Source: Desulfatibacillum sp. (GTDB lineage Bacteria > Desulfobacterota > Desulfobacteria > Desulfobacterales > SpSt-501). Taken from it: a stretch of 64,000 nucleotides of DNA. Position numbers and translations under genes: made by a program. Shown here piece after piece: positions 1 through 64,000 of the stretch. The notes below the pieces were generated by a model that was not told the origin of the DNA, did not search any database, and worked only from the letters and a program-made list of their open reading frames with translations. Numbering within the stretch: the first letter of the stretch is position 1; the number at the start of each line of letters is the position of its first letter. The stretch lies in the NCBI GenBank assembly GCA_020725555.1, contig DYEU01000021.1, forward strand, positions 91,403 through 155,402, read 5' to 3'.

Positions 1-495
1 GGGGTCGAGCCCCGAGGTGGGCTCGTCGAGGACCAGGATCTCGGGGTCGCCCAGCATGACCGCGGCCAGTCCCACGCGCTGCTTGTAGCCCTTGGAGATC
101 TCGGCGATCGGCAGGTGCATCACCTCGCGGATGCCGCAGAGGGCGGCCGCCTCCTCGATCCGCCGCAGCCGCTCGCCGGGGGCGATGCCGCGCAGGTCGG
201 CGGTGAAGGCGAGGAAATCGAAGACGAGCATCTCGGGGTAGAGCGGGGCCGACTCCGGCAGGTAGCCCGTGATCTTTTTGACTTCCAGCGGGTTCGCCGC
301 GGTGGTATAGTCCCCGACCCGGATCCGTCCGGAGGTCGGCGCGAGAAAACCGGTCAGCATGCGCAGGGTGGTCGTCTTGCCCGCCCCGTTGGGGCCGAGC
401 AGCCCGAGGATCTCCCCGCGGCGCACCTCGAAGGAGATGCCGTCCACCGCCCGGACGGACCCGAAGGTTTTGGTCAGCTCTTCGACCCGGATCAT
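1..495 (-). CDS. ABC transporter ATP-binding protein (ABC-2/GldA type), 3' end cut by window edge
   Basis: The reverse strand encodes the first 165 residues of an ABC ATPase that runs off the start of the window; the ORF track omits it because it is partial. Visible motifs are Walker A (GPNGAGKTTT), a signature loop of the ISKGYKQR form, and Walker B followed by the D-loop region (LVLDEPTSGLDP). The ISKGYKQR signature in place of LSGGQ is typical of the GldA/CcmA-like subunits that pair with ABC-2 permeases. The start ATG at 495 has an AGGGAG ribosome site and a promoter just upstream. Substrate cannot be told; the permease would lie outside the window. Confidence 0.9.
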   Translation of the reverse strand, partial: MIRVEELTKTFGSVRAVDGISFEVRRGEILGLLGPNGAGKTTTLRMLTGFLAPTSGRIRVGDYTTAANPLEVKKITGYLPESAPLYPEMLVFDFLAFTADLRGIAPGERLRRIEEAAALCGIREVMHLPIAEISKGYKQRVGLAAVMLGDPEILVLDEPTSGLDP

Positions 496-533
496 GCACG
501 CGCTCCCTGGTTGCCGGCGTATCGGAATCACGT

Positions 534-562
534 CTCTTAGGAAAAGGACCCCCATCTGTCAA
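534..562 (-). promoter_or_regulatory. Sigma-70-type promoter for the ABC ATPase gene
   Basis: On the reverse strand, TTGACA (562-557), a 17-bp spacer and TAAGAG (539-534) lie about 40 bp upstream of the ATPase start codon. The -35 box is perfect and the -10 box is a 4/6 match. Confidence 0.5.
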
Positions 563-609
563 GGCGGGGCCGCCTGCGGCCCGTGCCGTGACCCCGGAGG
601 CTCGACCCC

Positions 610-2049
610 ATGAACGGCTCCGGCCTGCGCCCCCTCGTCTGCCTGGGCGCCGCCCTCGCCTTCTCTCTGGCCGCGGTTTCCGCCGCCGCTTCCCCGCCCG
701 CCGAGATCCCCCTGATCCCCGCCGGCTTCAGCCGGCTTGTCGAAGCCGTGGGTCCGGCGGTCGTCAACATCCGCGCCGAAAAAACCCTCCGCGGCGGGGG
801 GCCGGGCCTGCGCCACTTCCCGCGCGAGCCCGGGGAAGAGGACAACCCCCTGCAGGAGTTTTTCGAGCGCTTCTTCGGCGAGGAGGCGCAGCGCGAGTTC
901 CGGCAGCCGAGCCTGGGCTCGGGCTTTCTCATCGACCCGCAGGGCCATGTCGTCACCAACCACCACGTGATCGAGGATGCCGACCGCATCCGGGTGAAGC
1001 TCGGCGACAACGAGGAGTACGACGCCGCCGTGGTCGGCCGGGACCCCAGCACGGATCTCGCGCTCCTGCGGATCCAGGGGGCGAAGCGGGAGTTCCCCGT
1101 CGTCCGCCTGGGGGACTCCCAGCAGCTCAAGGTGGGCGACTGGGTGGTCGCCATCGGCAGCCCCTTCGGCCTCGAGCGCACGGTGACCGCGGGGATCGTG
1201 AGCGCCAAGGGCCGCGTAATCGGCTCCGGGCCCTACGACGACTTCATCCAGACCGACGCCTCCATCAATCCCGGAAACAGCGGCGGGCCGCTGCTCAACC
1301 TGAAAGGCGAGGTGGTGGGGATCAACACCGCGATCGTCGCCGGCGGGCAGGGCATCGGTTTTGCGATCCCCGTCAACCTGGCCAAGGGGATCATCGCCCA
1401 GCTCAAGACCGGGGGCGCGGTCACGCGCGGCTGGCTCGGGGTCGCCATCCAGGACCTCACCCCCGAGATGGCCGAGTACTACGGGATCGCGCCCGGCAAG
1501 GGGGTCTTCGTCTCCGAGGTCTTCCCCGGCGACCCGGCCGACCAGGCGGGGATCCGGCCCCGGGACATCCTCGTCGCGGTGAACGGGCGGAAGGTGGAGA
1601 CGAGCCGCCAGCTGACGAGCCTCGTGGCCGAGATCCCCGTCGGCCGGGAGGCGAAGGTCCAGGTGTTGCGCGAGGGCAAACCCCTCACTTTCACGGTGAA
1701 GGTCGCCCGGCGCGACGAGGGGCGCCTTGCCGCGCGGGGGGAGGAACCCGCCGGGGGGCGGCGCGAGGAGACGCTCGGGATGCGGGTGGCCGAGCTCACC
1801 CCGGAGGCGGCGCGGCGCCTGCCGCTGCGCGAGGCCGCCGGGGTGCTGGTCCTGGAGGTCACGTACGGAAGCCGCGCCGGCCAGGCCGGGCTGCGCGCCG
1901 GGGACGTGATCCGCGAGGTCAACCGCCGCGCCGTGGCCACGGTCGGCGACTTCGAGCAGGCGCTCGCCCGCATTCCCCCGGGGGAGGCGGTCCGGTTTTT
2001 CCTCTGGCGCCGGGGCGCGGGCTATCTGGTCATCAAGCTTGTCAAGTGA
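610..2049 (+). CDS. degP: Do/DegP-family periplasmic serine protease with two PDZ domains
   Basis: A 479-residue HtrA-family protease/chaperone for misfolded envelope proteins. An N-terminal signal peptide (about residues 1-28) predicts export. The trypsin-like domain shows the triad His (TNHHVIED, about H119), Asp (STDLALL, about D149) and Ser (NPGNSGGPL, about S224). Two PDZ domains follow, near residues 280-370 and 390-479, as in DegP/DegQ/MucD. The ATG at 610 has a GGAGG site nine bases upstream. It is transcribed divergently from the ABC ATPase. Length and domain order are standard; only the choice among the degP/degQ/mucD names is uncertain. Confidence 0.93.
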   Translation: MNGSGLRPLVCLGAALAFSLAAVSAAASPPAEIPLIPAGFSRLVEAVGPAVVNIRAEKTLRGGGPGLRHFPREPGEEDNPLQEFFERFFGEEAQREFRQPSLGSGFLIDPQGHVVTNHHVIEDADRIRVKLGDNEEYDAAVVGRDPSTDLALLRIQGAKREFPVVRLGDSQQLKVGDWVVAIGSPFGLERTVTAGIVSAKGRVIGSGPYDDFIQTDASINPGNSGGPLLNLKGEVVGINTAIVAGGQGIGFAIPVNLAKGIIAQLKTGGAVTRGWLGVAIQDLTPEMAEYYGIAPGKGVFVSEVFPGDPADQAGIRPRDILVAVNGRKVETSRQLTSLVAEIPVGREAKVQVLREGKPLTFTVKVARRDEGRLAARGEEPAGGRREETLGMRVAELTPEAARRLPLREAAGVLVLEVTYGSRAGQAGLRAGDVIREVNRRAVATVGDFEQALARIPPGEAVRFFLWRRGAGYLVIKLVK

Positions 2050-2058
2050 CCCCCGGCC

Positions 2059-2373
2059 TCAATCGGAGACGATGCGGCCGATGTCGGGGAGGCTGGCGGG
2101 GTCGCCGCGGCGCATGACGCGGCTTTCCCCGTCGCGTGCCGTCACGTTCTCGTAGACCCCGTCGTCGCGGCGGACGAGTTTGGTGAAGCCGAGGTCCCGC
2201 AGCTCCGCGTTCGTCTTCGGTGCCCGGACGAAGCTCCGCGAGATGCGCTTGACAACCGGCGCGCCGCACTGCGGGCAGCGCTCGAGCGGCGGGTCCGCAA
2301 GCGACCGCCGCTCCTCGAAGACCGCCCCGCGGCTGCAGGCGGGGCCCACGTGTTCGTACTCGTAGATCGGCAC
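2059..2373 (-). CDS. FmdB-type small zinc-ribbon protein
   Basis: A 104-residue protein beginning (GTG start) with the PIYEYEH signature that opens FmdB-family zinc-ribbon proteins. The track ORF begins 14 codons earlier, but homology starts at this GTG. The C-terminal knuckle CPQC is intact. The first knuckle is reduced to a single cysteine (GPACSRG), a form seen in a deltaproteobacterial branch of the family. Function is unknown; family members are presumed regulators. It converges on degP with nine bases between the stop codons. Confidence 0.75.
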   Translation of the reverse strand: MPIYEYEHVGPACSRGAVFEERRSLADPPLERCPQCGAPVVKRISRSFVRAPKTNAELRDLGFTKLVRRDDGVYENVTARDGESRVMRRGDPASLPDIGRIVSD

Positions 2374-2653
2374 GGCGCTCTGCCTCCCGGACGGGGCGGG
2401 TGCCCCGGGGTTCACCCCCCCGGCCCGACCCGGCCCGGGGGGGGCGCGGTGTTCTCCGCGAGCCTACACATCGCATTATACCGCCTTCGGCCTCCGGCGG
2501 CAAATTCCGCCCGCGGCGCTCGCCCCCCTCAAGAAATCCCCCAAGCGGTCGATAGCCTAATCAACACACCCCCGCGCCGCGAGCCGGCGCGGCCCGGCGG
2601 GCGCCCGGTTCTCGCACGGCGCCCGTCTTTTGCAGGAGGCGGGACCCCGGCCC

Positions 2654-5071
2654 ATGGCGAAAGAGTCTGCGGCGACACCCTCTTGCGACTTCGAGCTCCG
2701 GCTCAAGGAGGCGGAGACCTGCTACGCGATGGGGATGCTCGAAGAGGCGCTCCAGCTTTATCGGGCGCTCTCCACGCCGGGAAACGGCGGCCCGCCGGCC
2801 GGGAAGGCGGCCGAGCTTGCGGTCCGCATCGCCGAGCTCGAGCGCGAGCTTCGCGAGGTGCAGGAAAAGGACCGCTCCGGGCTCTCGGCCGAGGAGATCC
2901 GTCTTTTCAAGAAAACGCTCGCCGCCCAAAGCGACATTCCCGCCCTTCTGGACGGCGCGGCCGCGCTCAAGGAGCTCGGCCTCTATGAGGAGGCCGCCGC
3001 CGAGTACGAAAAGATCCTCGCCCTGGACCCGGCCGCGCTTGATTTTTCCAAGTCCGACTGCTCCCCCGGCCGCCTGGCCTGCGATGTGCTGGCCTGCGAG
3101 CTTGAGTCGCGCGACGGGCCCCGCATCCTCGGGAAGGCGGCCCGGGTGATCGAGCGCCTCCGCCTGCAGGGGCCCGAAGCGGCCGCGGTCCGCGGCTGGC
3201 TCGCCCGCGAGCTCGAGCGCCGCGAACTCCTCGATGCGGCCCTCGAGGCCTACCGCGAGGCTGTCGAGCTCGACCCCGGCAACGCCGAGCTCACCGGCCG
3301 CCTGAACGCGCTGCGCGGCAAGCTCTGCGGCGGCTCACGCTACGACTACCTGCTCCGCAACCGGCTGGTCACCACCCAGCAGCTCCAAGAGGCGCTTGCG
3401 ATCGCCCGCAAGATCAACAAGAGCGTCGAGCACGTCCTCGTCGACCGCTTCAAGGTCGACCTCCAGGAAGTGGGCCGCTCGCTTTCGCTCTACTACGGCT
3501 GCCCCTTCCGGGTCTTCGACCCCGAGGTGCCCGTCCCCTACGAGCTGATCGCCAACCTCAAGAAATCCTTTCTCCTCTACTACGTCTGGGTGCCGCTGCG
3601 CTGGGACAAGAGCGGCATCGAGATCCTGGTCGACGACCCCAAGGACCTGCGCAAGACCGACCACATCCGCGCCCTCATGGGCAACCAGAAGATCTCGATC
3701 TCGGTGGCGATCAAGGAGGACGTCGAGAACTACATCCGCCATTTCTTCGACCCCCGGGCGGAGCGGGCCGCCGAGGCCCCGGCGGCCGACGACCTGGATG
3801 CCCTCATCCCGGACGTGAGCTTCGAGGAGGAGGACGACCAGCTCGACGACCGGCCCGCCCTCGACGAGTCCTCGAGCCAGGTCGTCAAGTTCGTCGACCA
3901 GGTGCTGGTCAGCGCCTTCCGCAACAACGCCTCCGACATCCACATCGAACCCTCGGTGATCACGCGCAAGACCACCATCCGCTTCCGCACCGACGGCGTC
4001 TGCCACGAGTACCTCCAGGTGCCCAACGCCATGGCCCCGGCGATCCTCTCGCGGCTCAAGATCATGGCCGAGCTCGACATCGCCGAGAAGCGGCTCCCCC
4101 AGGACGGCAAGATCAAGATGCGTCGCAAGGGGATCCCGGAGTTCGAGCTGCGCCTGTCGACGATGCCCACGGCCGGCCGCTTCGAGGACGCGGTGCTGCG
4201 CATCCTGACCCGCACGAGCTCGCTCAAGCTCGAGGAGATCGGCTTAAACGAGCGCAACCTCGCCGTCCTGAAAAAGCTCATCGCCCGGCCCTACGGCATG
4301 TTCCTCTGCGTCGGCCCGACCGGCTCGGGCAAAACCACGACGCTGCACGCCATCCTGGGGCACATCAACCACCCCGGGGTGAAGATCTGGACGGCCGAGG
4401 ACCCGGTCGAGATCACCCAGCCCGGCCTGCGCCAGGTGCAGGTGCGGCCGAAAATCGGGCTCGATTTCGCCCGCGTGATGCGCGGGTTCCTGCGGCTCGA
4501 CCCGGACATCATCATGATCGGCGAGATGCGCGACCAGGAGACGGCGACGATCGCCCTGCAGGCGGCCCTGACCGGGCATCTCGTGCTGTCGACCCTGCAC
4601 ACGAACAACGCCCCGGAGACCCTGACGCGGCTGCTCGACATGGGGATGAACGCGCTCAACATCTCCGATGCCTTCCTCGGGGTCCTCGGCCAGCGGCTCG
4701 TCCGCCGCCTCTGCCCCCACTGCATCGAGAGCTACCCGCCCTCGGCGCAGGAATTCGAGGACCTGCGGGAGGACTACGGCGCCGAGCGCTTCGACGCCGC
4801 GGGCTGGGTCTACGGGCCGGAGTTCCTTCTGCGGCGCGCGGCGGGCTGCGAAAAATGCAATGGTTCGGGTTACCGCGGCCGGATCGGCATCCACGAGCTC
4901 ATGGAGGCGACCGCGGCGGTGAAGCTCTTGATCAAGAAAAACGCGACCTCCTACGAGCTCGCCCGCCAGGCGGCCGCCGACGGCATGACCACCCTCAAGC
5001 AGGACGGCATCCAAAAGACGATCGCCGGCATCACCACGGTGCGCGAGGTGCGCCGCGTCTGCGTGGAGTGA
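2654..5071 (+). CDS. GspE/PilB-type secretion/pilus ATPase with N-terminal TPR-like region
   Basis: An 805-residue ATPase of the type II secretion/type IV pilus family. The first ~210 residues are helical and TPR-like (EEAAAEYEKILALDP, DAALEAYREAVELDP). An MshEN/GspE_N domain follows (from RNRLVTTQQLQEAL), then the ATPase core with Walker A (GPTGSGKTTT, about residue 555), Walker B (DIIMIGEMRD) and the C-terminal zinc motif (CPHC ... CEKCNGSGYRGR). The track start (2630) is a TTG; ATG 2654 follows the AGGAGG and is preferred. No other pilus or secretion genes are adjacent, so its system is undetermined. The TPR fusion makes it longer than a typical PilB (~570 residues). Confidence 0.88.
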   Translation: MAKESAATPSCDFELRLKEAETCYAMGMLEEALQLYRALSTPGNGGPPAGKAAELAVRIAELERELREVQEKDRSGLSAEEIRLFKKTLAAQSDIPALLDGAAALKELGLYEEAAAEYEKILALDPAALDFSKSDCSPGRLACDVLACELESRDGPRILGKAARVIERLRLQGPEAAAVRGWLARELERRELLDAALEAYREAVELDPGNAELTGRLNALRGKLCGGSRYDYLLRNRLVTTQQLQEALAIARKINKSVEHVLVDRFKVDLQEVGRSLSLYYGCPFRVFDPEVPVPYELIANLKKSFLLYYVWVPLRWDKSGIEILVDDPKDLRKTDHIRALMGNQKISISVAIKEDVENYIRHFFDPRAERAAEAPAADDLDALIPDVSFEEEDDQLDDRPALDESSSQVVKFVDQVLVSAFRNNASDIHIEPSVITRKTTIRFRTDGVCHEYLQVPNAMAPAILSRLKIMAELDIAEKRLPQDGKIKMRRKGIPEFELRLSTMPTAGRFEDAVLRILTRTSSLKLEEIGLNERNLAVLKKLIARPYGMFLCVGPTGSGKTTTLHAILGHINHPGVKIWTAEDPVEITQPGLRQVQVRPKIGLDFARVMRGFLRLDPDIIMIGEMRDQETATIALQAALTGHLVLSTLHTNNAPETLTRLLDMGMNALNISDAFLGVLGQRLVRRLCPHCIESYPPSAQEFEDLREDYGAERFDAAGWVYGPEFLLRRAAGCEKCNGSGYRGRIGIHELMEATAAVKLLIKKNATSYELARQAAADGMTTLKQDGIQKTIAGITTVREVRRVCVE

Positions 5072-5093
5072 CGGCGGCCGGGGAGGGGATAGG

Positions 5094-5888
5094 ATGGAAC
5101 GCAAGGCCCTCGTCGTGGACAGCGATGTCTTCTTCGTGGAGTTCCTGGCCGGATTGCTCGAGCGCCGCGGCTACCATGTCGCGCGGGCCTACGACGGGAA
5201 ACAGGGGATCGCCGGGCTGGATGCGGGGCCCTACGACGTCCTCTTCGCCGATCTCGTCATGCCCAAGGTCGAGGGCCGCCGGGTTTTCGAGGCGGCCAGG
5301 CGGCGCTTCAACGGCCGCTGCTGCCCCCTGGTGGCGGTCTCGGGCACGGTGATCGAGCAGATGGACGAGCTCGACACCCTCGGCGCCGACTTCTACATCG
5401 CCAAGGGGCCGCTCGACAAGCTCGAGCATCGGCTCCACGAGTTCCTCGACCGCCTGGAGCGGCTTCCCTGCCCGGCGCCGGGTGCCGGCAAGCAGATCCT
5501 GCAGACGGGCGGGGTCTTCCCGCGGCGCGACGCACTCGAGCTGCTCGAGTCGCTCGAGTTCCACAAGGCCGTCCTTGACGCCCTTCCCGCCGGGGTGGTC
5601 GTCCTCGACCGCGACACGCGCCTGCTGAACGCGAACCCCGCCGCCTTGGCCCTCCTCGGCCGGCCGCTGGTCGAGGTCCTCAACCGGCCGGTGATCGAGT
5701 TCTTTCCCTCGGCGCAGGCGGCGGAGCTGATCGGGCTGCTCAAGGCGACGGCGCGCGACCCCGCGGGGCGGCCGCGCGTTCTCTTCTCCGGCATGGGCGG
5801 CCTGACCGTGCGCGCGGTCGTCTCGCCCCTTCGCACCCCGCGCGAGCCCTCCGGCTGGGTGATCGCCCTCGAGGGCGCCGCGGCCTGA
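5094..5888 (+). CDS. Response-regulator receiver domain fused to a PAS domain
   Basis: A 264-residue protein. Residues 1-120 form a CheY-like receiver with the phosphorylatable Asp in LFADLVMPK and a C-terminal conserved Lys (FYIAKGP). Residues ~155-260 form a PAS domain (VLDRDTRLLNANPAALALLG). No kinase, DNA-binding or cyclase output is present, so it probably acts through protein contacts. It starts 22 bases after the PilB-like ATPase stop, with a GGGGAGGGG-type ribosome site, which suggests co-transcription and perhaps control of that ATPase. The functional link is inference. Confidence 0.8.
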   Translation: MERKALVVDSDVFFVEFLAGLLERRGYHVARAYDGKQGIAGLDAGPYDVLFADLVMPKVEGRRVFEAARRRFNGRCCPLVAVSGTVIEQMDELDTLGADFYIAKGPLDKLEHRLHEFLDRLERLPCPAPGAGKQILQTGGVFPRRDALELLESLEFHKAVLDALPAGVVVLDRDTRLLNANPAALALLGRPLVEVLNRPVIEFFPSAQAAELIGLLKATARDPAGRPRVLFSGMGGLTVRAVVSPLRTPREPSGWVIALEGAAA

Positions 5889-5962
5889 AGCGCTTGCGCT
5901 TCCCGGCCCGCTCTGCTAAGGATGCCACCCGAATCGACGATCCGGCAGGGAGGCCTTTTCTT

Positions 5963-7000
5963 ATGGTGCGCGTCGCCGTGGCGGGGGCGACCGGCTATGC
6001 CGGCGCCGAGCTGGTGCGACTTCTTTCGTCCCACCCCGAGGTGCGGCTGACGATCCTCACCTCGCGCCAATTCGCCGGCCGGCGCTTCACCGAGGCCTTC
6101 CCCGCGTTTGCCGGCCGGGTCGATCTTCTCTGCGAGGAAATCGACGAGGGCCGGCTGGCTTCCGAGGCCGACGTCGTCTTCACCGCGCTGCCGCACAAGA
6201 TGCCGATGAAGATCGCCCCGGCGCTCGTTGGCGCGGGGGTGCGCCTGATCGATCTCTCGGCCGATTTCCGCTTCCGCGATGCCGCCGTCTACGAGCGCAC
6301 CTACCAGCCGCACGCGGCCCCCGAGCTTCTCGCCCGGTCCGTCTACGGCCTCTCCGAGGTATACGCGGCCGAGATCGCGGCCGCGGCGATCGTGGGCAAC
6401 CCCGGCTGCTACCCGACGAGCGTTCTGTTGCCGCTCATCCCGCTGTTGCGCGAGGGGCTGATCGAGCCCGGGGGGCTCATCGCCGACTCCAAGTCCGGGG
6501 TGAGCGGAGCCGGTCGCTCGCCCTCGCTCCGGGTCCATTTCTGCGAGGTGGCCGAGTCCTTCAAGGCCTACAACGTCGCCGCCCACCGCCACGCCCCCGA
6601 AATGGAGGCGGTGCTCGCCCGCGAGGCGGGGGGGGGAGTGGGGTTGACCTTCGTCCCGCACCTCGTGCCGATGAGCCGCGGCATGCTCTCCACGATCTAC
6701 GCGCGGCCCGCCGCGGGGGTGGGCGCCACGCGGGTCCGCGACTGCCTCGAGGGCTTCTACCGCGGCCGGCCCTTCGTGCGCATCCGGCCGCCCGGGTTCA
6801 TCCCCGACACGCTCCATGTGCGCGGGACGAACGTCTGCGACATCGGCTTCGTGCTCGACGAGAGAAACCGGCGGCTGGTTCTCCTCTCGGCGATCGACAA
6901 CCTGGGCAAGGGCGCGGCCGGCCAGGCCGTGCAGAACCTGAACCTGATGTTCGGGTTCGCCGAAACCGCCGGGCTCGACGCCGTGCCCGCAGCGCTCTGA
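5963..7000 (+). CDS. argC: N-acetyl-gamma-glutamyl-phosphate reductase
   Basis: A 345-residue ArgC that reduces N-acetylglutamyl phosphate to the semialdehyde in arginine synthesis (cytoplasm, NADPH). Seen: the N-terminal dinucleotide motif GATGYAGAELVRLL, the catalytic cysteine in GNPGCYPTS and a C-terminal VIDNLGKGAAGQAVQNLN-like segment. The track ORF starts 23 codons earlier; ATG 5963 is preferred because family homology begins there and GGGAGG lies nine bases upstream. No other arg genes are beside it. Confidence 0.95.
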   Translation: MVRVAVAGATGYAGAELVRLLSSHPEVRLTILTSRQFAGRRFTEAFPAFAGRVDLLCEEIDEGRLASEADVVFTALPHKMPMKIAPALVGAGVRLIDLSADFRFRDAAVYERTYQPHAAPELLARSVYGLSEVYAAEIAAAAIVGNPGCYPTSVLLPLIPLLREGLIEPGGLIADSKSGVSGAGRSPSLRVHFCEVAESFKAYNVAAHRHAPEMEAVLAREAGGGVGLTFVPHLVPMSRGMLSTIYARPAAGVGATRVRDCLEGFYRGRPFVRIRPPGFIPDTLHVRGTNVCDIGFVLDERNRRLVLLSAIDNLGKGAAGQAVQNLNLMFGFAETAGLDAVPAAL

Positions 7001-7075
7001 GGGGGAGCGCCGCGGGGCTCAAGGCCGCGCACCCGAGTTCCGCCTTACCAACCCAAGCATAAGGAGGGGGAAGCG

Positions 7076-7984
7076 ATGACCGCCAAGCTGATTCTGGGCA
7101 CCGAAATCCGGGAGACGATCCTGGAGGAGCTCGCCGCCGAGGTCCAGGCGATCAAGGCCAAGCACGGGGTCGTCCCCGGGCTCGTCACCATCCTGGTGGG
7201 TGAAAACCCCGCCTCGGTCTCCTACGTGACCCTCAAGATCAAGACCGCCCACCGCCTGGGTTTTAAAGAGATCCAGGACAACCAGCCCGTCGGCATCACC
7301 GAGCAGGAGCTCCTCGACCTGATCGACCGCTACAACCGCGACGACACGATCCACGGCATCCTGGTCCAGCTCCCCCTGCCCAAACACATCAACGAGAAAA
7401 AAGTCCTCAACGCCATCGACCCCGACAAGGACGTGGACGGCTTTCACCCGGTGAACGTCGGCCGCCTGATGATCGGGGGCTCCGAGGTCAGGTTCCCCCC
7501 CTGCACCCCGGCGGGCATCCAGGAGCTGATCGTGCGCGCGGGGGTGCCGACCGACGGCGCCGAGGTGGTCGTCGTGGGCCGCTCGAACATCGTCGGCAAG
7601 CCGATCGCCATGATGATGCTGCAGAAGGAGCGCGGGGCCAACGCGACGGTCACCGTGGTGCACACCGGGACGCGCGACATGGCCCTCCACTGCAAGCGCG
7701 CCGACATCCTCATCGTCGCCGCCGGCGTTCCCGGCCTGGTCAAGCCGGAGTGGATCAAGCCCGGCGCCTGCGTCATCGATGTCGGCGTGAACCGCGTGGG
7801 CGAAAAGGTGAGCGAGAAGACCGGCCAGAAGGTCCCCATCCTGAAGGGCGACGTCGACTTCGAGGCCGCCAAGGAAATCGCCGGCTGGATCACCCCGGTC
7901 CCCGGCGGGGTCGGCCCGATGACGATCACCATGCTGATGCGGAACACGCTGAGATCGCTCAAATTCAAACTCGGCATCGCCTGA
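7076..7984 (+). CDS. folD: Bifunctional methylenetetrahydrofolate dehydrogenase/cyclohydrolase
   Basis: A 302-residue FolD that interconverts 5,10-methylene-, methenyl- and 10-formyl-tetrahydrofolate. Seen: the substrate-site segment SYVTLKIKTA with the catalytic lysine, the nucleotide motif GRSNIVGKP and the C-terminal signature TPVPGGVGPMT. A strong AAGGAGGGGG ribosome site precedes the ATG. It stands alone, closed by a terminator hairpin just after the stop codon. Confidence 0.96.
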   Translation: MTAKLILGTEIRETILEELAAEVQAIKAKHGVVPGLVTILVGENPASVSYVTLKIKTAHRLGFKEIQDNQPVGITEQELLDLIDRYNRDDTIHGILVQLPLPKHINEKKVLNAIDPDKDVDGFHPVNVGRLMIGGSEVRFPPCTPAGIQELIVRAGVPTDGAEVVVVGRSNIVGKPIAMMMLQKERGANATVTVVHTGTRDMALHCKRADILIVAAGVPGLVKPEWIKPGACVIDVGVNRVGEKVSEKTGQKVPILKGDVDFEAAKEIAGWITPVPGGVGPMTITMLMRNTLRSLKFKLGIA

Positions 7985-7991
7985 GGTGCGA

Positions 7992-8030
7992 CCCGGCCCG
8001 GGCCTTGACAGGGGCGGGCCGGGCTTTCTA
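7992..8030 (+). terminator. Intrinsic terminator-like hairpin after folD
   Basis: CCCGGCCCG and CGGGCCGGG form a nine-base-pair stem, followed by CTTTCTAT. The U-tract is short. The loop side carries the -35 box of the next promoter. Confidence 0.55.
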
Positions 8031-8034
8031 TAGA
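8005..8034 (+). promoter_or_regulatory. Promoter for the M23 peptidase gene, embedded in the folD terminator
   Basis: TTGACA (8005-8010), an 18-bp spacer and TATAGA (8029-8034). The -35 box lies in the loop and the -10 box just after the stem of the terminator hairpin, so termination and initiation share the same DNA. Confidence 0.55.
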
Positions 8035-8239
8035 CAACGGATCCGTCCCCCGGGGAGGAGCCCCTTCCTCGGGAGGGGAGGGGTTTTTAGGGCAACGGGG
8101 GTCTTCCGGGCGCAAACGGCGGGCCCGGGGCTTCCACCGGAGTCATCCCCAAAGGGTGCTCCATGTGCTGGCGCGGCCGTGAGCGGCCGCCGGCGGAACA
8201 AGGTTTCCGCCGACGGGAACCCGAAGGAGGCGACGCACC
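8035..8239 (+). promoter_or_regulatory. Structured, GC-rich 5' leader of the M23 peptidase mRNA
   Basis: About 200 bases lie between the predicted promoter and the peptidase start codon, with several stem-capable segments (GCCCCTTCC/GGGAGGGG; GGAGTCATCCCC/GGGTGCTCC) and a TTTTT run at about 8082. A weak resemblance to the c-di-GMP-I aptamer core (GGGCGCAAAC near 8108) was noticed but falls short of an identification. The last part carries GAAGGAGG, the ribosome site. Confidence 0.25.
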
Positions 8240-9190
8240 ATGCGCAGGAGAATCTCCTTGGTCGTCCTGACGAACTCCGGGGCGCCGGCGCGCCAGTTCT
8301 GCGCCTCCCGCAACGCCCTGAGGGCGATTCTCGTTGCCGCGGCCGTGCTGTTCTGCCTTTCCGCCTGGGCGGCCTGGGACTACGCGCGGCTCAAGCGCGG
8401 CGCCGTCCTTTCCGGAGAACGCGAGCGCGAGCTCATCGAGCGCCTCTCCGCCCGCGAGCGGGAAATCGAGCTCCAGCGCGCCCTGATCGGGGATTTCGCC
8501 GGGGAGATCAACCGGCTGAAAGAGCGCATCCTCGGCTTGAACGAATTCGAGAAAAAAATCCGCCTCATGGCCGATCTCGACCGCCGCCCCGACGCCGGGC
8601 AGCTCTTCGGCGTGGGCGGCGCCGTGCCCCGGGACCTCGAGCCGAGAATCGCCCTCGGCGAGGGGAAATCGAGTCTGCTGCGCGAGATGAAAACCCAGGT
8701 CGAGCAGCTCGCGGCCGCGGCCGCCGGCCAGCAGGCCGGCTTCCAGGAGGTGATCGCGCACCTCGAGCAGCAGCGCTCCGTCCTCGCCGCCACCCCCACC
8801 ATCCGGCCGGTCGACCCCTTCGCCGAGCAGTTCGTCTCCTCGCGCTTCGAGCACCGCGTCAACCCCTTCACCAACGTGCGCGAGTTCCACCGCGGCATCG
8901 ACATCTCCGCCCGCGAGGGGACCCCGATCCACGCGACCGCGGCCGGGGTGGTGACCTTCGCCGGGGTGAAGGGCCTGCTCGGCAAGACGATCGTCATCGA
9001 TCACGGCCACGGCCTGACGACGACCTACGGCCATTGCAGCCGCCTGCTCAAGCAGGCCGGGGACCGCGTCAACCGCTGGGACGTGATCGCCCTGGTCGGA
9101 AGCTCCGGGACGAGCACCGGCCCGCACGTCCACTACGAGGTCGCCCTCCACGGAGTGCCCGTCAACCCCGAGCGATACTTCCTCAATTGA
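8240..9190 (+). CDS. M23-family cell-wall endopeptidase with coiled-coil stalk
   Basis: A 316-residue LytM/MepM-like protein. A single membrane segment (about residues 30-48) is followed by a periplasmic coiled coil (about 50-195), rich in ER/LEK repeats. The C-terminal M23 metallopeptidase domain has the zinc ligands in HRGID and HVHYE and the YGHCSRLL segment. It probably cuts peptidoglycan cross-links, or, if activity is regulated, activates amidases. A promoter and a long leader precede it. It is directly upstream of secA, an arrangement I recall as common in deltaproteobacteria. Confidence 0.88.
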   Translation: MRRRISLVVLTNSGAPARQFCASRNALRAILVAAAVLFCLSAWAAWDYARLKRGAVLSGERERELIERLSAREREIELQRALIGDFAGEINRLKERILGLNEFEKKIRLMADLDRRPDAGQLFGVGGAVPRDLEPRIALGEGKSSLLREMKTQVEQLAAAAAGQQAGFQEVIAHLEQQRSVLAATPTIRPVDPFAEQFVSSRFEHRVNPFTNVREFHRGIDISAREGTPIHATAAGVVTFAGVKGLLGKTIVIDHGHGLTTTYGHCSRLLKQAGDRVNRWDVIALVGSSGTSTGPHVHYEVALHGVPVNPERYFLN

Positions 9191-9257
9191 GCCGCCGCGG
9201 CCGGCCGGCCGCCGGGCGTCCCATGCGCCGCCGGCGGGCGGGGTGTGCAAAAGCGTT

Positions 9258-9285
9258 TTGAGGCGGCCGCCCGTTCTGGTATAAT
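9258..9285 (+). promoter_or_regulatory. Extended -10 promoter for secA
   Basis: TTGAGG (9258-9263), a 16-bp spacer and a perfect TATAAT (9280-9285) preceded by TG one base upstream (TGGTATAAT). It lies about 45 bp ahead of the chosen secA start. Confidence 0.65.
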
Positions 9286-9328
9286 TCTTCCCGAATGGGC
9301 CCTGCCCCGGAAAGGATTCGCAACGCCC

Positions 9329-11854
<2,526 letters not shown>

Positions 11855-11871
11855 CCCCGCCGGGGCCTCAC

Positions 11872-11900
11872 TTTACAAAATCCGCAGCCGGTGCTTATAC
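11872..11900 (+). promoter_or_regulatory. Promoter of the clpS-clpA-aat operon
   Basis: TTTACA (11872-11877), a 17-bp spacer and TTATAC (11895-11900). The predicted transcription start falls at or within a base or two of the clpS ATG (11907), and no Shine-Dalgarno sequence is visible, so the clpS message may be leaderless. Confidence 0.5.
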
Positions 11901-11906
11901 ATTGCC

Positions 11907-12221
11907 ATGAGCGACAAGACCCCCCAGTTCGAATCCGAGGTCGAGGCCGGGCGGGAGGTCACCCTCGAGGAGCCGCCGCTCTACAAGGTCCTTCTGCACA
12001 ACGACGACTACACCACCATGGACTTCGTGGTCGAGATCCTGCGGACCGTCTTTCACAAGTCCAACGAGGAGGCGGTGCGCATCATGTTGAACGTCCATCA
12101 CCAGGGGATCGGCCTCTGCGGGCTCTACCCGCGGGAGATCGCCGAGACCAAGGTGGATCTCGTCGAGCGCCTGGCCCGCGAACGCGGGTTTCCTCTCAAA
12201 TGCAGCATGGAGAGGGAGTAG
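11907..12221 (+). CDS. clpS: ClpS adaptor (N-recognin)
   Basis: A 104-residue ClpS that delivers proteins with N-terminal Leu/Phe/Tyr/Trp to ClpAP. The recognition pocket residues are in LLHNDDYTTMDFV and in NVHHQGIGLCG (the conserved His). The flexible acidic N-terminal tail (about 25 residues) is present. Four bases separate its stop from clpA, so the pair is translationally coupled. No ribosome site precedes the ATG, and a promoter ends seven bases upstream. Confidence 0.95.
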   Translation: MSDKTPQFESEVEAGREVTLEEPPLYKVLLHNDDYTTMDFVVEILRTVFHKSNEEAVRIMLNVHHQGIGLCGLYPREIAETKVDLVERLARERGFPLKCSMERE

Positions 12222-12225
12222 GGGT

Positions 12226-14490
<2,265 letters not shown>

Positions 14491-14564
14491 GCGGGGCCTT
14501 CCGGCCGGGGAGGGCGCGTTGCGGATGCCGCCCCGCCCCCGGCCGCGCGGTTGCGCCGCGACCC

Positions 14565-15317
14565 ATGCCGATCTTCGCCCTGTCCACCCATTCGGGCTTC
14601 CCGCCCGCCGAGCTTGCGAGCCCCGAGGGGCTGCTCGCCTTCGGCGGCGACTTAAGCCCGCGGCGGCTCATCCTCGCCTACCGCCGCGGCATTTTCCCCT
14701 GGTACACCGAGGACGAACCCATCCTCTGGTGGTCGCCCGACCCGCGGCTGGTCCTTTACCCGAAGGACTTTCACCTCGCGCGGCGCTTGCGCCGCACGCT
14801 GCGCGCGGGCCGCTTCCGGCTGAGCGCCGACCTGGCCTTCGGCGAGGTGATCCGCGAGTGCGGCCGGGTGCGGTGCGAAACGGGGGAGGGCACCTGGCTC
14901 GTCCCGGAGATGGTCGCGGCCTACGTCCGCCTCCATGAGCAGGGCTTCGCCCACTCCTTCGAGGCCTGGTGCGGGGGGCGCCTGGCCGGCGGGCTCTACG
15001 GGGTCTCGCTCGGGGGGTGCTTCTTCGGGGAGTCGATGTTTACGCGCGTCCGCGACGCCTCGAAGGCCGCGCTCGCGGCGCTCGTCGGCTTTTCGCTCGC
15101 CCGCGGGATCGCGCTCATCGACTGCCAGGTGACGACCGGGCATCTCCAGCGGCTCGGGGCGCGGGAGATCCCGCGCCGGCAGTTCCTCGCGGAGCTCGAG
15201 CGGCTCCTTTTGCGGCCCACGCTCCGCGGCCGCTGGCGCTTCGAGCCGGAACGCGATCTCGCGGCCCTTGGGCTCCCGGCCGGGTGCCCGGGGGGGGCCG
15301 CCACGGAGGGTCCCTGA
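14565..15317 (+). CDS. aat: Leucyl/phenylalanyl-tRNA--protein transferase
   Basis: A 250-residue Aat that adds Leu or Phe to proteins with N-terminal Arg/Lys, making them ClpS substrates. Seen: the family segments AYRRGIFPWY, ILWWSPDPRLVLYP and GGLYGVSLGGCFFGESMF, and LIDCQVTTGHLQRLGA. It lies 74 bases after clpA on the same strand, so the operon holds the modifier (Aat), the recogniser (ClpS) and the unfoldase (ClpA) of the N-end rule. Its last base overlaps the next ATG (TGATG). Confidence 0.96.
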   Translation: MPIFALSTHSGFPPAELASPEGLLAFGGDLSPRRLILAYRRGIFPWYTEDEPILWWSPDPRLVLYPKDFHLARRLRRTLRAGRFRLSADLAFGEVIRECGRVRCETGEGTWLVPEMVAAYVRLHEQGFAHSFEAWCGGRLAGGLYGVSLGGCFFGESMFTRVRDASKAALAALVGFSLARGIALIDCQVTTGHLQRLGAREIPRRQFLAELERLLLRPTLRGRWRFEPERDLAALGLPAGCPGGAATEGP

Positions 15318-15649
15318 TGGCCGAGGCGTGCGTCTTCTGCCGCATCGCGCGCGGCGAGACCGACACCGAGATCCTCCACGCGACCGAGGACCTCGTCGTC
15401 TTCCGCGACATCCGGCCGCAGGCGCCGGTCCACCTGCTGATCGTCCCCCGCCGGCACATCCGCAGCGTCAACGACTGCTCCCCCGAGGACACGGCCGTGC
15501 TCGGACACCTCTTCCACGCGGCGGCGGAGATGGCGCGCCGGGTGGGGATCGAAAAAAGCGGCTACCGCCTCTTCGTGAACGTCGAGCGCGGCGGCGGGCA
15601 GGTGATCTTCCACCTGCACATGCACCTCCTGGGCGGCTGGAAGAGGTAA
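15317..15649 (+). CDS. HIT-family nucleotide phosphohydrolase (HinT-like)
   Basis: A 110-residue histidine-triad protein with the active-site motif HLHMHLLGG and the N-terminal CVFCRIARGE segment. The family hydrolyses purine nucleoside phosphoramidates and AMP-lysine. The start overlaps the aat stop (TGATG), implying coupled translation with the N-end-rule operon. This small, universal protein shows no special link to that pathway. Confidence 0.92.
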   Translation: MAEACVFCRIARGETDTEILHATEDLVVFRDIRPQAPVHLLIVPRRHIRSVNDCSPEDTAVLGHLFHAAAEMARRVGIEKSGYRLFVNVERGGGQVIFHLHMHLLGGWKR

Positions 15650-15661
15650 GGGAGGGCTGCC

Positions 15662-16846
15662 GTGGAGCCCCGCCTCAGCCGGCTTCCCGGCCTCCCGCCG
15701 GCCTCCCCGGCCTGCGGGCTCTACGTCCACGTCCCCTTCTGCCTCCGGAAGTGCCGCTATTGCGACTTCTATTCGCTTGCCCCCCCGCACCCCGTTTCCG
15801 ACTACCTCGAGGGCGTGAGCGCCGAGATCGCGCTTGCCGGAAAAGCCGGCCTGTCCTGCGACACGGTCTACCTCGGCGGCGGAACGCCCTCGCTCTTGCC
15901 GGCCGCGGCCGTGGCCGGGATCCTCGAGCGCTTGCATGGCGCCTTCCGCATCGATACCGGCGCCGAGGTCACCCTCGAGGCGAACCCCGGGACGGTTGCG
16001 GGCGGCCAGCTCGCCTCCTTCCGCGCGGCGGGGGTGAACCGGCTGAACCTGGGGGTGCAATCCCTGCGGGAAGAGAAGCTGCGTTTCCTCGGACGGATCC
16101 ACGGCCCGGCCGAGGCCGTGCGGGCGTTTGCGGCCGCCCGGGCCGCGGGGTTCGAGCGGGTGGGGATCGACCTGATCTACGGCCTGCCGGGGGAGAGCGC
16201 CGGGGAGTGGCTCTCCGACCTCGAGGCGGCGCTCGCCCTCGGGCCCGATCACCTCTCCTGCTATCTCCTCACGATCGCACCCGGAACCCCGCTCGGCCGC
16301 GACCTCGCCGCGGGGAGGCTGCAGGCGGTCGCGGAAGAGACCGCGGCCGAGCTCTTCCTCCTCACCGCCGCGCGCCTCGCCGCAGGCGGCTTCGTCCACT
16401 ACGAGATCTCGAACTTCGCCCGGGACCTCGGCGGGGCGGGCGGCCCCGCCGTCTCCCGCCACAACCTCAAGTACTGGACGGGGGCGCCCTACCTCGGCTT
16501 CGGCCCGGGGGCGCACTCGTTTCTCCCGCCGCGCCGCTTCTGGAACCTGCCCGATCTCGGCCGCTGGCTCGCGGCGCTCCGGTCGGGAAAGCCGCCCGCG
16601 GCGGGCGGCGAGGAGCTCGACCGCGGGCAGCGGGTTCTCGAGGCCCTCTTCCTCGGCTTGCGGACCGCCTGGGGGGTCGATCTCGCCGGGCTGCGCGAGG
16701 GGCTCGGCTGGGATCTCCTTGCCGAGCGGGCCGGGGCCGTCGCGGAGTTCGCCGGCCGGGGGCTTTTGCGGGTGGAGGGGGGCCGGCTGTTCCCCACGGC
16801 CCGGGGGATGCTCGTCGCCGAGCGCCTGGCGGTCGAGCTTAGCTGA
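15662..16846 (+). CDS. hemW: Radical-SAM heme chaperone HemW (HemN-like)
   Basis: A 394-residue radical-SAM protein. The FeS ligands are C27-x3-C31-x2-C34 (CLRKCRYC), and the SAM-binding GGGTPS and IYGLPGE segments are present. The HNLKYWTG motif and the lack of the HemN N-terminal extension favour HemW (heme trafficking) over coproporphyrinogen dehydrogenase. The start is GTG at 15662, with AGGGAGG eight bases upstream, 12 bases after the HIT gene. It ends 15 bases from the convergent selB. Confidence 0.88.
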   Translation: MEPRLSRLPGLPPASPACGLYVHVPFCLRKCRYCDFYSLAPPHPVSDYLEGVSAEIALAGKAGLSCDTVYLGGGTPSLLPAAAVAGILERLHGAFRIDTGAEVTLEANPGTVAGGQLASFRAAGVNRLNLGVQSLREEKLRFLGRIHGPAEAVRAFAAARAAGFERVGIDLIYGLPGESAGEWLSDLEAALALGPDHLSCYLLTIAPGTPLGRDLAAGRLQAVAEETAAELFLLTAARLAAGGFVHYEISNFARDLGGAGGPAVSRHNLKYWTGAPYLGFGPGAHSFLPPRRFWNLPDLGRWLAALRSGKPPAAGGEELDRGQRVLEALFLGLRTAWGVDLAGLREGLGWDLLAERAGAVAEFAGRGLLRVEGGRLFPTARGMLVAERLAVELS

Positions 16847-16861
16847 GCGGGGGGTGCGCCT

Positions 16862-18775
16862 TCAGGCGCGGCGCAGCTTGCGCACGTCGCCGACGCGCAG
16901 GGTGAAGTTTTTCCCGTCGAAGTATTCGAGAAGCGGGATCAGGAACTTCCGCGGCGCCCCGCCGGTCAGCTCCTTGAACTGGGTGGGGGTCATCTCCGGG
17001 TTTTGCGCGAAAAACGCGAGCATGCGCTCCCTCAGGGCCTCGATCGCCTCGTGGTGGAAATAGAGGTCCTCCTTGGTGCGCACGATCTTTCCCTCCTCGA
17101 TCAGGAGGTGGAGCACGTCCTTCGCCTGGCGGGGGTCGGCCTTGAGGTTCTGGACGATGTCGCGGAAGAAAGGGGGCTGGAGCCCGCTTTCGCGATAGGC
17201 GCGCAGGATCTCCTCGCGCAAACTTGCCTCATCGGAGGCGAGCGCGACCTCGTGGGTCTTCAGGCGCACCGTCTTCTCTTCCTGGAGGACGCTCCCCTCG
17301 CGGATCATCTGCTGGAGGACGAGCTGGAAGAGGCGCGGGTCGGCCGGCCGCGGAAAGCGGCTCTTCAGCTCTTCCTTGAGCATCCCGGACTTGAGGGGGT
17401 TTTCGCGGTGGTAGCGGGTGAGCGCCCCGGCCACGATGCCGACGAGTTCGCGGAAGCGCCCCTCGTGGACGTAGGTCCGTTGGTCGCGGTCGACGAGCAC
17501 GATCGCCCGCCGCGACAGAAGCGCCTGGAGGTGCCCCTCGAGCGCCTTGTCGGTGAGGGCGCTCACCAGGCGCAGCTCCGCGAAGGAGATCCCGGAAAAC
17601 CCCGCCTGGGCGATGTGCCGCTCGAGCAGTTCCTCGGCCGGGCAGTCGGCGACGGCCTTGAGGAAGGAGACGATCTCCGGCTGGAGGCGCTTGTGCTTGG
17701 GCGGGATGGGGTGCAGGATCGTCCCGCCGCCGATCGTGCGCACGGGCGAGTAGCTTCGCACCACGTAGCGATCGCCTTTGACGAGGGCGACCGGCTGGTC
17801 GAGCCGCAGCTGGGCCACGGTCGTCTCACCGGGGGCGATCTCGTCGGCCTCGAGGAGGATCAGGTTGCCCAGGATCTCGCTCGTCCCGGCGTGGAAGCGC
17901 ACGCGCGTCCGGTTTTTCAGCGGTTTCGGGGCGCCGGCGAGGTAGTGGAAGGAGACGTCCACCATGTAGCTCGGCTTGAGGGTGCCGGGGAAGGCGAGGA
18001 CGCAGCCGCGCTCGATCGCCTCCTTTTCGAGCCCCTGGAAATTGACCGCCGTCCTCTGGCCGGCCTCGGCCGCGGGGACGGGCTCGTTGTGCACCTGGAG
18101 GCCGCGCACCCGGGAGGAGAGCCCCTGGGGGTAGATCATCACCGGGTCGCCCACCTGGACGCGGCCCGAGACGAGGGTCCCGGTGATCACGGTCCCGAAG
18201 CCCTTCATGGTGAAGACGCGGTCGACGGGCAGGCGAAAGAGGCTTGAGGGCGGCCGCTCCGGCACGCGCGCAGCGAGTCGCTCGAGGGCGGCGAGCAACT
18301 CGGGGATGCCCTGCCCGGTCGCGGCCGACACGGGGATGAGCGGCGCCTCCTCGAGGAAGCCGCCGCGGACGAAGGAGTTCACGTCCTCGCGGGCGAGCTC
18401 GAGCATCTCCTCGTCCACGAGGTCGATCTTGGTGAGCGCGATCATCCCGTGGCGCACGCCGAGGAGCGTGCAGATCTCCATGTGCTCGCGCGTCTGCGGC
18501 ATCACCCCCTCGTCGGCCGCGATCACGAGCATGACGAGATCGATGCCGGTCGCCCCGGCCACCATGTGCTTGACGAACTTTTCGTGGCCGGGCACGTCGA
18601 CCACCCCGAGGCGGCGGCCGGAGGGGAGCCGGAGGTGGGCGAAGCCGAGCTCGATCGTGATGCCGCGCTCCTTTTCCTCCTTGAGCCGGTCGGTGTCGAT
18701 GCCGGTCAAGGCCTTGACAAGGCTCGTCTTGCCGTGGTCGATGTGGCCTGCGGTGCCGAGGATGATCGGTTTCAC
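16862..18775 (-). CDS. selB: Selenocysteine-specific elongation factor SelB
   Basis: A 637-residue SelB that brings Sec-tRNA to UGA codons next to SECIS hairpins. The GTPase domain has [28 protein letters not shown] and TKID. EF-Tu-like domains II and III follow, then C-terminal winged-helix repeats for SECIS binding (about residues 380-637, ending in [24 protein letters not shown]). The start is GTG at 18775, overlapping the stop of the upstream small membrane gene by four bases. No selA, selD or tRNA-Sec is in the window. The gene implies that the organism makes selenoproteins. Confidence 0.96.
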
Positions 18776-18957
18776 GGGGGGCCCTGCCGGTTGGAGCGGC
18801 GCCTGACGGCCTCGAAGACGTAGGCGAGGCCGACGAGCAGCGCCGCGAGAAAAACCACCGCCTCCGGGGCGATGTGCCCGCGGAACATGCGCAGGATGAG
18901 GGCCGCGAAGGCCAATCCCAGGACGGCGCGGATCACGAAGGTGATGAGCGGGTGCAT
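18772..18957 (-). CDS. Small two-helix membrane protein upstream of selB
   Basis: A 61-residue ORF with two hydrophobic segments (about 5-23 and 30-50) and a basic C-terminus (AVRRRSNRQ). The stop overlaps the selB GTG (GTGA), a coupling arrangement that supports it being real. I do not recognise the family and cannot assign a function. Confidence 0.6.
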
Positions 18958-19067
18958 CGGCCTCTTCTATGCAGTCCGCGCCCCTTTTTCAACCCCATTT
19001 TCCCCTTGATCCTCAGAGGGGGCTTTGTTACTTTTCAAGTTCCCGGAAGACCTTTCTTTCCGCTTGC

Positions 19068-19144
19068 GGTGGGTGTAGCTCAGTTGGCAGAGCACCGGGT
19101 TGTGGCCCCGGTTGTCGTGGGTTCAAGTCCCACCACTCACCCCA
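19068..19144 (+). tRNA. tRNA-His (GTG)
   Basis: A complete cloverleaf with a GTGGGTG/CACTCAC acceptor stem and anticodon GTG (19102-19104) in loop TTGTGGC. It has the histidine-specific extra G at position -1 opposite C73, and an encoded CCA. Confidence 0.96.
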
Positions 19145-19153
19145 GAATTTCCC

Positions 19154-19230
<77 letters not shown>

Positions 19231-19240
19231 GGTAAATCAA

Positions 19241-19271
19241 GGGGTCACAGACTCAGGTCTGTGGCCCCTTT
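19241..19271 (+). terminator. Terminator hairpin after the tRNA-His/tRNA-Arg pair
   Basis: GGGGTCACAGAC and GTCTGTGGCCCC form a 12-base stem (one G-U) with a four-base loop, followed by TTTCC. Confidence 0.65.
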
Positions 19272-19423
19272 CCGTTTCGGGCGGGGTTGCGGGATGTCGC
19301 CGGGAAATCCGGGGCGAAAAGCAAAAGGCCTGCCATCAACCCGGCGGGTGCTGATGAGCCCTTGTGCAATGTCGCTGAGCGGGTCTTTCGTCTCCCCGCC
19401 GGGCGCACTCGCGCCGGGGAGCT

Positions 19424-20158
19424 CTAGGCCGTGGCGATCATTTTCGTCCCCGCGATCAGGAGGGCAAGCGCGAGAAGCTTCTGGATGGCGGGGTTGCCCA
19501 ATCGTCTGCTTCCGTATTCCGCCCCGGCGTACCCGCCGGCAACCGCCGCTGCCGCCCAGTAGGGCAGTGTGGCGGGCAAGGCGGTCGCCGCGGTGACGAC
19601 GCCAAGCAGGCCGGCTACGGAATTGACGAGGATGAAGGCGGCGGCGATCCCCGAGATGACCCTCGCCTCCGCCCAGCGGAAGAAGAGCAGCAACGGGCTG
19701 AGAAAGATCCCGCCGCCGACACCGGTCAGCCCCGAGAGAAAGCCCAGGGCAGAGCCGGCGAGCAGCAAGAACGCCCAGTGCGGCCGCGTGCCGCGCGGGG
19801 GCGCCGAGCCGGTTGCGGTGCGGAAGGAGCGCCATGCCGCGTAGATGAGGACGGCCCCTACCAGCGGCTTGTAGACATGTCCCGGCAGGGTGAGGGTTCC
19901 CCCCAGGTAGGCGAAGGGGGAGGAGGCAAGCGCGAAGGGCCAGAAGAGGTGCCAGGAGAAGGCCCCGGCACGGCAGTACTTGACGGTGGCGATCACGGCG
20001 ACCAGGATGTTCAGGGTCAAGGCGGCAGGCTTCATCACCGCCGGTGCAACCCCCACGAAGGCCATCGCGGCGAGGTAGCCGGAGGCACCGCCATGGCCGA
20101 CCGACGAGTACAGCAGGGCCGCCATGAAAATGAGCGCGGTCAGTACGATGTCATCCAT
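19424..20158 (-). CDS. TauE/SafE-family membrane exporter
   Basis: A 244-residue polytopic protein of the sulfite/organosulfonate exporter superfamily, with seven to eight hydrophobic segments and the family pattern YSSVGHGGASGYLAAM near the start and GLTGVGGGIFLSPLL in the middle. Substrate is unknown. The ATG lies five bases past a copy of the GGGGACGTCC repeat, and no Shine-Dalgarno sequence is clear. A GC-rich hairpin without a U-tract follows the stop. Confidence 0.85.
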   Translation of the reverse strand: MDDIVLTALIFMAALLYSSVGHGGASGYLAAMAFVGVAPAVMKPAALTLNILVAVIATVKYCRAGAFSWHLFWPFALASSPFAYLGGTLTLPGHVYKPLVGAVLIYAAWRSFRTATGSAPPRGTRPHWAFLLLAGSALGFLSGLTGVGGGIFLSPLLLFFRWAEARVISGIAAAFILVNSVAGLLGVVTAATALPATLPYWAAAAVAGGYAGAEYGSRRLGNPAIQKLLALALLIAGTKMIATA

Positions 20159-20162
20159 ATGT

Positions 20163-20328
20163 AGGGGACGTCCATTTGCATATCATGATGAGGTTGCAGG
20201 CCTGTGCCGCCCAGGGGTTCCCGGTGGGGCCCAGGCCCCTGTGCGGCCTATCGACGCAGGGCCATCCAGCGGGAAAACCAGCGCTTCACCTGCGGGGTGA
20301 GCCGGCCCCGGTTCCAGGCGTCGCCCGC
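20163..20328. repeat. Duplicated 166-bp segment, copy A (repeat R1 plus 3' end of the oxidoreductase gene)
   Basis: This stretch matches 24391-24555 with about 14 differences and one single-base indel. It starts with the GGGGACGTCC repeat and, on the reverse strand, carries the last ~25 codons of the disulfide oxidoreductase (AWNRGRLTPQVKRWFSRW). The match stops abruptly at CGCCCGC, where the ISL3 remnant begins. The intact gene is at 24475-26007, so this copy is the derived fragment. Confidence 0.9.
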
Positions 20329-20330
20329 TA

Positions 20331-20630
20331 TTGGGCATCGGCAGCCGCAGGGATATCGCTGTGCCCGCACGCCTTGGAGGTCTCCTCCATCGCCAGGTCT
20401 TGCACCGCCGCTTAATCGGCTTGGGCTACCGCCAGCTCCACATAGCGCTCGGCGACCGCCGCCACCCGCGGCCGACGCTCCCCAACCAGCCGCAGCAGCG
20501 CCGCAAAGGGCATCTCGCGATACAGGCACAACACCCACGCCTCAAACAACAGCGTAAAGCCACTCCGCTTTCCCGCCCACGGCGGCTCCACCTCCCGCAC
20601 CGAACCGTCAGGCAGCTTGACTCGCGGCAT
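20331..20630 (-). pseudogene. Truncated ISL3-family transposase remnant
   Basis: About 100 codons in one reverse-strand frame match the middle of ISL3 transposases: a PPWAGKRSGFTLLFEAWVL segment, then a LAMEETSKACGH segment corresponding to the catalytic MDETS..GHDY block (first Asp changed to Glu). An in-frame TAA at about 20412 interrupts it. Both the N-terminal zinc region and the C-terminal half are missing. It ends where the duplicated segment begins. The family call is from recalled ISL3 motifs. Confidence 0.7.
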
Positions 20631-20763
20631 ACTAACCCAAAAAAAAAAATAAGTCAAGGTGGAAGCAGTGCAAACGCCGATGGCGCTTGATCTGGGTATC
20701 GTGCGCGGGGTGCTCGCCGCTTCCCCCCGGATGGCGAAACCGGCTGCCTGCACGAAAACCGAT

Positions 20764-20961
20764 GCGCATCATCAGATCGCGGGGCGAAACGGGGCAGGGC
20801 AATTTATCGGGAGCTGCGGCGGCGGGGGCTCTCCAAAGCCGCGGCTGATAAGCGGGTGTCCAACGGCCGGCGTTGGTGGCGCAACTCGGCCACGACCATT
20901 AACGGAGCCTTTCCTATTTCGCCACTTCGAAGAGCCAGGCCTTCCCTGCCTGGCCGCGTGA
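20764..20961 (+). pseudogene. C-terminal remnant of a group II intron reverse transcriptase/maturase
   Basis: The forward strand reads AIYRELRRRGLSKAAADK then RRWWRNSATTINGAFPIS, the typical C-terminus of one class of bacterial group II intron ORFs. A one-base frameshift near 20920 moves the ending HFEEPGLPCLAA and its stop into another frame. Only ~65 of the usual ~400+ residues remain. Confidence 0.7.
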
Positions 20962-21052
20962 CCTCAATCTTTCGAACAGCCCGGTGCGGACCCGCACATG
21001 CCGGGTGGTGTGGTAAGGGGGCCGTTAGATCCTCACGGCCCCCTATGCCGGG
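20962..21052 (+). other. 3' RNA-domain remnant of the group II intron
   Basis: Right after the maturase stop come CGGTGCGGACCCGCACATG and GCCGGGTGGTGTGG, followed by the hairpin GGGGGCCGT...ACGGCCCCC and CTATGCCGG. This order resembles the end of domain IV through domains V/VI in group II introns of this ORF class. The 5' part of the intron is absent. Confidence 0.55.
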
Positions 21053-21076
21053 TTGGGATTTGCCGCGGCGGCTGCT

Positions 21077-21826
21077 TCAGTTGCCGGCGGGAGTGGGCGG
21101 GTTGACCGTCACGCTTTCCGTATAGGTGCGGGTGCCGCCCTGCGGGTTGGTGACCGTGACCTCCCGGCCGATGGTGCCGACTTCGCGGGTGCGGTGGATG
21201 CCGCGCTGCAAGCTTTGCCCGTCCTGGTTCGTGACCGACTGCTGCTTGACCACCCCATTGTCCGTGCGGGTCACATGCGACTCGAAGGCGCCGCTTTTGC
21301 CGCCGCTTGTGGCATAGGTGCCGGTCACGCTGCGGCCCTGGTCGGTCTTGCGGACGGTGCTGTCGGAGGTCAGGGTCCCCCCCTCGGGGCCGGTGGTGAC
21401 GGAGTGCACCGTGCGGGAGTCGTCCGGGTTGCGGGTGATGTTCTTGTTAACCTCCACCACCTTGCCGTTTGCGCCGGTGCGGGTGCCCTCCACGGTGTAG
21501 GCGCCCGGGCCGGTTTTGGTGACGGTGCCCTGGCGGGAGCTGGTCTTGCCGTCGGCCCGGGTCGTGGTCGATGAATAGCTGCCGGTGCCGCTCTCCTTAT
21601 TCCAGGTTCTCTCGGAGAGGCGGCTTCCCTGGCCGCGCTCGTTTTGCCAGCTGGTCGCGCGCTCGGCGTGGCCCGGGCTGCGGTTCACGTTCTGCTGCCA
21701 GGTGCCGCTGGTCTGGCGGCCCTGGTAGCTGCCGGAGCGGGACTTCTGGCCGGCAAACGCATCCATGCCGACGAGGAACAGGAGCAGCAATGAAGCGGTC
21801 ATGAAGACGATAATGCGGTTGAACAT
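21077..21826 (-). CDS. Exported low-complexity repeat protein
   Basis: A 249-residue protein with a clear signal peptide (about 1-25, ending AFA) and a mature part rich in Ser, Thr, Gly and Asn. Repeating short beta-like units are visible (TRTGANGKVVEVNKN, VTRTDNGVVKQQSVTNQDG). I do not recognise a named family; similar exported proteins occur in deltaproteobacteria. An AAGGAGG site precedes the ATG. Its upstream region shares a GAAACTTTTTC motif with the anti-sigma gene, so it may belong to that ECF regulon. Confidence 0.7.
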   Translation of the reverse strand: MFNRIIVFMTASLLLLFLVGMDAFAGQKSRSGSYQGRQTSGTWQQNVNRSPGHAERATSWQNERGQGSRLSERTWNKESGTGSYSSTTTRADGKTSSRQGTVTKTGPGAYTVEGTRTGANGKVVEVNKNITRNPDDSRTVHSVTTGPEGGTLTSDSTVRKTDQGRSVTGTYATSGGKSGAFESHVTRTDNGVVKQQSVTNQDGQSLQRGIHRTREVGTIGREVTVTNPQGGTRTYTESVTVNPPTPAGN

Positions 21827-21892
21827 GGAAAGCCTCCTTCTTGGTGCGTGCCCGTGGTTTGGTTTCAGCCCGCGGCAGACTTCGCGGGTCTT

Positions 21893-21926
21893 GACGCGTT
21901 AAACCCGCTTGGGCCGAAAAAGTTTC
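21893..21926 (-). promoter_or_regulatory. Candidate ECF-sigma promoter ahead of the exported repeat protein
   Basis: The reverse strand reads CGAAACTTTTTC followed about 13 bases later by GTTTAACG. The same two elements at nearly the same spacing lie upstream of the anti-sigma gene (23391-23424). An AAC-type -35 is typical of ECF promoters; the -10 assignment is uncertain. Confidence 0.4.
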
Positions 21927-22089
21927 GCGCGATTTTTTCCCCCCCCCGGGGCGCAGAGCCACTCTCTCTCCCATCATCGTCTGGAGGCTTGCCAGCCATC
22001 CCCTGCGGCCCCTCTTCGGCAAGGGCAAGAAGGGTTTCTTTTGCAAAGATCGGGACAGGGGATGATGGGGGGGGGGAGGGAGGCCCGGT

Positions 22090-22668
22090 CTAGCGGGCCT
22101 GGCGGCCGCCACGCTCGAGGAACCTCCCCCGCAGCTCCTGGCGTTTCTCAGGGGGAAGGCTCTGCCAGCGCCGACGCCGCTCCTGGAGCTGCTCTCGCTG
22201 CTCGGGGCTCATCTGCCGGTAGCGCCGGAAGAGCTCGCGGACACGGGCTTTCTCTTCGTCGCTTAGGCTCTGCCAGCGGCGAAAGCGCTCCCGCACGGCC
22301 ATCTTCTCCTCGGGGCTGAGCGACTGGTAACGCTGCCAGTTGGTCTTGATGCGCTCGCGCTCCTCCGGCGGGAGCTGGTTGAAGCGCTCGTAGCGCTGCC
22401 GCAGCTCGGCCTGCCTCTCGGGGTCGAGCCGCCTCCAGCGCTCCAGGCGCTCCTTGAGCCGGGCCTGCTCCTCGGGAGGGAGCTGCTGCCAGCGCTCGGC
22501 GGCCCCCGGGGTGGGCGAGGCCTGCGCGAGAAGAAACGCGGTGTTCCCCGGCCGGTGCTCGGCCGCCGGCAGCGGGGCTGCGGCCAGCAGGAGCGCTGCG
22601 GCCGCCCATCGGAGCACCGCGGCGAGGCGACCGGCGCGGCGGTCGCGAGGGCAGGTTTCAGCCGCCAT
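22090..22668 (-). CDS. DUF3106-family exported protein
   Basis: A 192-residue protein with a signal peptide/hydrophobic segment (about 18-40). Five or six tandem helical repeats of the LPPEERERIK.NWQRYQSLS type follow, diagnostic of DUF3106. The highly charged Arg/Glu/Gln repeats suggest an extended periplasmic helical bundle. Function is unknown. ATG 22668 is preferred to the upstream GTG because GGGGGTGAG lies just ahead. The start overlaps the preceding small gene by 11 bases, so it is the last gene of the ECF operon. Confidence 0.8.
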   Translation of the reverse strand: MAAETCPRDRRAGRLAAVLRWAAAALLLAAAPLPAAEHRPGNTAFLLAQASPTPGAAERWQQLPPEEQARLKERLERWRRLDPERQAELRQRYERFNQLPPEERERIKTNWQRYQSLSPEEKMAVRERFRRWQSLSDEEKARVRELFRRYRQMSPEQREQLQERRRRWQSLPPEKRQELRGRFLERGGRQAR

Positions 22669-22855
22669 GTTGCTCACCCCCGGGAGCCAGGTTGCGGATC
22701 AACTCGAAGTCCTCTTCAAGGATGTCCATGGCCTCAAGAAGCTCCAGCAGCTCGACGACCTCCACGTCCTCGGGCGGAAGCTCCGTCGTCTGGGCCCCGA
22801 TCCCGGCGGCAAGCCCCGCCAGCAGGAGGCCCGCTCTCAAGATCGTCTTCAACAT
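22658..22855 (-). CDS. Small exported acidic protein resembling the anti-sigma tail
   Basis: A 65-residue protein with a signal peptide (about 1-21). Its acidic helical mature part (DVEVVELLELLEAMDILEE) closely resembles the periplasmic C-terminus of the neighbouring anti-sigma factor (DMELLEWFELAENLELIHE). Its start is 14 bases after the anti-sigma stop and its stop overlaps the DUF3106 start. I do not know a named family. The likeness suggests a mimic or partner of the anti-sigma tail, which is inference. Confidence 0.65.
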   Translation of the reverse strand: MLKTILRAGLLLAGLAAGIGAQTTELPPEDVEVVELLELLEAMDILEEDFELIRNLAPGGEQHGG

Positions 22856-22869
22856 GCCGCCTGCGGAGG

Positions 22870-23379
22870 TCAGGAGGTCTCAACCGCGTCGAGCGCCTGG
22901 ATGATCTCCAGATCGCAAAGGAAATCGATCTCGTGGATCAGCTCCAGGTTCTCGGCAAGCTCGAACCATTCGAGCAGCTCCATATCCTGCCCGTCCAGGT
23001 GGGCCAAGGCGAGGCGTTCCTGCTCGTGGTTCTTCAGCTGCACCTGCAGCACCCCGATGCCGATCACCGCGACCAGGCATAGGGCGGTCAGGGCGGGCAG
23101 CAGGCGTCGGCTGGCAAAGAGGCTGCGGATGGCGTCCACCCACGGTGCGTGCCAGGGCCTTTGCTGCGCCAGGCGGGCATAGAAGCGGCTGACATAGAAG
23201 GGGTTCGGCTCGATTTCGTCCAGTTCCCCCAGCATCTCCCATGATTTCAAGAGGATCTCGGCCTCGCGCCGACAGCCGGCGCAGCAGGCAAGGTGCGCCG
23301 CGACCTGCTCCCGTGCGGTCTCATCCAGGGCATCCTCCATGTAGAGACTCAGGAAATTGCGGGTGTCCTTGCAGTCCAT
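22870..23379 (-). CDS. Membrane-anchored zinc-finger anti-sigma factor
   Basis: A 169-residue protein. The N-terminal cytoplasmic ZAS-type finger is visible as HLACCAGC (His-x3-Cys-x2-Cys). One membrane segment follows (about 95-115, LTALCLVAVIGIGVL), then a short acidic periplasmic tail. It follows the ECF sigma gene and should bind and restrain that sigma factor. The intergenic region carries a candidate ECF promoter, so it may be autoregulated separately from the sigma gene. Confidence 0.85.
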   Translation of the reverse strand: MDCKDTRNFLSLYMEDALDETAREQVAAHLACCAGCRREAEILLKSWEMLGELDEIEPNPFYVSRFYARLAQQRPWHAPWVDAIRSLFASRRLLPALTALCLVAVIGIGVLQVQLKNHEQERLALAHLDGQDMELLEWFELAENLELIHEIDFLCDLEIIQALDAVETS

Positions 23380-23390
23380 GACCCACTCCT

Positions 23391-23424
23391 AACCGTTTCA
23401 ACACAAAAAGCCTGAAAAAGTTTC
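23391..23424 (-). promoter_or_regulatory. Candidate ECF-sigma promoter ahead of the anti-sigma gene
   Basis: The reverse strand reads CGAAACTTTTTC and then GTTGAAACGG, matching the pair of elements upstream of the exported repeat protein. It lies in the 56-bp gap between the sigma and anti-sigma genes. Confidence 0.4.
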
Positions 23425-23435
23425 GGCCCGATCGC

Positions 23436-24050
23436 TTATTTTTCCACCCAGGGCGCAAGTTTTTGGCGGAGGTGCTCCCTGGCCCGGCTGAGGAGAGACT
23501 TGACCGCCTTCTCGGAGATCCCGAGGGCGGCGGCGATCTCTTCATGGGAAAACCCCTCGTAGCGCCGCAGGATCAGCGCCAGCCGCTGGTTCTCGGAAAG
23601 CTCGTCGATGGCCGCCCGCACGGCCGCGGTCCGCTCGCGCCGGATCAGGTCCTCCTCGGCAGGCGGGGAGGGGTCGGGGAGCGCCGTCCGGCCCCGGTCG
23701 GCCGAGGAGGACTCCATCGCCTCCAGGGAGAGCTCGTCGTGGGACTTGCGCCGCAGCTCGTTCAAGCAGAGGCGCTTGGCGATGGTGAAGAGCCAAGTGC
23801 GGAAATGGGCGCGCGGCTCGTAGCCGGCCGCATTGCGATAGACCTTGATGAAGACCTCGTGCGTGAGCTCCTCGGCGATGTCCCGCGGGCCGATGAAGCG
23901 GTAGACGAAGTTCAGGACCCCCCGGAAATGTCGGCGCAGGAGCTCTTCGAACGCGGCCGAATCGCCGTGCTTGAAGGCCAGCATCAGCTGCACATCGGGA
24001 TCGGCGGCGGGGGCATCCCCGCACGGTGGAGTCTCCCTTGTCATCGGCAT
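23436..24050 (-). CDS. ECF (RpoE-type) RNA polymerase sigma factor
   Basis: A 204-residue sigma-70 family factor of the ECF group. Region 2 is seen as FVYRFIGPRDIAEELTHEVF and RTWLFTIAKRLCLNELRR. Region 4 is seen as LILRRYEGFSHEEIAAALG and EKAVKSLLSRAREHLR. It lacks regions 1 and 3. The track ORF starts one codon earlier on a TTG; ATG 24050 is used, and 24044 is possible. It heads an operon with the anti-sigma, the 65-residue protein and DUF3106, so it probably senses an envelope signal. Confidence 0.9.
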   Translation of the reverse strand: MPMTRETPPCGDAPAADPDVQLMLAFKHGDSAAFEELLRRHFRGVLNFVYRFIGPRDIAEELTHEVFIKVYRNAAGYEPRAHFRTWLFTIAKRLCLNELRRKSHDELSLEAMESSSADRGRTALPDPSPPAEEDLIRRERTAAVRAAIDELSENQRLALILRRYEGFSHEEIAAALGISEKAVKSLLSRAREHLRQKLAPWVEK

Positions 24051-24356
24051 CAAACCGGGGTGGGGCTGAGAGGCCGTAAGGTTTTGGTGCAGATTTCATG
24101 CGCGGCCCTCCCCACCGCGTTCTCTATCGGTCTTGAATCCATTTCCTTTTCCTTCATAAGCGGTCATTTGACGCCGCCACAGAGCCCCCGGTTTACAGCC
24201 GAAAATGGCGGTCAAAGCTTGAATTGTGAATGACCGAGGGCTTCCTGTTCCCGGTCCCCCATCCTCTGAAAGATCATGGCAGGCAAGGGATCTGAACGCC
24301 AGCTAACATCGGCATGCAGGATGATTCACGAAGGAGGGGATCGGCCGCTCCGGGGT
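24051..24356. other. Intergenic region upstream of the ECF sigma gene
   Basis: About 300 bases without a supported gene. No ORF in either strand resembles a protein. It should contain the sigma-operon promoter, but I could not identify a convincing -35/-10 pair or a copy of the GAAACTTTTTC motif. Confidence 0.5.
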
Positions 24357-24399
24357 ACGTCCCCATAAGAAAATAGGGGACTAAGAAAATAGGGGACGT
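24357..24399. repeat. Inverted ACGTCCCC/GGGGACGT element with tandem 16-mer
   Basis: ACGTCCCC (24357-24364) is mirrored by GGGGACGT (24392-24399). Between and overlapping them, TAAGAAAATAGGGGAC occurs twice in perfect tandem (24366-24381 and 24382-24397). The right arm is the beginning of repeat R2. The head-to-head layout resembles paired REP elements. Confidence 0.8.
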
Positions 24400-24555
24400 C
24401 CATTTGCATATCATGATGAGGTTGCAGGCCTGCGCCGCTTAGGGGTTCCCGAGAGGCCCAGGCCCCTGTGCGGCCTATCGGCGCAGGGCCATCCAGCGGG
24501 AGAACCAGCGCTTCACCTTGGGGGTGAGCCGGCCCCGATTCCAGGCGTCGCCCGC
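24391..24555. repeat. Duplicated segment, copy B (repeat R2 plus intact 3' end of the oxidoreductase gene)
   Basis: This is the counterpart of 20163-20328. It starts with GGGGACGTCCATTTGCATAT and includes the last 27 codons of the intact oxidoreductase gene plus its 3' flank. Confidence 0.9.
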
Positions 24556-26007
24556 CCGGCGGATGGCCTCGGCGAACGTGGGGTAGGGGTGGATGGTCGC
24601 GGCGATCCGACTCAACCCCAGCCCGTGGGTCATGGCAAGCGCGATTTCGGCGATCAAATCCCCCGCATGCGGGGCGACGATCGTCGCCCCCGCGATCCGG
24701 TCGCTTCCCTTGCGGACATGAATGCGCACCATCCCCGCGGTTTCGCCGGCGAGCACGGCGCGGTCGACCTCCGTAAGGGGCTGCGTGTGGGTCTCGAGCG
24801 CGATCCCTTTTTCAGCAGCCTGCGCGGGCGTCAGGCCCACATGGGCGATTTCCGGGTCGGTATAGGTGCACCAGGGGATGGTGAGGGAGCCGACGCCCGC
24901 GCGGCCGAAGAAGAGGGCGTTGCGCAAGACCAGGCGCGCCATGAAGTCCGCGGCATGGGTGAACTGGAAGGCCGAGCAGACGTCGCCCGCGGCGTAGATG
25001 TCCGGGTGGGTCGTCTGCAGGCGGTCGTTCACCGTGACACCTTTTTCGGTGAACGCGACCCCCGCCGCCTCCAGGCCGAGTCCTGCGACGTTTGCGGCGC
25101 GGCCTGCGGCGAGGAGCAGCCGGTCGACCCGCTCCTCACGGCGGACGCCGTGGGAGGTGACCGCGAGGCGCACGCGGCCGTCCTCCGCAGGCGAAAGAGA
25201 AAGCTCGCGGCCGCAGCAGAGAACCTCGACCCCGTCCTGCCGCAGAGCCTCGAGCACGAGGGCCGAGGCGTCCCCCTCCTCGCGCGGCAGGATCCCATGG
25301 GCGGCCTCGATGAGCCGCACCTCTGCGCCGAAGCGGGCGAAGGCCTGGGCCATCTCGCAGCCGATCGGCCCGGCGCCGATCACGGCAAGCCGCCGCGGAA
25401 GCTCGGTCAGCGAAAAAAGCGTCTCGTGGGTGAGGAAATCGACTGTCTCGATTCCCGGGATCGGCGGGATCGCCGGCCGCGAGCCGGTGGCGATGAGCGC
25501 CTTTTTGAAGCGCAACCGCTCGCCCGCAGCCTCGACGGTGTGGGGATTGATGAAGCGCGCCTCCCCGAAGAAGACATCGACCCCCAGGCTGCGGAAGCGC
25601 TCCGCGGAGTCGTTTGCGGCGATCGCCGCTCTGAGCCGCCGCAGGCGGGCCATCACGGCGCCGAAATCGACCTGCACGCCTTCGGGGACGAGGATGCCGA
25701 ACCCGGCCGCGCGGCGGACAGCGGCCGCCGCCCGCGCCGCCTCGATCAGCGCCTTCGAGGGCACGCAGCCCGTGTTCAGGCAGTCTCCGCCCATCAGCCG
25801 CCGCTCGACCAAGGCGACCTTTGCCCCGAGCCCCGCCGCCCCGGCCGCGGCGACCAGACCGGCCGTCCCCGCGCCGATCACGACGAGGTTGTAACGGGCC
25901 GCGGGCTTCGGGTTCACCCAGCCGGGGGGGCGTACGCGGGCGACCAGCAGGCGGTTCTCCTCATCCCAGGGGAGAACCCGAACGGCGTTTTCTCGGTTTT
26001 CGGCCAC
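24475..26007 (-). CDS. FAD-dependent pyridine nucleotide-disulfide oxidoreductase (MerA/Lpd-like)
   Basis: A 510-residue flavoprotein. It shows the FAD motif GAGTAGLVAAAGAAGLGAKV, the redox-active disulfide GGDCLNTGCVPSK, the NAD(P) motif GAGPIGCEMAQAFARFGAEV and YAAGDVC. The dimerisation domain carries a catalytic His in TIHPYPTFAEA. It lacks the N-terminal HMA domain and C-terminal Cys-Cys pair of true mercuric reductase, so Hg(II) reduction is not supported. The huge track ORF (to 27492) is an artefact; GTG 26007 is used. It follows the TVP38 gene by 14 bases, a pairing recurrent in this family. Confidence 0.82.
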   Translation of the reverse strand: MAENRENAVRVLPWDEENRLLVARVRPPGWVNPKPAARYNLVVIGAGTAGLVAAAGAAGLGAKVALVERRLMGGDCLNTGCVPSKALIEAARAAAAVRRAAGFGILVPEGVQVDFGAVMARLRRLRAAIAANDSAERFRSLGVDVFFGEARFINPHTVEAAGERLRFKKALIATGSRPAIPPIPGIETVDFLTHETLFSLTELPRRLAVIGAGPIGCEMAQAFARFGAEVRLIEAAHGILPREEGDASALVLEALRQDGVEVLCCGRELSLSPAEDGRVRLAVTSHGVRREERVDRLLLAAGRAANVAGLGLEAAGVAFTEKGVTVNDRLQTTHPDIYAAGDVCSAFQFTHAADFMARLVLRNALFFGRAGVGSLTIPWCTYTDPEIAHVGLTPAQAAEKGIALETHTQPLTEVDRAVLAGETAGMVRIHVRKGSDRIAGATIVAPHAGDLIAEIALAMTHGLGLSRIAATIHPYPTFAEAIRRAGDAWNRGRLTPKVKRWFSRWMALRR

Positions 26008-26021
26008 GAGGGGGTTCCCTT

Positions 26022-26753
26022 TTACGGCTCGATCCGCTGCGCGAGGGCCCTCCGGGCGACCCGCGTCACGAAGACGGTCACCGCCGCCGTCGCCGCAAGG
26101 CCCGCCGCGTAGAGCGCCCACTCGCCCGGCGTTCGCTGGGCCCGGCCGGTCCCCAGGGCGGCCAGATCCCCGGCGAGGGAGCCGAGGTAGGTGTAGAGCA
26201 GGGTGCCCGGCATCATTCCCGTCAGGGAGGCGAGGAAATAGTGCCGCAGGCTGATCTTCGTCAGGCCGTAGGAGTAGTTGAGGACGTTGAAGGGGAAAAC
26301 GGGCGAAAGCCGTGTCAACAGGACGATCTTCCAGCCCTCGCGGCCCACGGCCTCGTCCACCGCCTGAAAGCGGGGGTTGTCGGCGATCTTTCTTGCCACC
26401 CAGTCGCGTGCGAGGTAGCGGCCGGCGAGAAACGCGCAGCTCGCCCCCAGGGTGGCCCCGGCCAGGACGGCGACAAAGCCCTGGGAGAGCCCGAATACGG
26501 CACCCGCCCCCAGGGTGAGGATGGAACCCGGCAGCATGAGGACGCTCGCCACGATGTAAAGCCCGATGAAGAAAAGGACCCCGGCCGGCCCGATGCCTGC
26601 GATCCAGGCGAGGGCGCCGCGCAGGGCCTCCTGGAGGTCGAGGCGGAAGAGGGCGAACCCGGCGGCTGAGGCTACCGCGGCAAGAAGTGCCAGTCGGACG
26701 ATTTTCGCCATCCGCCGGGAAGCCCCGGCAGCGGGCGGTAAAAAGGGGCTCAT
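26022..26753 (-). CDS. TVP38/TMEM64-family (VTT domain) membrane protein
   Basis: A 243-residue membrane protein with five to six hydrophobic segments and the VTT/DedA-like signatures LPGSILTLGAGAVFG and LTRLSPVFPFNVLNYSYGLT. Related proteins are linked to lipid scrambling or ion transport, and the precise role here is unknown. ATG 26753 has AGGA eight bases upstream. It sits between glk and the disulfide oxidoreductase in an apparent three-gene operon. Confidence 0.85.
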   Translation of the reverse strand: MSPFLPPAAGASRRMAKIVRLALLAAVASAAGFALFRLDLQEALRGALAWIAGIGPAGVLFFIGLYIVASVLMLPGSILTLGAGAVFGLSQGFVAVLAGATLGASCAFLAGRYLARDWVARKIADNPRFQAVDEAVGREGWKIVLLTRLSPVFPFNVLNYSYGLTKISLRHYFLASLTGMMPGTLLYTYLGSLAGDLAALGTGRAQRTPGEWALYAAGLAATAAVTVFVTRVARRALAQRIEP

Positions 26754-26779
26754 CGCAAATTCCTGCTCCGGTTTCGCCT

Positions 26780-27799
26780 TCAGCGGGCGACGCGGCTTGC
26801 GGGCGAAACGGACAGGGCCTCCCGGGCGGCACCGCGGAGCGCGGCCCAGGGGTCCACAATGACGTGCACGGGAATCTCCCCCAAGAGCGCTTCCATCCTT
26901 CCCTTGGCCCGGAACGCCGTGAGAAACGAGCCGCCTCGCAGCATAGGAAGGATGCGGGGCGGGATGCCTCCCCCCAGAAAGATACCGCCGGTTGCGAGAA
27001 AATCCAGGGCGAGGCCGCCGCAGACGGCGCCGAGGATCGAGATGAAGAGCTCGAGTGTCCCGCGGCAGAGGGCAGAGGGGTGCTCTTCACCCAGGGCCGC
27101 GGCGACGATGCGGGGCACGGGGTCGGGCGCCGCCGCGATCGTTTGCTTGAGCCCTTCGGCCTCCTTCGCGAAACCCTCCCCCTCCAGGTATTCGTAGAGG
27201 GTCCGGATCCCCCTTCCCGAGCAGACCCGCTCGCGGCTGACATGCGCAAAGCGCTCCCGCAGAAACAGGAAAAGCTGCGCCTGACGCGAATCAGCCGGCG
27301 CGAAGTCGCCGTGCCCGGCCTCCGAGGGGAAAACGCGGTAGCGGGAGCCGTCCCAGGCGAGGAAGGCGGCGCCCAGCCCCGTCCCCACGGCCACGACCGC
27401 GATCGTCCCGCCTGCGGCCGGGCGCCCCGCCTGGAGCGGCGCGACATCCTCCCCGCTAAGCAGGGGAACGGCCGCGGCGAGCGCCGCCACATCGTTGATC
27501 ACGCGCACGCCGTCGAAGCCGAAGCGCGCGCCAAGCCTTTGTTCGTCCACGACCCACGGGAGGTTGGTGAGGGCCGCCCGGCCCCCGCGCACCGGCCCGG
27601 CCACCCCGAAGCAAGCGCGGCCGACACGGGCGTTCACCTCCCCGAGAAAGGCGGAAACCAGGGACTCGAGATCGGCAAAGGAGGCGCTTGCATACTCTTT
27701 GGCGGCGACCGGCTGCCGGAAACCGCCCGCCGGCGCGAACACGGCAAGCCGGCTCCGTGTGCCCCCGATGTCCCCCGCGAGCAGATAGGGGACGTCCAT
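26780..27799 (-). CDS. glk: Glucokinase-family sugar kinase
   Basis: A 339-residue ATP-dependent glucokinase of the bacterial Glk group. Seen: the phosphate-1 motif LAGDIGGTRSRLAVF at the N-terminus, LTNLPWVVDE, the catalytic Asp in VINDVAALA, VGTGLGAAFL and the GHGDFAP segment. The chosen start (ATG 27799, MDVPYLL) lies inside repeat R3; ATG 27823 or 27832 would add 8 or 11 residues, and neither has a clear ribosome site. It is probably co-transcribed with the TVP38 and oxidoreductase genes downstream. Confidence 0.87.
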   Translation of the reverse strand: MDVPYLLAGDIGGTRSRLAVFAPAGGFRQPVAAKEYASASFADLESLVSAFLGEVNARVGRACFGVAGPVRGGRAALTNLPWVVDEQRLGARFGFDGVRVINDVAALAAAVPLLSGEDVAPLQAGRPAAGGTIAVVAVGTGLGAAFLAWDGSRYRVFPSEAGHGDFAPADSRQAQLFLFLRERFAHVSRERVCSGRGIRTLYEYLEGEGFAKEAEGLKQTIAAAPDPVPRIVAAALGEEHPSALCRGTLELFISILGAVCGGLALDFLATGGIFLGGGIPPRILPMLRGGSFLTAFRAKGRMEALLGEIPVHVIVDPWAALRGAAREALSVSPASRVAR

Positions 27800-27808
27800 T
27801 CTGATATC
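27787..27808. repeat. Short repeat R3, overlapping the glk start codon
   Basis: It contains GGGGACGTCCATTCTGATAT. On the gene strand the repeat reads ATGGACGTCCCC and supplies the first four glk codons (Met-Asp-Val-Pro). Confidence 0.85.
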
Positions 27809-27909
27809 AGGATCTGCCGCCATGCCCCTCATGTTGCCACAGGCGGATGAAAAAAGCGAACGGCCTCGGGGGGCGGGCGTGCCGATGCACCTGCGATTCC
27901 TATCGGGCT

Positions 27910-28800
27910 TCAGGGACGGGTTGCCCCGCGCTTCACGCACCAGACGCCGGCGAGGATCAGGGCGGCTGCGCCGGCGACCTTGAGCCCGAGGGGCTCATCC
28001 AAAACGAGCCAGCCCAGGAAGAGGGCGATCACGGGGTTGATGTAGGCGTAGGTCGAGACGAAGGCAAGCGGAAGCTTCGCCACGGCGTAGATGTAGGAGG
28101 GGTAGCCCACGAAGGAGCCGACGATCACGAGGTAGGCGAGCGCCCAGAGCCCCCGGGCCTCCCAGTGGAGCCGCGGGATCTCCCCCGCCAGAGCGCCCGC
28201 AAGGGTCAGGACCGCGCCCGCGATGATCATCTGTACGGCCGCCCCCATGAAGGGGTGTACCGCGAGGCGCACGTACTTCGAGTAAAGGGAGCCCAGCGAC
28301 CAGAAGAAAACCGCACCGAGAAGGGAAAGCAGACCGCTGCGGTTTCCGGGATCGGAGAACGCCTCGAGGTCGACCCCGAAGATGAGGAGAACCCCGGCCA
28401 GCCCGAGAAGCAGCCCCCCGGCCACCGCCAGGTTCAGCCGCGGCCGTCGCGGAAGCAGGGACTCGAGCGCCACCATCACGAGCGGCGTCGTCGTGATCAT
28501 GAGCGCGGCCGGCCCGCTCGCCACCCACTGCTCGCCGAAGACGACCAGCCCGTTTCCCAGCCCCAGAAGCAGGACCCCCACGACCGCAAGGTGCCCGAGC
28601 TCCCGGCGGGCGGGGAGGGCTGTCCCTTTGAGCCGCAGGGCCGCCGTGAAGACGAACCCGGCGATCAGCCAGCGGATGCCGGCAAAGAGAAAGGGCGGCA
28701 CCTCGCTCACCCCGATGCGGATCACGAGGTAGGTCGTCCCCCAGATCACGCACACGTTCGCCCACGCCACCAACGCCAAAGAGGGGACGTCCATTGTCAT
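27910..28800 (-). CDS. EamA/DMT-superfamily transporter
   Basis: A 296-residue protein with ten predicted membrane segments arranged as two EamA repeats. The first begins NVCVIWGTTYLVIRIG. The second ends with the family hallmark STYAYINPVIALFLGWLVLDE. It resembles the YedA/RhaT-like drug and metabolite exporters; substrate is unknown. Start ATG 28800 (or 28794) lies in repeat R4, and GAGG ten bases upstream is the likely ribosome site. Confidence 0.87.
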   Translation of the reverse strand: MTMDVPSLALVAWANVCVIWGTTYLVIRIGVSEVPPFLFAGIRWLIAGFVFTAALRLKGTALPARRELGHLAVVGVLLLGLGNGLVVFGEQWVASGPAALMITTTPLVMVALESLLPRRPRLNLAVAGGLLLGLAGVLLIFGVDLEAFSDPGNRSGLLSLLGAVFFWSLGSLYSKYVRLAVHPFMGAAVQMIIAGAVLTLAGALAGEIPRLHWEARGLWALAYLVIVGSFVGYPSYIYAVAKLPLAFVSTYAYINPVIALFLGWLVLDEPLGLKVAGAAALILAGVWCVKRGATRP

Positions 28801-28803
28801 ATT
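28782..28803. repeat. Short repeat R4, overlapping the EamA start codon
   Basis: It contains GGGGACGTCCATTGTCATAT. On the gene strand it encodes Met-Thr-Met-Asp-Val-Pro at the transporter N-terminus. A degenerate half copy (GACGTCATTCTG) follows at about 28818. Confidence 0.85.
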
Positions 28804-28879
28804 GGGATAACCTCGGAGACGTCATTCTGGCACGCTTTCGTCTCTAAAGCGAGGAGCAAGAATTCTTTCTCTTCAGGGG

Positions 28880-28932
28880 GAAAAAGAAAAAGAGCCGCCC
28901 CCGCGGGCGGGTCAACACCCGCAAGGGGCGGC
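28880..28932 (-). terminator. Intrinsic terminator of the CARDB-protein gene
   Basis: On the reverse strand GCCGCCCC...GGGGCGGC with an inner CGGGT-GTTG-ACCCG forms a long stem, followed by TCTTTTTCTTTTT. Confidence 0.85.
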
Positions 28933-28971
28933 CGGAAAGGCGGCACCGGGTCGCTTGGGCGCCGGTTCTGG

Positions 28972-30378
28972 CTACGGGCTGAGGCGCTTCGTCAGGGTGT
29001 TGTTCTCCTCGTTTGACTCGGGGAGGCGGTTTCCCTCGTCCAGGACGACCGTGATATCGGCCGCCTCGCGCAGCGCCTGGTCGCCCGTCCAGACGGCGCT
29101 TCCGCCCGGCTGCCGGAGCGCGCCTGCCGGGTCGAGCGCGGCGAGCGGGACATAAGCCCAGCTCCGGCCGTTCATGAGGAGCCGGACTTGGACCGGCGGG
29201 TTGGCGCGGTAGAGCTCGGGTGCAATCCCCGCCCCGCGGTTTTCGACGCGCACGGCGACCCGTCGGCGGTTGTCGAGAGAGATATCGGCCACGGCCAGAT
29301 CGGGCATGCCGCCGCCCGCCTGCACGGTGCCGGTTCCGTCGCCTGCCGTGCCCTCGGAGCCGCGCTTCACGCGTTTTCCGGGCTCGGCGGAGGCTGCGGA
29401 GGCCTCGCGCGGCGTCAGGCTTTCTCTTTTTTTGTTGTTTTTCTCGTCGGGCTCGGCCACGACGTCATCGGCGTCGATCACGGCCATGACCCGCGCCGGC
29501 TCGGAGAGCCGGATCTCGGTCCGGTAGGCCACGGGGTTCCCTTTATGCTTGAGGGCGTATTTCGGGTCCGCCTCGGCAAGCGGCACCGAGACCGCTTTCT
29601 TCCCGTTCACCTCGACCTCCAGGCGGATCACCCGCTCGCCCGTGCGGTTGTAGCGCACCTCGTGGAGCCAGCCCGGCCCCTCGTTCACCAGCGTCACCAC
29701 CACGCGGTTGTCCGGGTCGAGCGTGATGTCCTGGACGGCGAGATCGGGCTTCCGCTCGTAGGCTGCCTCCAGATCGGGGTTCACCGCCCACACCTCGCCG
29801 GGAAAGGAGATCAAAATATTGCCGTGGTACTCGCCTTTCGTGGGGTTGCGGAGGACGACCACGTACCTTCCTTTCGTCGTCCGCAGGTCGCGATCGTCCA
29901 CATCGAGGACCAGGGGATCGGTCTTGTCCAGAAGTTTCCCGCCGCCGTGATACCATTTGGGCTTGTCTTCCTTGCCGAGGAGATCCTTCACTTCCTGGAC
30001 GATTTCCTTCATCACCTCGACCTCGAGTTTGAGCGTCGGCACATGGTTCACGATGGTCTTGCACATTTTTACCCATTCGGCATCATCGATTTTCTCGAAG
30101 ATGCGGGCATCGGCAAGGATATAGTTCGGCAACTCCGCCGATTGATCCACCCGGATGTCCGCCCCCGTGATCTCGTGGTACACCCGGACCCGTCCCGGCC
30201 GAGTGACCTCGAAGGGGACATAGACAACGTAGCGGTCGGTCACCTTTCCAGGAAGAAGTTTGAATTTCTGATGAATCCGCGCCCCGGAGGCCAGATCGTC
30301 GGCCTGAAGCGAAGGGATGGGCAAAGCAAAGAGGGCAAGAGCGATGCCGAAGAGCGCAGCCATGACCAACCGTTTCAT
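28972..30378 (-). CDS. Exported protein with two CARDB-like domains
   Basis: A 468-residue protein with a signal peptide (about 1-26, ending LQA). A first region of unknown fold (27-230) is followed by two Ig-like CARDB domains, each starting PDLAV.DI and ending in an Asn-rich EPDEKNN or ESNEENN turn (about 230-320 and 365-468). They are joined by a Gly/Ser-rich linker. CARDB domains mediate adhesion or scaffold extracellular assemblies. GGGAGGATGAG precedes the ATG, and a strong terminator ends the gene. It stands as a single-gene unit; its role is unknown. Confidence 0.78.
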   Translation of the reverse strand: MKRLVMAALFGIALALFALPIPSLQADDLASGARIHQKFKLLPGKVTDRYVVYVPFEVTRPGRVRVYHEITGADIRVDQSAELPNYILADARIFEKIDDAEWVKMCKTIVNHVPTLKLEVEVMKEIVQEVKDLLGKEDKPKWYHGGGKLLDKTDPLVLDVDDRDLRTTKGRYVVVLRNPTKGEYHGNILISFPGEVWAVNPDLEAAYERKPDLAVQDITLDPDNRVVVTLVNEGPGWLHEVRYNRTGERVIRLEVEVNGKKAVSVPLAEADPKYALKHKGNPVAYRTEIRLSEPARVMAVIDADDVVAEPDEKNNKKRESLTPREASAASAEPGKRVKRGSEGTAGDGTGTVQAGGGMPDLAVADISLDNRRRVAVRVENRGAGIAPELYRANPPVQVRLLMNGRSWAYVPLAALDPAGALRQPGGSAVWTGDQALREAADITVVLDEGNRLPESNEENNTLTKRLSP

Positions 30379-30446
30379 CTCATCCTCCCGGATCGTGGAA
30401 TTTTACACATCCCCCATTCTATCCCGATCCGTCCCGAACCGCAATC

Positions 30447-30468
30447 AGGGGACGTCCATTCTCATATT
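30447..30468. repeat. Short repeat R5
   Basis: It contains GGGGACGTCCATTCTCATAT and lies between the STAS-like gene and the CARDB gene. It would encode Met-Arg-Met-Asp-Val-Pro and then a stop, so it does not start a gene here. Confidence 0.85.
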
Positions 30469-30531
30469 GGTATCCAACCGCCAAGGGAATCGAAAGGGCG
30501 ACGGAGGCCCGCCGGGGGATGGAGCTGCGGC

Positions 30532-30903
30532 TTACTCCCCAAGCCAGGTCAGGGCTTCTTCGGGGTCGACAAAGAAGCGGTAGGCGAAGCCTTCCATCTC
30601 CAGGACGGTCTCGAGCAGGCGCAGGAGGCGCAGCTGCTCGAGGTCGGCGGGGTTGGCGATTTGGGCGATGCGGACGGGGCGGTTTGGCCGGAAAGGGGCG
30701 ATGTTCCTGACGATGTCGAGGATGTCCCCCAGGCTGCAGAAGGAGAGCGTCGCGTGGCGGCAGTCGATCAGGATGCCGTGGGGATTTTGAAAACAGATGC
30801 AGAAGAGGACCTCCCGCAGCGCGCGGCTGAAAGCCTCGCCGTCGAGCGGTCCCGTGAGCGTGCGCCGGACCAGGGGCGGGAAGGGATGATCCGTATCGCT
30901 CAT
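30532..30903 (-). CDS. STAS/SpoIIAA-like small protein
   Basis: A 123-residue soluble protein with alternating strands and helices (GILIDCRHATLSF, VRIAQIANPADLEQLRLL, RFFVDPEEALTWL) resembling the STAS-like/SpoIIAA-like group, in which a central Asp/Ser region carries regulatory contacts. The match is by pattern only. It starts nine bases after the GAF-LuxR regulator stop, so the two probably work together. Confidence 0.6.
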   Translation of the reverse strand: MSDTDHPFPPLVRRTLTGPLDGEAFSRALREVLFCICFQNPHGILIDCRHATLSFCSLGDILDIVRNIAPFRPNRPVRIAQIANPADLEQLRLLRLLETVLEMEGFAYRFFVDPEEALTWLGE

Positions 30904-30912
30904 GGCCCGGGG

Positions 30913-32247
30913 TCACTCCATCGCGCAGAGGTGGGCGCGGAGGGCTTTGCTTCCGCCGCAGAGGTTCAGTTTTTTGCGGATGTTGTACCGGTGGGTATGG
31001 ACCGTGCGCGGGGAGAGCCCGAGCCGTTCGGCCACCTCCTTGCTCGAGCGGCCTTCGCGGATCAGGTTGGCGACCCGGATCTCGGTCGGGGTCAGGTCGC
31101 GGTAGGCGAAGCGCCGCTTGCCGCGGACGCTCTCGGCGAGTCGGCGAAGCGAACGTTCGATCTCCAGGAGCATGGGCTCGCCTGCGGGCGGGAAGGCTTC
31201 CGCGGCGGGGTCCTTGGCGTGCTCGGAGTCGAGGATCTCGACGACCTCAAACACCGCCTGCCGAAGGGAGGCGATCCCTTCCCGAAACGCAATCTCCTCC
31301 AGGCCCAGGCCCAACAGCCCGGCGGCCGCGGCCGCAACGCGCGCCCAGCCGGTTTCAAAACGCGCCTTTTTCCCCCTAAGCTCAAGCCCGAGGAGACCGC
31401 TGACGCGCCCGTTTCGGCCCAGGGGTGAGAGAACCCAGGCCTTCACCCCTCGCCGGGCGAACAGCGGCCGGGGCAGAGTGGCCTTGGCCTCGAGGATTAC
31501 GGGCTCGCCGGGAGCGAGACGCCGGTTTTCGGGACTCCGGTGAAGCGTCTCCTCGAGCGTGCTGTTCATGGTTACGGGCGTGGGCCGTTCTCCAGGCTGG
31601 GGAGGAAAGAAACGGATCTCAAGCGGGGCCCGCGCTCCGGCGTGTTCTGCCAGAAAAAAAGCGCCGTCCGCCCCGAGCACGCCGGGGAGGGCCCTGAGGC
31701 ACCGCTCGAGGTAGTCCTCACGTGAGGTGGCCTCGCGGCGGGCGGCATCGACCGCCGCGATCGCCGCCTCGAGCGCGGCAAGCCGTTGCGCCGCCGCCTC
31801 GGCGCGTCGCCTCCCTTCTTCGGACGCCGCCAGACCGGAGAGGAAGCCCATCAGCGAAAGCTCTTCTTCGTCGAAGCGGCGCTCCCGGCAAGCGAGCGCA
31901 AGGAGTGCGCCGCAGGCGCGACCGTCGAGAAGCACGGGATGGGCAAGAAAGCTCCGAAACCGCGGGTTCGGCGGGCAGGCGCCGCTCGCCGCACAGGGTT
32001 TCCCCTTGAGGAGCAGGGCGCGGCAGATCTCGCGTGCCGTCTCCCGCGCGGGCGAAGGGGGCGGGTCGAGGCGGAAGGCGGCCCGGAAGTGAATTTTCTC
32101 CGCCTGCTCCTCGGAAAAGCCGAGGGCGGCACATTCGCAGCGCAGCCATTTTGCGGTATGTCGGACGATCAGACGGAGGTTTCGCTCGGGATCGGGATCC
32201 AATCCGGGAAAGAGCGCGCTTGCTGCTGCGGGCAACCGGGTTGCCAT
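30913..32247 (-). CDS. GAF-domain LuxR-type transcriptional regulator
   Basis: A 444-residue regulator with two GAF-like sensor regions (about 15-150 and 165-320), a linker and a C-terminal LuxR/FixJ helix-turn-helix (LTPTEIRVANLIREGRSSKE, then LSPRTVHTHRYNIRKKL). The HTH is closely related to that of the neighbouring PAS-LuxR protein, so the two are paralogous in output. GGAGGAAGAG precedes the ATG. Two palindromes lie 80-115 bp upstream. The ligand is unknown. Confidence 0.85.
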   Translation of the reverse strand: MATRLPAAASALFPGLDPDPERNLRLIVRHTAKWLRCECAALGFSEEQAEKIHFRAAFRLDPPPSPARETAREICRALLLKGKPCAASGACPPNPRFRSFLAHPVLLDGRACGALLALACRERRFDEEELSLMGFLSGLAASEEGRRRAEAAAQRLAALEAAIAAVDAARREATSREDYLERCLRALPGVLGADGAFFLAEHAGARAPLEIRFFPPQPGERPTPVTMNSTLEETLHRSPENRRLAPGEPVILEAKATLPRPLFARRGVKAWVLSPLGRNGRVSGLLGLELRGKKARFETGWARVAAAAAGLLGLGLEEIAFREGIASLRQAVFEVVEILDSEHAKDPAAEAFPPAGEPMLLEIERSLRRLAESVRGKRRFAYRDLTPTEIRVANLIREGRSSKEVAERLGLSPRTVHTHRYNIRKKLNLCGGSKALRAHLCAME

Positions 32248-32325
32248 CTCTTCCTCCGCTGGTTACGGAAGCGAGATACTCTAAAAAAAAGCGGAGAATC
32301 ATGGCAACCAAGAATTTATGGGTAT

Positions 32326-32363
32326 TAAACAGATATGAAATATACCTGTTTATTAGGCCTAAT
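32326..32363. promoter_or_regulatory. Adjacent dyads between the two LuxR-type genes
   Basis: TAAACAG (32326-32332) pairs with CTGTTTA (32346-32352); extending inward gives 10 of 11 matched positions. Immediately next is a perfect 12-bp palindrome, ATTAGGCCTAAT (32352-32363), which overlaps the PAS-LuxR stop codon. The area is far more AT-rich than the surrounding DNA. It could be an operator for the GAF-LuxR gene or a weak terminator; no U-tract follows on the gene strand. Confidence 0.5.
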
Positions 32364-33783
32364 TGGATTCGTGGAGTGAGCTGAGAAAGCTTTTGAGGTT
32401 GTGGGTGCGTGCCGGTAGGTTCAGCTTGCGGCGGATGCGTTTGCGGTGGGTTTCGACGGTGCGCGGCGAGATGGACAACAATTGCCCGATTTCTTTGGTT
32501 GTTTTTCCGGAGCGGACCAGGGTGGCGATTTTGAACTCGGACGGCGTGAGGCGGCGCTGGATCTCTTCGAGCTGCAGGAGGTCCGGGGAGGTGACCTCGC
32601 GCAGGGCGTCTTCGAGAAGCTCGAGGTGCACCGCCTGACGGTGGTTGAGTCCGCTTTCCTTCAAGCTCTGGATGTGCGGCAGGGCAAGCTCGTGCAGCGC
32701 CCTCACGACGCGCCGGACCTGGCCCTCGCTTTCCTCGCGGCTTTTGCGCAGAACCACGTGGAGCGCGTTGTTGATCCGCGCGAGCTCCTCGGTCAGCGCC
32801 CGGAGCTCGGCCTCGGCCGTGCGCCGCGCCTCGGTTTCGCGGCGGAGTTCGGCGTTTGAACGCTCCAGCTCGGCCGTCCGCTCGCGGACGAGGCGGTCAA
32901 GCTCCTCGTTGAAGCGTCGCAGGCGCTCCTCGGAGGATTTCCGCTCGTGGATGTCGACATGCAGTCCGAAAGCCTGGAGCGGGACCCCCTCGACGCTTTT
33001 CGCGAAGACCCGGCCGATGCCGCGCACCCAGTGGTAGGAGCCGTCGCGGCGCCGCAGGCGGCCTTCCACATCGAAGGCCTCGCGGGAGCCGGAGAGCATT
33101 TCCTCGACCACCGCGGCCGCGGTGGCGCGCTCCTCGGGGTGAAGGAGTTCCTTCCAGGTCTCGTAGGTGACGGGAAACTCCTGCGGGGCGTAGCCGAGCA
33201 TGGTGTAATAGGAATCGTTGCAGCGCACGACCCCGCTCGTGATCTCCCATTCCCACCAGCCGATGGTGGCGCTCTCGGAGGCGAGGAGCACGCGCGCCTC
33301 GTTCAACTTGTGCGCCCGCTCCATGGTGCGCAGGTCGGTCACGTCGGTGACGGTCGAAAGAATGCAGTTCCTGCCCTCGAACTCGAAGAGACTGGCCGAC
33401 ATCAGGCCCCAGCGCAGCTCCCCTGTTTTGCGGCGGAAACGGAAGGGGTAGTTCGTGAGGGTACCCTCGCCGAGGAGCCGGCGGCGGATCTCGCGGCTGT
33501 CCTCGGGGTCGTCGTAGAAGCCGAAGTCGAGCGCCCGGCGCCCGATCAACTCCTCTTGCTTGTAACCCGTGAGCAGGCTTTCGCTTTCGCTCACCTCAAG
33601 GTAGCGGCCCTCATCGAAGGTGGTGATGGCAAGCCCGACCGGGCTGGCCTTGAGAAGGCGGCGGAATGCCCCCTCGGCTTCGAAAGGGAGACGGGAAGCG
33701 GCGGCCGTCAGGGAGCGGGAAGGAAAACCTGCGGCGGCGGGGTTCGGGGCGGAGTCGTCCTTTACGGATTCGGCGCGCGGCAT
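32359..33783 (-). CDS. PAS-domain LuxR-type transcriptional regulator
   Basis: A 474-residue regulator with two PAS/PAC sensor modules (about 35-160, ASPVGLAITTFDEGRYLEVS; about 175-285, ATIGWWEWEITSG). A long coiled coil (about 290-370) and a LuxR-type HTH follow (LTPSEFKIATLVRSGKTTKE, then ISPRTVETHRKRIRRKL). The track ORF starts 15 codons earlier on TTG; ATG 33783 is chosen. No kinase or receiver is present, so ligand or redox sensing acts directly. It is divergent from the tricarballylate genes. Confidence 0.87.
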   Translation of the reverse strand: MPRAESVKDDSAPNPAAAGFPSRSLTAAASRLPFEAEGAFRRLLKASPVGLAITTFDEGRYLEVSESESLLTGYKQEELIGRRALDFGFYDDPEDSREIRRRLLGEGTLTNYPFRFRRKTGELRWGLMSASLFEFEGRNCILSTVTDVTDLRTMERAHKLNEARVLLASESATIGWWEWEITSGVVRCNDSYYTMLGYAPQEFPVTYETWKELLHPEERATAAAVVEEMLSGSREAFDVEGRLRRRDGSYHWVRGIGRVFAKSVEGVPLQAFGLHVDIHERKSSEERLRRFNEELDRLVRERTAELERSNAELRRETEARRTAEAELRALTEELARINNALHVVLRKSREESEGQVRRVVRALHELALPHIQSLKESGLNHRQAVHLELLEDALREVTSPDLLQLEEIQRRLTPSEFKIATLVRSGKTTKEIGQLLSISPRTVETHRKRIRRKLNLPARTHNLKSFLSSLHESN

Positions 33784-33936
33784 CGACGCCCACGTGTTCG
33801 AGTTCGGAAAAGGGTTGGACAAGCGCAACCGAACGCGGAAAATCGCCTTTTACCCTAACCGAACCAGCTCAAGCGCGTCAAGAGATGTGGGCCCGGGTGG
33901 TGAGCCTCCGTCGCGCCGCCGGCCCGCGGTTGCCGC

Positions 33937-33953
33937 TGAAACAGATTGTTTCA
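33937..33953. promoter_or_regulatory. Activator dyad upstream of tcuAB
   Basis: TGAAACAGATTGTTTCA is a perfect seven-base inverted repeat with a three-base centre. It matches 13 of 17 positions of the dyad beside the PrpR-like gene (40937-40953). It lies about 110 bp before the predicted transcription start of tcuA, a normal distance for a sigma-54 activator site. Confidence 0.65.
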
Positions 33954-34027
33954 CCGGAGGGGTTCGCCCGTGCCACGCCGGCCGTGGTGTTTCCCGGCCG
34001 GCGGCGATTGCCGCCTGTCTTTCTTCC

Positions 34028-34043
34028 TGGTACGGTTCTTGTT
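34028..34043 (+). promoter_or_regulatory. Sigma-54 promoter of tcuAB
   Basis: TGGTACGGTTCTTGTT has GG at -24 and the correct 10-bp spacing to the -12 element, where GC is replaced by GT. It lies about 50 bp before the tcuA ATG. Confidence 0.65.
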
Positions 34044-34095
34044 AGACCGCAATTGCCGTTTTACGCCGGAGGCAACGACGAAAGGGCGGTTTGCC

Positions 34096-35505
34096 ATGAG
34101 CCTTGAAGATCCCCTGCGGCGGGAGGACTGCGACGTTCTCGTGATCGGCGGCGGAAACGCGGCGCTTTGCGCAGCGATGACCGCGGCCGAGGCCGGGGCA
34201 CGGGTCATCCTGCTTGAGAGCGCGCCCCGTTCCTTCCGCGGCGGAAACAGCCGCCACACGCGGAACCTCAGGTTCCTCCACAGAAAGCCCACCCCCTACC
34301 TCAAGGACGCCTATCTCGAGGAGGAGTTCTGGGACGACCTCATGCTGGTCACCGGCGGCAAGACGACCGAGGCCCTCGCGCGGCTCGTCATCCGCGAATC
34401 CGAGGACCTGGGCGAGTGGATGGAGGCCCACGGTGCCATGTTCCAGCCGCCGCTCCGGGGGACGCTGCATCTGGCGCGGACCAACGCCCATTTCCTGGGG
34501 GGCGGAAAGGCCCTCGTGAACGCCTACTACGCCACGGCCGCACGGCTGGGGGTCGAAATTCGCTACGAAGCCGAGGCGGTCGACCTCGAGGTGGAAAACG
34601 GCCGCTTTCGCTTCGCCCGCGTGCGTGAGCGGGGCGCGGAGCGCCTCGTTTCGGCCGCGGCCTGCGTGTGCGCCGCCGGGGGCTTCCAGGCGGATCTCGC
34701 CTGGCTGAAAGAGATCTGGGGCGAAGCGGCCGACCGCTTCGTCATCCGCGGCAGCCCCTTCGACACGGGCCGCGTGCTTCGCACCCTGCTTACGCGCGGG
34801 GCCAAGGCCGTGGGCGACCCCCGCCAGTGCCACGCGGTCGCGGTCGACGCGCGCGCGCCGCGCTTCGACGGCGGGATCGTCACCCGGCTCGACTGCGTCC
34901 CCTTCGGCATCGTGGTAAACCGCGAGGGAAAGCGCTTCTACGACGAGGGCGAAAACTTCTGGCCCAAGCGTTACGCGATCTGGGGCCGACTCGTCGCCGG
35001 GCAGCCCGGCCAGGAAGCGTTCTGCCTGATCGATGCCAAGGCGCTCCCTCTGTTCATGCCCTCGGTCTTCCCGCCGGTCACCGGCCGGACGATCGGCGAG
35101 CTCGCCGCGAACCTCGGGCTCCCGGTCGGCGCGGTCGAGGAGACGGTCGCCGCCTTCAACCGCGCGGTGCGCCCCGGACGCTTCGATCCGGCCCGCCTGG
35201 ATGACTGCGCGACCGAGGGGATCGCACCCCCGAAGAGCCATTGGGCGCAGCCGCTCGATTGCCCCCCCTTCTATGGCTACCCGCTCCGGCCCGGGATCAC
35301 CTTCACCTACCTCGGGGTCGCCGTGGACGAGCGGGCCCGCGTCTTGCGCGAGGATGGCCGGCCCTGCGAAAACCTGTTCGTCGCGGGCGAGATCATGTCG
35401 GGAAACATCCTCGGCCAGGGCTACATGGCGGGCTTCGGGATGACGATCGGGACCGTCTTCGGACGGATCGCGGGAAGGGAGGCCGCACGCCATGTCCGCG
35501 GATGA
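34096..35505 (+). CDS. tcuA: FAD-dependent tricarballylate dehydrogenase
   Basis: A 469-residue flavoprotein of the fumarate reductase/succinate dehydrogenase family that oxidises tricarballylate to cis-aconitate. Seen: the FAD motif VIGGGNAALCAAMTAAEAGA, the TcuA-like SRHTRNLRFLH segment and the C-terminal GEIMSGNILGQGYMAGFGM motif typical of TcuA. The track ORF starts 50 codons upstream; ATG 34096 is the family start. It overlaps tcuB by 14 bases. A sigma-54 promoter and a GAAAC dyad lie upstream. Close relatives that reduce fumarate-like acids exist, but the tcuB partner supports TcuA. Confidence 0.88.
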   Translation: MSLEDPLRREDCDVLVIGGGNAALCAAMTAAEAGARVILLESAPRSFRGGNSRHTRNLRFLHRKPTPYLKDAYLEEEFWDDLMLVTGGKTTEALARLVIRESEDLGEWMEAHGAMFQPPLRGTLHLARTNAHFLGGGKALVNAYYATAARLGVEIRYEAEAVDLEVENGRFRFARVRERGAERLVSAAACVCAAGGFQADLAWLKEIWGEAADRFVIRGSPFDTGRVLRTLLTRGAKAVGDPRQCHAVAVDARAPRFDGGIVTRLDCVPFGIVVNREGKRFYDEGENFWPKRYAIWGRLVAGQPGQEAFCLIDAKALPLFMPSVFPPVTGRTIGELAANLGLPVGAVEETVAAFNRAVRPGRFDPARLDDCATEGIAPPKSHWAQPLDCPPFYGYPLRPGITFTYLGVAVDERARVLREDGRPCENLFVAGEIMSGNILGQGYMAGFGMTIGTVFGRIAGREAARHVRG

Positions 35506-36589
35506 GCTGCTCCGGGAAGCCGAGCGGGTGATGACGATCTGTAACGCCTGCCGCTACTGCGAAGGCTTCTGCGCCGTGTTCCCGGCGATGGAGCTGCGGC
35601 GGACCTTTGCGGCCGAAGAGTTGCGCTACCTCGCCAACCTCTGTCACAACTGCCGCGGCTGCTGGTACGCCTGCCAGTACGCGCCGCCGCACGAGTTCGC
35701 CGTGAACGTGCCGCGCGCGCTCGCCGCGCTGAGGCGCACGACCTGGCAGGAATTCGCGCGGCCGAAGCGGTTCTCCGGGCTCTTTCGCCGCAACGGCCTG
35801 GCCGTCTTAGCGGCCGGGCTCGCGGCGGCGGCGGTCTTTCTCCTCTGGGGGGCCCTGTCCGCCGAAAGCGGCCTCTGGGCGGCCCGGTCGGGCGCCGGCG
35901 CCTTCTACCGCGTCATCCCCTACGGCGCGATGCTGGGTGTTTTTTCGGCGCTGGCGCTGGGGGCGCTCGCTGCGCTCGCGGCCGGGCTCTTCTCGTTTCT
36001 CAGGCAGACGGGCACGAAGGCCTCCGAGTTCTTCGCCCCGGGTCACCAACTTCGCGCCCTGAAGGACGTCCTCCGGCTCACCTACCTCGAAGGCGGAGGC
36101 CACGGCTGCAACTACCCCGACGAGCGCTTCCGCCACGGGCGGCGCCGGCTCCACCACCTCGTCTTCTACGGCTTCCTCGCGGCGTTCGCCTCGACCACGG
36201 CCGCGGCCTTCTACGACCACGTTCTCGGGCTTCCCGCCCCTTACCCGTGGTTGAGCCTGCCGGTCCTCCTCGGCCTTGGCGGCGGCCTGGCGATGACGGC
36301 GGGGCTCTGCGGGTTGATGGTTCTCAAGGCCCGGATGGACCACGAACCGGCCGACGAGGAGGGCCGCGGGATGGAGCTTGCGTTCTTGGGCCTTCTGCTG
36401 GCGGTGAACGGGACCGGGCTTCTTCTCCTCTTCTTGCGCGAAACCGCGGCCATGGGCGTTCTCCTGGCGCTGCACCTCGCCGCGGTTGCGGCCTTCTTCG
36501 CCCTCCTTCCGTACGGCAAGTTCGTGCACGCCCTCTACCGCTGGGCGGCCCTGGTCAAGAACGCATCCGAGCAGAGCAAGGCGGGCTAA
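35492..36589 (+). CDS. tcuB: Tricarballylate-utilisation electron-transfer protein TcuB (CitB-like)
   Basis: A 365-residue membrane protein that reoxidises the FADH2 of TcuA and passes electrons to the quinone pool. The N-terminus has two ferredoxin-like cysteine clusters (CNACRYCEGFC and CHNCRGCWYAC). Six or so hydrophobic segments with conserved His (RLHHLVFYGFLAAFAS) follow, as in heme-b/quinone binding subunits. The start overlaps the end of tcuA, so translation is coupled. A tcuC-type transporter is absent; the TctCBA system nearby probably substitutes. Confidence 0.88.
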   Translation: MSADELLREAERVMTICNACRYCEGFCAVFPAMELRRTFAAEELRYLANLCHNCRGCWYACQYAPPHEFAVNVPRALAALRRTTWQEFARPKRFSGLFRRNGLAVLAAGLAAAAVFLLWGALSAESGLWAARSGAGAFYRVIPYGAMLGVFSALALGALAALAAGLFSFLRQTGTKASEFFAPGHQLRALKDVLRLTYLEGGGHGCNYPDERFRHGRRRLHHLVFYGFLAAFASTTAAAFYDHVLGLPAPYPWLSLPVLLGLGGGLAMTAGLCGLMVLKARMDHEPADEEGRGMELAFLGLLLAVNGTGLLLLFLRETAAMGVLLALHLAAVAAFFALLPYGKFVHALYRWAALVKNASEQSKAG

Positions 36590-36606
36590 CCCCTCCCGCC
36601 CCCGGC

Positions 36607-37689
36607 TCAGGCGGCGCGCAGGGCCTCTTTCACCGCGGCCGCCGCCGCCTGCGGCCCCCCCTCCACACCGCCCTCCCTCGTGAACGGGATCCGTCCTGCG
36701 GCGCAAGCGCGGCGCACGGCGCTCTCCAGCCTTGCGGCGGCATGGGTTTCGCCCAGGTGATCGAGCATCAGGGCGGCCGCGCGGATCTGCGAGAGGGGGT
36801 TGGCGAGCCCCTTGCCCGCGATCGCGGGGGCGGAGCCGTGGATCGGCTCGAAGCAGGCCGCCTCTTCGCCCACGTTCGCCGCGGCGCAAAGGCCCAGCCC
36901 GCCCACGGTCGCGGCCCCGAGGTCGCTGAGGATGTCGCCGAAGAGGTTTTCGGTCACGATCACGTGGAAGCCCTGCGGCCGCGAGACGAGCGCGGCCGCG
37001 GCGGCATCGACGTAGAGGCAGTCGGCCTCGACTTCGGGAAACTCGGAGGCGACCTCGAGAAAGATCCGGCGGAAGAAGGCAAAGGAACGAAGGACGTTGC
37101 TCTTCTCGACGAGGGTCACGCGACGCCTGCCGTCCGCGGGCGCCCCTGCGGGTCGCGAAAGGGCGCTCTGGAAGGCGAAGCGCGAAATCCTCTCGCAGCC
37201 CGCCGCGGTGAGAAGAAGCGTGTCCGCCGCCGCCTGGCGGGTCACAAGACCCAGACCGCGCGCGAGGTAGAGCCCCTCGGTGTTCTCGCGCACGATCACG
37301 TAGTCGATCGAACCCGGCGCATGACCGGCGAGCGGGCCGGGGACCCCCGGCAGGAGGGCGATCGGCCGCACGTTCGCGTAGAGGTCGAAGCCGACGCGCA
37401 GGATCCCGCCGAGAAGCCCCGCCTCGGTCCCGTCCGGCCGGCGCACGTCGGGCAGCCCGACCGGGCCTTTGAAGGCGCAGCGCGCGCGCCGGAAGGCCTC
37501 GAGGGCTTCCGGCAGGATCGCCTCGCCCGTTTCGCGGTAGAGGGCGGCCCCCGCGCGGTGGAACTCGAGCTCGAGCCGGAAGGTGCCCATGGCCTCTTCC
37601 AGGGCCTGCAGCACCTCGAGTGCGGCATCCACGATCTCCGGGCCGATCCCGTCCCCCGGGAAGACGACGACGCGGTGGGTTCTCCTCAT
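36607..37689 (-). CDS. Isopropylmalate/isocitrate-type beta-decarboxylating dehydrogenase
   Basis: A 360-residue NAD(P)-dependent enzyme of the IPMDH/IDH/tartrate dehydrogenase family. Seen: VVFPGDGIGPEIVDAALEVL, VIVRENTEGLYLARG, VTLVEKSNVLRS (catalytic Lys), VTENLFGDILSD (metal Asp) and EPIHGSAPAIAGKG. The VRENTEG loop is closer to isocitrate/tartrate than to isopropylmalate (RELTGG) enzymes, but the substrate cannot be settled. The start ATG 37689 overlaps the isomerase stop by four bases. No leuCD genes are nearby, so leucine synthesis is unlikely; a tricarboxylate-derived hydroxyacid is proposed. Confidence 0.8.
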   Translation of the reverse strand: MRRTHRVVVFPGDGIGPEIVDAALEVLQALEEAMGTFRLELEFHRAGAALYRETGEAILPEALEAFRRARCAFKGPVGLPDVRRPDGTEAGLLGGILRVGFDLYANVRPIALLPGVPGPLAGHAPGSIDYVIVRENTEGLYLARGLGLVTRQAAADTLLLTAAGCERISRFAFQSALSRPAGAPADGRRRVTLVEKSNVLRSFAFFRRIFLEVASEFPEVEADCLYVDAAAAALVSRPQGFHVIVTENLFGDILSDLGAATVGGLGLCAAANVGEEAACFEPIHGSAPAIAGKGLANPLSQIRAAALMLDHLGETHAAARLESAVRRACAAGRIPFTREGGVEGGPQAAAAAVKEALRAA

Positions 37690-38852
37690 GGCCGCCCCTC
37701 CGCGAAGAGCCGCTCCGGGACGAGGACGAAGCCTTCCATCAGGCGCCGTGCCGTCCGCCCCACGACCCCCTCTTCGTAGACGATCCCGCCGCCCGTTTCC
37801 GCAACCCGCGCCTCGGCCTCGATCCGGCCGCTCGGGTGGCCGATCACGACGCGCGCCGGGTTTTCCGCCGCAACCCGCGCCACCTCGCTCACGACCGTCC
37901 CCGGGATGCGTGCCGCGCCGGCGGTGGCGATCGCCCCGCTCACGGCGTAGGCGCGGTGGAGGGAGCCCATGGACATCATGCGCGCAACCAGGGTGATCTT
38001 CCCGGCGGCGACCGGCCGTCCGTTGACCGCCACGTAGTCGGCCGGCGGGCCGACCGCGGCCACCTTGGGGACGGCCTGGTTGAGCCGGCCCGCCTCCTCG
38101 AGCGAGGAGGCGATCCCCATCGCCACCGCGGCCTGACGGCGCACGGCCTCGAGCGCCTCGCCAAGCGCCGCACTCCGCTCGAAGGGCTCGATCTCGGCGC
38201 CGGGGACGCCGAGCGCGTCGGCGCGCACGAAGACGAAGGGGTTTGCGGCATCGATGCAGGTCGCCGCGATCGTTTTCCCGCCGGGGAGCGTGAAGCGGTC
38301 CTGGCGCGCGCCCGTGGGGAAGAGCGATTTGGTGACCGCGCCCTCGGGCCGGACGAAGTGCAGCCGGATCCGGGAGCCGGGAAAGGGGACCCCGTCGATT
38401 TCGAAATCGCCCGTCTCGAGGAAGCGGCCGTCGCGCACCGGGACCTCGGCCACGATGAGCGTGTCGGTGTTCTCCTGGTGGATGCGGACCCGGCTGAAGG
38501 GTTCGACGGCCGGGACGAGACCCTCGTCCACGGCGAAGGGACCGACCGCGGCGGATAGGTTCCCGCAGTTTCCCCGGAAATCGACCTCGGGGCGATCGAT
38601 CGCCACCTGGCCGAAGCGATAGACCACGTCGTAGCCGGCTGCGCTGGCGGGCCGGATGATGGCCGCCTTGCTCGTCTGACTCGCCCCGCCCCCCACGCCG
38701 TCGGTCTGCCGGCGGAAGGGGTCCGGGCTGCCGTAGGCGGCGAGCAAGATGCGCTCGACAAGGTTCGCGTCGCTGGGGAGGTCGCGCTCGTGGAAAAAAA
38801 GCCCGCGGCTGGTCCCGCCGCGCATGAGAACGGAACGGATGCGTCTCACCAT
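37686..38852 (-). CDS. PrpF-family cis/trans isomerase (aconitate isomerase-like)
   Basis: A 388-residue protein of the PrpF family, diaminopimelate-epimerase fold. Seen: the N-terminal RSVLMRGGTSRGLFF signature, the FRGNCGNLSAAVGPFA segment with the active-site Cys, and RMMSMGSLHRAYAVSGAI. PrpF isomerises 2-methylaconitate, and relatives act on trans-aconitate or oxalomesaconate. No prpBCD genes are present, whereas tricarballylate and isocitrate enzymes are, so trans-/cis-aconitate is the favoured substrate (inference). GAGGAGGAG precedes the ATG, and a textbook sigma-54 promoter lies 80 bp upstream. Confidence 0.85.
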   Translation of the reverse strand: MVRRIRSVLMRGGTSRGLFFHERDLPSDANLVERILLAAYGSPDPFRRQTDGVGGGASQTSKAAIIRPASAAGYDVVYRFGQVAIDRPEVDFRGNCGNLSAAVGPFAVDEGLVPAVEPFSRVRIHQENTDTLIVAEVPVRDGRFLETGDFEIDGVPFPGSRIRLHFVRPEGAVTKSLFPTGARQDRFTLPGGKTIAATCIDAANPFVFVRADALGVPGAEIEPFERSAALGEALEAVRRQAAVAMGIASSLEEAGRLNQAVPKVAAVGPPADYVAVNGRPVAAGKITLVARMMSMGSLHRAYAVSGAIATAGAARIPGTVVSEVARVAAENPARVVIGHPSGRIEAEARVAETGGGIVYEEGVVGRTARRLMEGFVLVPERLFAEGRP

Positions 38853-38929
38853 GGGTTCTCCTCCTCGGTGTCGTTTCGGGATGCAAAAAACCGGTGCGGA
38901 CCCTTCGCGCGTCCGCGCGGAACAGGGAG

Positions 38930-38945
38930 AGCAAAACCGGTGCCA
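38930..38945 (-). promoter_or_regulatory. Sigma-54 promoter of the isomerase-dehydrogenase operon
   Basis: The reverse strand reads TGGCACCGGTTTTGCT: perfect TGGCAC and TTGCT boxes at the correct spacing. A GCGGAC/GTCCGC dyad lies between it and the isomerase start. Confidence 0.8.
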
Positions 38946-38962
38946 GGGGCGTGCCTTGCGCC

Positions 38963-40936
38963 TCAGGCGGCATCGAGCCCGAGCGCCCGCAGCCGGCGCC
39001 AGAGGGTGGTGCGGCTCACTCCGAGTGCGGCCGCCGTGCGGCGGCGGTGGAAACGGTTTCGCATCAGGGCCTGGAGAAGCTCTGCCGCCTCGCCTCCCGG
39101 TGTCTGTCCCCCCGTCGCCGCAGCCGGGGTGTCCGGGCGCGCGCCGCTTCCCGCGGGGGGCGGACCTGCGCCGTCCGTCGGCGGGGGGGCGGCGATGCGC
39201 AGCAGCTCCGCGTAAAGGTGCGCGAGCATCTCGGGGTCGCAGGAGAGACTGCAGTTCAACACGAGGCGCTCGGCGAAGTTCTTCAGCTGGCGCACGTTGC
39301 CGGGCCAGGGGTAGTCGGCGAGCTTCGCGAGGTAGCCGCGGGGCAGCGTGATCGGCCGGACGCCTTCGCGGCCGCAGAACGCGCGGATGAAGTGGGAGAG
39401 GAGAAGCCCGATGTCCTCGCGCCGCTCGCGCAGCGGCGGGATGGGCAGCCGGAGCACGTTCAGGCGGAAGAAGAGGTCGGGCCGGAAGCGGCCCTCGCGC
39501 AAGGGTCCTTCAAGCTCGCGGCTTGCGGCCGCGATCACGCGCACGTCAACGGGGATGACGCGGTCGCCGCCGACGCGCATCACCTCCCCCTCCTGCAGCA
39601 CGCGGAGCAGCCGCAATTGCATCGCCTCGGAGGTCGAGTCGATCTCGTCCAGAAAGATCGTCCCCTGGTGCGCCAGCTCGAAGCGGCCGGGTTTCCCGCC
39701 GCGGCGCGAGCCCGTGAAGGCGCCCTCCTCGTGGCCGAAGAGTTCGCTTTCGAGCAGCGGCTCGGGGAGCGCAGCGCAGTTGATCGAGACGAAGGGAAAT
39801 CGGCTTCTGCGGCTCAGGCGGTGGATGCCGTGGGCGAAGATCTCCTTGCCCGTCCCGGTCTCCCCGATGAGCAGGACGGTCGAGTCCGTGCGCGCGTACT
39901 GGCGGGCGCGCTCGACCGCCCGGCGCATCGCGGGGCTGCGGTGGACGAGGAGCTCGAGCCCGTATTTCGCGCTCAGCCCCGAGGAGAGCGCGCGGCGGAC
40001 CGCGTGCTCCGAGCGCATGACCCCGCCGATGTCGCGGAAGGTGGAGACCGCGCCGATCGTCTCGCCGTCGAGAAGAATGGGGCGGTCGCTGAAGACGAAG
40101 CGTTCGCCGTGGAGCTGGTCGATGCGGTCCTGGACGGGGGCGGGGGTCTCCAGAATGCGCGGCACGGGGCTCTGCGGCAGAAGCTCGGCCACGGCGCGGC
40201 CGAGGATCTTCTCCCCGGGCAGCCGGAGCGCGCGGCAGGCGGCGGCGTTGGCGACGATCGCGCAGCCGGCGGTGTCGAAGGCGAGGATCCCGTCGGAGGC
40301 GGCGTCGATCACCGCCTGGTAGCGGCGGGCGACGGCGCGCTGCTCGCGGCCGGCGAGCGCGACCGAGACGGCGTTGTCGAGCGTCGCGGCGAGGTCCTCG
40401 TCCGAGGTGCGGATCTCGAAGAAGGCAAGGCCGTGGCGTTCGGCGAAGCGCTGCGTCACCCCGCCCCCGACCACCGCCGCGCAGCCGCGGCGCACGCCGG
40501 TGGCGATCGCGCGGCCCAGGCTCTCGCGGTCGCGGTAGAGCCCCTGGAGGATTTCGATCCCCAGGACCTCCTCGAGGATCTCGACCCCGGAGAGGGGGCG
40601 GCGGAAGACGGGAAGAAGGATCTTGCGGCCGCGGGAGGAGGCTTGCCTCAGACTGACGAGGAGATCGAGCGAGCGGTGCGGAAAGGAAAGAACGGGGATC
40701 CGCAGGCTCTCGCGCAGGAGATGGGCCGTGCCGCGGCGGCCGACCGCGACCTCGATCCCCTGCTCCTCCATCGCGCGGGCCGCGGGAAGGGCGTCTTCCA
40801 GGCCCCGGGTGCTGAGCGTGAGCTCGATGTGGCGTCGCTCGCCCAGGGCGCGGATGCGCTCGACGAGCGAGGGGCTCGAGGCGAAGACGCCGATCCGCAC
40901 CCGGCGCGAGGTCAGGGAGGGGGGACGTTTCATCAT
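38963..40936 (-). CDS. PrpR-type sigma-54-dependent transcriptional activator
   Basis: A ~657-residue enhancer-binding protein. A PrpR-like N-terminal sensor (about 10-190) is followed by a PAS region (about 200-310). The AAA+ domain has Walker A GETGTGKEIFAHG, the sigma-54 contact loop GAFTGS, LDEIDS and the arginine-finger FFRLNVLRLP segment. A Fis-type HTH (RRRTAAALGVSRTTLWRRL) ends it. The track start (40954) is a GTG inside a dyad; ATG 40936 or 40933 is preferred, with no visible ribosome site. It sits at the centre of the island, divergent from tctCBA-icd, and should sense a tricarboxylate and activate the three sigma-54 promoters. Confidence 0.9.
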   Translation of the reverse strand: MMKRPPSLTSRRVRIGVFASSPSLVERIRALGERRHIELTLSTRGLEDALPAARAMEEQGIEVAVGRRGTAHLLRESLRIPVLSFPHRSLDLLVSLRQASSRGRKILLPVFRRPLSGVEILEEVLGIEILQGLYRDRESLGRAIATGVRRGCAAVVGGGVTQRFAERHGLAFFEIRTSDEDLAATLDNAVSVALAGREQRAVARRYQAVIDAASDGILAFDTAGCAIVANAAACRALRLPGEKILGRAVAELLPQSPVPRILETPAPVQDRIDQLHGERFVFSDRPILLDGETIGAVSTFRDIGGVMRSEHAVRRALSSGLSAKYGLELLVHRSPAMRRAVERARQYARTDSTVLLIGETGTGKEIFAHGIHRLSRRSRFPFVSINCAALPEPLLESELFGHEEGAFTGSRRGGKPGRFELAHQGTIFLDEIDSTSEAMQLRLLRVLQEGEVMRVGGDRVIPVDVRVIAAASRELEGPLREGRFRPDLFFRLNVLRLPIPPLRERREDIGLLLSHFIRAFCGREGVRPITLPRGYLAKLADYPWPGNVRQLKNFAERLVLNCSLSCDPEMLAHLYAELLRIAAPPPTDGAGPPPAGSGARPDTPAAATGGQTPGGEAAELLQALMRNRFHRRRTAAALGVSRTTLWRRLRALGLDAA

Positions 40937-40953
40937 GGAAACGTTTTGTTTCA
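40937..40953. promoter_or_regulatory. Activator/autoregulatory dyad between the PrpR-like gene and tctCBA
   Basis: GGAAACGTTTTGTTTCA has GAAAC and GTTTC arms separated by five bases, as in the tcuA-upstream dyad. A second overlapping arm (CGTTTC-N6-GAAACG) extends into the regulator's start codon. It is about 130 bp upstream of the tct transcription start and abuts the regulator ATG, so it could serve both activation and autorepression. Confidence 0.65.
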
Positions 40954-41051
40954 CAAGCGGCGCGCGATGTCAACCGCTACGGCCGCGCGGGAGGGCGCGG
41001 CGGAGCGGGCAGTCGCGGCCGCCCGCGGCGCGGTGGGCGGCGGTACGGGAT

Positions 41052-41067
41052 TGGCACGAATCCTGTA
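41052..41067 (+). promoter_or_regulatory. Sigma-54 promoter of tctCBA-icd
   Basis: TGGCACGAATCCTGTA has a perfect -24 box and a GT in place of GC at -12, the same deviation as the tcuA promoter. The tctC start codon lies about 170 bp downstream. Confidence 0.65.
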
Positions 41068-41234
41068 GAGAGGGCTTGAAGATCAATTCAATGTCTGAAG
41101 AGTGATTGACAACGCCGGGTGGTTTTACGATACTCGGACCCGTCCCTGCGCCGCCCCTTCACCCGATGAGGCGGCCCGGCGGGTTGCATTGCCGCGGTCA
41201 ACCCGTCACCCCAGCGGAAAGAAGGAGGAACGCC

Positions 41235-42215
41235 ATGAACAGGACGCTTTGCTTTGCTCTCGCCGGTCTTCTTGCGTTTGCCCTGGGGGGCGGCCCGTGC
41301 GCCGGGAACGTGGCGGCGGCGGACTACCCCGAGCGGGCGATCGAGGTCGTCGTCCCCTTCGGGGCGGGCGGCGGGAGCGATACCGCCGCGCGCGCCGTGG
41401 TCGAGGGGATGAAGCCGCTGCTCAAGCACGGGGTCGTCGTCACCAACATGCCGGGCGGTGGCGCGACCAAGGGGATGCTTCACGTGAGCCAGCAGCCGGC
41501 CGACGGCTACACGGTGCTCGCGGTGACGACTTCGCACCTGATCGACGCCGTCAAGCCCAAGACCCGGGCCCACATCCTGAACGACTTCGATCCCCTGTGC
41601 CGCATCCAGTGGGACACCTCCGGGGTGATCGTCTCCGGGGACTCCAAGTTCAAGACGCTCGAGGAGCTGATCGATTACGGCAAGAAGAACCCGAAGATGC
41701 TCAAGTTCGCCGGCACCTCGCCGGGCGGCTGGTCCGAAATCCAGACCGTCGCCTTCTTCAAGACGGCGGGCGTGCAGGTGACCTTCGTCCCCTTCGACTC
41801 CGGGGCCGAGATCAAGGCCGCGATCCTGGGCGGCCACATCCACGGCGCGGTCGAGGAGCTGGCCGAGACGCTGCCCCTCATCCAGGCGGGCAAGCTTCGT
41901 GCGCTCTGCGTGATCATGGACAAGCGGCACCCGGCGCTCCCCGATGTTCCCTCCTCGGTCGAGTGCGGGCTCAACTACACCCACGGCCTCATGCGCGCCT
42001 GGGCCGTGAAGAAGGGCACCCCGCCGGAGCGGCAGAAATTCCTGCTGGAGGTCATCCGGAAAGCGCTCGAGAACCCGACCTACGTGAAGTACATCAAGGA
42101 AAATCACCTCGACGTGCGCCCGGGCTACCTCGGCCCCCAGGAGACGCGGAAATACTGGGAAGAGGAGATCGCCTTTTTCGCCGAGGTGTTGAAGGATCTG
42201 GGCTACGTGAAATAG
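41235..42215 (+). CDS. tctC: Tripartite tricarboxylate transporter substrate-binding protein TctC
   Basis: A 326-residue periplasmic binding protein of the TctC/Bug family. A signal peptide (about 1-32, ending NVAAA) precedes the family opening YPERAIEVVVPFGAGGGSDT. Also seen are NMPGGGATKGMLHVSQQPADGYT and the FVPFDSGAEIKAAILGGHI ligand-pocket region. Bug proteins bind citrate, other di/tricarboxylates or nicotinate; with tcuAB and icd here, a tricarboxylate is likely. AAGGAGGA precedes ATG 41235. First gene of tctC-tctB-tctA-icd. Confidence 0.9.
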   Translation: MNRTLCFALAGLLAFALGGGPCAGNVAAADYPERAIEVVVPFGAGGGSDTAARAVVEGMKPLLKHGVVVTNMPGGGATKGMLHVSQQPADGYTVLAVTTSHLIDAVKPKTRAHILNDFDPLCRIQWDTSGVIVSGDSKFKTLEELIDYGKKNPKMLKFAGTSPGGWSEIQTVAFFKTAGVQVTFVPFDSGAEIKAAILGGHIHGAVEELAETLPLIQAGKLRALCVIMDKRHPALPDVPSSVECGLNYTHGLMRAWAVKKGTPPERQKFLLEVIRKALENPTYVKYIKENHLDVRPGYLGPQETRKYWEEEIAFFAEVLKDLGYVK

Positions 42216-42318
42216 ATCCCGGGGGCGATATCGGCTCCGGCAGAGGGATCCACGCAGGGCGCGGGAGGGCGGAGCGGCGTGCGCTTCCGCGCCCTTCCCC
42301 GGAAGGGCGGGTGTCCGC

Positions 42319-42828
42319 ATGAAAACGAAGGGGGAGGTTGTCTTCTTTGCGGTCTGTGTCGCGTTCTTCGGCTTCATGGGCGCCCAGGCGGTCGCCCTGA
42401 TGGGCGAGGGCCGGGCGGGCGAGATCGGAAGCGCGCTCTGGCCGCTGATCGCTCTTTGCGCCGCGCTCGGGCTGAGCGCGGTGCTCCTGTTCCAGGCCGT
42501 CCGCCGCCCCGCCGCCGCGGCCGTGGGGGGGGAAGCCTCCGAACCGGACGCGAGAGATGAGGCGCGAAGGCGGCGCAAGGCCGTGGTCGCGAGCACCGCC
42601 TGCTTTTTTCTCTACCTCGTCGCCATTTCCTTCCTCGGCTTCATCCTGGCGACCCTGTTCTTCATCCCGGCCTTCGCCTTCGCGCTCGGGGAGCGGCGAA
42701 CGAAGGTCCTCGTCGCCGCCCCCCTCATTCTCACGACGGTCATGACCGCCGTGTTCATCAAGTTTCTCACCATCCCCTTTCCCAAGGGAGTGGGGGTGTT
42801 CGCCGCGTTCAGCCGGCTTTTTTACTGA
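42319..42828 (+). CDS. tctB: Tripartite tricarboxylate transporter small membrane subunit TctB
   Basis: A 169-residue membrane protein with four hydrophobic segments (about 7-27, 40-60, 90-110 and 115-155), ending in the TctB-like FIKFLTIPFPKGVG segment. It is the poorly conserved small subunit that pairs with TctA. The link rests on size, topology and position between tctC and tctA. Confidence 0.87.
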   Translation: MKTKGEVVFFAVCVAFFGFMGAQAVALMGEGRAGEIGSALWPLIALCAALGLSAVLLFQAVRRPAAAAVGGEASEPDARDEARRRRKAVVASTACFFLYLVAISFLGFILATLFFIPAFAFALGERRTKVLVAAPLILTTVMTAVFIKFLTIPFPKGVGVFAAFSRLFY

Positions 42829-42855
42829 GGCCGGGCCGCGGGGCCGGGAGGCGCT

Positions 42856-44349
42856 ATGCTCGAGATCTACGGCCAGGCGTTCGCCACGGTGCTTTTGCCC
42901 CAGAACCTGATCGCCATGGTCCTGGGCGCCCTCTGGGGGCTTCTTGCGGGGGCGCTGCCCGGCATCAGCACCTCGATGGGGGTCGTCCTCATCCTTTCCT
43001 TCACCTACACCTTGGCGCCCATGACCGCCTTGGTCCTCTTGGTGGGCGCCTACCTGGGCGGGATCACGGGGGGCGGGATCACCTCCATCCTCTTCGGGAT
43101 CCCGGGCGAGCCCTCCTCGGTGCCGACGGTGATCGAGGGCCACGCGCTCGCCAAGCAAGGCAAGGCCGCCGCCGCCATGTGGACCTACCTTCTGTGCTCC
43201 ATTTTCGGCGGCCTCTTCAGCGTCCTTTTCATGATCGTCGCCACCCCGTTGATCGCCGATTTTGCGCTGCGCTTCGGGCCGGCGGAGTACTTCGCGCTCA
43301 CCATCCTGGGGCTGAGCGTCGTCTCGGGGCTCTCGGGCGGCTCGATGCTCAAGGGGTTTCTCTCCTGTTTCTTCGGGCTGTTTCTCGCGACGATCGGCAC
43401 CGACGGGATCACGGGGGAAGAGCGCTTCACCTTCGGGACGGTGACGCTGCTCGGCGGGGTGAACTTCGTGGTGGCCATGGTGGGGTTGCTCGCCGTCTCC
43501 GAGATCATGATGGAGGCCGAGGAGCCCTTCAAGGAATACAAGGGCATGGTCGAGTATCGCGGCCTGCTTGAGGAGCTGCCGCGCTTTTCGCTCTTCCGCA
43601 AGTACTGGCTCACGATGATCCGCTCGCCGATCATCGGCACGATCGTGGGCGCGCTCCCGGGGGCGGGGGCGACGATTGCGGCCTTTCTCGCCTACGGCGA
43701 GGCGGCGCGCACGGCGAAGCACGAGCCCGCGAAATTCGGCAAGGGGGCGATCGAGGGCCTGATGGCGGCCGAGTGCGCCAACAACGCCTCGACCGGCGGG
43801 TCGATGACGATTCTCTTGTCGCTGGGGATCCCCGGGAGCAACACGACGGCCATGCTGGTGGCCGCCTTCATGATCCACGGCATGCAGCCGGGGCCGCTTC
43901 TTCTCTCCCAGCGGCCGGATATCGTCTACGGCATCTTCACGGCGATGATCGTGATCAACCTGCTCCTGCTGGCGATCACCGGGACCGCAATCCGGCTGTT
44001 TCTGCAGCTCAACCGCCTGCCCTACTCGGTCTTCTCCGCCGCGATCCTGATCCTCTGCGTGGTCGGCGCCTTCGGGATCAACAACAGCGTGGACGACATG
44101 ATGCTCATGTTCGTCTTCTCGCTGATCGGCTATTTCATGAGGAAGTTCGGGGTGCCGGTCGCGCCCTGCATCCTCGCGCTCGTGCTGGGGGATCTCGCCG
44201 AGCTCTCGCTCCGGCGGGCGCTGCTCCTCTCGGGGGGAAGCCCGCTCGGGCTCGTCTCCAGCCCGATCAGCGCGGTATTGCTCTTGGGAGCGCTCGTCTC
44301 CATCGTTTACCCCCTGATCAAGAAGCCCAAGATGCTCGCAAGTTCCTGA
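42856..44349 (+). CDS. tctA: Tripartite tricarboxylate transporter large permease TctA
   Basis: A 497-residue permease with about 12 membrane segments and the two TctA signatures: LAGALPGISTSMGVVLILSF near the N-terminus and IGTIVGALPGAGATIAAFLA in the middle. NNASTGGSMTILLSLGIPGS follows. It moves the TctC-bound carboxylate using the ion gradient. AGGCGCT precedes the ATG. Length is standard. Confidence 0.94.
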   Translation: MLEIYGQAFATVLLPQNLIAMVLGALWGLLAGALPGISTSMGVVLILSFTYTLAPMTALVLLVGAYLGGITGGGITSILFGIPGEPSSVPTVIEGHALAKQGKAAAAMWTYLLCSIFGGLFSVLFMIVATPLIADFALRFGPAEYFALTILGLSVVSGLSGGSMLKGFLSCFFGLFLATIGTDGITGEERFTFGTVTLLGGVNFVVAMVGLLAVSEIMMEAEEPFKEYKGMVEYRGLLEELPRFSLFRKYWLTMIRSPIIGTIVGALPGAGATIAAFLAYGEAARTAKHEPAKFGKGAIEGLMAAECANNASTGGSMTILLSLGIPGSNTTAMLVAAFMIHGMQPGPLLLSQRPDIVYGIFTAMIVINLLLLAITGTAIRLFLQLNRLPYSVFSAAILILCVVGAFGINNSVDDMMLMFVFSLIGYFMRKFGVPVAPCILALVLGDLAELSLRRALLLSGGSPLGLVSSPISAVLLLGALVSIVYPLIKKPKMLASS

Positions 44350-44382
44350 GCAGGGCCGCATGGCACGGGAAGGAGAGACCGC

Positions 44383-45582
44383 ATGGCGAAAACCCGGGTG
44401 AAGACGCCGCTCGTCGAGCTCGACGGCGACGAGATGACGCGCATCATCTGGGCGTGGATCAAGGAGAAGCTGATCCTCCCCCACCTCGATGTCGAGCTCA
44501 AGTACTTCGATCTCGGCATCCAGACGCGGGATGCGACCGAGGACCGGGTCACTGTGGAGGCGGCGCACGCGATCCGCGAGTACGGCGTCGGGGTCAAGTG
44601 CGCGACGATCACGCCGGATGCCGAGCGGGTCGCCGAGTACGGCCTCAAGAAAGCCTGGCCCTCGCCCAACGGCCAGATCCGCTCCATCCTGGACGGGACC
44701 GTCTTCCGCAAGCCGATCCTCGTGTCCAACATCCGGCCCGCCGTGCGGAGCTGGAAAAAGCCGATCGTCGTGGGCCGGCACGCCTACGGCGACCTCTACC
44801 GCGGGGTCGAACTCGCCGTCGACCGGCCCGGCCGGGTGGAGATGGTGTACCGGCCCGAAGCGGGCGGCGAGGAGCGGCGGCTGGTGGTCCACGAGTTCAA
44901 GGGCCCCGGGATCGTGATGGGGATCCACAACCTGGACGGCTCGATCCGCTCCTTTGCGCGCTCCTGCATCGCGCTTGCGCTGAGCGAGAAGATCGATCTC
45001 TGGTTTTCGACCAAGGACACGATCAGCAAGGTCTACCAGGGGCGCTTCAAGGAGATCTTCGCCGCGGAGACCGCGGCGCGGCGCGAGGAGTTCGCGCGGG
45101 CGGGGATCGGCTACCGCTACCTGCTGATCGACGATGCGGCGGCCCAGGCCCTCAAGCACGAGGGGGGCTTCCTCTGGGCGCTCAGCAACTACGACGGCGA
45201 TGTCTTCTCGGATGTGGTGGCCGCGGGGTTCGGGAGCCTCGGGATGATGACCTCGGTGCTGGTGAGCCCGGAGGGGAAGTTCGAGTTCGAGGCCGCCCAC
45301 GGCACGGTGCGCCGCCACTACTACGAGCACCGGAAGGGCAACCCCACGAGCACGAACTCGGTCGCCTCGATCTTCGCCTGGAGCGGGGCGCTGCGGAAGC
45401 GCGGAGAGCTGGACGGCACCCCCGAGGTCGTCGCCTTCGCCGACCGCCTGGAGCGGGCGGTGCTGGGCTGCATCGAGGAGGGGATCGTGACCCGCGACCT
45501 CGTGCCCCTGATGGAGCCGCAGCCGGCGGGCTGGCAGACGACCGAGGGCTTCATCGAGGCCGTGGCCGCACGGCTGGCCTGA
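44383..45582 (+). CDS. icd: NADP-dependent isocitrate dehydrogenase (eukaryote-like type)
   Basis: A 399-residue isocitrate dehydrogenase that makes 2-oxoglutarate and CO2. It belongs to the IDH1/IDP-type subfamily, seen from [68 protein letters not shown] and [15 protein letters not shown]. It lies 33 bases after tctA, so the transporter and the enzyme are co-regulated by the sigma-54 activator. This may be an island-specific copy; whether the genome has another icd cannot be seen. A GC-rich hairpin (45600-45619) separates it from the convergent transpeptidase. Confidence 0.93.
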
Positions 45583-45631
45583 ATCCCTTCCCCGCGGCAG
45601 GCGGCCGGCCGGGGCCGCCCGCCGTGTTCGT

Positions 45632-47035
45632 TCAGGAGCGGCGCGGCGCGTTGCGGGCCGCGGCCCGCTCGGCTTCGCCGCGGAAGTGCTCGCGGAAGGC
45701 TAGGGCCGCGTAGGTCGCCGCCCGGGTGCCGATCAGCTCGCCGTGGGCCACGACCGCGGCCACGGCGAGCTTTTCCCCGCTCCGGGGATCCGCCGCGTAG
45801 CCCACGAACCAGTCGTAGCGCTCCTCCCCCGAGCCGTCGCCGATCGACCCGGTTTTCCCCCCGATCTCCAGCCCCGCGAGAATGCGGTCTGCGCTGTGCT
45901 TCTGAAACTCCCGGTGTGCCGTCCCCGACTGCACCGTCTCGCGCATGAGCTCGCGCAGGGTGCGGGCGGTCGCCGGGTCGACGATGCGGTCGCCCATCAC
46001 GGTGCGGCTCTGGTAGACGACCCGGCCCTCGGGGCCGATCACCCAGTCCACGATCGTGGGCTCGACCCATCGGCCGCGGTTCACGACCGCCGCCGCGATC
46101 AGGGCGCCGTGAAGCGGCGAGATGCGGGTGGTGCGGTTGAAGCCGCTGGCCACCTCGGCGAGCCCGTAGCGGTCGCCGCGGCCGAGCTCGACGACGCTCG
46201 GCCGCAGCGGAAGCTCGAAGTCGATCTCCCGGTTGAAGCCGAAGGCCTCGGCATAGCCCTCGATCCGCTCCCGGCCCAGGAGGTTCGCCCCCAGCTTGCC
46301 GAAGACGGGGTTCACCGACTGGGCGAAGGAATCCCGCAGGGTGATCTGCTGGTCGCGGCGCGAGGCCTTGGGCGCGATCTGGGATTTGTAGAGGGTGTAT
46401 TTCCCGCCGGAGTAGGGGATCAGCGAGCCGGGCTTGAGGTCGGCCGCTTCCAAGGCGGCCGCGGCGGTGACGATCTTGAAGACGCTCGCCGCCGGAAAAC
46501 GGCTTTCGAGACAGGGGTTCACCTCCGGCCGGTTGCGGTCGTGGCCCGCCATGGCGAGCACGCGGCCGTCGGTGGGGTCGATCGCCACCACGGCGATGGA
46601 GCGTGCGTGCCTGCGGTCGAGGTGCTCGGCGAGGACCTGCTGGAGCCGGGGGGCGAGGGTCGTCTGCAGGGTGAAGCAGCGGTTGCCCTGGCGGATTTCG
46701 AGCTGCTCCTCGGCGAGGTTGAGAAAGGCGACGCCGGCCGTGAGGGCCTGGAGCTCGATCTTTGAAAAGGACTTGAGCGGAGGCCGCGGGGAGGGGTCGC
46801 CGCCGCCTGCGGGCCGCAGGAGGCCCTGGGCGGCCAAGCGGGGGTCGGGTGCGGTTTTTTTCGCCGTGAGGTTCGCGCCGATCTGCAGCGCCGCAAATGC
46901 AATCCCCACGAAAAGAAGAAGGGCCCAAAGAAGCCTTCGTCTCGTTGCCCGGCCGCCCGCGGCGGCGGTGCGGGGTGAGCTTTTCCCCGCGGCGGGCGGG
47001 AGCGTCGGCAGCGTCAGGCAGCGTGTGTGGTACAT
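45632..47035 (-). CDS. Penicillin-binding transpeptidase domain protein
   Basis: A 467-residue membrane-anchored DD-transpeptidase-like protein. An N-terminal signal anchor (about 33-55) precedes the catalytic domain, which has ASVFK (Ser nucleophile and Lys), SVN and KTGSIGDG motifs. The N-terminal pedestal/dimerisation domain of class B PBPs is replaced by ~100 residues without clear homology, so it is not a standard FtsI or MrdA. ATG 47035 has GGAG eight bases upstream, inside the end of the RAYT gene; the track ORF (to 47326) overruns that gene. Only four bases separate it from the RAYT stop. Confidence 0.82.
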   Translation of the reverse strand: MYHTRCLTLPTLPPAAGKSSPRTAAAGGRATRRRLLWALLLFVGIAFAALQIGANLTAKKTAPDPRLAAQGLLRPAGGGDPSPRPPLKSFSKIELQALTAGVAFLNLAEEQLEIRQGNRCFTLQTTLAPRLQQVLAEHLDRRHARSIAVVAIDPTDGRVLAMAGHDRNRPEVNPCLESRFPAASVFKIVTAAAALEAADLKPGSLIPYSGGKYTLYKSQIAPKASRRDQQITLRDSFAQSVNPVFGKLGANLLGRERIEGYAEAFGFNREIDFELPLRPSVVELGRGDRYGLAEVASGFNRTTRISPLHGALIAAAVVNRGRWVEPTIVDWVIGPEGRVVYQSRTVMGDRIVDPATARTLRELMRETVQSGTAHREFQKHSADRILAGLEIGGKTGSIGDGSGEERYDWFVGYAADPRSGEKLAVAAVVAHGELIGTRAATYAALAFREHFRGEAERAAARNAPRRS

Positions 47036-47039
47036 GCGG

Positions 47040-48071
47040 TCATCTCCGGGCAAGCGGCCGTCGCGTGCCGACGCCGCGGCGCAGAGCCTCCACGCCTTCC
47101 GGCATCGGGTGGGCGGCGGCGCGGGTGATGCAGGAGGTGCTGACCCCCAGGTGACGGGCCACCTCGGCCCCGGAGTAGCCAAGATCGCGCATGGCGAACC
47201 AGGAGAGCGCGGTGCGGGCTTCCACCACGGGGCGGCGGCGGCTTCCGCCGAGGAGCTCCCCTGCGGAGACGCCCCAAGCCTCGCAGGCGCGGCGGCAGAC
47301 CGAGGCGATGTCGGGGCGTGGCCCATCCAAAAGGAAGTTCCGCCGTTGCCGCATTTCCATGCGCTCGATCATCTTCGCGACAAACCGTCGGTCGCCCAGG
47401 ATGCACCGTTCCGCGGTCGAGCGATACCCGTGGCGGTGGCGCCGGGAGGTGACCTCCGACCAGCCTCCCCAGGAGGGAAGCGAAAGCCGCTCGAGCCCGA
47501 GGTCTCCCGGCGGACGGGGGATCCCGTCGGCGATGAAGCGGTTGTAGGCCGTGCGGGCCGCCCTGCGCGTGGGTGCAAAGAAGGAAAGCACCCGGTCGGT
47601 CTCCTGCCAGGGGCGGGGGACGCGGCCGAGGAGGGCGCTGTGGCCGCTCCAGGGCCAGCGGCCGAGTTCCTCGAGGCTGCCCACGATCCCCGCCCGCAGC
47701 GGGTTCAGGTGGATGTAGCGCACGAGTTCCCTGAGATAGGGCTCCTTCTGGCAGAGCAGGGAGCGGAAACGGTTCTGGAAGAGGTGCCCGCTCCGGCCGT
47801 GGCGCTTGTTGAAGGCGACCGCGTAGCCGGTGAGGAGCCGATGCATGGTCGAGGAGAGGGACAGGGCCGCCGACTCGCACAGGAGGTGGACGTGGTTCGA
47901 GAGAAGCGCCCAGGCGTAAATGTGCACGGCCCCCTCCGCGGCGAGCCGGCCGAGGCGGGCGAGGAAACGGTCCCGGTCCTCGTCGTCGTGAAAGAGGGGG
48001 CGCCCCTCGATCCCGCGGGCGATGACATGGTGCAGGGCCCCGGGAGCATCGATACGCGCTGCACGCGGCAT
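47040..48071 (-). CDS. REP-associated tyrosine transposase (RAYT, Y1_Tnp domain)
   Basis: A 343-residue single-copy transposase of the IS200/IS605-related RAYT group. The Y1_Tnp domain (about 1-150) has the HUH pair in LLSNHVHLL and the GHLFQNRFRSLL and YIHLNPLRAG segments. The C-terminus has a DnaA/Trp-repressor-like helix-turn-helix (YSGAEVARHLGVSTSCITRA). The family start MPRAARIDAPGALHHVI puts the ATG at 48071; the track ATG 48080 adds three residues. A GGACGTC-ATTGT sequence at the start resembles the five repeats elsewhere. No terminal inverted repeats or paired IS ends were found. Confidence 0.87.
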   Translation of the reverse strand: MPRAARIDAPGALHHVIARGIEGRPLFHDDEDRDRFLARLGRLAAEGAVHIYAWALLSNHVHLLCESAALSLSSTMHRLLTGYAVAFNKRHGRSGHLFQNRFRSLLCQKEPYLRELVRYIHLNPLRAGIVGSLEELGRWPWSGHSALLGRVPRPWQETDRVLSFFAPTRRAARTAYNRFIADGIPRPPGDLGLERLSLPSWGGWSEVTSRRHRHGYRSTAERCILGDRRFVAKMIERMEMRQRRNFLLDGPRPDIASVCRRACEAWGVSAGELLGGSRRRPVVEARTALSWFAMRDLGYSGAEVARHLGVSTSCITRAAAHPMPEGVEALRRGVGTRRPLARR

Positions 48072-48143
48072 GGACGTCATTGTAACGTTTTTGTTTTGTC
48101 CGGTAAAGCAATTTCTGCATCAACGTCCCTATTCTTTTTTCGG

Positions 48144-48172
48144 TTGACAGGGGGGCAGGGAGTCTTTAAGCA
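48144..48172 (+). promoter_or_regulatory. Possible promoter of the glutamate dehydrogenase gene
   Basis: A perfect TTGACA (48144-48149), a 17-bp spacer and a weak TAAGCA. The predicted start would lie at the gene's ATG (48179), where no ribosome site is visible. Confidence 0.4.
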
Positions 48173-48178
48173 GGCCGC

Positions 48179-49528
48179 ATGCAGGAGGCGATCCGGAAGC
48201 TGCTCGAACGGGATGCAGGGGAGCGGGAGTTCCAGCAGGCCGTGCGCGAGGTGCTGGGAACCGTGGCGCCGTTTCTCGCGCGCCTGCCGCAGCCTGTCGC
48301 CCAGGGGCTGCTCGAGCGCATCGTCGAGCCCGAGCGCGTCGTCTCCTTCCGCGTCCCCTGGGTGGACGACCGCGGCCGCACCTGCGTCAACCGCGGTTTT
48401 CTCGTGGAGATGAACAACGCCCTGGGCCCCTTCAAGGGGGGGCTGCGCTTTCACCCCTCGGTCACGCAGAGCATTCTCAAGTTTCTCGCCTTCCAGCAGG
48501 TCTTCAAGAACGCCCTGACCGGTCTGCCGCTGGGCGGCGGGGCGGGCGGCGCGGACTTCGACCCCAAGGGGAAATCCGACGCCGAAGTCATGCGCTTCTG
48601 CACGGCCTTCATGCAGGAGCTCTACCGCCATGTCGGCCCGCGGGTGGACATCCCCGGGGGCGACATCGGGGTCGGCGCGCGCGAGATCGGATATCTCTTC
48701 GGCGCCTACCGCCGCCTCGCCAACCGTTTCGAGGGGGCGCTCACGGGCAAGGGGCTCGCCTGGGGCGGAAGCCTCTTCCGGGCCGAGGCCGCGGGCTACG
48801 GCTGCGTCTACTTCGCATCCGAGCTCCTCGCCTCGCGGGGCCTCGGCCTCGAAGGGCAGGTCTGCCTCGTCTCCGGCTCGGGGAACGTCGCCCAGCACAC
48901 GGCCGAGCAATTGATCCGCTCCGGGGCCCGGGTGGTGACGCTCTCCGATTCCTCGGGTCACATCTACGACCGCGACGGGATCGACGGGGAAAAACTCGCC
49001 TTCGTCAAGCACCTGAAAAACGTGCGCCGCGGCCGCATCCGCGAGTACGTCGAGAAATACCCTTCGGCCGTCTATGTGCCGGTCGACCCCAGCCTCGATC
49101 ATCACCCCATCTGGAGCCATAGGGCGGATCTCGCCTTCCCTTGCGCCACGGAAAACGAGATCGGCGAGCAGGACGCCTACCGCCTGATCAACCACCCGAT
49201 CAAGCTCGTCTGCGAGGCGGCGAACATGCCCTGCACGCCCGAGGCCGTCCAGATCTTCGCCGGCAAGCACATCCTGTTCGCCCCGGGCAAGGCGGCGAAC
49301 GCGGGCGGTGTCGCCGTGAGCGGGCTCGAGCTCGTGCAAAACAGCATGCGGCTCTCCTGGCAGGGCGAGGAGATCGACGCCCGCCTCAAACTCCTCATGA
49401 AAGGCATCTACCGCACCTGCCTCGAGGCGGCCGAGGCCTACGGCTGCCCCGGCGATCTCCTCCGCGGGGCGAACCTCGCCGCCTTCGAAAAAGTGGCCAA
49501 CGCCATGCTCGACCAGGGCGTGGCCTGA
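48179..49528 (+). CDS. gdhA: NADP-type glutamate dehydrogenase homologue with altered catalytic lysine
   Basis: A 449-residue hexameric-type glutamate dehydrogenase (2-oxoglutarate + NH4 to glutamate). Conserved: PFKGGLRFHPSV (substrate Lys), ILKFLAFQQVFKNAL, DIPGGDIGVGAREIGYLFG (catalytic Asp), VSGSGNVAQHTAEQLI and FAPGKAANAGGVAVSGLE. However, the usual GGGKGG catalytic motif reads GGGAGGADFDPKGKS, with Ala at about residue 122 where family members carry the catalytic lysine (K125 of the Clostridium symbiosum enzyme). It could be a variant clade, an inactive form or a sequencing error. No strong ribosome site precedes the ATG. Confidence 0.88.
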   Translation: MQEAIRKLLERDAGEREFQQAVREVLGTVAPFLARLPQPVAQGLLERIVEPERVVSFRVPWVDDRGRTCVNRGFLVEMNNALGPFKGGLRFHPSVTQSILKFLAFQQVFKNALTGLPLGGGAGGADFDPKGKSDAEVMRFCTAFMQELYRHVGPRVDIPGGDIGVGAREIGYLFGAYRRLANRFEGALTGKGLAWGGSLFRAEAAGYGCVYFASELLASRGLGLEGQVCLVSGSGNVAQHTAEQLIRSGARVVTLSDSSGHIYDRDGIDGEKLAFVKHLKNVRRGRIREYVEKYPSAVYVPVDPSLDHHPIWSHRADLAFPCATENEIGEQDAYRLINHPIKLVCEAANMPCTPEAVQIFAGKHILFAPGKAANAGGVAVSGLELVQNSMRLSWQGEEIDARLKLLMKGIYRTCLEAAEAYGCPGDLLRGANLAAFEKVANAMLDQGVA

Positions 49529-49553
49529 CCCGCGGTCTTCCCCCTGTCCCATC

Positions 49554-49581
49554 TTGACAAGACCTTTCCTGTGATTATGTT
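49554..49581 (+). promoter_or_regulatory. Promoter of groES-groEL
   Basis: A perfect TTGACA (49554-49559), a 16-bp spacer and TATGTT (49576-49581). The rest of the ~170-base leader is AT-rich to about 49650. No CIRCE element (TTAGCACTC-N9-GAGTGCTAA) or clear sigma-32 box was found, so HrcA control is not supported. Confidence 0.6.
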
Positions 49582-49749
49582 CTCTGCGAAATTTTGAGTC
49601 CGAACGCATCTTATTGATTTTAATGGAAATAATTTATCACCCGGCAGCCTCCCCGTCTCCCAGCTCGCATCCGGCGATCGCCGGTACCCATTCGGGCGGG
49701 CACGGCAACGCCGTCCCGAACCATATCTTTTCCAAGGAGGGAATCCGTC

Positions 49750-50037
49750 ATGAAGATCAGGCCGATGAATGACAGAATCCTGGTGGTGCGCGTCGAGGAG
49801 GAGAAAAAGACCGCCGGCGGCATCATCATCCCCGACACGGCCAAGGAAAAGCCCCAGGAGGGCAAGGTCGTCGCCGTCGGGCCCGGCAAGATGGGAGAGG
49901 ACGGCAAGCGCATCCCCATGGAGGTGAAGAAGGGCGATCGCATCCTCTTTTCCAAGTATGCCGGCAACGAGATCAAGATCGACGGCGTCGAGCACATCTT
50001 CATGCGCGAAGACGACGTTCTCGGAATTCTGGAATAA
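49750..50037 (+). CDS. groES: Co-chaperonin GroES
   Basis: A 95-residue GroES cap that closes the GroEL folding chamber. Seen: the opening [11 protein letters not shown], the mobile loop [20 protein letters not shown] and the end [25 protein letters not shown] precedes the ATG. It is 21 bases ahead of groEL. Confidence 0.98.
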
Positions 50038-51684
<1,647 letters not shown>

Positions 51685-51730
51685 TCCGGGGCGCGGGCCG
51701 AAACGCGGCTGCTACCGCCCAACCCACAAC

Positions 51731-51764
51731 GGGGGGCGGCCCTCCGGGGTCGCCCCCCTTTTGT
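51731..51764 (+). terminator. Intrinsic terminator after groEL
   Basis: GGGGGGCG and CGCCCCCC form a stem with inner GCC/GGT pairing, followed by TTTTGTTTG. Confidence 0.85.
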
Positions 51765-51973
51765 TTGCTCGCCCGCAGCGGAGACCGACCGCCCGCTGGG
51801 CCTGGCTCCCGCCCGGCAGGCATGGGAAACCCGAAGACCCGACCCCCCAACCCCCGGCGCAAGCGGCCGGGGCGGGGAGGCGAACGCCTTTTTCGAGGAC
51901 CCTTCCCGCCCGGCCGCTTTCACGGCGCAAGGGGTCCGTCGGGCGATGGACCCCGTTGTTCCCGCCCCCTTAC

Positions 51974-52927
51974 TTAAAGGGAGCGGATCTCCTGGCGCAT
52001 GAAGACCGTGTAGGAGACGGCGAAGCAGACCACCGTCACCGCGAGAAGCGAGATGATGTGCGGCATGACGAGGAGAAGGCTCTGATCGAAGGCGAGCGGC
52101 CCGGAGAAACGGGTCATCGAGAGCGCCTCGAGCGGCCCGCCCGGGATGAAGGAGCGGGCCGAGCGGCGCATCGGGTCGATCACCGTCGCCGTCGCCTCGG
52201 AGTAAAGCTCCATGGGGGAGAGCAGCACCACCTGGCGCACGGCGGCGATCTTGCGCATGGCCGCCTCGGGCTTGAGGTCCGCCGCCTGCCCGAGCAGGGT
52301 GTTCGCCAGGATGCTCGCCCCGATGGTGACGAAGAAGGAGAAGAAGATCCACACCGCCAGCGCGGCGAGCGCCGAGGTCGCCGTGCTGCGGAAGAGGATC
52401 GAGAAGAGGATCGCCACCCCGAGCCAGAGGGCGACGTAGACGATGCTCACCACGAGGTAGACCGCGACCCGCAGCAGCTCCTCCGCGCCCGGGACGACCC
52501 CGACCACGGCGAGCCCCAGCCCGGTGATCACGAGCACGATCGCCGTGAGCAGGACGGCGATCATGATCACGCCGGCCAAGAACTTGCCGTTGATCACGAC
52601 GTCGCGGTAGATCGGCTGGGCGAGGATCTTGCTCAGGGTGCCCTCGTTTCGTTCGCGGTTGATCGCGTCGAAGCCGAGCACCAGGCCGACGAGCGGGCCG
52701 AAGAAGGCCACGAACTCGACCAGCGAGAACATCGCCCCCCTCTCGGCGAAGATCATCAGGAAGACGAACTGCGGCTTGAGCTCGCCCTCGGCCCCGCGGA
52801 TGCGCAGGCCCACCATGTAGGCCGTGATCAGGCTCACCATGGCGATCAGGGCGAAGAGGATCACGAAGCGGTAGCTGCTGAAATGATCGGCGAGCTCCTT
52901 GCGGACGATCGCGGCGAGTCCGTTCAC
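51974..52927 (-). CDS. ABC-2 type permease (NosY-like)
   Basis: A 317-residue permease with six main membrane segments, beginning with the ABC-2 opening IVRKELADHFSSYRF and containing the family segment INRERNEGTLSKILAQPIYR between helices 2 and 3. It forms the channel for the adjacent ATPase, one base away. Substrate is unknown. It is the last gene of the NEW3-ATPase-permease operon. Confidence 0.87.
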   Translation of the reverse strand: MNGLAAIVRKELADHFSSYRFVILFALIAMVSLITAYMVGLRIRGAEGELKPQFVFLMIFAERGAMFSLVEFVAFFGPLVGLVLGFDAINRERNEGTLSKILAQPIYRDVVINGKFLAGVIMIAVLLTAIVLVITGLGLAVVGVVPGAEELLRVAVYLVVSIVYVALWLGVAILFSILFRSTATSALAALAVWIFFSFFVTIGASILANTLLGQAADLKPEAAMRKIAAVRQVVLLSPMELYSEATATVIDPMRRSARSFIPGGPLEALSMTRFSGPLAFDQSLLLVMPHIISLLAVTVVCFAVSYTVFMRQEIRSL

Positions 52928-52928
52928 G

Positions 52929-53684
52929 TCAGGCCTCCAGGAAATATTTCATGTAGATCTCTTCCAGCGTGTACTCCTCGCGGTCGACTCCGAACTTCTC
53001 GCGGGCGAGCTGCTCGAGCGGCCCCTGGGCGACCATCCGGCCGCGGATCATGATCCCCACCCGGTCGCAGACCTTCTGCACCTGGTGCAGCTGGTGGCTG
53101 GAGAGGAGGATGGTCATCTTTTTTCTGCGGGCGAGATCCTCGATGAGCTCCATGATGCGCTGGGTCGCATCGGGGTCGAGCCCGAGCGTCGGCTCGTCGA
53201 GGAAGGCGACGCGCGAGTCCTTGATCAGCAGCTCGGCGATCCCCAGCCGCTGCCGCATGCCGCGCGAGTAGGCGCCGATCTTTTTCTCGGCGTCCGCGGC
53301 GAGCCCCACGGCCTCGAGGGCGGCCGCGATCCGTCCCTCGGCCTCGGCCGGCGGGATCGCGTTCAGGTCGGCGACGAAGGAGAGCATCTGGCGGCCGGTG
53401 AGGTCCGAGTAGAACCCCATGTTCTCCTGCAGATAGCCGACCTTTTGCTTGACCTTGATCGGCTCGCGGGTGGGGTTCAAGCCGAGCACCTGAAGCTTGC
53501 CGCGCGTCGGCTCGGTCAGCCCGAGCAGCATGAGGATGGTGGTCGTCTTCCCCGCGCCGTTGGGCCCGAGGAAGCCGAAGATCTCCCCCTCGCGCACCTC
53601 GAAGGTGAGGCGGTCGACCGCCGTCTGGTTCTTGTAGACCTTGGTCAGCTCTTCCGTGGAGAGGACAACGGGCGCGGTTTCCAT
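52929..53684 (-). CDS. ABC transporter ATP-binding protein
   Basis: A 251-residue ABC ATPase with Walker A GPNGAGKTTT, signature YSRGMRQRLGIAELL, Walker B VAFLDEPTLGLDP and switch histidine in LLSSHQLHQ. The YSRGMRQR signature fits ABC-2 exporters of the NosF/CcmA group. It sits between the NEW3 protein (seven bases upstream) and the permease, so the three form one complex. Confidence 0.92.
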   Translation of the reverse strand: METAPVVLSTEELTKVYKNQTAVDRLTFEVREGEIFGFLGPNGAGKTTTILMLLGLTEPTRGKLQVLGLNPTREPIKVKQKVGYLQENMGFYSDLTGRQMLSFVADLNAIPPAEAEGRIAAALEAVGLAADAEKKIGAYSRGMRQRLGIAELLIKDSRVAFLDEPTLGLDPDATQRIMELIEDLARRKKMTILLSSHQLHQVQKVCDRVGIMIRGRMVAQGPLEQLAREKFGVDREEYTLEEIYMKYFLEA

Positions 53685-53691
53685 CTCGACC

Positions 53692-54906
53692 TCACCGCCT
53701 TCCGAGCTTGCGGAACAGGAACAGCAGGCCCGCGATGACGGCCACGATGACCGCGATCCCCACCCAGGCCCAGGCGGCCGAGGCCTTGACGCTCACGCGG
53801 AACTCGAGGTTGCGGCTCGTTTTCTCGCCGTCGATCTTGACCGCCACCGAGTAGTCGCCGACGAGGGCCTCCTCGTAGGGGGTGACGATCATCTCGACCT
53901 GCTTGAGCGCGCCGGGCTCGATCACGTCGATCTTCTCCGGCTTGAACTCGACCTTCCAGTTCTCGGGCTTGAAGGTCATGAAGCGGATGTTCGAGTTCGG
54001 GGCCGAGCCGGTGTTCTTGACGTAGAAGGAGACGTTGGCGGCCTTGCCGGGGCGCGCCTCGAGGGAAAGCAGCCCCGAGGTGGTGCCGGCCTCGATCTCG
54101 TAGGTGCCGGTGAGGACCACGGTCAGGTTGGCCTCGGCCTTGGCGTCGCCGGAGGCGACCCGCACGGCGATCGGGTACTCGCCCGCGGGCGAGTTGGGCG
54201 CGGGCTTCACCTGCACGGCGATCGACTGGCTCTGGTTGGCCTTCAGGCGCAGGCTGGAGATGAACTTGGTTTCGTAGGAGGGCTTGAAGTTCACCTCCCA
54301 GCCCTTCGGCCCCTGGCCGAAGAGATCGAAGACCGCCTCCTTGTCCAGGCGGCTGTCCACCTCGACCGAGAACTCGAAGGTCGCGTCCGAGGGCCCGCGG
54401 ATCACGGGGTAGGAGGTCGTGAGCTTCACCCCGGTGTCCTTGTCCTTCTCCTGGTCGCCCTGCAGCGTGACCACGATTTTCTGGGTGAGGCGGAAGCGGC
54501 CGTCGCGGGTCACGGCCTCGACCACGAAGGGGTAGTCGCCCGGGCCCGTCTCCTTGTCGGGGACGGCCTCGAAGGTGAGGCTGCGCTTGTCGTCGGCGGG
54601 AACGTGGGCGCCGGTGACCGTGAAGCGGTAGGTCTTGATCTTCGCCTTCCAGCCCGGGGGCACCTGGGTCACCTTGAGATCGACCAGCTCGTCGGTCCGG
54701 CCGCGGTTGATCAGGTTCAGGTCCATGCTGACCTCTTTGCCCGGCGCGCTGACGATGCCCGGGTATTCCGGGGCAAGGACGAGCAGGCGCTCCGGTTTGG
54801 GTCCCGCATCCGATTTCTCGGCCGCAACCGCCGCCGGGACCGCGGCCGCAAGGAAAAGAACCGTAAGGAACATGCCGATTCCGCCGAAACCGATGTGTCG
54901 CTTCAT
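53692..54906 (-). CDS. NEW3-domain membrane-anchored exported protein of an ABC exporter operon
   Basis: A 404-residue protein with a signal peptide (about 1-28), then three or four tandem Ig-like NEW3-type modules: pairs of the form NLINRGRTDELVDLKVTQVP-P-GW, FYVKNTGSAPNSNI and VTPYEEALVGDYSVAVK. A single C-terminal membrane helix (about 378-398) and an RKLGRR tail follow. It is thus anchored with its modules outside. Such proteins often accompany an ABC-2 ATPase/permease pair, as here, but the substrate is unknown. ATG 54906 is preferred to 54915. Confidence 0.82.
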   Translation of the reverse strand: MKRHIGFGGIGMFLTVLFLAAAVPAAVAAEKSDAGPKPERLLVLAPEYPGIVSAPGKEVSMDLNLINRGRTDELVDLKVTQVPPGWKAKIKTYRFTVTGAHVPADDKRSLTFEAVPDKETGPGDYPFVVEAVTRDGRFRLTQKIVVTLQGDQEKDKDTGVKLTTSYPVIRGPSDATFEFSVEVDSRLDKEAVFDLFGQGPKGWEVNFKPSYETKFISSLRLKANQSQSIAVQVKPAPNSPAGEYPIAVRVASGDAKAEANLTVVLTGTYEIEAGTTSGLLSLEARPGKAANVSFYVKNTGSAPNSNIRFMTFKPENWKVEFKPEKIDVIEPGALKQVEMIVTPYEEALVGDYSVAVKIDGEKTSRNLEFRVSVKASAAWAWVGIAVIVAVIAGLLFLFRKLGRR

Positions 54907-55251
54907 GGTCTGCACATCCTCCCGCAGGTCACCGGCCGCCGGGGAACAAGCGGCCGGAGGTTCGTTTGCCGCCGACGATCGCGGTGGCGCGACGGTCGCG
55001 CCGGCCCGGGAACCGGTCGCCGCCGGGCCCTCGTTCCTGCGCCCGGGCCCTCGGTCGCTTGGGCCGCGGGGCAGGGCAGAATGGAGAAGGGGGCAGGAGC
55101 GTATAGCGGCGAAAACCTAATCCCGTCAAGCCGTTTGTCAAGGCCGGATGCGCCGCATGAGGCCGCTTGCGGGATCGGCCCCGTCCTGCTATCGATCGGC
55201 CAGGAAAGGCCCCGTTCGTCCCGGAACACCTCATCCCGGAGTCGCCTGCCC
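54907..55251. other. Divergent intergenic region between the NEW3 operon and the Nudix-like gene
   Basis: About 345 bases with no supported gene. It contains the reverse-strand promoter at 55100-55129, a long GC-rich leader for the NEW3 operon, and the upstream region of the Nudix-like gene, for which no clear promoter was seen. Confidence 0.6.
55100..55129 (-). promoter_or_regulatory. Promoter of the NEW3-ABC operon
   Basis: The reverse strand reads TTGACG (55129-55124), an 18-bp spacer and TATACG (55105-55100). The start codon lies about 190 bp downstream. Confidence 0.5.
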
Positions 55252-56118
55252 ATGAGCGCGGAACACCCCAGCCCGAGCCGGGAACTGATCTGCCGCATCA
55301 CGGATGCCCTGGGGTTCCAGGAGATGGCCGCTCCGGACTACGTGCCCGCCGTTTCCGACCTGGCGCTGACCTCGGCCGTTCTTGTCCTGCTGGGGGAGTC
55401 GCCGCCCGAGACGGGGTTGCCCGGCCGCGAGCCCTGCCTCGTGTTCAACAAGCGCTCGCGGGCCGTCCGCCAGCCGGGGGACCTCTGCTTTGCCGGCGGC
55501 GGCATGGCGCGGGCCCTCGACGGGCTCTTCGCCCGGCTGGTCCGCTTCCCGTGCGGGCCGCTCGGCCGCTGGCCCCACCGGCGGCGGTGGGCGCGGGAAC
55601 AGGGGCTGATCTGGCGCTGGGTCGCCCTCTACTTCGCAACCGCGCTGCGCGAGGCCTTCGAGGAGATGCGCCTCAACCCCTTCCGGGTCGCCTTCCTCGG
55701 CCCGCTTCCGCCGCAGCGGCTCGTTCTCTTCCGCCGCATCCTCTACCCGATGGCGGCCTGGCTGGGAGGAAGGCCGCGGTTTCGGCCGAACTGGGAGGTC
55801 GAGCGCATCGTCTGGATTCCGCTCACCGCCCTGCTCGATACCCGAAATTATGTCCACTACCGGGTCGTGACCCCGTCTGCGGCCGGAAAGCGGGTCCGGG
55901 ACGTGCCGGCCTTGCGCTTCCGCGCGCCGTCCGGGGGGGAGGAGATTCTCTGGGGGGTGACCTTCCGCATCACCCTTGCCTTTCTGAAAACCTGCTTTTC
56001 CTTTTCCCCCCCGCCGCTTGAGGATCTGCCGCGGGTCGAGGGGCGGCTTCCCGAAGACTACCTGACGGGCGGGCTGGAACGGACGCCGGAGGCCAGCCCC
56101 GCCGTCCTTTCCCGCTGA
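55252..56118 (+). CDS. Nudix-like hydrolase with an insertion in the Nudix box
   Basis: A 288-residue protein that resembles CoA-pyrophosphatase-type Nudix proteins. An NKRSRAVRQPGDLCFAGGG segment corresponds to the family's KR..LR.H.GQ.SFPGG, and ALREAFEEMRLNP to the REAxEE part of the Nudix box. About 40 Arg/Trp-rich residues separate the Gly-rich loop from REAFEE, where the standard box has about ten, so the metal site may be remodelled. The C-terminal ~90 residues are unassigned. The start ATG 55252 is a choice within a larger open frame. Confidence 0.7.
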   Translation: MSAEHPSPSRELICRITDALGFQEMAAPDYVPAVSDLALTSAVLVLLGESPPETGLPGREPCLVFNKRSRAVRQPGDLCFAGGGMARALDGLFARLVRFPCGPLGRWPHRRRWAREQGLIWRWVALYFATALREAFEEMRLNPFRVAFLGPLPPQRLVLFRRILYPMAAWLGGRPRFRPNWEVERIVWIPLTALLDTRNYVHYRVVTPSAAGKRVRDVPALRFRAPSGGEEILWGVTFRITLAFLKTCFSFSPPPLEDLPRVEGRLPEDYLTGGLERTPEASPAVLSR

Positions 56119-56191
56119 GACGGCGGGGGCGCCCGCCGCCCGCGGGGGAGGGGCGGTTTCCGGGGCTTGCGGGCCCTAAAGCCGAAGCCGG

Positions 56192-57067
<876 letters not shown>

Positions 57068-57074
57068 GGCCGCA

Positions 57075-57121
57075 AGAAAAAACGCCGGGCAGCGAGATTG
57101 CGTTCCGCTTGCCCGGCGTTT
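57075..57121 (-). terminator. Terminator-like hairpin in the leader of the MglA-like gene
   Basis: On the reverse strand AAACGCCGGGCA and TGCCCGGCGTTT form a perfect 12-bp stem with an 18-base loop, followed by a U-run (GTTTTTTCTT) that ends just seven or eight bases before the ATG. Confidence 0.75.
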
Positions 57122-57371
57122 CCTTCTGAAACCCGGATCGGCCTTTCGGCCCCGGCCTTCTGCCGTCTGCCGTCCTTCGAATCGGAGAGCCAAATTCTTA
57201 GCAAAAATTGTGCATTTTGACCAGCCCCATGGCAAGGGGTTGGGAAAACGATACGATTTGAAGGGGTTCGGCCTTCCGGCAGCCCCCGGTGTTTTAAGGC
57301 CCTGCCGCGGCGAACGCGAAGCGGGAAGTTGAAAAGTGGGAAATCGAGGTTACAAAAGCGGGAAATGGAGC

Positions 57372-57416
57372 GAAAAATGAATCAGGCGGCCGGGCTCTTC
57401 ACCGCCCGACCGCCTG
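57372..57416 (-). terminator. Intrinsic terminator of tRNA-Val
   Basis: The reverse strand reads CAGGCGG-T-CGGGC, an eight-base loop, GCCCG-G-CCGCCTG, then ATTCATTTTT. The flanking 57122-57371 holds no supported gene. Confidence 0.85.
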
Positions 57417-57424
57417 GTTCGATC

Positions 57425-57499
57425 TGGTAGGCGCTGCTGGATTTGAACCAGCGACTTCTACCGTGTGAGGGTAGCGCTCTCCCGCTGAGCTAAGCGCCC
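57425..57499 (-). tRNA. tRNA-Val (CAC)
   Basis: A complete reverse-strand cloverleaf: acceptor GGGCGCT/AGCGCCT, anticodon loop CTCACAC with CAC, T-arm GCTGG-TTCAAAT-CCAGC and an encoded CCA. Confidence 0.96.
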
Positions 57500-57528
57500 G
57501 GAGGTCGCCGTTTGCCGGCAAGCATCAC

Positions 57529-57556
57529 TCTATGCAATCGGCGGGGTTGAAATCAA
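57529..57556 (-). promoter_or_regulatory. Promoter of tRNA-Val
   Basis: The reverse strand reads TTGATT (57556-57551), a 16-bp spacer and CATAGA (57534-57529), about 30 bp before the tRNA. Confidence 0.5.
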
Positions 57557-57589
57557 GTCTTTTTTTCCGCTTCCGGCCGTTTCGCTTTC

Positions 57590-57618
57590 TTGATTCGCCG
57601 CGGGCCCTCTGCTAACGT
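57590..57618 (+). promoter_or_regulatory. Promoter of hemL
   Basis: TTGATT (57590-57595), a 17-bp spacer and TAACGT (57613-57618), about 50 bp before the hemL start. Confidence 0.45.
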
Positions 57619-57666
57619 GCCCGCGCGAACTTCCCCAAGTTTTTTCCCGAAGGAAGGATGGATGCC

Positions 57667-58959
57667 ATGAAGCCGCCCGTCAAATCCTGCCGTCTCTACG
57701 AGCGCGCGGCGCGCGTGATCCCGGGGGGGGTGAACAGCCCGGTGCGCGCCTGCAAGTCCGTCGGCGCCGAGCCGCTCTTCATCCGCCGCGCCGAGGGCGC
57801 CTGGGTCGTGGACGCGGACGGAAACCGCTACATCGACTACGTGGGCTCCTGGGGGCCGATGATCCTCGGTCACCGCCACCCGGCGGTCGTGAAGGCGATC
57901 GCGGCGGTGCTCAACCGGGGGACGAGCTTCGGGGCGCCGACCGATCTCGAGATCGAACTCGCCGAGATGGTGATCGAGGCCGTGCCCACGGTCGAGATGG
58001 TGCGCATGGTGAACTCCGGCACCGAGGCCGCGATGAGCGCCATCCGGCTCGCCCGCGGGGTGACCGGCCGCGACCTCGTCGTGAAGTTCGATGGCTGCTA
58101 CCACGGCCACGCCGACACGCTGCTCGTCGCGGCCGGCTCCGGGGTGGCCACTCTCGGCATCCCGGGAAGCCCCGGCGTTCCCGCCCCCACGGCCCAGCAC
58201 ACCCTCTCGCTCCCCTACAACGACACGGCCGCCTTCGAGAGGCTCATGAAGGAGCGGGGCGGCGAGGTGGCCTGCGTGATCGTCGAGCCGGTTGCGGGCA
58301 ACATGGGGCTCGTCCCCCCGCGGCCCGGCTTCCTCGAAACCCTGCGCACGGAGACCGCGCGGCACGGGGCGATCCTCATCTTCGATGAGGTGATGACCGG
58401 GTTCCGCGTCGCCTACGGCGGGGCCCAGGAGCGCTACGGGATCCGGCCCGATCTCTCCTGCTTCGGCAAGATCATCGGCGGCGGGCTTCCGGTCGGCGCC
58501 TACGGCGGAAAGAAAGCCATCATGTCCCGCATCGCCCCGGAGGGCCCGGTCTACCAGGCGGGAACGCTCTCCGGAAACCCGCTTGCCATGGCGGCCGGGA
58601 TCGCGACCCTGAAGCAGCTCAAGAAGAAGGGCTTCTACGAGCGGCTCGAGAAAAGAAGCGCCCGGCTCTGCGCGGGCCTGAAGCAAGCCGCCGCCCAGGC
58701 CGGCGTCCCCGTGACCGTCGATCACGTGGGCTCGATGATCGGGCTCTTTTTCCACCCCGGGCCGGTCGGCGATTTCGAGGCGGCGAAGAAAAGCGATCTC
58801 GGCCGCTACGCGCGCTTCTACCAGGGCATGCGCCGCGAGGGCGTCTACCTCGCGCCCTCGCAGTTCGAGGCGCTCTTTCTCTCGAGCGCCCACGGCAGCG
58901 AGGAAATCGAGCGCACGCTCGCCGCGGCGGAGAAGGTCTTCCGCGAGATCGCCTCGTGA
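57667..58959 (+). CDS. hemL: Glutamate-1-semialdehyde 2,1-aminomutase
   Basis: A 430-residue PLP enzyme that makes 5-aminolevulinate from glutamate-1-semialdehyde in the C5 heme pathway. Seen: [51 protein letters not shown] and the PLP lysine in [17 protein letters not shown]. The track begins at 57658, but AAGGAAGG is only one base from that ATG and nine from ATG 57667, which is preferred. It agrees with hemW in showing heme synthesis. Confidence 0.96.
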
Positions 58960-58990
58960 GCGGGGCCGGGGCCTTGCACCGGATTCCTCC

Positions 58991-60418
58991 ATGCCCATGG
59001 ACCCGAGCCTGAACCGCATCCCCGAGACGGTCCGCCGGGTCCATCTGATCGCCGTCGGCGGGACGGCGATGGGCGCGCTCGCCTGCCTGCTCAACGAGTT
59101 GGGCTGTGAGGTGCGCGGCTCGGACCGCACGATCTACCCGCCGATGAGCGACTTTCTCGCCGCGCGCGGCATCCGCGTGCTCGAGGGCTTCCGCCCCGAG
59201 AACCTCGAGCCCGCACCCGATCTCGTCGTCATCGGCAACGCCGTCACGGCCGCGAACCCCGAGGCGCTGGAGTGTGCCCGACGCGGCATCCCTTACTGTT
59301 CGCTTCCCCAGGCGGTGAACCGCTTCGCCGCCCGCGGCAAGCGGGCGCTCGTCGTGGTGGGGACCCACGGCAAGACGACGACCTCGGCCCTCGCCGCCTG
59401 GATTCTGCACACGGCGGGGCGCGACCCCTCCTTCCTGATCGGGGGCATCCTTGCCGATTTCGGAAGCAACTACCGTCTGGGCCGGGGCGGTGAGATCGTC
59501 CTCGAGGGCGACGAGTACGACACGGCCTTCTTCGACAAGGGGCCGAAGTTTTTGCACTACGACCCCGTCCGGCTCATTTGGACAAGCCTCGAGTTCGACC
59601 ACGCCGACATCTACCGCGACCTCCCCGCCATCGAGCGCGCCTTCGGAAGGCTCCTCGAGCGGCTCTCCCCCGCATGCCGGCTTTTCGCCTGGGACGATGA
59701 GCCCGCGATCGACCGCCTCCTGGGCGCGACGCGCGCCGCGGTGCGGCGTTACGGGACACAGCCCGGCTCGGAGTGGCGGCTCGAGGTGCTCGCCCCCGAG
59801 GAGGGCTTCCGTTGCTTCGCGGCCTGGAAGGGAAACGTCCGCTACGGCCGCTTCCGCACGCGCCTCATCGGCCGCCACAACCTCCTGAATGCGCTCGCCG
59901 CGCTCGCCCTGGCCGAGAGCCTGGGGGTCGGGCCGGCCGAGGCCGGAAGGGCGCTCGAGAGCTTTCGGGGGGTGAAGCGCCGCCAAGAGGTGCGCGGCGA
60001 GAAACGCGGCGTTTTGGTGCTCGACGACTTCGCCCACCACCCGACCGCCGTGCGCGAAACGATCGCCGCCGTGGCCGCGGCCTACCCCGAAAGGCGGATC
60101 ATCGCCGTCTTCGAGCCGCGCTCGAACACGAGCATGCGCAACGTTTTCCAGGAGGTCTACCCCGCGGCCTTCGCCGCGGCCGACCGCGTGCTCGTGCGCG
60201 ACATCGCCGTCCCGGAAAAGGTCCCCGCGGCCGAGCGCTTCAACGCGGAGCGGCTGGCCGACGCGCTTCGCGCGCAGGGAAAGGAAGCCTTCCGCTTCGC
60301 CGACACCGACGGGATCCTCGAGCACCTCGTGCGCTTCGCGCGGCCCGGCGACCTCGTGCTGATCATGTCCAACGGCGGCTTCGACAACCTCCACGAACGA
60401 CTCCTCGCCGCGCTCTGA
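58991..60418 (+). CDS. mpl: UDP-N-acetylmuramate:L-alanyl-gamma-D-glutamyl-meso-diaminopimelate ligase
   Basis: A 475-residue Mur-ligase family enzyme that reuses murein tripeptide from cell-wall turnover. Seen: HLIAVGGTAMGALACLLNE, the ATP loop GTHGKTTTSALAAWIL, EGDEYDTAFFDKGPKFLHY (Mpl-specific), RHNLLNALAALALAES and DDFAHHPTAVRETI. The Mpl-type EYDTAFFDK segment distinguishes it from MurC. It follows hemL by 31 bases. Confidence 0.93.
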   Translation: MPMDPSLNRIPETVRRVHLIAVGGTAMGALACLLNELGCEVRGSDRTIYPPMSDFLAARGIRVLEGFRPENLEPAPDLVVIGNAVTAANPEALECARRGIPYCSLPQAVNRFAARGKRALVVVGTHGKTTTSALAAWILHTAGRDPSFLIGGILADFGSNYRLGRGGEIVLEGDEYDTAFFDKGPKFLHYDPVRLIWTSLEFDHADIYRDLPAIERAFGRLLERLSPACRLFAWDDEPAIDRLLGATRAAVRRYGTQPGSEWRLEVLAPEEGFRCFAAWKGNVRYGRFRTRLIGRHNLLNALAALALAESLGVGPAEAGRALESFRGVKRRQEVRGEKRGVLVLDDFAHHPTAVRETIAAVAAAYPERRIIAVFEPRSNTSMRNVFQEVYPAAFAAADRVLVRDIAVPEKVPAAERFNAERLADALRAQGKEAFRFADTDGILEHLVRFARPGDLVLIMSNGGFDNLHERLLAAL

Positions 60419-60480
60419 AGGCCGGCTCCCCCATGCCGTTATGGCCCCGCGCGCAGCCCCCCGCGGGGCGCGGGTACCGC

Positions 60481-60529
60481 TTGACAGAGAGGGGGCCATT
60501 CGTTAACCTCGAAAATATTAGAGGTTAAC
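60481..60529 (+). promoter_or_regulatory. birA promoter with overlapping BirA operator
   Basis: TTGACA (60481-60486) is followed 16 bases later by TTAACC. The inverted repeat GTTAACC (60502-60508), N14, GGTTAAC (60523-60529) overlaps the -10 box and includes the GAGG ribosome site. Arm sequence and spacing match the BirA-operator type known in many bacteria, so biotinyl-AMP-bound BirA should repress its own operon. Confidence 0.8.
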
Positions 60530-60534
60530 CTATC

Positions 60535-61452
60535 ATGAAATCATCGATCCTTCGTCTGCTGCGCGAGGCCGAGGGGCCCCTTTCCGGCTCCCTTCTCTGC
60601 GAGCGCCTCGGCGCCTCCCGCGTCGCCGTCTGGAAGCACATCCAGCGCCTGGGCGAGCTCGGCTACGAGATCGAGGCCGGCCCGCGCGGCTATCGCCTCC
60701 TGGCGAGCCCCGACCGCCCCTACCCCTGGGAATTCCCAGGCCGCGAGGAGCGGATCGTCTACCGCGATGAGCTCGGCTCGACCATGGACCTCGCCCGCGA
60801 ACTCGCCCGGCAGGGCTGTCCCGCCTTCACCGCCGTCGTCGCCGAGCGCCAGACGGCGGGCCGCGGCCGGCTGCGCCGGCCGTGGGTGTCGGCGGAGGGG
60901 GGGCTCTACGTCACGGTCGTGATGCGGCCGCGGATTTCCCTGCTCCACAGCCCGCGGGTGAATTTCCTCGTCGCGCTCACCCTGGTTGCGCTCTTGCGGC
61001 GCGACTTCGGGGTCGAGGCCGGGGTCAAGTGGCCGAACGACATCCTGGTCGAGGGGAGGAAGCTCTGCGGGCTGCTCTCCGAGATGGAGGCCGAGGGCGA
61101 GGAGGTGGCCTTCGTGAACGTCGGGCTCGGGCTGAACGTGAACAACGAGCCGCCCCGGATCCGGCCGCCTGCGGTGTCGCTGCGGCAGATCCTCGGAAGA
61201 GAGCTCTCGCGCAAGGAGATCCTCGCGCGCTTTCTCGAGGAGCTGGAAAGGGAATCGGCCGCCGCGCCCTGGGAGGGGATCGTCGAGCGCTGGAAGAGGC
61301 ACACGGTGACCCTCGGAAAGAACGTGCGCGTCGCAACCGGAAAGGAAGAAATCCGCGGGATCGCGCGCGACATCGACCCCTTCGGGGCGTTGATCGTGGA
61401 AGAGCCGGGCGGCAGGCTGCGCACGGTGCTGCACGGCGATTGTTTTCTCTGA
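60535..61452 (+). CDS. birA: Bifunctional biotin--protein ligase / biotin operon repressor
   Basis: A 305-residue BirA. The N-terminal winged helix (about 1-60, SLLCERLGASRVAVWKHIQ) is the repressor part. The ligase domain has ERQTAGRGRLRRPWVSAEGG (biotinyl-AMP loop) and KWPNDILVEGRKLCG; a C-terminal SH3-like domain follows. It attaches biotin to carboxylase carriers and senses biotin supply. The operator is immediately upstream. It leads birA-bioY-bioM-bioN. Confidence 0.95.
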   Translation: MKSSILRLLREAEGPLSGSLLCERLGASRVAVWKHIQRLGELGYEIEAGPRGYRLLASPDRPYPWEFPGREERIVYRDELGSTMDLARELARQGCPAFTAVVAERQTAGRGRLRRPWVSAEGGLYVTVVMRPRISLLHSPRVNFLVALTLVALLRRDFGVEAGVKWPNDILVEGRKLCGLLSEMEAEGEEVAFVNVGLGLNVNNEPPRIRPPAVSLRQILGRELSRKEILARFLEELERESAAAPWEGIVERWKRHTVTLGKNVRVATGKEEIRGIARDIDPFGALIVEEPGGRLRTVLHGDCFL

Positions 61453-61473
61453 GCCGGGAAAGGAGATCCCAGG

Positions 61474-62025
61474 ATGGACACGAAGCCTTCCTCGGCGGCG
61501 ACCACCGCGGCCGCGCTGCGGCCCATGGTGTTCGCGGCCCTCTTCGCCGCGCTGACCGCCGTCGGAGCCTACGTCGCGATCCCGATCGGGCCGGTGCCGA
61601 TCGTGCTCCAGAACTTTTTCGTCATGCTGGCCGGGCTGTTGCTCGGCAGCCGCTGGGGGTTGGCCGCCGTGGGGATCTACCTGCTTGCCGGCGCGGTTGG
61701 GCTTCCCGTGTTTGCGGGCGGAACGGGGGGGCTGGCGCGCTTCGCCGGGCCGACCGGAGGGTTTCTCCTGGGCTACCTGCCGGTCGTCTTCGTCATCGGC
61801 AAGATGGTCGAGGGCCGTCCGCCGCGGCCGTGGCGGGATGCCGCGGCGCTCATCCTCGGCAGCCTGCTCCTTTACCTCTGCGGGGTGAGCTGGCTGAAAA
61901 TCGTGACCGGGATGAGCCTCCCCAAGGCGATCGCCGCGGGGATGGTGCCTTTCCTTCCGGGGGATGCCCTCAAGATCGCCGCCGCCGTGCTTGCCGCGCG
62001 CTCGATCCGTCCGCTGCTCACTTGA
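61474..62025 (+). CDS. bioY: Biotin-binding membrane subunit BioY (ECF transporter S component)
   Basis: A 183-residue protein with six hydrophobic segments and the BioY signatures IPIGPVPIVLQNFFVMLAGL and GPTGGFLLGYLPVVFVIG. It binds biotin in the membrane. AAAGGAGA precedes the ATG. Next to birA and the bioMN energising module, the assignment is firm. Confidence 0.95.
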   Translation: MDTKPSSAATTAAALRPMVFAALFAALTAVGAYVAIPIGPVPIVLQNFFVMLAGLLLGSRWGLAAVGIYLLAGAVGLPVFAGGTGGLARFAGPTGGFLLGYLPVVFVIGKMVEGRPPRPWRDAAALILGSLLLYLCGVSWLKIVTGMSLPKAIAAGMVPFLPGDALKIAAAVLAARSIRPLLT

Positions 62026-62062
62026 CGCCGAAGCGATCCTTCCTGCTGGGGGAACGACGCGC

Positions 62063-62815
62063 GTGCCGTCCGTGATTGCAATCGATCGCCTGAGCCACCG
62101 CTTCGCCGACGGGACCTGGGGGCTGCGGGAGGTCTCGCTCGCCGTGGAGGAAGGCTCCTTCGTCGTGATCGCCGGCGAAAACGGCTCGGGCAAGACCACG
62201 CTTCTCCGGCACCTGAACGCGCTGCTTCGGCCCACGGCGGGCAGCGTGCGCGTCGCGGGGGTCGATCCCGCCCGGGAGCCCCTTCGGGCGCGGCTTCTCG
62301 TCGGGATGCTCTTCCAGGACGCGGAAAGCCAGATCGTGGGCGAGACCGTGCGCGAGGATGTGGCCTTCGGGCCGGAGAACCTGGGCCTGCCGCGGCCGGA
62401 GATCGAGCGCCGCGTCGCCGCGGCCCTCGGCCGGACCGGCCTTGCCCATCTCGCCGACCGGCGGCCGCATCTCCTCTCAGGGGGCGAAAAGCGCCGACTC
62501 ACCCTCGCCGGCGTTCTCGCCATGGAGCCCCGGGTCGTGGTCTGCGACGAGCCCTTTTCCAGCCTCGATTACGCGGGCGTGCGCGGGGTGCTTGAGGCGC
62601 TCATTTCGCTCCAGGGCGAGGGGCGTACGGTCATCGTGACCACCCACGATCTCGACAAGGTCCTCGGCCACGCCGACCGCCTGGTGCTGATGAGGGAGGG
62701 GAGGGTTTTCCGCGAGGGAAGGCCCGAGGAGGCGCTCGCTTCCGCCGGGGAGTGCGGCGTGAAACGGCCGGTGCTCGACAGCCGGGGGGTCCGGGGGCTG
62801 ACATGGCTCTCGTGA
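62063..62815 (+). CDS. bioM: Energy-coupling-factor ATPase BioM
   Basis: A 250-residue ECF-type ABC ATPase. Seen: Walker A GENGSGKTTLLRHLNALLRP, the ECF Q-loop FQDAESQIVGETVREDVAFG, signature LLSGGEKRRLTLAGVLAM and Walker B VVVCDEPFSSLD. The start is GTG 62063 with TGGGGGA ten bases upstream; the track ORF adds 33 unsupported residues. Its end overlaps the bioN start by 13 bases. Confidence 0.92.
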   Translation: MPSVIAIDRLSHRFADGTWGLREVSLAVEEGSFVVIAGENGSGKTTLLRHLNALLRPTAGSVRVAGVDPAREPLRARLLVGMLFQDAESQIVGETVREDVAFGPENLGLPRPEIERRVAAALGRTGLAHLADRRPHLLSGGEKRRLTLAGVLAMEPRVVVCDEPFSSLDYAGVRGVLEALISLQGEGRTVIVTTHDLDKVLGHADRLVLMREGRVFREGRPEEALASAGECGVKRPVLDSRGVRGLTWLS

Positions 62816-63558
62816 GCGAAAGGCGGCCCACAAGCCGGGAAACGGCTCTGTTTCTTCTCGACGCGCGCGTGAAGCTTGTCCTGCTCGCGGTCTGGTCGCT
62901 CGCCAGCATCCCGCTCGGGCTTGCTGCGCTGATCGCTTTTGGGCTTCCGCCGCTTGCGCTGGCGCGGCGGGAGGGCGCGTTGCGCGGCCTTGGCCGAAGG
63001 CCCTGTTTCGCCTTCGCGGCACTCCTGGTCTTCGTCTTCCTCGCCCGCGCCCTCTCGGTCGAAGGCGAGCCGCTGATCACCCTCTCCGGGGTTTCGGCAA
63101 GCCGCGAGGGGGTCCTCTCCGGGGCGGAGGTCGCGCTCAGGCTTCTTTTTGTCTTTTTCCTGGGGGCGATCCTTGTGGCCACGACCCCGTCGGCCGAGGT
63201 CAAGGCGGGGGTCGAGTGGTTTTTGCGGCCGGTCGCCGGGGCGCAAGCGGCGCGGATCGGGACGATGCTCGGTCTCATGGTGCGCTTCGTCCCCCTCGTG
63301 TTCGCGGAGATCGAAGCCGTCCGCGAGGCCCAGGAAGCGCGGTGTGTGGCGCGGCGGCGAAACCCCCTGCGACGGATCCTTTGCCTTGCCCTTCCCGCCC
63401 TGCGCCGCATCTGCCTGCGGGCCGACCGGCTCGCCCTGGCCATGGAGGCGCGCGGCTATCGCGACGAGCGCACCCCGCGGCCGCTCAAGGCCTCGCCCCG
63501 GGACCGCGGCGTCCTTCTTGCCGGGCTTATCTGGGCGGCGATCGTTCAAGTTCTCTGA
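62803..63558 (+). CDS. bioN: Energy-coupling-factor transmembrane protein BioN (EcfT)
   Basis: A 251-residue membrane protein with five to six segments and the EcfT coupling motifs with Ala-Arg-Gly (LALAMEARGYRDERTPR, and VREAQEARCVARR in the first position). It links BioM to BioY. ATG 62803 is preferred to 62752 because it gives the usual family N-terminus. The overlap with bioM implies coupled translation. Confidence 0.9.
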   Translation: MALVSERRPTSRETALFLLDARVKLVLLAVWSLASIPLGLAALIAFGLPPLALARREGALRGLGRRPCFAFAALLVFVFLARALSVEGEPLITLSGVSASREGVLSGAEVALRLLFVFFLGAILVATTPSAEVKAGVEWFLRPVAGAQAARIGTMLGLMVRFVPLVFAEIEAVREAQEARCVARRRNPLRRILCLALPALRRICLRADRLALAMEARGYRDERTPRPLKASPRDRGVLLAGLIWAAIVQVL

Positions 63559-63582
63559 GCCTTTTCCCTGCTTCCTTTCCTG

Positions 63583-63611
63583 TTGACAAGGAGAGGTTCC
63601 GCCCGTATATA
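63583..63611 (+). promoter_or_regulatory. Strong promoter of the tRNA-Lys/tRNA-Glu unit
   Basis: A perfect TTGACA (63583-63588), a 17-bp spacer and TATATA (63606-63611), about 20 bp before tRNA-Lys. Confidence 0.75.
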
Positions 63612-63631
63612 AAGCTGCTTTATACGTCGTC

Positions 63632-63707
63632 GGGCCGTTAACTCAGGCGGTAGAGTATCTGCCTTTTAAGCAGAGAGTCGCTGGTTCGAGTCCAGCACGG
63701 CCCACCA
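63632..63707 (+). tRNA. tRNA-Lys (TTT)
   Basis: A complete cloverleaf: acceptor GGGCCGT/ACGGCCC, anticodon TTT in loop CTTTTAA, T-loop TTCGAGT and an encoded CCA. Confidence 0.96.
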
Positions 63708-63731
63708 CGACGTCCGACGCCTGCGGCTTTC

Positions 63732-63809
63732 GTCCCCATCGTCTAGCCAGGTCCAGGACACCGGCCTTTCACGCCGGCAACACGGGTTCAAATCCCGTTG
63801 GGGACGCCA
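63732..63809 (+). tRNA. tRNA-Glu (TTC)
   Basis: A complete cloverleaf: acceptor GTCCCCA/TGGGGAC, anticodon TTC in loop CTTTCAC, T-loop TTCAAAT and an encoded CCA. It is co-transcribed with tRNA-Lys. Confidence 0.96.
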
Positions 63810-63821
63810 CGCTTACCTCAC

Positions 63822-63856
63822 AGGGCCTGGATGCGACTTCAGGCCCTGACTTTTTC
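63822..63856 (+). terminator. Intrinsic terminator of the tRNA-Lys/tRNA-Glu unit
   Basis: AGGGCCTG and CAGGCCCT form an eight-base stem with a ten-base loop, followed by GACTTTTTCC. Confidence 0.85.
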
Positions 63857-64000
63857 CTCCAACCTTCAACCACGATCTTCTTCCCAAGCCGCGATATCCC
63901 CCCGGCGCCCGATATGGTGGATTCCGCCGAGCCGGTGGGATGCTCCATGATGATTTCCGGTTCATCCGGCAAATGCCGGGGTAGATTCATGGATGAAGTA
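63857..64000. other. Unassigned sequence at the window end
   Basis: No gene is supported here. The reverse-strand track ORF that enters tRNA-Glu is spurious. The region just past a tRNA is a frequent integration site, but no integrase or attachment repeat can be seen in the available bases. Confidence 0.4.

Follow-up and report, generated by a model that had tools for sequence, protein, structure and literature searches.

Can a bacterium related to sulfate reducers take up external tricarboxylates and feed them into central metabolism through a single, jointly controlled set of genes? The question is raised by positions 33937-45582 of a 64-kb stretch of Desulfobacterales DNA, the whole of which we call the window. 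Our preferred answer, to which we assign a probability of about 0.72, is that these genes form a regulated island through which the cell uses external tricarboxylates, the likeliest being tricarballylate and trans-aconitate, with all its units switched on together.

The window has a GC content of 68% and lies on contig C15 of a 3.59-Mb genome (G000) estimated to be 100% complete. The host, affiliated with the Desulfobacterales, encodes dsrA (623 bits against a cut-off of 393) and one copy of rpoN. Family scans find the nine genes proposed in the initial annotation to be present and intact within 33937-45582, and agree with the names given there. The order is tcuA-tcuB; dh-prpF on the minus strand, dh being a beta-decarboxylating dehydrogenase; the gene for a PrpR-like sigma-54 activator (hereafter prpR); and tctC-tctB-tctA-icd. 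The overlaps between tcuA and tcuB (14 bases) and between prpF and dh (4 bases) make it likely that each pair is co-translated. On the left, a PAS-LuxR type regulator (32359-33828) is divergent from tcuA and, as far as examined, outside the conserved set. Near the right edge lies an IS200-like (Y1) transposase family gene (47040-48080), followed by a glutamate dehydrogenase family gene (48179-49528), 2.6 kb past icd and upstream of groES-groEL-like genes, whose product would consume 2-oxoglutarate made by Icd.

The tricarballylate system of Salmonella enterica, tcuRABC, is treated in PMC10468695 and in Lewis et al. 2004 as cited in PMC5566214. The FAD-dependent tricarballylate dehydrogenase TcuA (34096-35505, plus strand) scores 693 bits against NF006130 (cut-off 369) and 608 against TIGR02485 (cut-off 373). 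TcuB (35492-36589, plus strand), a 4Fe-4S membrane protein predicted to carry electrons from TcuA to quinone, reaches 395 bits against TIGR02484 (cut-off 247); its score against PRK15033, 399 bits, is under the cut-off of 524, and its match to QmoC is weaker, at 101 bits. Neither a TcuC carrier of the MFS type nor a LysR-type TcuR is found beside tcuAB, where the neighbors are the Tct genes, the PrpR-like activator and the PAS-LuxR protein. This agrees with the proposal that TctCBA and a sigma-54 activator take the place of the Salmonella carrier and regulator.

The transporter genes encode the periplasmic solute-binding protein TctC (41235-42215; PF03401, 137 bits), the small membrane subunit TctB (42319-42828; PF07331, 64 bits) and the large membrane subunit TctA (42856-44349; PF01970, 473 bits), all on the plus strand, so that the three families of a tripartite tricarboxylate transporter lie within one operon. 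Five further TctA copies occur elsewhere in the genome, and Tct family membership alone therefore says little about the substrate. A second tctCBA cluster, on contig C17 (L060:5551-13256), is accompanied by a GAF-type sigma-54 activator, a LarA-family gene and a galactarate/altronate-dehydratase-like gene, with a strong sigma-54-like site before tctC.

The PrpF-family isomerase (37686-38852, minus strand; PF04303, 392 bits) is closest among solved proteins to PrpF (287 bits), followed by 3-methylitaconate isomerase (271 bits), and is below both NCBIfam equivalog cut-offs (339 bits of 441 for PrpF and 298 of 440 for oxalomesaconate tautomerase). Its Lys62, in a TSK motif, and Cys96, in GNCGN, align with K73 and C107 of the solved Shewanella PrpF, which isomerizes trans-aconitate in dependence on these two residues (PMC5690661). 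PrpF-superfamily aconitate isomerases, together with a transporter and a regulator, constitute a described trans-aconitate system, homologues of which have been reported in Thermodesulfobacteriota and Desulfovibrio porci (PMC11495376).

The two dehydrogenases part company. Icd (44383-45582, plus strand) is an NADP-type isocitrate dehydrogenase (NF006156, 614 bits against a cut-off of 335) with the Ser-x-Asn substrate motif in the form SPN, and the proposed link to 2-oxoglutarate holds through this enzyme. It is the only isocitrate dehydrogenase of the genome, the other PF00180 members being LeuB, a tartrate-dehydrogenase-like protein and dh. The genome also has two citrate synthase family genes. 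Icd may therefore be a housekeeping enzyme as well, its gene perhaps with an internal promoter; exclusive sigma-54 control of the sole isocitrate dehydrogenase gene in a genome with citrate synthase would be odd.

The second dehydrogenase, dh (36607-37689, minus strand; PF00180, 293 bits), has no NCBIfam equivalog above cut-off. In a 16-sequence tree, which gives a coarse placement, it groups with the dehydrogenases of isopropylmalate, D-malate and tartrate (IPMDH, DmlA and TDH) at 100/100, apart from five isocitrate dehydrogenases. All five of these references have Ser-x-Asn, whereas in dh the Asn is replaced throughout by Gly; on tree and motif together, we reject a second isocitrate dehydrogenase. 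The claim that both dehydrogenases serve the route from aconitate to 2-oxoglutarate is thus not supported for dh. A substitute role for icd is likewise disfavored, with both genes occurring in the window and in a syntenic relative (L009); another locus, L014, has a 37-residue icd match at its contig end. The protein retains invariant residues that catalysis in this superfamily should require. A structure predicted for it (mean pLDDT 64, with residues 72-107 below 50) is poor near the active site and was set aside. The enzyme probably acts on a malate-type acid.

Nor is the island self-contained, as it had been described, given that it includes no aconitase. The sole non-LeuC aconitase of the genome, identified by PF00330 only, is encoded at C28:119011; a second PF00330 gene, on contig C9, adjoins LeuB and is taken as LeuC.

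The evidence is strongest for the control of the island, as judged from the predicted sites. The activator (38963-40954, minus strand, with ATG codons at 40936 or 40933 as possible true starts) combines PrpR_N (96 bits), PAS, sigma-54 AAA (Sigma54_activat, 213 bits) and Fis-type helix-turn-helix (HTH_8, 32 bits) domains, all over cut-off. Against the PrpR equivalog TIGR02329 it scores 358 bits, below the cut-off of 499. This score and the additional PAS domain mark it, on domain content, as PrpR-like and not PrpR.

We scanned both strands of the window (128 kb of strand) for -24/-12 elements, using weights based on the published consensus that serve for ranking only. The best predicted site, TGGCACCGGTTTTGCT (38930-38945, minus strand), precedes prpF-dh; the third best, TGGTACGGTTCTTGTT (34028-34043, plus strand), precedes tcuA; and the fourth, TGGCACGAATCCTGTA (41052-41067, plus strand), precedes tctC. 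The second-best site, at 19320 on the minus strand, is just past a tRNA-His/tRNA-Arg pair and has no obvious target gene. The chance of finding three of the top four sites within 657 bp upstream of tcuA, prpF and tctC is about 5e-7 under uniform placement; restricting sites to intergenic DNA, with 12% as its assumed share of the window, raises it to about 3e-4.

All three sites are kept in the orthologous upstream regions of L009 and L016. Across loci that hold a prpR-like gene, and that share ancestry and so are not fully independent, a score of at least 10 is found in 21 of 36 regions upstream of tcuA, prpF, tctC or acn, compared with 4 of 83 upstream of other genes from the same loci (Fisher P 3e-10). 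In aconitase-first operons (L027, L033, L034 and L047), the strong site stands before the aconitase gene instead. The predicted sigma-54/PrpR-type control of every unit is thus sustained by top-ranking sites that relatives conserve. The picture of three units around one activator holds, each unit having one sigma-54-like promoter, with one correction: prpR runs in the same direction as prpF and dh, and the prpF promoter sits in the 110-bp gap behind prpR.

Two palindromes lie upstream of the tcuA and tctC promoters. The first base of the island, 33937, opens a perfect palindrome, TGAAACAGATTGTTTCA (33937-33953), with arms TGAAACA and TGTTTCA around GAT, a candidate activator site for tcuAB. 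It is kept in L009 (TGAAACAGGTTGTTTCA) and has one weaker arm in L016 (GGAACGTTTTGTTTCG). The second, GAAACGTTTTGTTTC (40938-40952), is a candidate site between prpR and tctC and is conserved in both L009 (GAAACATTATGTTTC) and L016 (GAAACAATATGTTTC). Of the five GAAAC-N5-GTTTC matches in the whole genome, these two are the only non-coding ones; the remaining three are inside coding sequence. In the loci with a prpR-like gene, again related by descent and not fully independent, there are 15 palindromes in 42 kb of non-coding DNA versus 4 in 183 kb of coding DNA. Several TGAAAC/GTTTCA half-sites are present in the prpR-prpB region of Escherichia coli, suggesting that the island activator probably reads a PrpR-like half-site. 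The prpF promoter has no clear palindrome of its own. The palindrome-like GAAACGGTTTC at 39050, within the part of prpR that encodes the helix-turn-helix, is not kept in L009 and was taken as a chance occurrence.

The nearest named relatives with the gene set are metagenome-assembled genomes of Desulfobacterales, and other matches include Desulfosarcina, Desulfacinum, Desulforhopalus and Desulfovibrio; a related set is present in Desulforhopalus vacuolatus DSM 9700 and a related tcuAB cluster in Desulfosarcina widdelii PP31, both of them cultured. Synteny is full in L009 and L050 and extends to the contig end in L016 and L052, and the architecture recurs in about 12 loci, in line with the expectation that the linkage of tcuAB to prpF, tct, icd and a prpR-type gene would be conserved elsewhere. 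Most tcuAB relatives lack at least one island gene, many of their contigs being short. Of 46 related loci, many of them on short contigs, 18 have an aconitase-family gene close to tcuAB. One locus (L049) reads tctCAB - prpR - tcuAB - prpF - acn - korDABC - icd.

Further neighborhoods are seen in Desulfovibrio. In L028:10037-21430 and L030:10016-21377, tcuAB is followed by genes for a DcuC-type carrier, an aconitase-family hydratase and NADP-Icd, then by korDABC and the beginning of sucC, and L029:5647-15934 has tcuAB, a DcuC-type carrier, Icd, 2-oxoglutarate:ferredoxin oxidoreductase, sucC and a next gene taken as sucD. These loci, from Desulfovibrio An276 (L028), the rumen metagenome-assembled genome RUG514 (L029) and the CO.B31 bin (L030), would represent a near-complete operon from tricarballylate or aconitate to succinate. 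Two gut Desulfovibrionaceae loci (L033:2474-9945 and L034:508-7978) have the order aconitase - tcuAB - citE - citF, which suggests citrate lyase as another outlet for tricarballylate. The recurrence of aconitase, Icd, kor, sucC and citrate lyase genes beside tcuAB points to aconitate as the shared node. Among sporadic neighbors across loci are AFOR family, AbrB family and LarA genes.

From the observed gene identities, promoters, palindromes and conservation, we infer a substrate, an inducer, a direction of flow and an operator function. TctCBA would import the acid, although its ligand is not readable from sequence. TcuA would convert tricarballylate to cis-aconitate, with TcuB passing the electrons to menaquinone, and the PrpF-family isomerase would supply cis-aconitate from trans-aconitate. 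The aconitase encoded elsewhere would then make isocitrate, and Icd would turn this into 2-oxoglutarate for central metabolism; in other genomes the cluster extends further, to 2-oxoglutarate:ferredoxin oxidoreductase and succinyl-CoA ligase in some and to citrate lyase in others. On sensing a tricarboxylate, the PrpR-like activator would bind the palindromes of TGAAAC half-sites close to the tcuA and tctC promoters and activate all three units, tcuAB, prpF-dh and tctCBA-icd, together from their sigma-54 promoters. Against this reading stand the missing aconitase, the presence of dh, which the route does not explain, the want of a clear palindrome at prpF, the oddity of a sole Icd gene under sigma-54 control alone, and the incomplete gene sets of most relatives.

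Menaquinone in anaerobes has a low potential, which would favor the reduction of a fumarate-like acceptor and would suit a different direction of flow, which we regard as unlikely. The island would serve trans-aconitate and TcuAB would run in reverse: part of the aconitate would be oxidized through isocitrate and 2-oxoglutarate, and part would act as electron acceptor and be reduced to tricarballylate, which is excreted. The Desulfovibrio loci in which a DcuC-type carrier and an oxidative branch follow tcuAB (L028-L030) fit this scheme, as does the presence of cluster relatives in rumen Desulfovibrio (L029 and L035). PrpF-family isomerases include proven aconitate isomerases (PMC11495376), and rumen bacteria that reduce trans-aconitate to tricarballylate are on record (Russell 1985, as cited in PMC5566214). 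However, TcuA and TcuB are far above cut-off for the curated family of the oxidizing Salmonella enzyme, an organism with dsrA would probably use a sulfur compound as acceptor, and no sequence feature marks the direction. A more specific version, slightly more doubtful still, makes TcuAB an aconitate reductase that lets trans-aconitate be disproportionated to tricarballylate and central metabolites, with the PrpR-like protein as aconitate sensor. If true, it would provide candidates for the genes behind a conversion long known from the rumen, that of trans-aconitate to tricarballylate.

The placement of dh on the isopropylmalate/D-malate/tartrate side, alongside a true icd both here and in L009, raises a further and rather improbable alternative, in which the main substrate is another acid, such as citrate, a methylated tricarboxylate or a substituted malate; TcuAB would be only one entry, and dh-prpF would handle that other acid. 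Orthologues of dh with about 64% identity are found in one other family of the phylum, where a strong TcuA match is lacking. Two adjoin 2-oxoacid:ferredoxin oxidoreductase (L080:5185-8568 and L082:6835-9560), and one is beside LeuCD-like, PrpB-like and Tct (TctCBA) genes (L081:10758-15707); these three loci would represent an acid pathway that includes a dehydrogenase of this kind. The nearly equal distance of the isomerase, itself under both equivalog cut-offs, from PrpF and 3-methylitaconate isomerase also accords with such a substrate. Against it, some loci (L026, L049 and L088) unite tcuAB, prpF, acn and icd in the absence of dh, which again points to aconitate as the shared node. Accidental adjacency of genes that form no single regulon is very improbable: many relatives carry only part of the set, but synteny is preserved in the four loci named above (in L016 and L052 up to the contig end), and promoters and palindromes are conserved.

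On the preferred reading, a jointly regulated island for tricarballylate and trans-aconitate, the activator, sites, promoters and genes make up a testable regulon, read from the genome, for the use of these acids in relatives of sulfate reducers. The parts are known, but we met no description of such wiring for these bacteria in the open literature searched, nor any paper there joining tricarballylate with PrpR or taking tricarballylate use in sulfate reducers as its topic. In Desulfovibrio of the gut and rumen, the survey also finds tcuAB beside genes for aconitase, Icd, 2-oxoglutarate oxidoreductase or citrate lyase.

Set beside known systems, the island resembles Salmonella tcuRABC in its adjacent, overlapping tcuA and tcuB, whose products exceed curated cut-offs, and differs in having TctCBA and a sigma-54 activator without TcuC or a LysR-type TcuR, and in adding a PrpF-family isomerase, dh and icd. 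With tarRAB of Bacillus velezensis (PMC11495376) it shares a PrpF-superfamily isomerase accompanied by a transporter and an activator; tarRAB relies on an MFS importer and TarR, whereas the island has TctCBA, a sigma-54-dependent activator and tcuAB. It meets the reviewed TctCBA transporters (PMC5812351) in the three subunit families of one operon, and departs from them in the linkage to tcuAB. Like the prpR-prpBCDE and acnD-prpF systems of E. coli and Shewanella (PMC5690661), it combines a PrpR_N and sigma-54 activator with TGAAAC half-sites and a PrpF family protein with conserved Lys and Cys. Unlike these propionate systems, it has no methylcitrate synthase, methylcitrate dehydratase or methylisocitrate lyase, and the genes under predicted control are tricarboxylate genes, which suggests that the reach of PrpR-type activators can extend beyond propionate use.

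Follow-up and report, generated by a model that had tools for sequence, protein, structure and literature searches.

The RAYT gene carried by the window (the whole stretch of 64,000 nucleotides of Desulfatibacillum sp. DNA that was analyzed here) is likely a domesticated TIRYT, which has kept a left TIR only, has no dispersed repeats of its own and is probably autoregulatory, and the five repeats present in the window belong to another RAYT of the same genome, located on contig C25.

Results

The sequence-only reading of the window had recognized a RAYT transposase at this locus, and our analysis confirms the presence of a Y1/HUH transposase ORF (47040-48080, minus strand). The first ATG found in the conserved MPRxAR context is the second ATG of the ORF (48069-48071; MPRAARIDAPGALHHV). 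Counted from this conserved MPR start, the RAYT/TIRYT gene (47040..48071, minus strand) encodes a Y1 HUH transposase of 343 aa, an assignment based on Pfam and NCBIfam profile matches, on HxH and YIHLNP motifs and on a structure model. The Pfam Y1_Tnp profile matches the protein at 1.1e-9 (profile search). With the NCBIfam profile REP_Tyr_transpos, it reaches 69.7 bits, under the curated cut-off of 80, as do its RAYT relatives (68.7-75.7 bits); such scores may be expected in a divergent subclass. The HUH motif is NHVH (NHFH in orthologs), and its HxH and the tyrosine motif YIHLNP are both invariant across six orthologs. The protein therefore carries the HUH and Y---NP motifs that define RAYT/TnpAY1 class 2. 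The best PDB match of its predicted structure (mean pLDDT of 80) is, for the core, the REP-associated transposase of E. coli (4ER8; E 8.9e-5, TM of 0.65 to the target). The C-terminus of the model resembles domain IV of DnaA bound to DnaA boxes (3PVP and 1J1V, TM up to 0.76 to the target). HMM matches to HTH or Bac_DnaA_C domains are weak and below cut-off in this region, the DnaA domain IV fold coming from the model, and a sequence search of PDB with the protein gave no meaningful match, so that these relatives were obtained from the predicted fold only. With this predicted C-terminal HTH or Bac_DnaA_C domain, a feature of subclass 2.1, the window RAYT belongs to TnpAY1 subclass 2.1, also called TIRYT.

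The five repeats reported by the same reading are real (five found compared to 0.35 expected by chance). They are all located on the plus strand, at 20165..20190 (R1), 24393..24418 (R2), 27789..27814 (R3), 28784..28809 (R4) and 30449..30474 (R5). The genome of the window (G000) contains 50 exact copies of GGGACGTCCATT and, once the C/T variant is included, 55 copies of the repeat family (stretches fetched), which are strongly clustered (35 gaps ≤5 kb compared to 4.1 expected). Two copies in sense are found upstream of a second RAYT gene (C25:50423-51382) and one inverted copy downstream of it, a layout that is the same for the G003 ortholog of this gene. A count of exact matches to the 13-mer GGGGACGTCCATT across seven congeners gives 45 for G000, 37 for G003, one for G004 and zero for each remaining genome. 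The two genomes that are rich in the repeat, G000 and G003, both carry a C25-type RAYT; G001, G002, G004 and G005 possess the window-type RAYT and zero or one copy of the GGGGACGTCCATT repeat. The proposed link between the five repeats and the window RAYT thus does not hold, since the repeat tracks the C25-type RAYT across congeners and not the window type. The five GGGGACGTCCATT repeats are members of the dispersed TIR family of the C25 RAYT of the same genome; the window RAYT is ruled out as their owner by this distribution and by its single own site per genome. The C25 RAYT, but not the window RAYT, is bordered by copies of a repeat dispersed in its genome, as expected from a REP/REPIN enzyme. 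Furthermore, a third RAYT (L040, G000:C6:173283-174242) has its own different TIR, GGGACGATGGTGAAATATTGAC, present in eight copies in the genome. Since the window, C25 and C6 RAYTs differ in their TIRs, this genome harbors three RAYTs, each with a different TIR type.

A relative of the repeat had also been placed at the very start of the window RAYT, at 48070-48085. The plus strand does read TGGACGTCATTGTAAC, but one base away, at 48071..48086. Aligning it with the repeat needs one gap and leaves 12 matches out of 13 aligned positions; a match of the same quality is found in 2.45% of 260-bp stretches taken at random from the window. TGGACGTCATTGTAAC is made of CAT, the plus-strand form of the start codon, and then of TACAAT in reverse complement. 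Five orthologs have CATAAGGACATTGTA, CATACCACCAGCATA, CATACAAACAGTATA, CATATGCTCAGGATA and CATATCGCCAGAATA at the corresponding position: the start codon and the -10-like letters persist and the repeat-like ones are gone. Its orientation is also opposite to the convention of the family, in which upstream repeats have the same orientation as the gene. The comparison with orthologs, the orientation and the frequency of chance matches therefore rule out this site as a repeat; it is made of a start codon and the reverse complement of a -10 box.

The more general idea that RAYTs carry relatives of their own repeat at their ends is borne out for the window RAYT upstream of the gene, but at a different site. 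The comparison of ortholog flanks with the repeat, which had been suggested as a check, shows that another upstream relative is conserved: GGGACGTTGATGCAGAAATTGCTTTA, at 48104..48129 on the minus strand, ~30 bases upstream of the site discussed above. Its 26 bases show 86% pairwise identity in six congeners compared to 28% for the 60 bases outside and 34% for the 16 bases inside. It is found at the same distance in all five congeners examined, with GGGACG 57-58 bases before the ATG, and this GGGACG, located well upstream of the -35 box, is identical in 6/6. These genomes are draft assemblies, mostly incomplete, and G006 could not be judged. The window-type TIR (GGGACGTTSATGCAGAAATTGC) is present exactly once per genome in six genomes, always before the window-type RAYT; a second match in G000, with three mismatches, belongs to the other repeat family. 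It shares 19-25 of 27 bases with the left TIRs of a sister RAYT clade from other deltaproteobacterial genomes and 15-18 of 27 with C25-type TIRs. The sister clade, joined to the window clade with a support of 100/99 in the tree, has an upstream TIR, GGGGACGTTCGTGCAGAAATTGCTTGACA, usually accompanied by an inverted copy downstream. Neither the local alignment of 450-base flanks nor a GGGACG scan detected a right TIR in the six window-type orthologs (left TIR in 6/6 genes, right TIR in 0/6). Unlike TIRtrons, which have TIRs on both sides, these six genes therefore have the left one only, and its core GGGACG fits only the first part of the GGGGWSAS motif. Because of this missing downstream copy and of the match with the sister clade, 48104-48129 is best read as a left TIR kept after the loss of the right one, and its conservation in orthologs and its single copy designate it as the repeat relative that belongs to the window RAYT.

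The inner end of this TIR overlaps a putative -35 box, TTTACC (48102..48107, minus strand). Since TACAAT (48079..48084, minus strand) lies 17 bases after it, it was read as a putative -10 box; the 17-bp spacing is kept in orthologs, in which TACAAT, TATGCT, TATACT, TATCCT and TATTCT are found at the same place. These promoter elements were assigned by eye. The ATG is located 7 bases past the putative -10 box, which suggests a near-leaderless mRNA.

The RAYT gene is followed by a gene encoding a penicillin-binding protein (PBP) with a transpeptidase domain (45632..47035, minus strand; Pfam Transpeptidase, 6.5e-39), which has the same direction and starts 4 bases past the RAYT stop; RAYT and PBP probably form one operon. 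The divergent neighbour, in conserved synteny, is the glutamate dehydrogenase gene gdhA (48179..49528, plus strand). The order gdhA/RAYT > PBP is kept in the five congeners examined. Judging from codon substitutions relative to G003 (dN/dS of 0.19 with NG86 and 0.11 with YN00), the RAYT protein is under purifying selection.

Our survey gathered 113 full-length relatives, a few of them being the same gene fetched twice, and 106 loci were evaluable for TIRs; 80 of these 106 have TIRs on both sides. These TIRs are ~25 bp long and consist of GGGACG, three variable bases and an A/T-rich remainder. The left one is located in the promoter, ~57 bases before the start, and the right one near the stop codon. 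In 95 loci, the distance from an upstream GGGACG to the start is 40-69 bases (mode of 57), and this GGGACG is often followed by TTGACA or a similar sequence. Covariation between proteins and TIRs is weak (positions 1-6: rho of 0.18 for the HTH compared to 0.02 for the core, phylogeny being ignored). As single strands, the single TIRs that were tested have an MFE of 0 to -1.6 kcal/mol, which does not improve on shuffled sequences, compared to -12.1 kcal/mol for an E. coli REP and -21 for an inverted TIR pair. Neither the hairpin nor the GT[AG]G foot of REP/REPIN sequences (no GTAG) was found in a single TIR. Since single TIRs do not fold and only inverted pairs do, they are not REP elements by structure.

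Tandem duplications of 11-20 bases, most of which end on the right with GGGAC or GGGACG, are present at some TIRs. Nine of the 55 dispersed copies of G000 have one, two of these nine being imperfect or spanning the whole core; in the window, TAAGAAAATAGGGGAC is repeated twice at the 5′ end of R2 (24366..24397, plus strand), ending at GGGAC. Duplications ending in GGGAC(G), followed by variable letters, also occur at 11 RAYT-flanking TIRs elsewhere, compared to 0 of 882 other GGGAC sites taken as control; none was found in the 41 repeat copies of G003. At loci L230-L232 (G054:C1:3840000-3895000), at least eight RAYT copies of ~1,110 bp are arranged in one orientation within 45 kb. They are 97-99% identical, and further fragments are present. 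At either end, the copies cease to be homologous 10-13 bases outside GGGACG, and no target duplication was seen at them. By its sequence, this array is an IS-like active TIRtron. Taken with the duplications at GGGAC(G), which are an independent mark, its copy ends suggest the place where the enzyme would cut in mobile relatives.

Discussion

We propose that the DnaA-like C-terminal domain of these enzymes would read the TIR as duplex DNA. Once a single strand is exposed at replication, the HUH/Tyr core could nick it near GGGAC(G) and ~12 nt outside, which would allow the element to move in mobile relatives. In the window, the enzyme would now autoregulate the RAYT-PBP operon through the retained TIR. 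Since this TIR reaches into the -35 box, autoregulation of the operon appears to be the most likely remaining role, although promoter function alone or the binding of another regulator could also account for the conservation of the TIR.

The strongest competing explanation is that the upstream site is a mere conserved promoter, without enzyme binding, and that the RAYT persists as a passenger thanks to the promoter that it provides to the PBP gene. The conserved -35 and -10 boxes with their constant spacing and the position of the PBP gene, 4 bases past the RAYT stop, agree with it. However, the most conserved part of the site (GGGACG, 6/6) lies well upstream of the -35 box, the same module is found in the promoters of mobile relatives, and the RAYT protein is under purifying selection with its catalytic residues kept, all of which make this explanation rather unlikely. 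That the window RAYT is a still mobile TIRtron whose right end has diverged past detection is much less probable: its catalytic motifs are intact and it has mobile relatives in the order (the G054 array), but local alignment and the GGGACG scan found no right TIR in six orthologs and the gene is in single copy at the same locus in the congeners examined. The least credible explanation, which we consider very improbable, is that the window RAYT made and recognizes the five GGGACGTCC repeats, the 48070-48085 match being a flanking copy: window and C25-type TIRs do both start from the family-wide core GGGACG (15-18/27 alike) and a single RAYT could in principle use related repeats as substrates, but the site is unconserved and explained by a start codon and a -10 box, and the repeat follows the C25-type RAYT across congeners, with three copies at the ends of that RAYT.

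A domesticated TIRYT thus remains the reading that we favor, and it can be compared with known systems. TIRYTs were described as RAYT-like genes that form TIRtrons, in which a GGGG... motif is repeated in inverted orientation at a constant distance; their TIR families are moderately abundant and dispersed as single, paired or grouped copies, and the RAYTs of a genome can be several and differ in their TIRs (Di Nocera et al. 2013, PMC3733652). The repeats at constant distance from a RAYT, the dispersed TIR families and the several RAYTs per genome with their own TIRs are all found here. By contrast, the window gene has a left TIR only, lacks a dispersed family and is fixed beside a PBP gene, and the TIRs are GGGACG followed by NNN instead of the strict GGGGWSAS. 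In a term search of that paper, neither duplications nor a penicillin-binding gene came up. Subclass 2.1, which is common in delta-proteobacteria, probably corresponds to these TIRYT genes in the view of the authors who defined it, who left this link for confirmation; neither their automatic nor their manual searches detected REP-like sequences in the vicinity of subclass 2.1 genes (Quentin et al. 2018, PMC6006769). The window RAYT resembles this subclass (Bertels group 1) by its Y---NP, NHVH and FQ motifs, its long protein and its Bac_DnaA_C/HTH C-terminus. Whereas that study reported no REP-like sequences, TIRs were found here on both sides of 80 of the 106 evaluable relatives. With REP/REPIN and their RAYTs (E. 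coli TnpAREP, 4ER8; PMC8266576), the present systems share the HUH core fold and dispersed repeats, often in inverted pairs, that flank the enzyme gene, but they have no GTAG and no hairpin in a single TIR, and a DnaA-like DNA-binding domain is predicted in addition. They share with IS200/IS605 elements (IS608, ISDra2) the HUH-Y1 transposase fold and, for the G054 copies, the absence of target duplication, but differ from them by their inverted GGGACG ends and by the lack of hairpin in the single TIRs tested.

In the published census, the largest of the class-2 RAYT subclasses is 2.1, whose DNA targets were previously unknown or disputed. The survey provides this subclass with a clear candidate substrate, GGGACG plus a variable part, suggests a cut place and points to the DnaA-type domain as the TIR reader. 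In one genus, an element appears to have been stripped to its gene and one end, fixed beside a cell-wall gene, which makes RAYT domestication a concrete before-and-after comparison.

It is possible, but doubtful, that the transposase has become a regulator of cell-wall synthesis that uses one of its own TIRs as operator in the promoter of the RAYT-PBP operon, the same PBP having been joined again in family f29. Of 146 genomes of the order, 114 have the PBP gene, almost all of them in a single copy at the threshold used, and among 30 PBP loci fetched, a RAYT precedes it only in the genus of the window and in G034. In family f29 (G034, G093), this RAYT comes from another clade and has TIRs on both sides. 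That two RAYT lineages (of some 35) share one downstream PBP may be due to chance (~10%, a rough estimate), and independent recruitment is therefore not claimed as proof of function. At the f29 loci L122 (G034:C3) and L212 (G093:C58), the PBP gene takes its start codon from the right TIR of the RAYT (ATGGACGTCCC or ATGGGCGTCCC).

A literature search by the sequences of repeat cores returned nothing relevant. R1 and R2 share ~165 bp of downstream homology (window 20162-20328 and 24390-24555, 87-91% identity) and are therefore parts of a segmental duplication and not independent copies. The repeats at 24393, 27789 and 30449 coincide with synteny breaks relative to G003. In this congener, a 14.5-kb segment is located between two direct repeats (G003:C27:14391-28958), where the window has the single repeat at 27789. 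In G000, an open frame of at least 100 codons has its stop at or close to 36 of the 55 copies, and in many of them TAG directly precedes GGGACG. For the comparison with empty sites, by which the insertion boundary can be located, one ortholog was usable, that of gene L044 (C9:108799) in G001: the G000 gene ends at the repeat, ~30 aa before its G001 ortholog.
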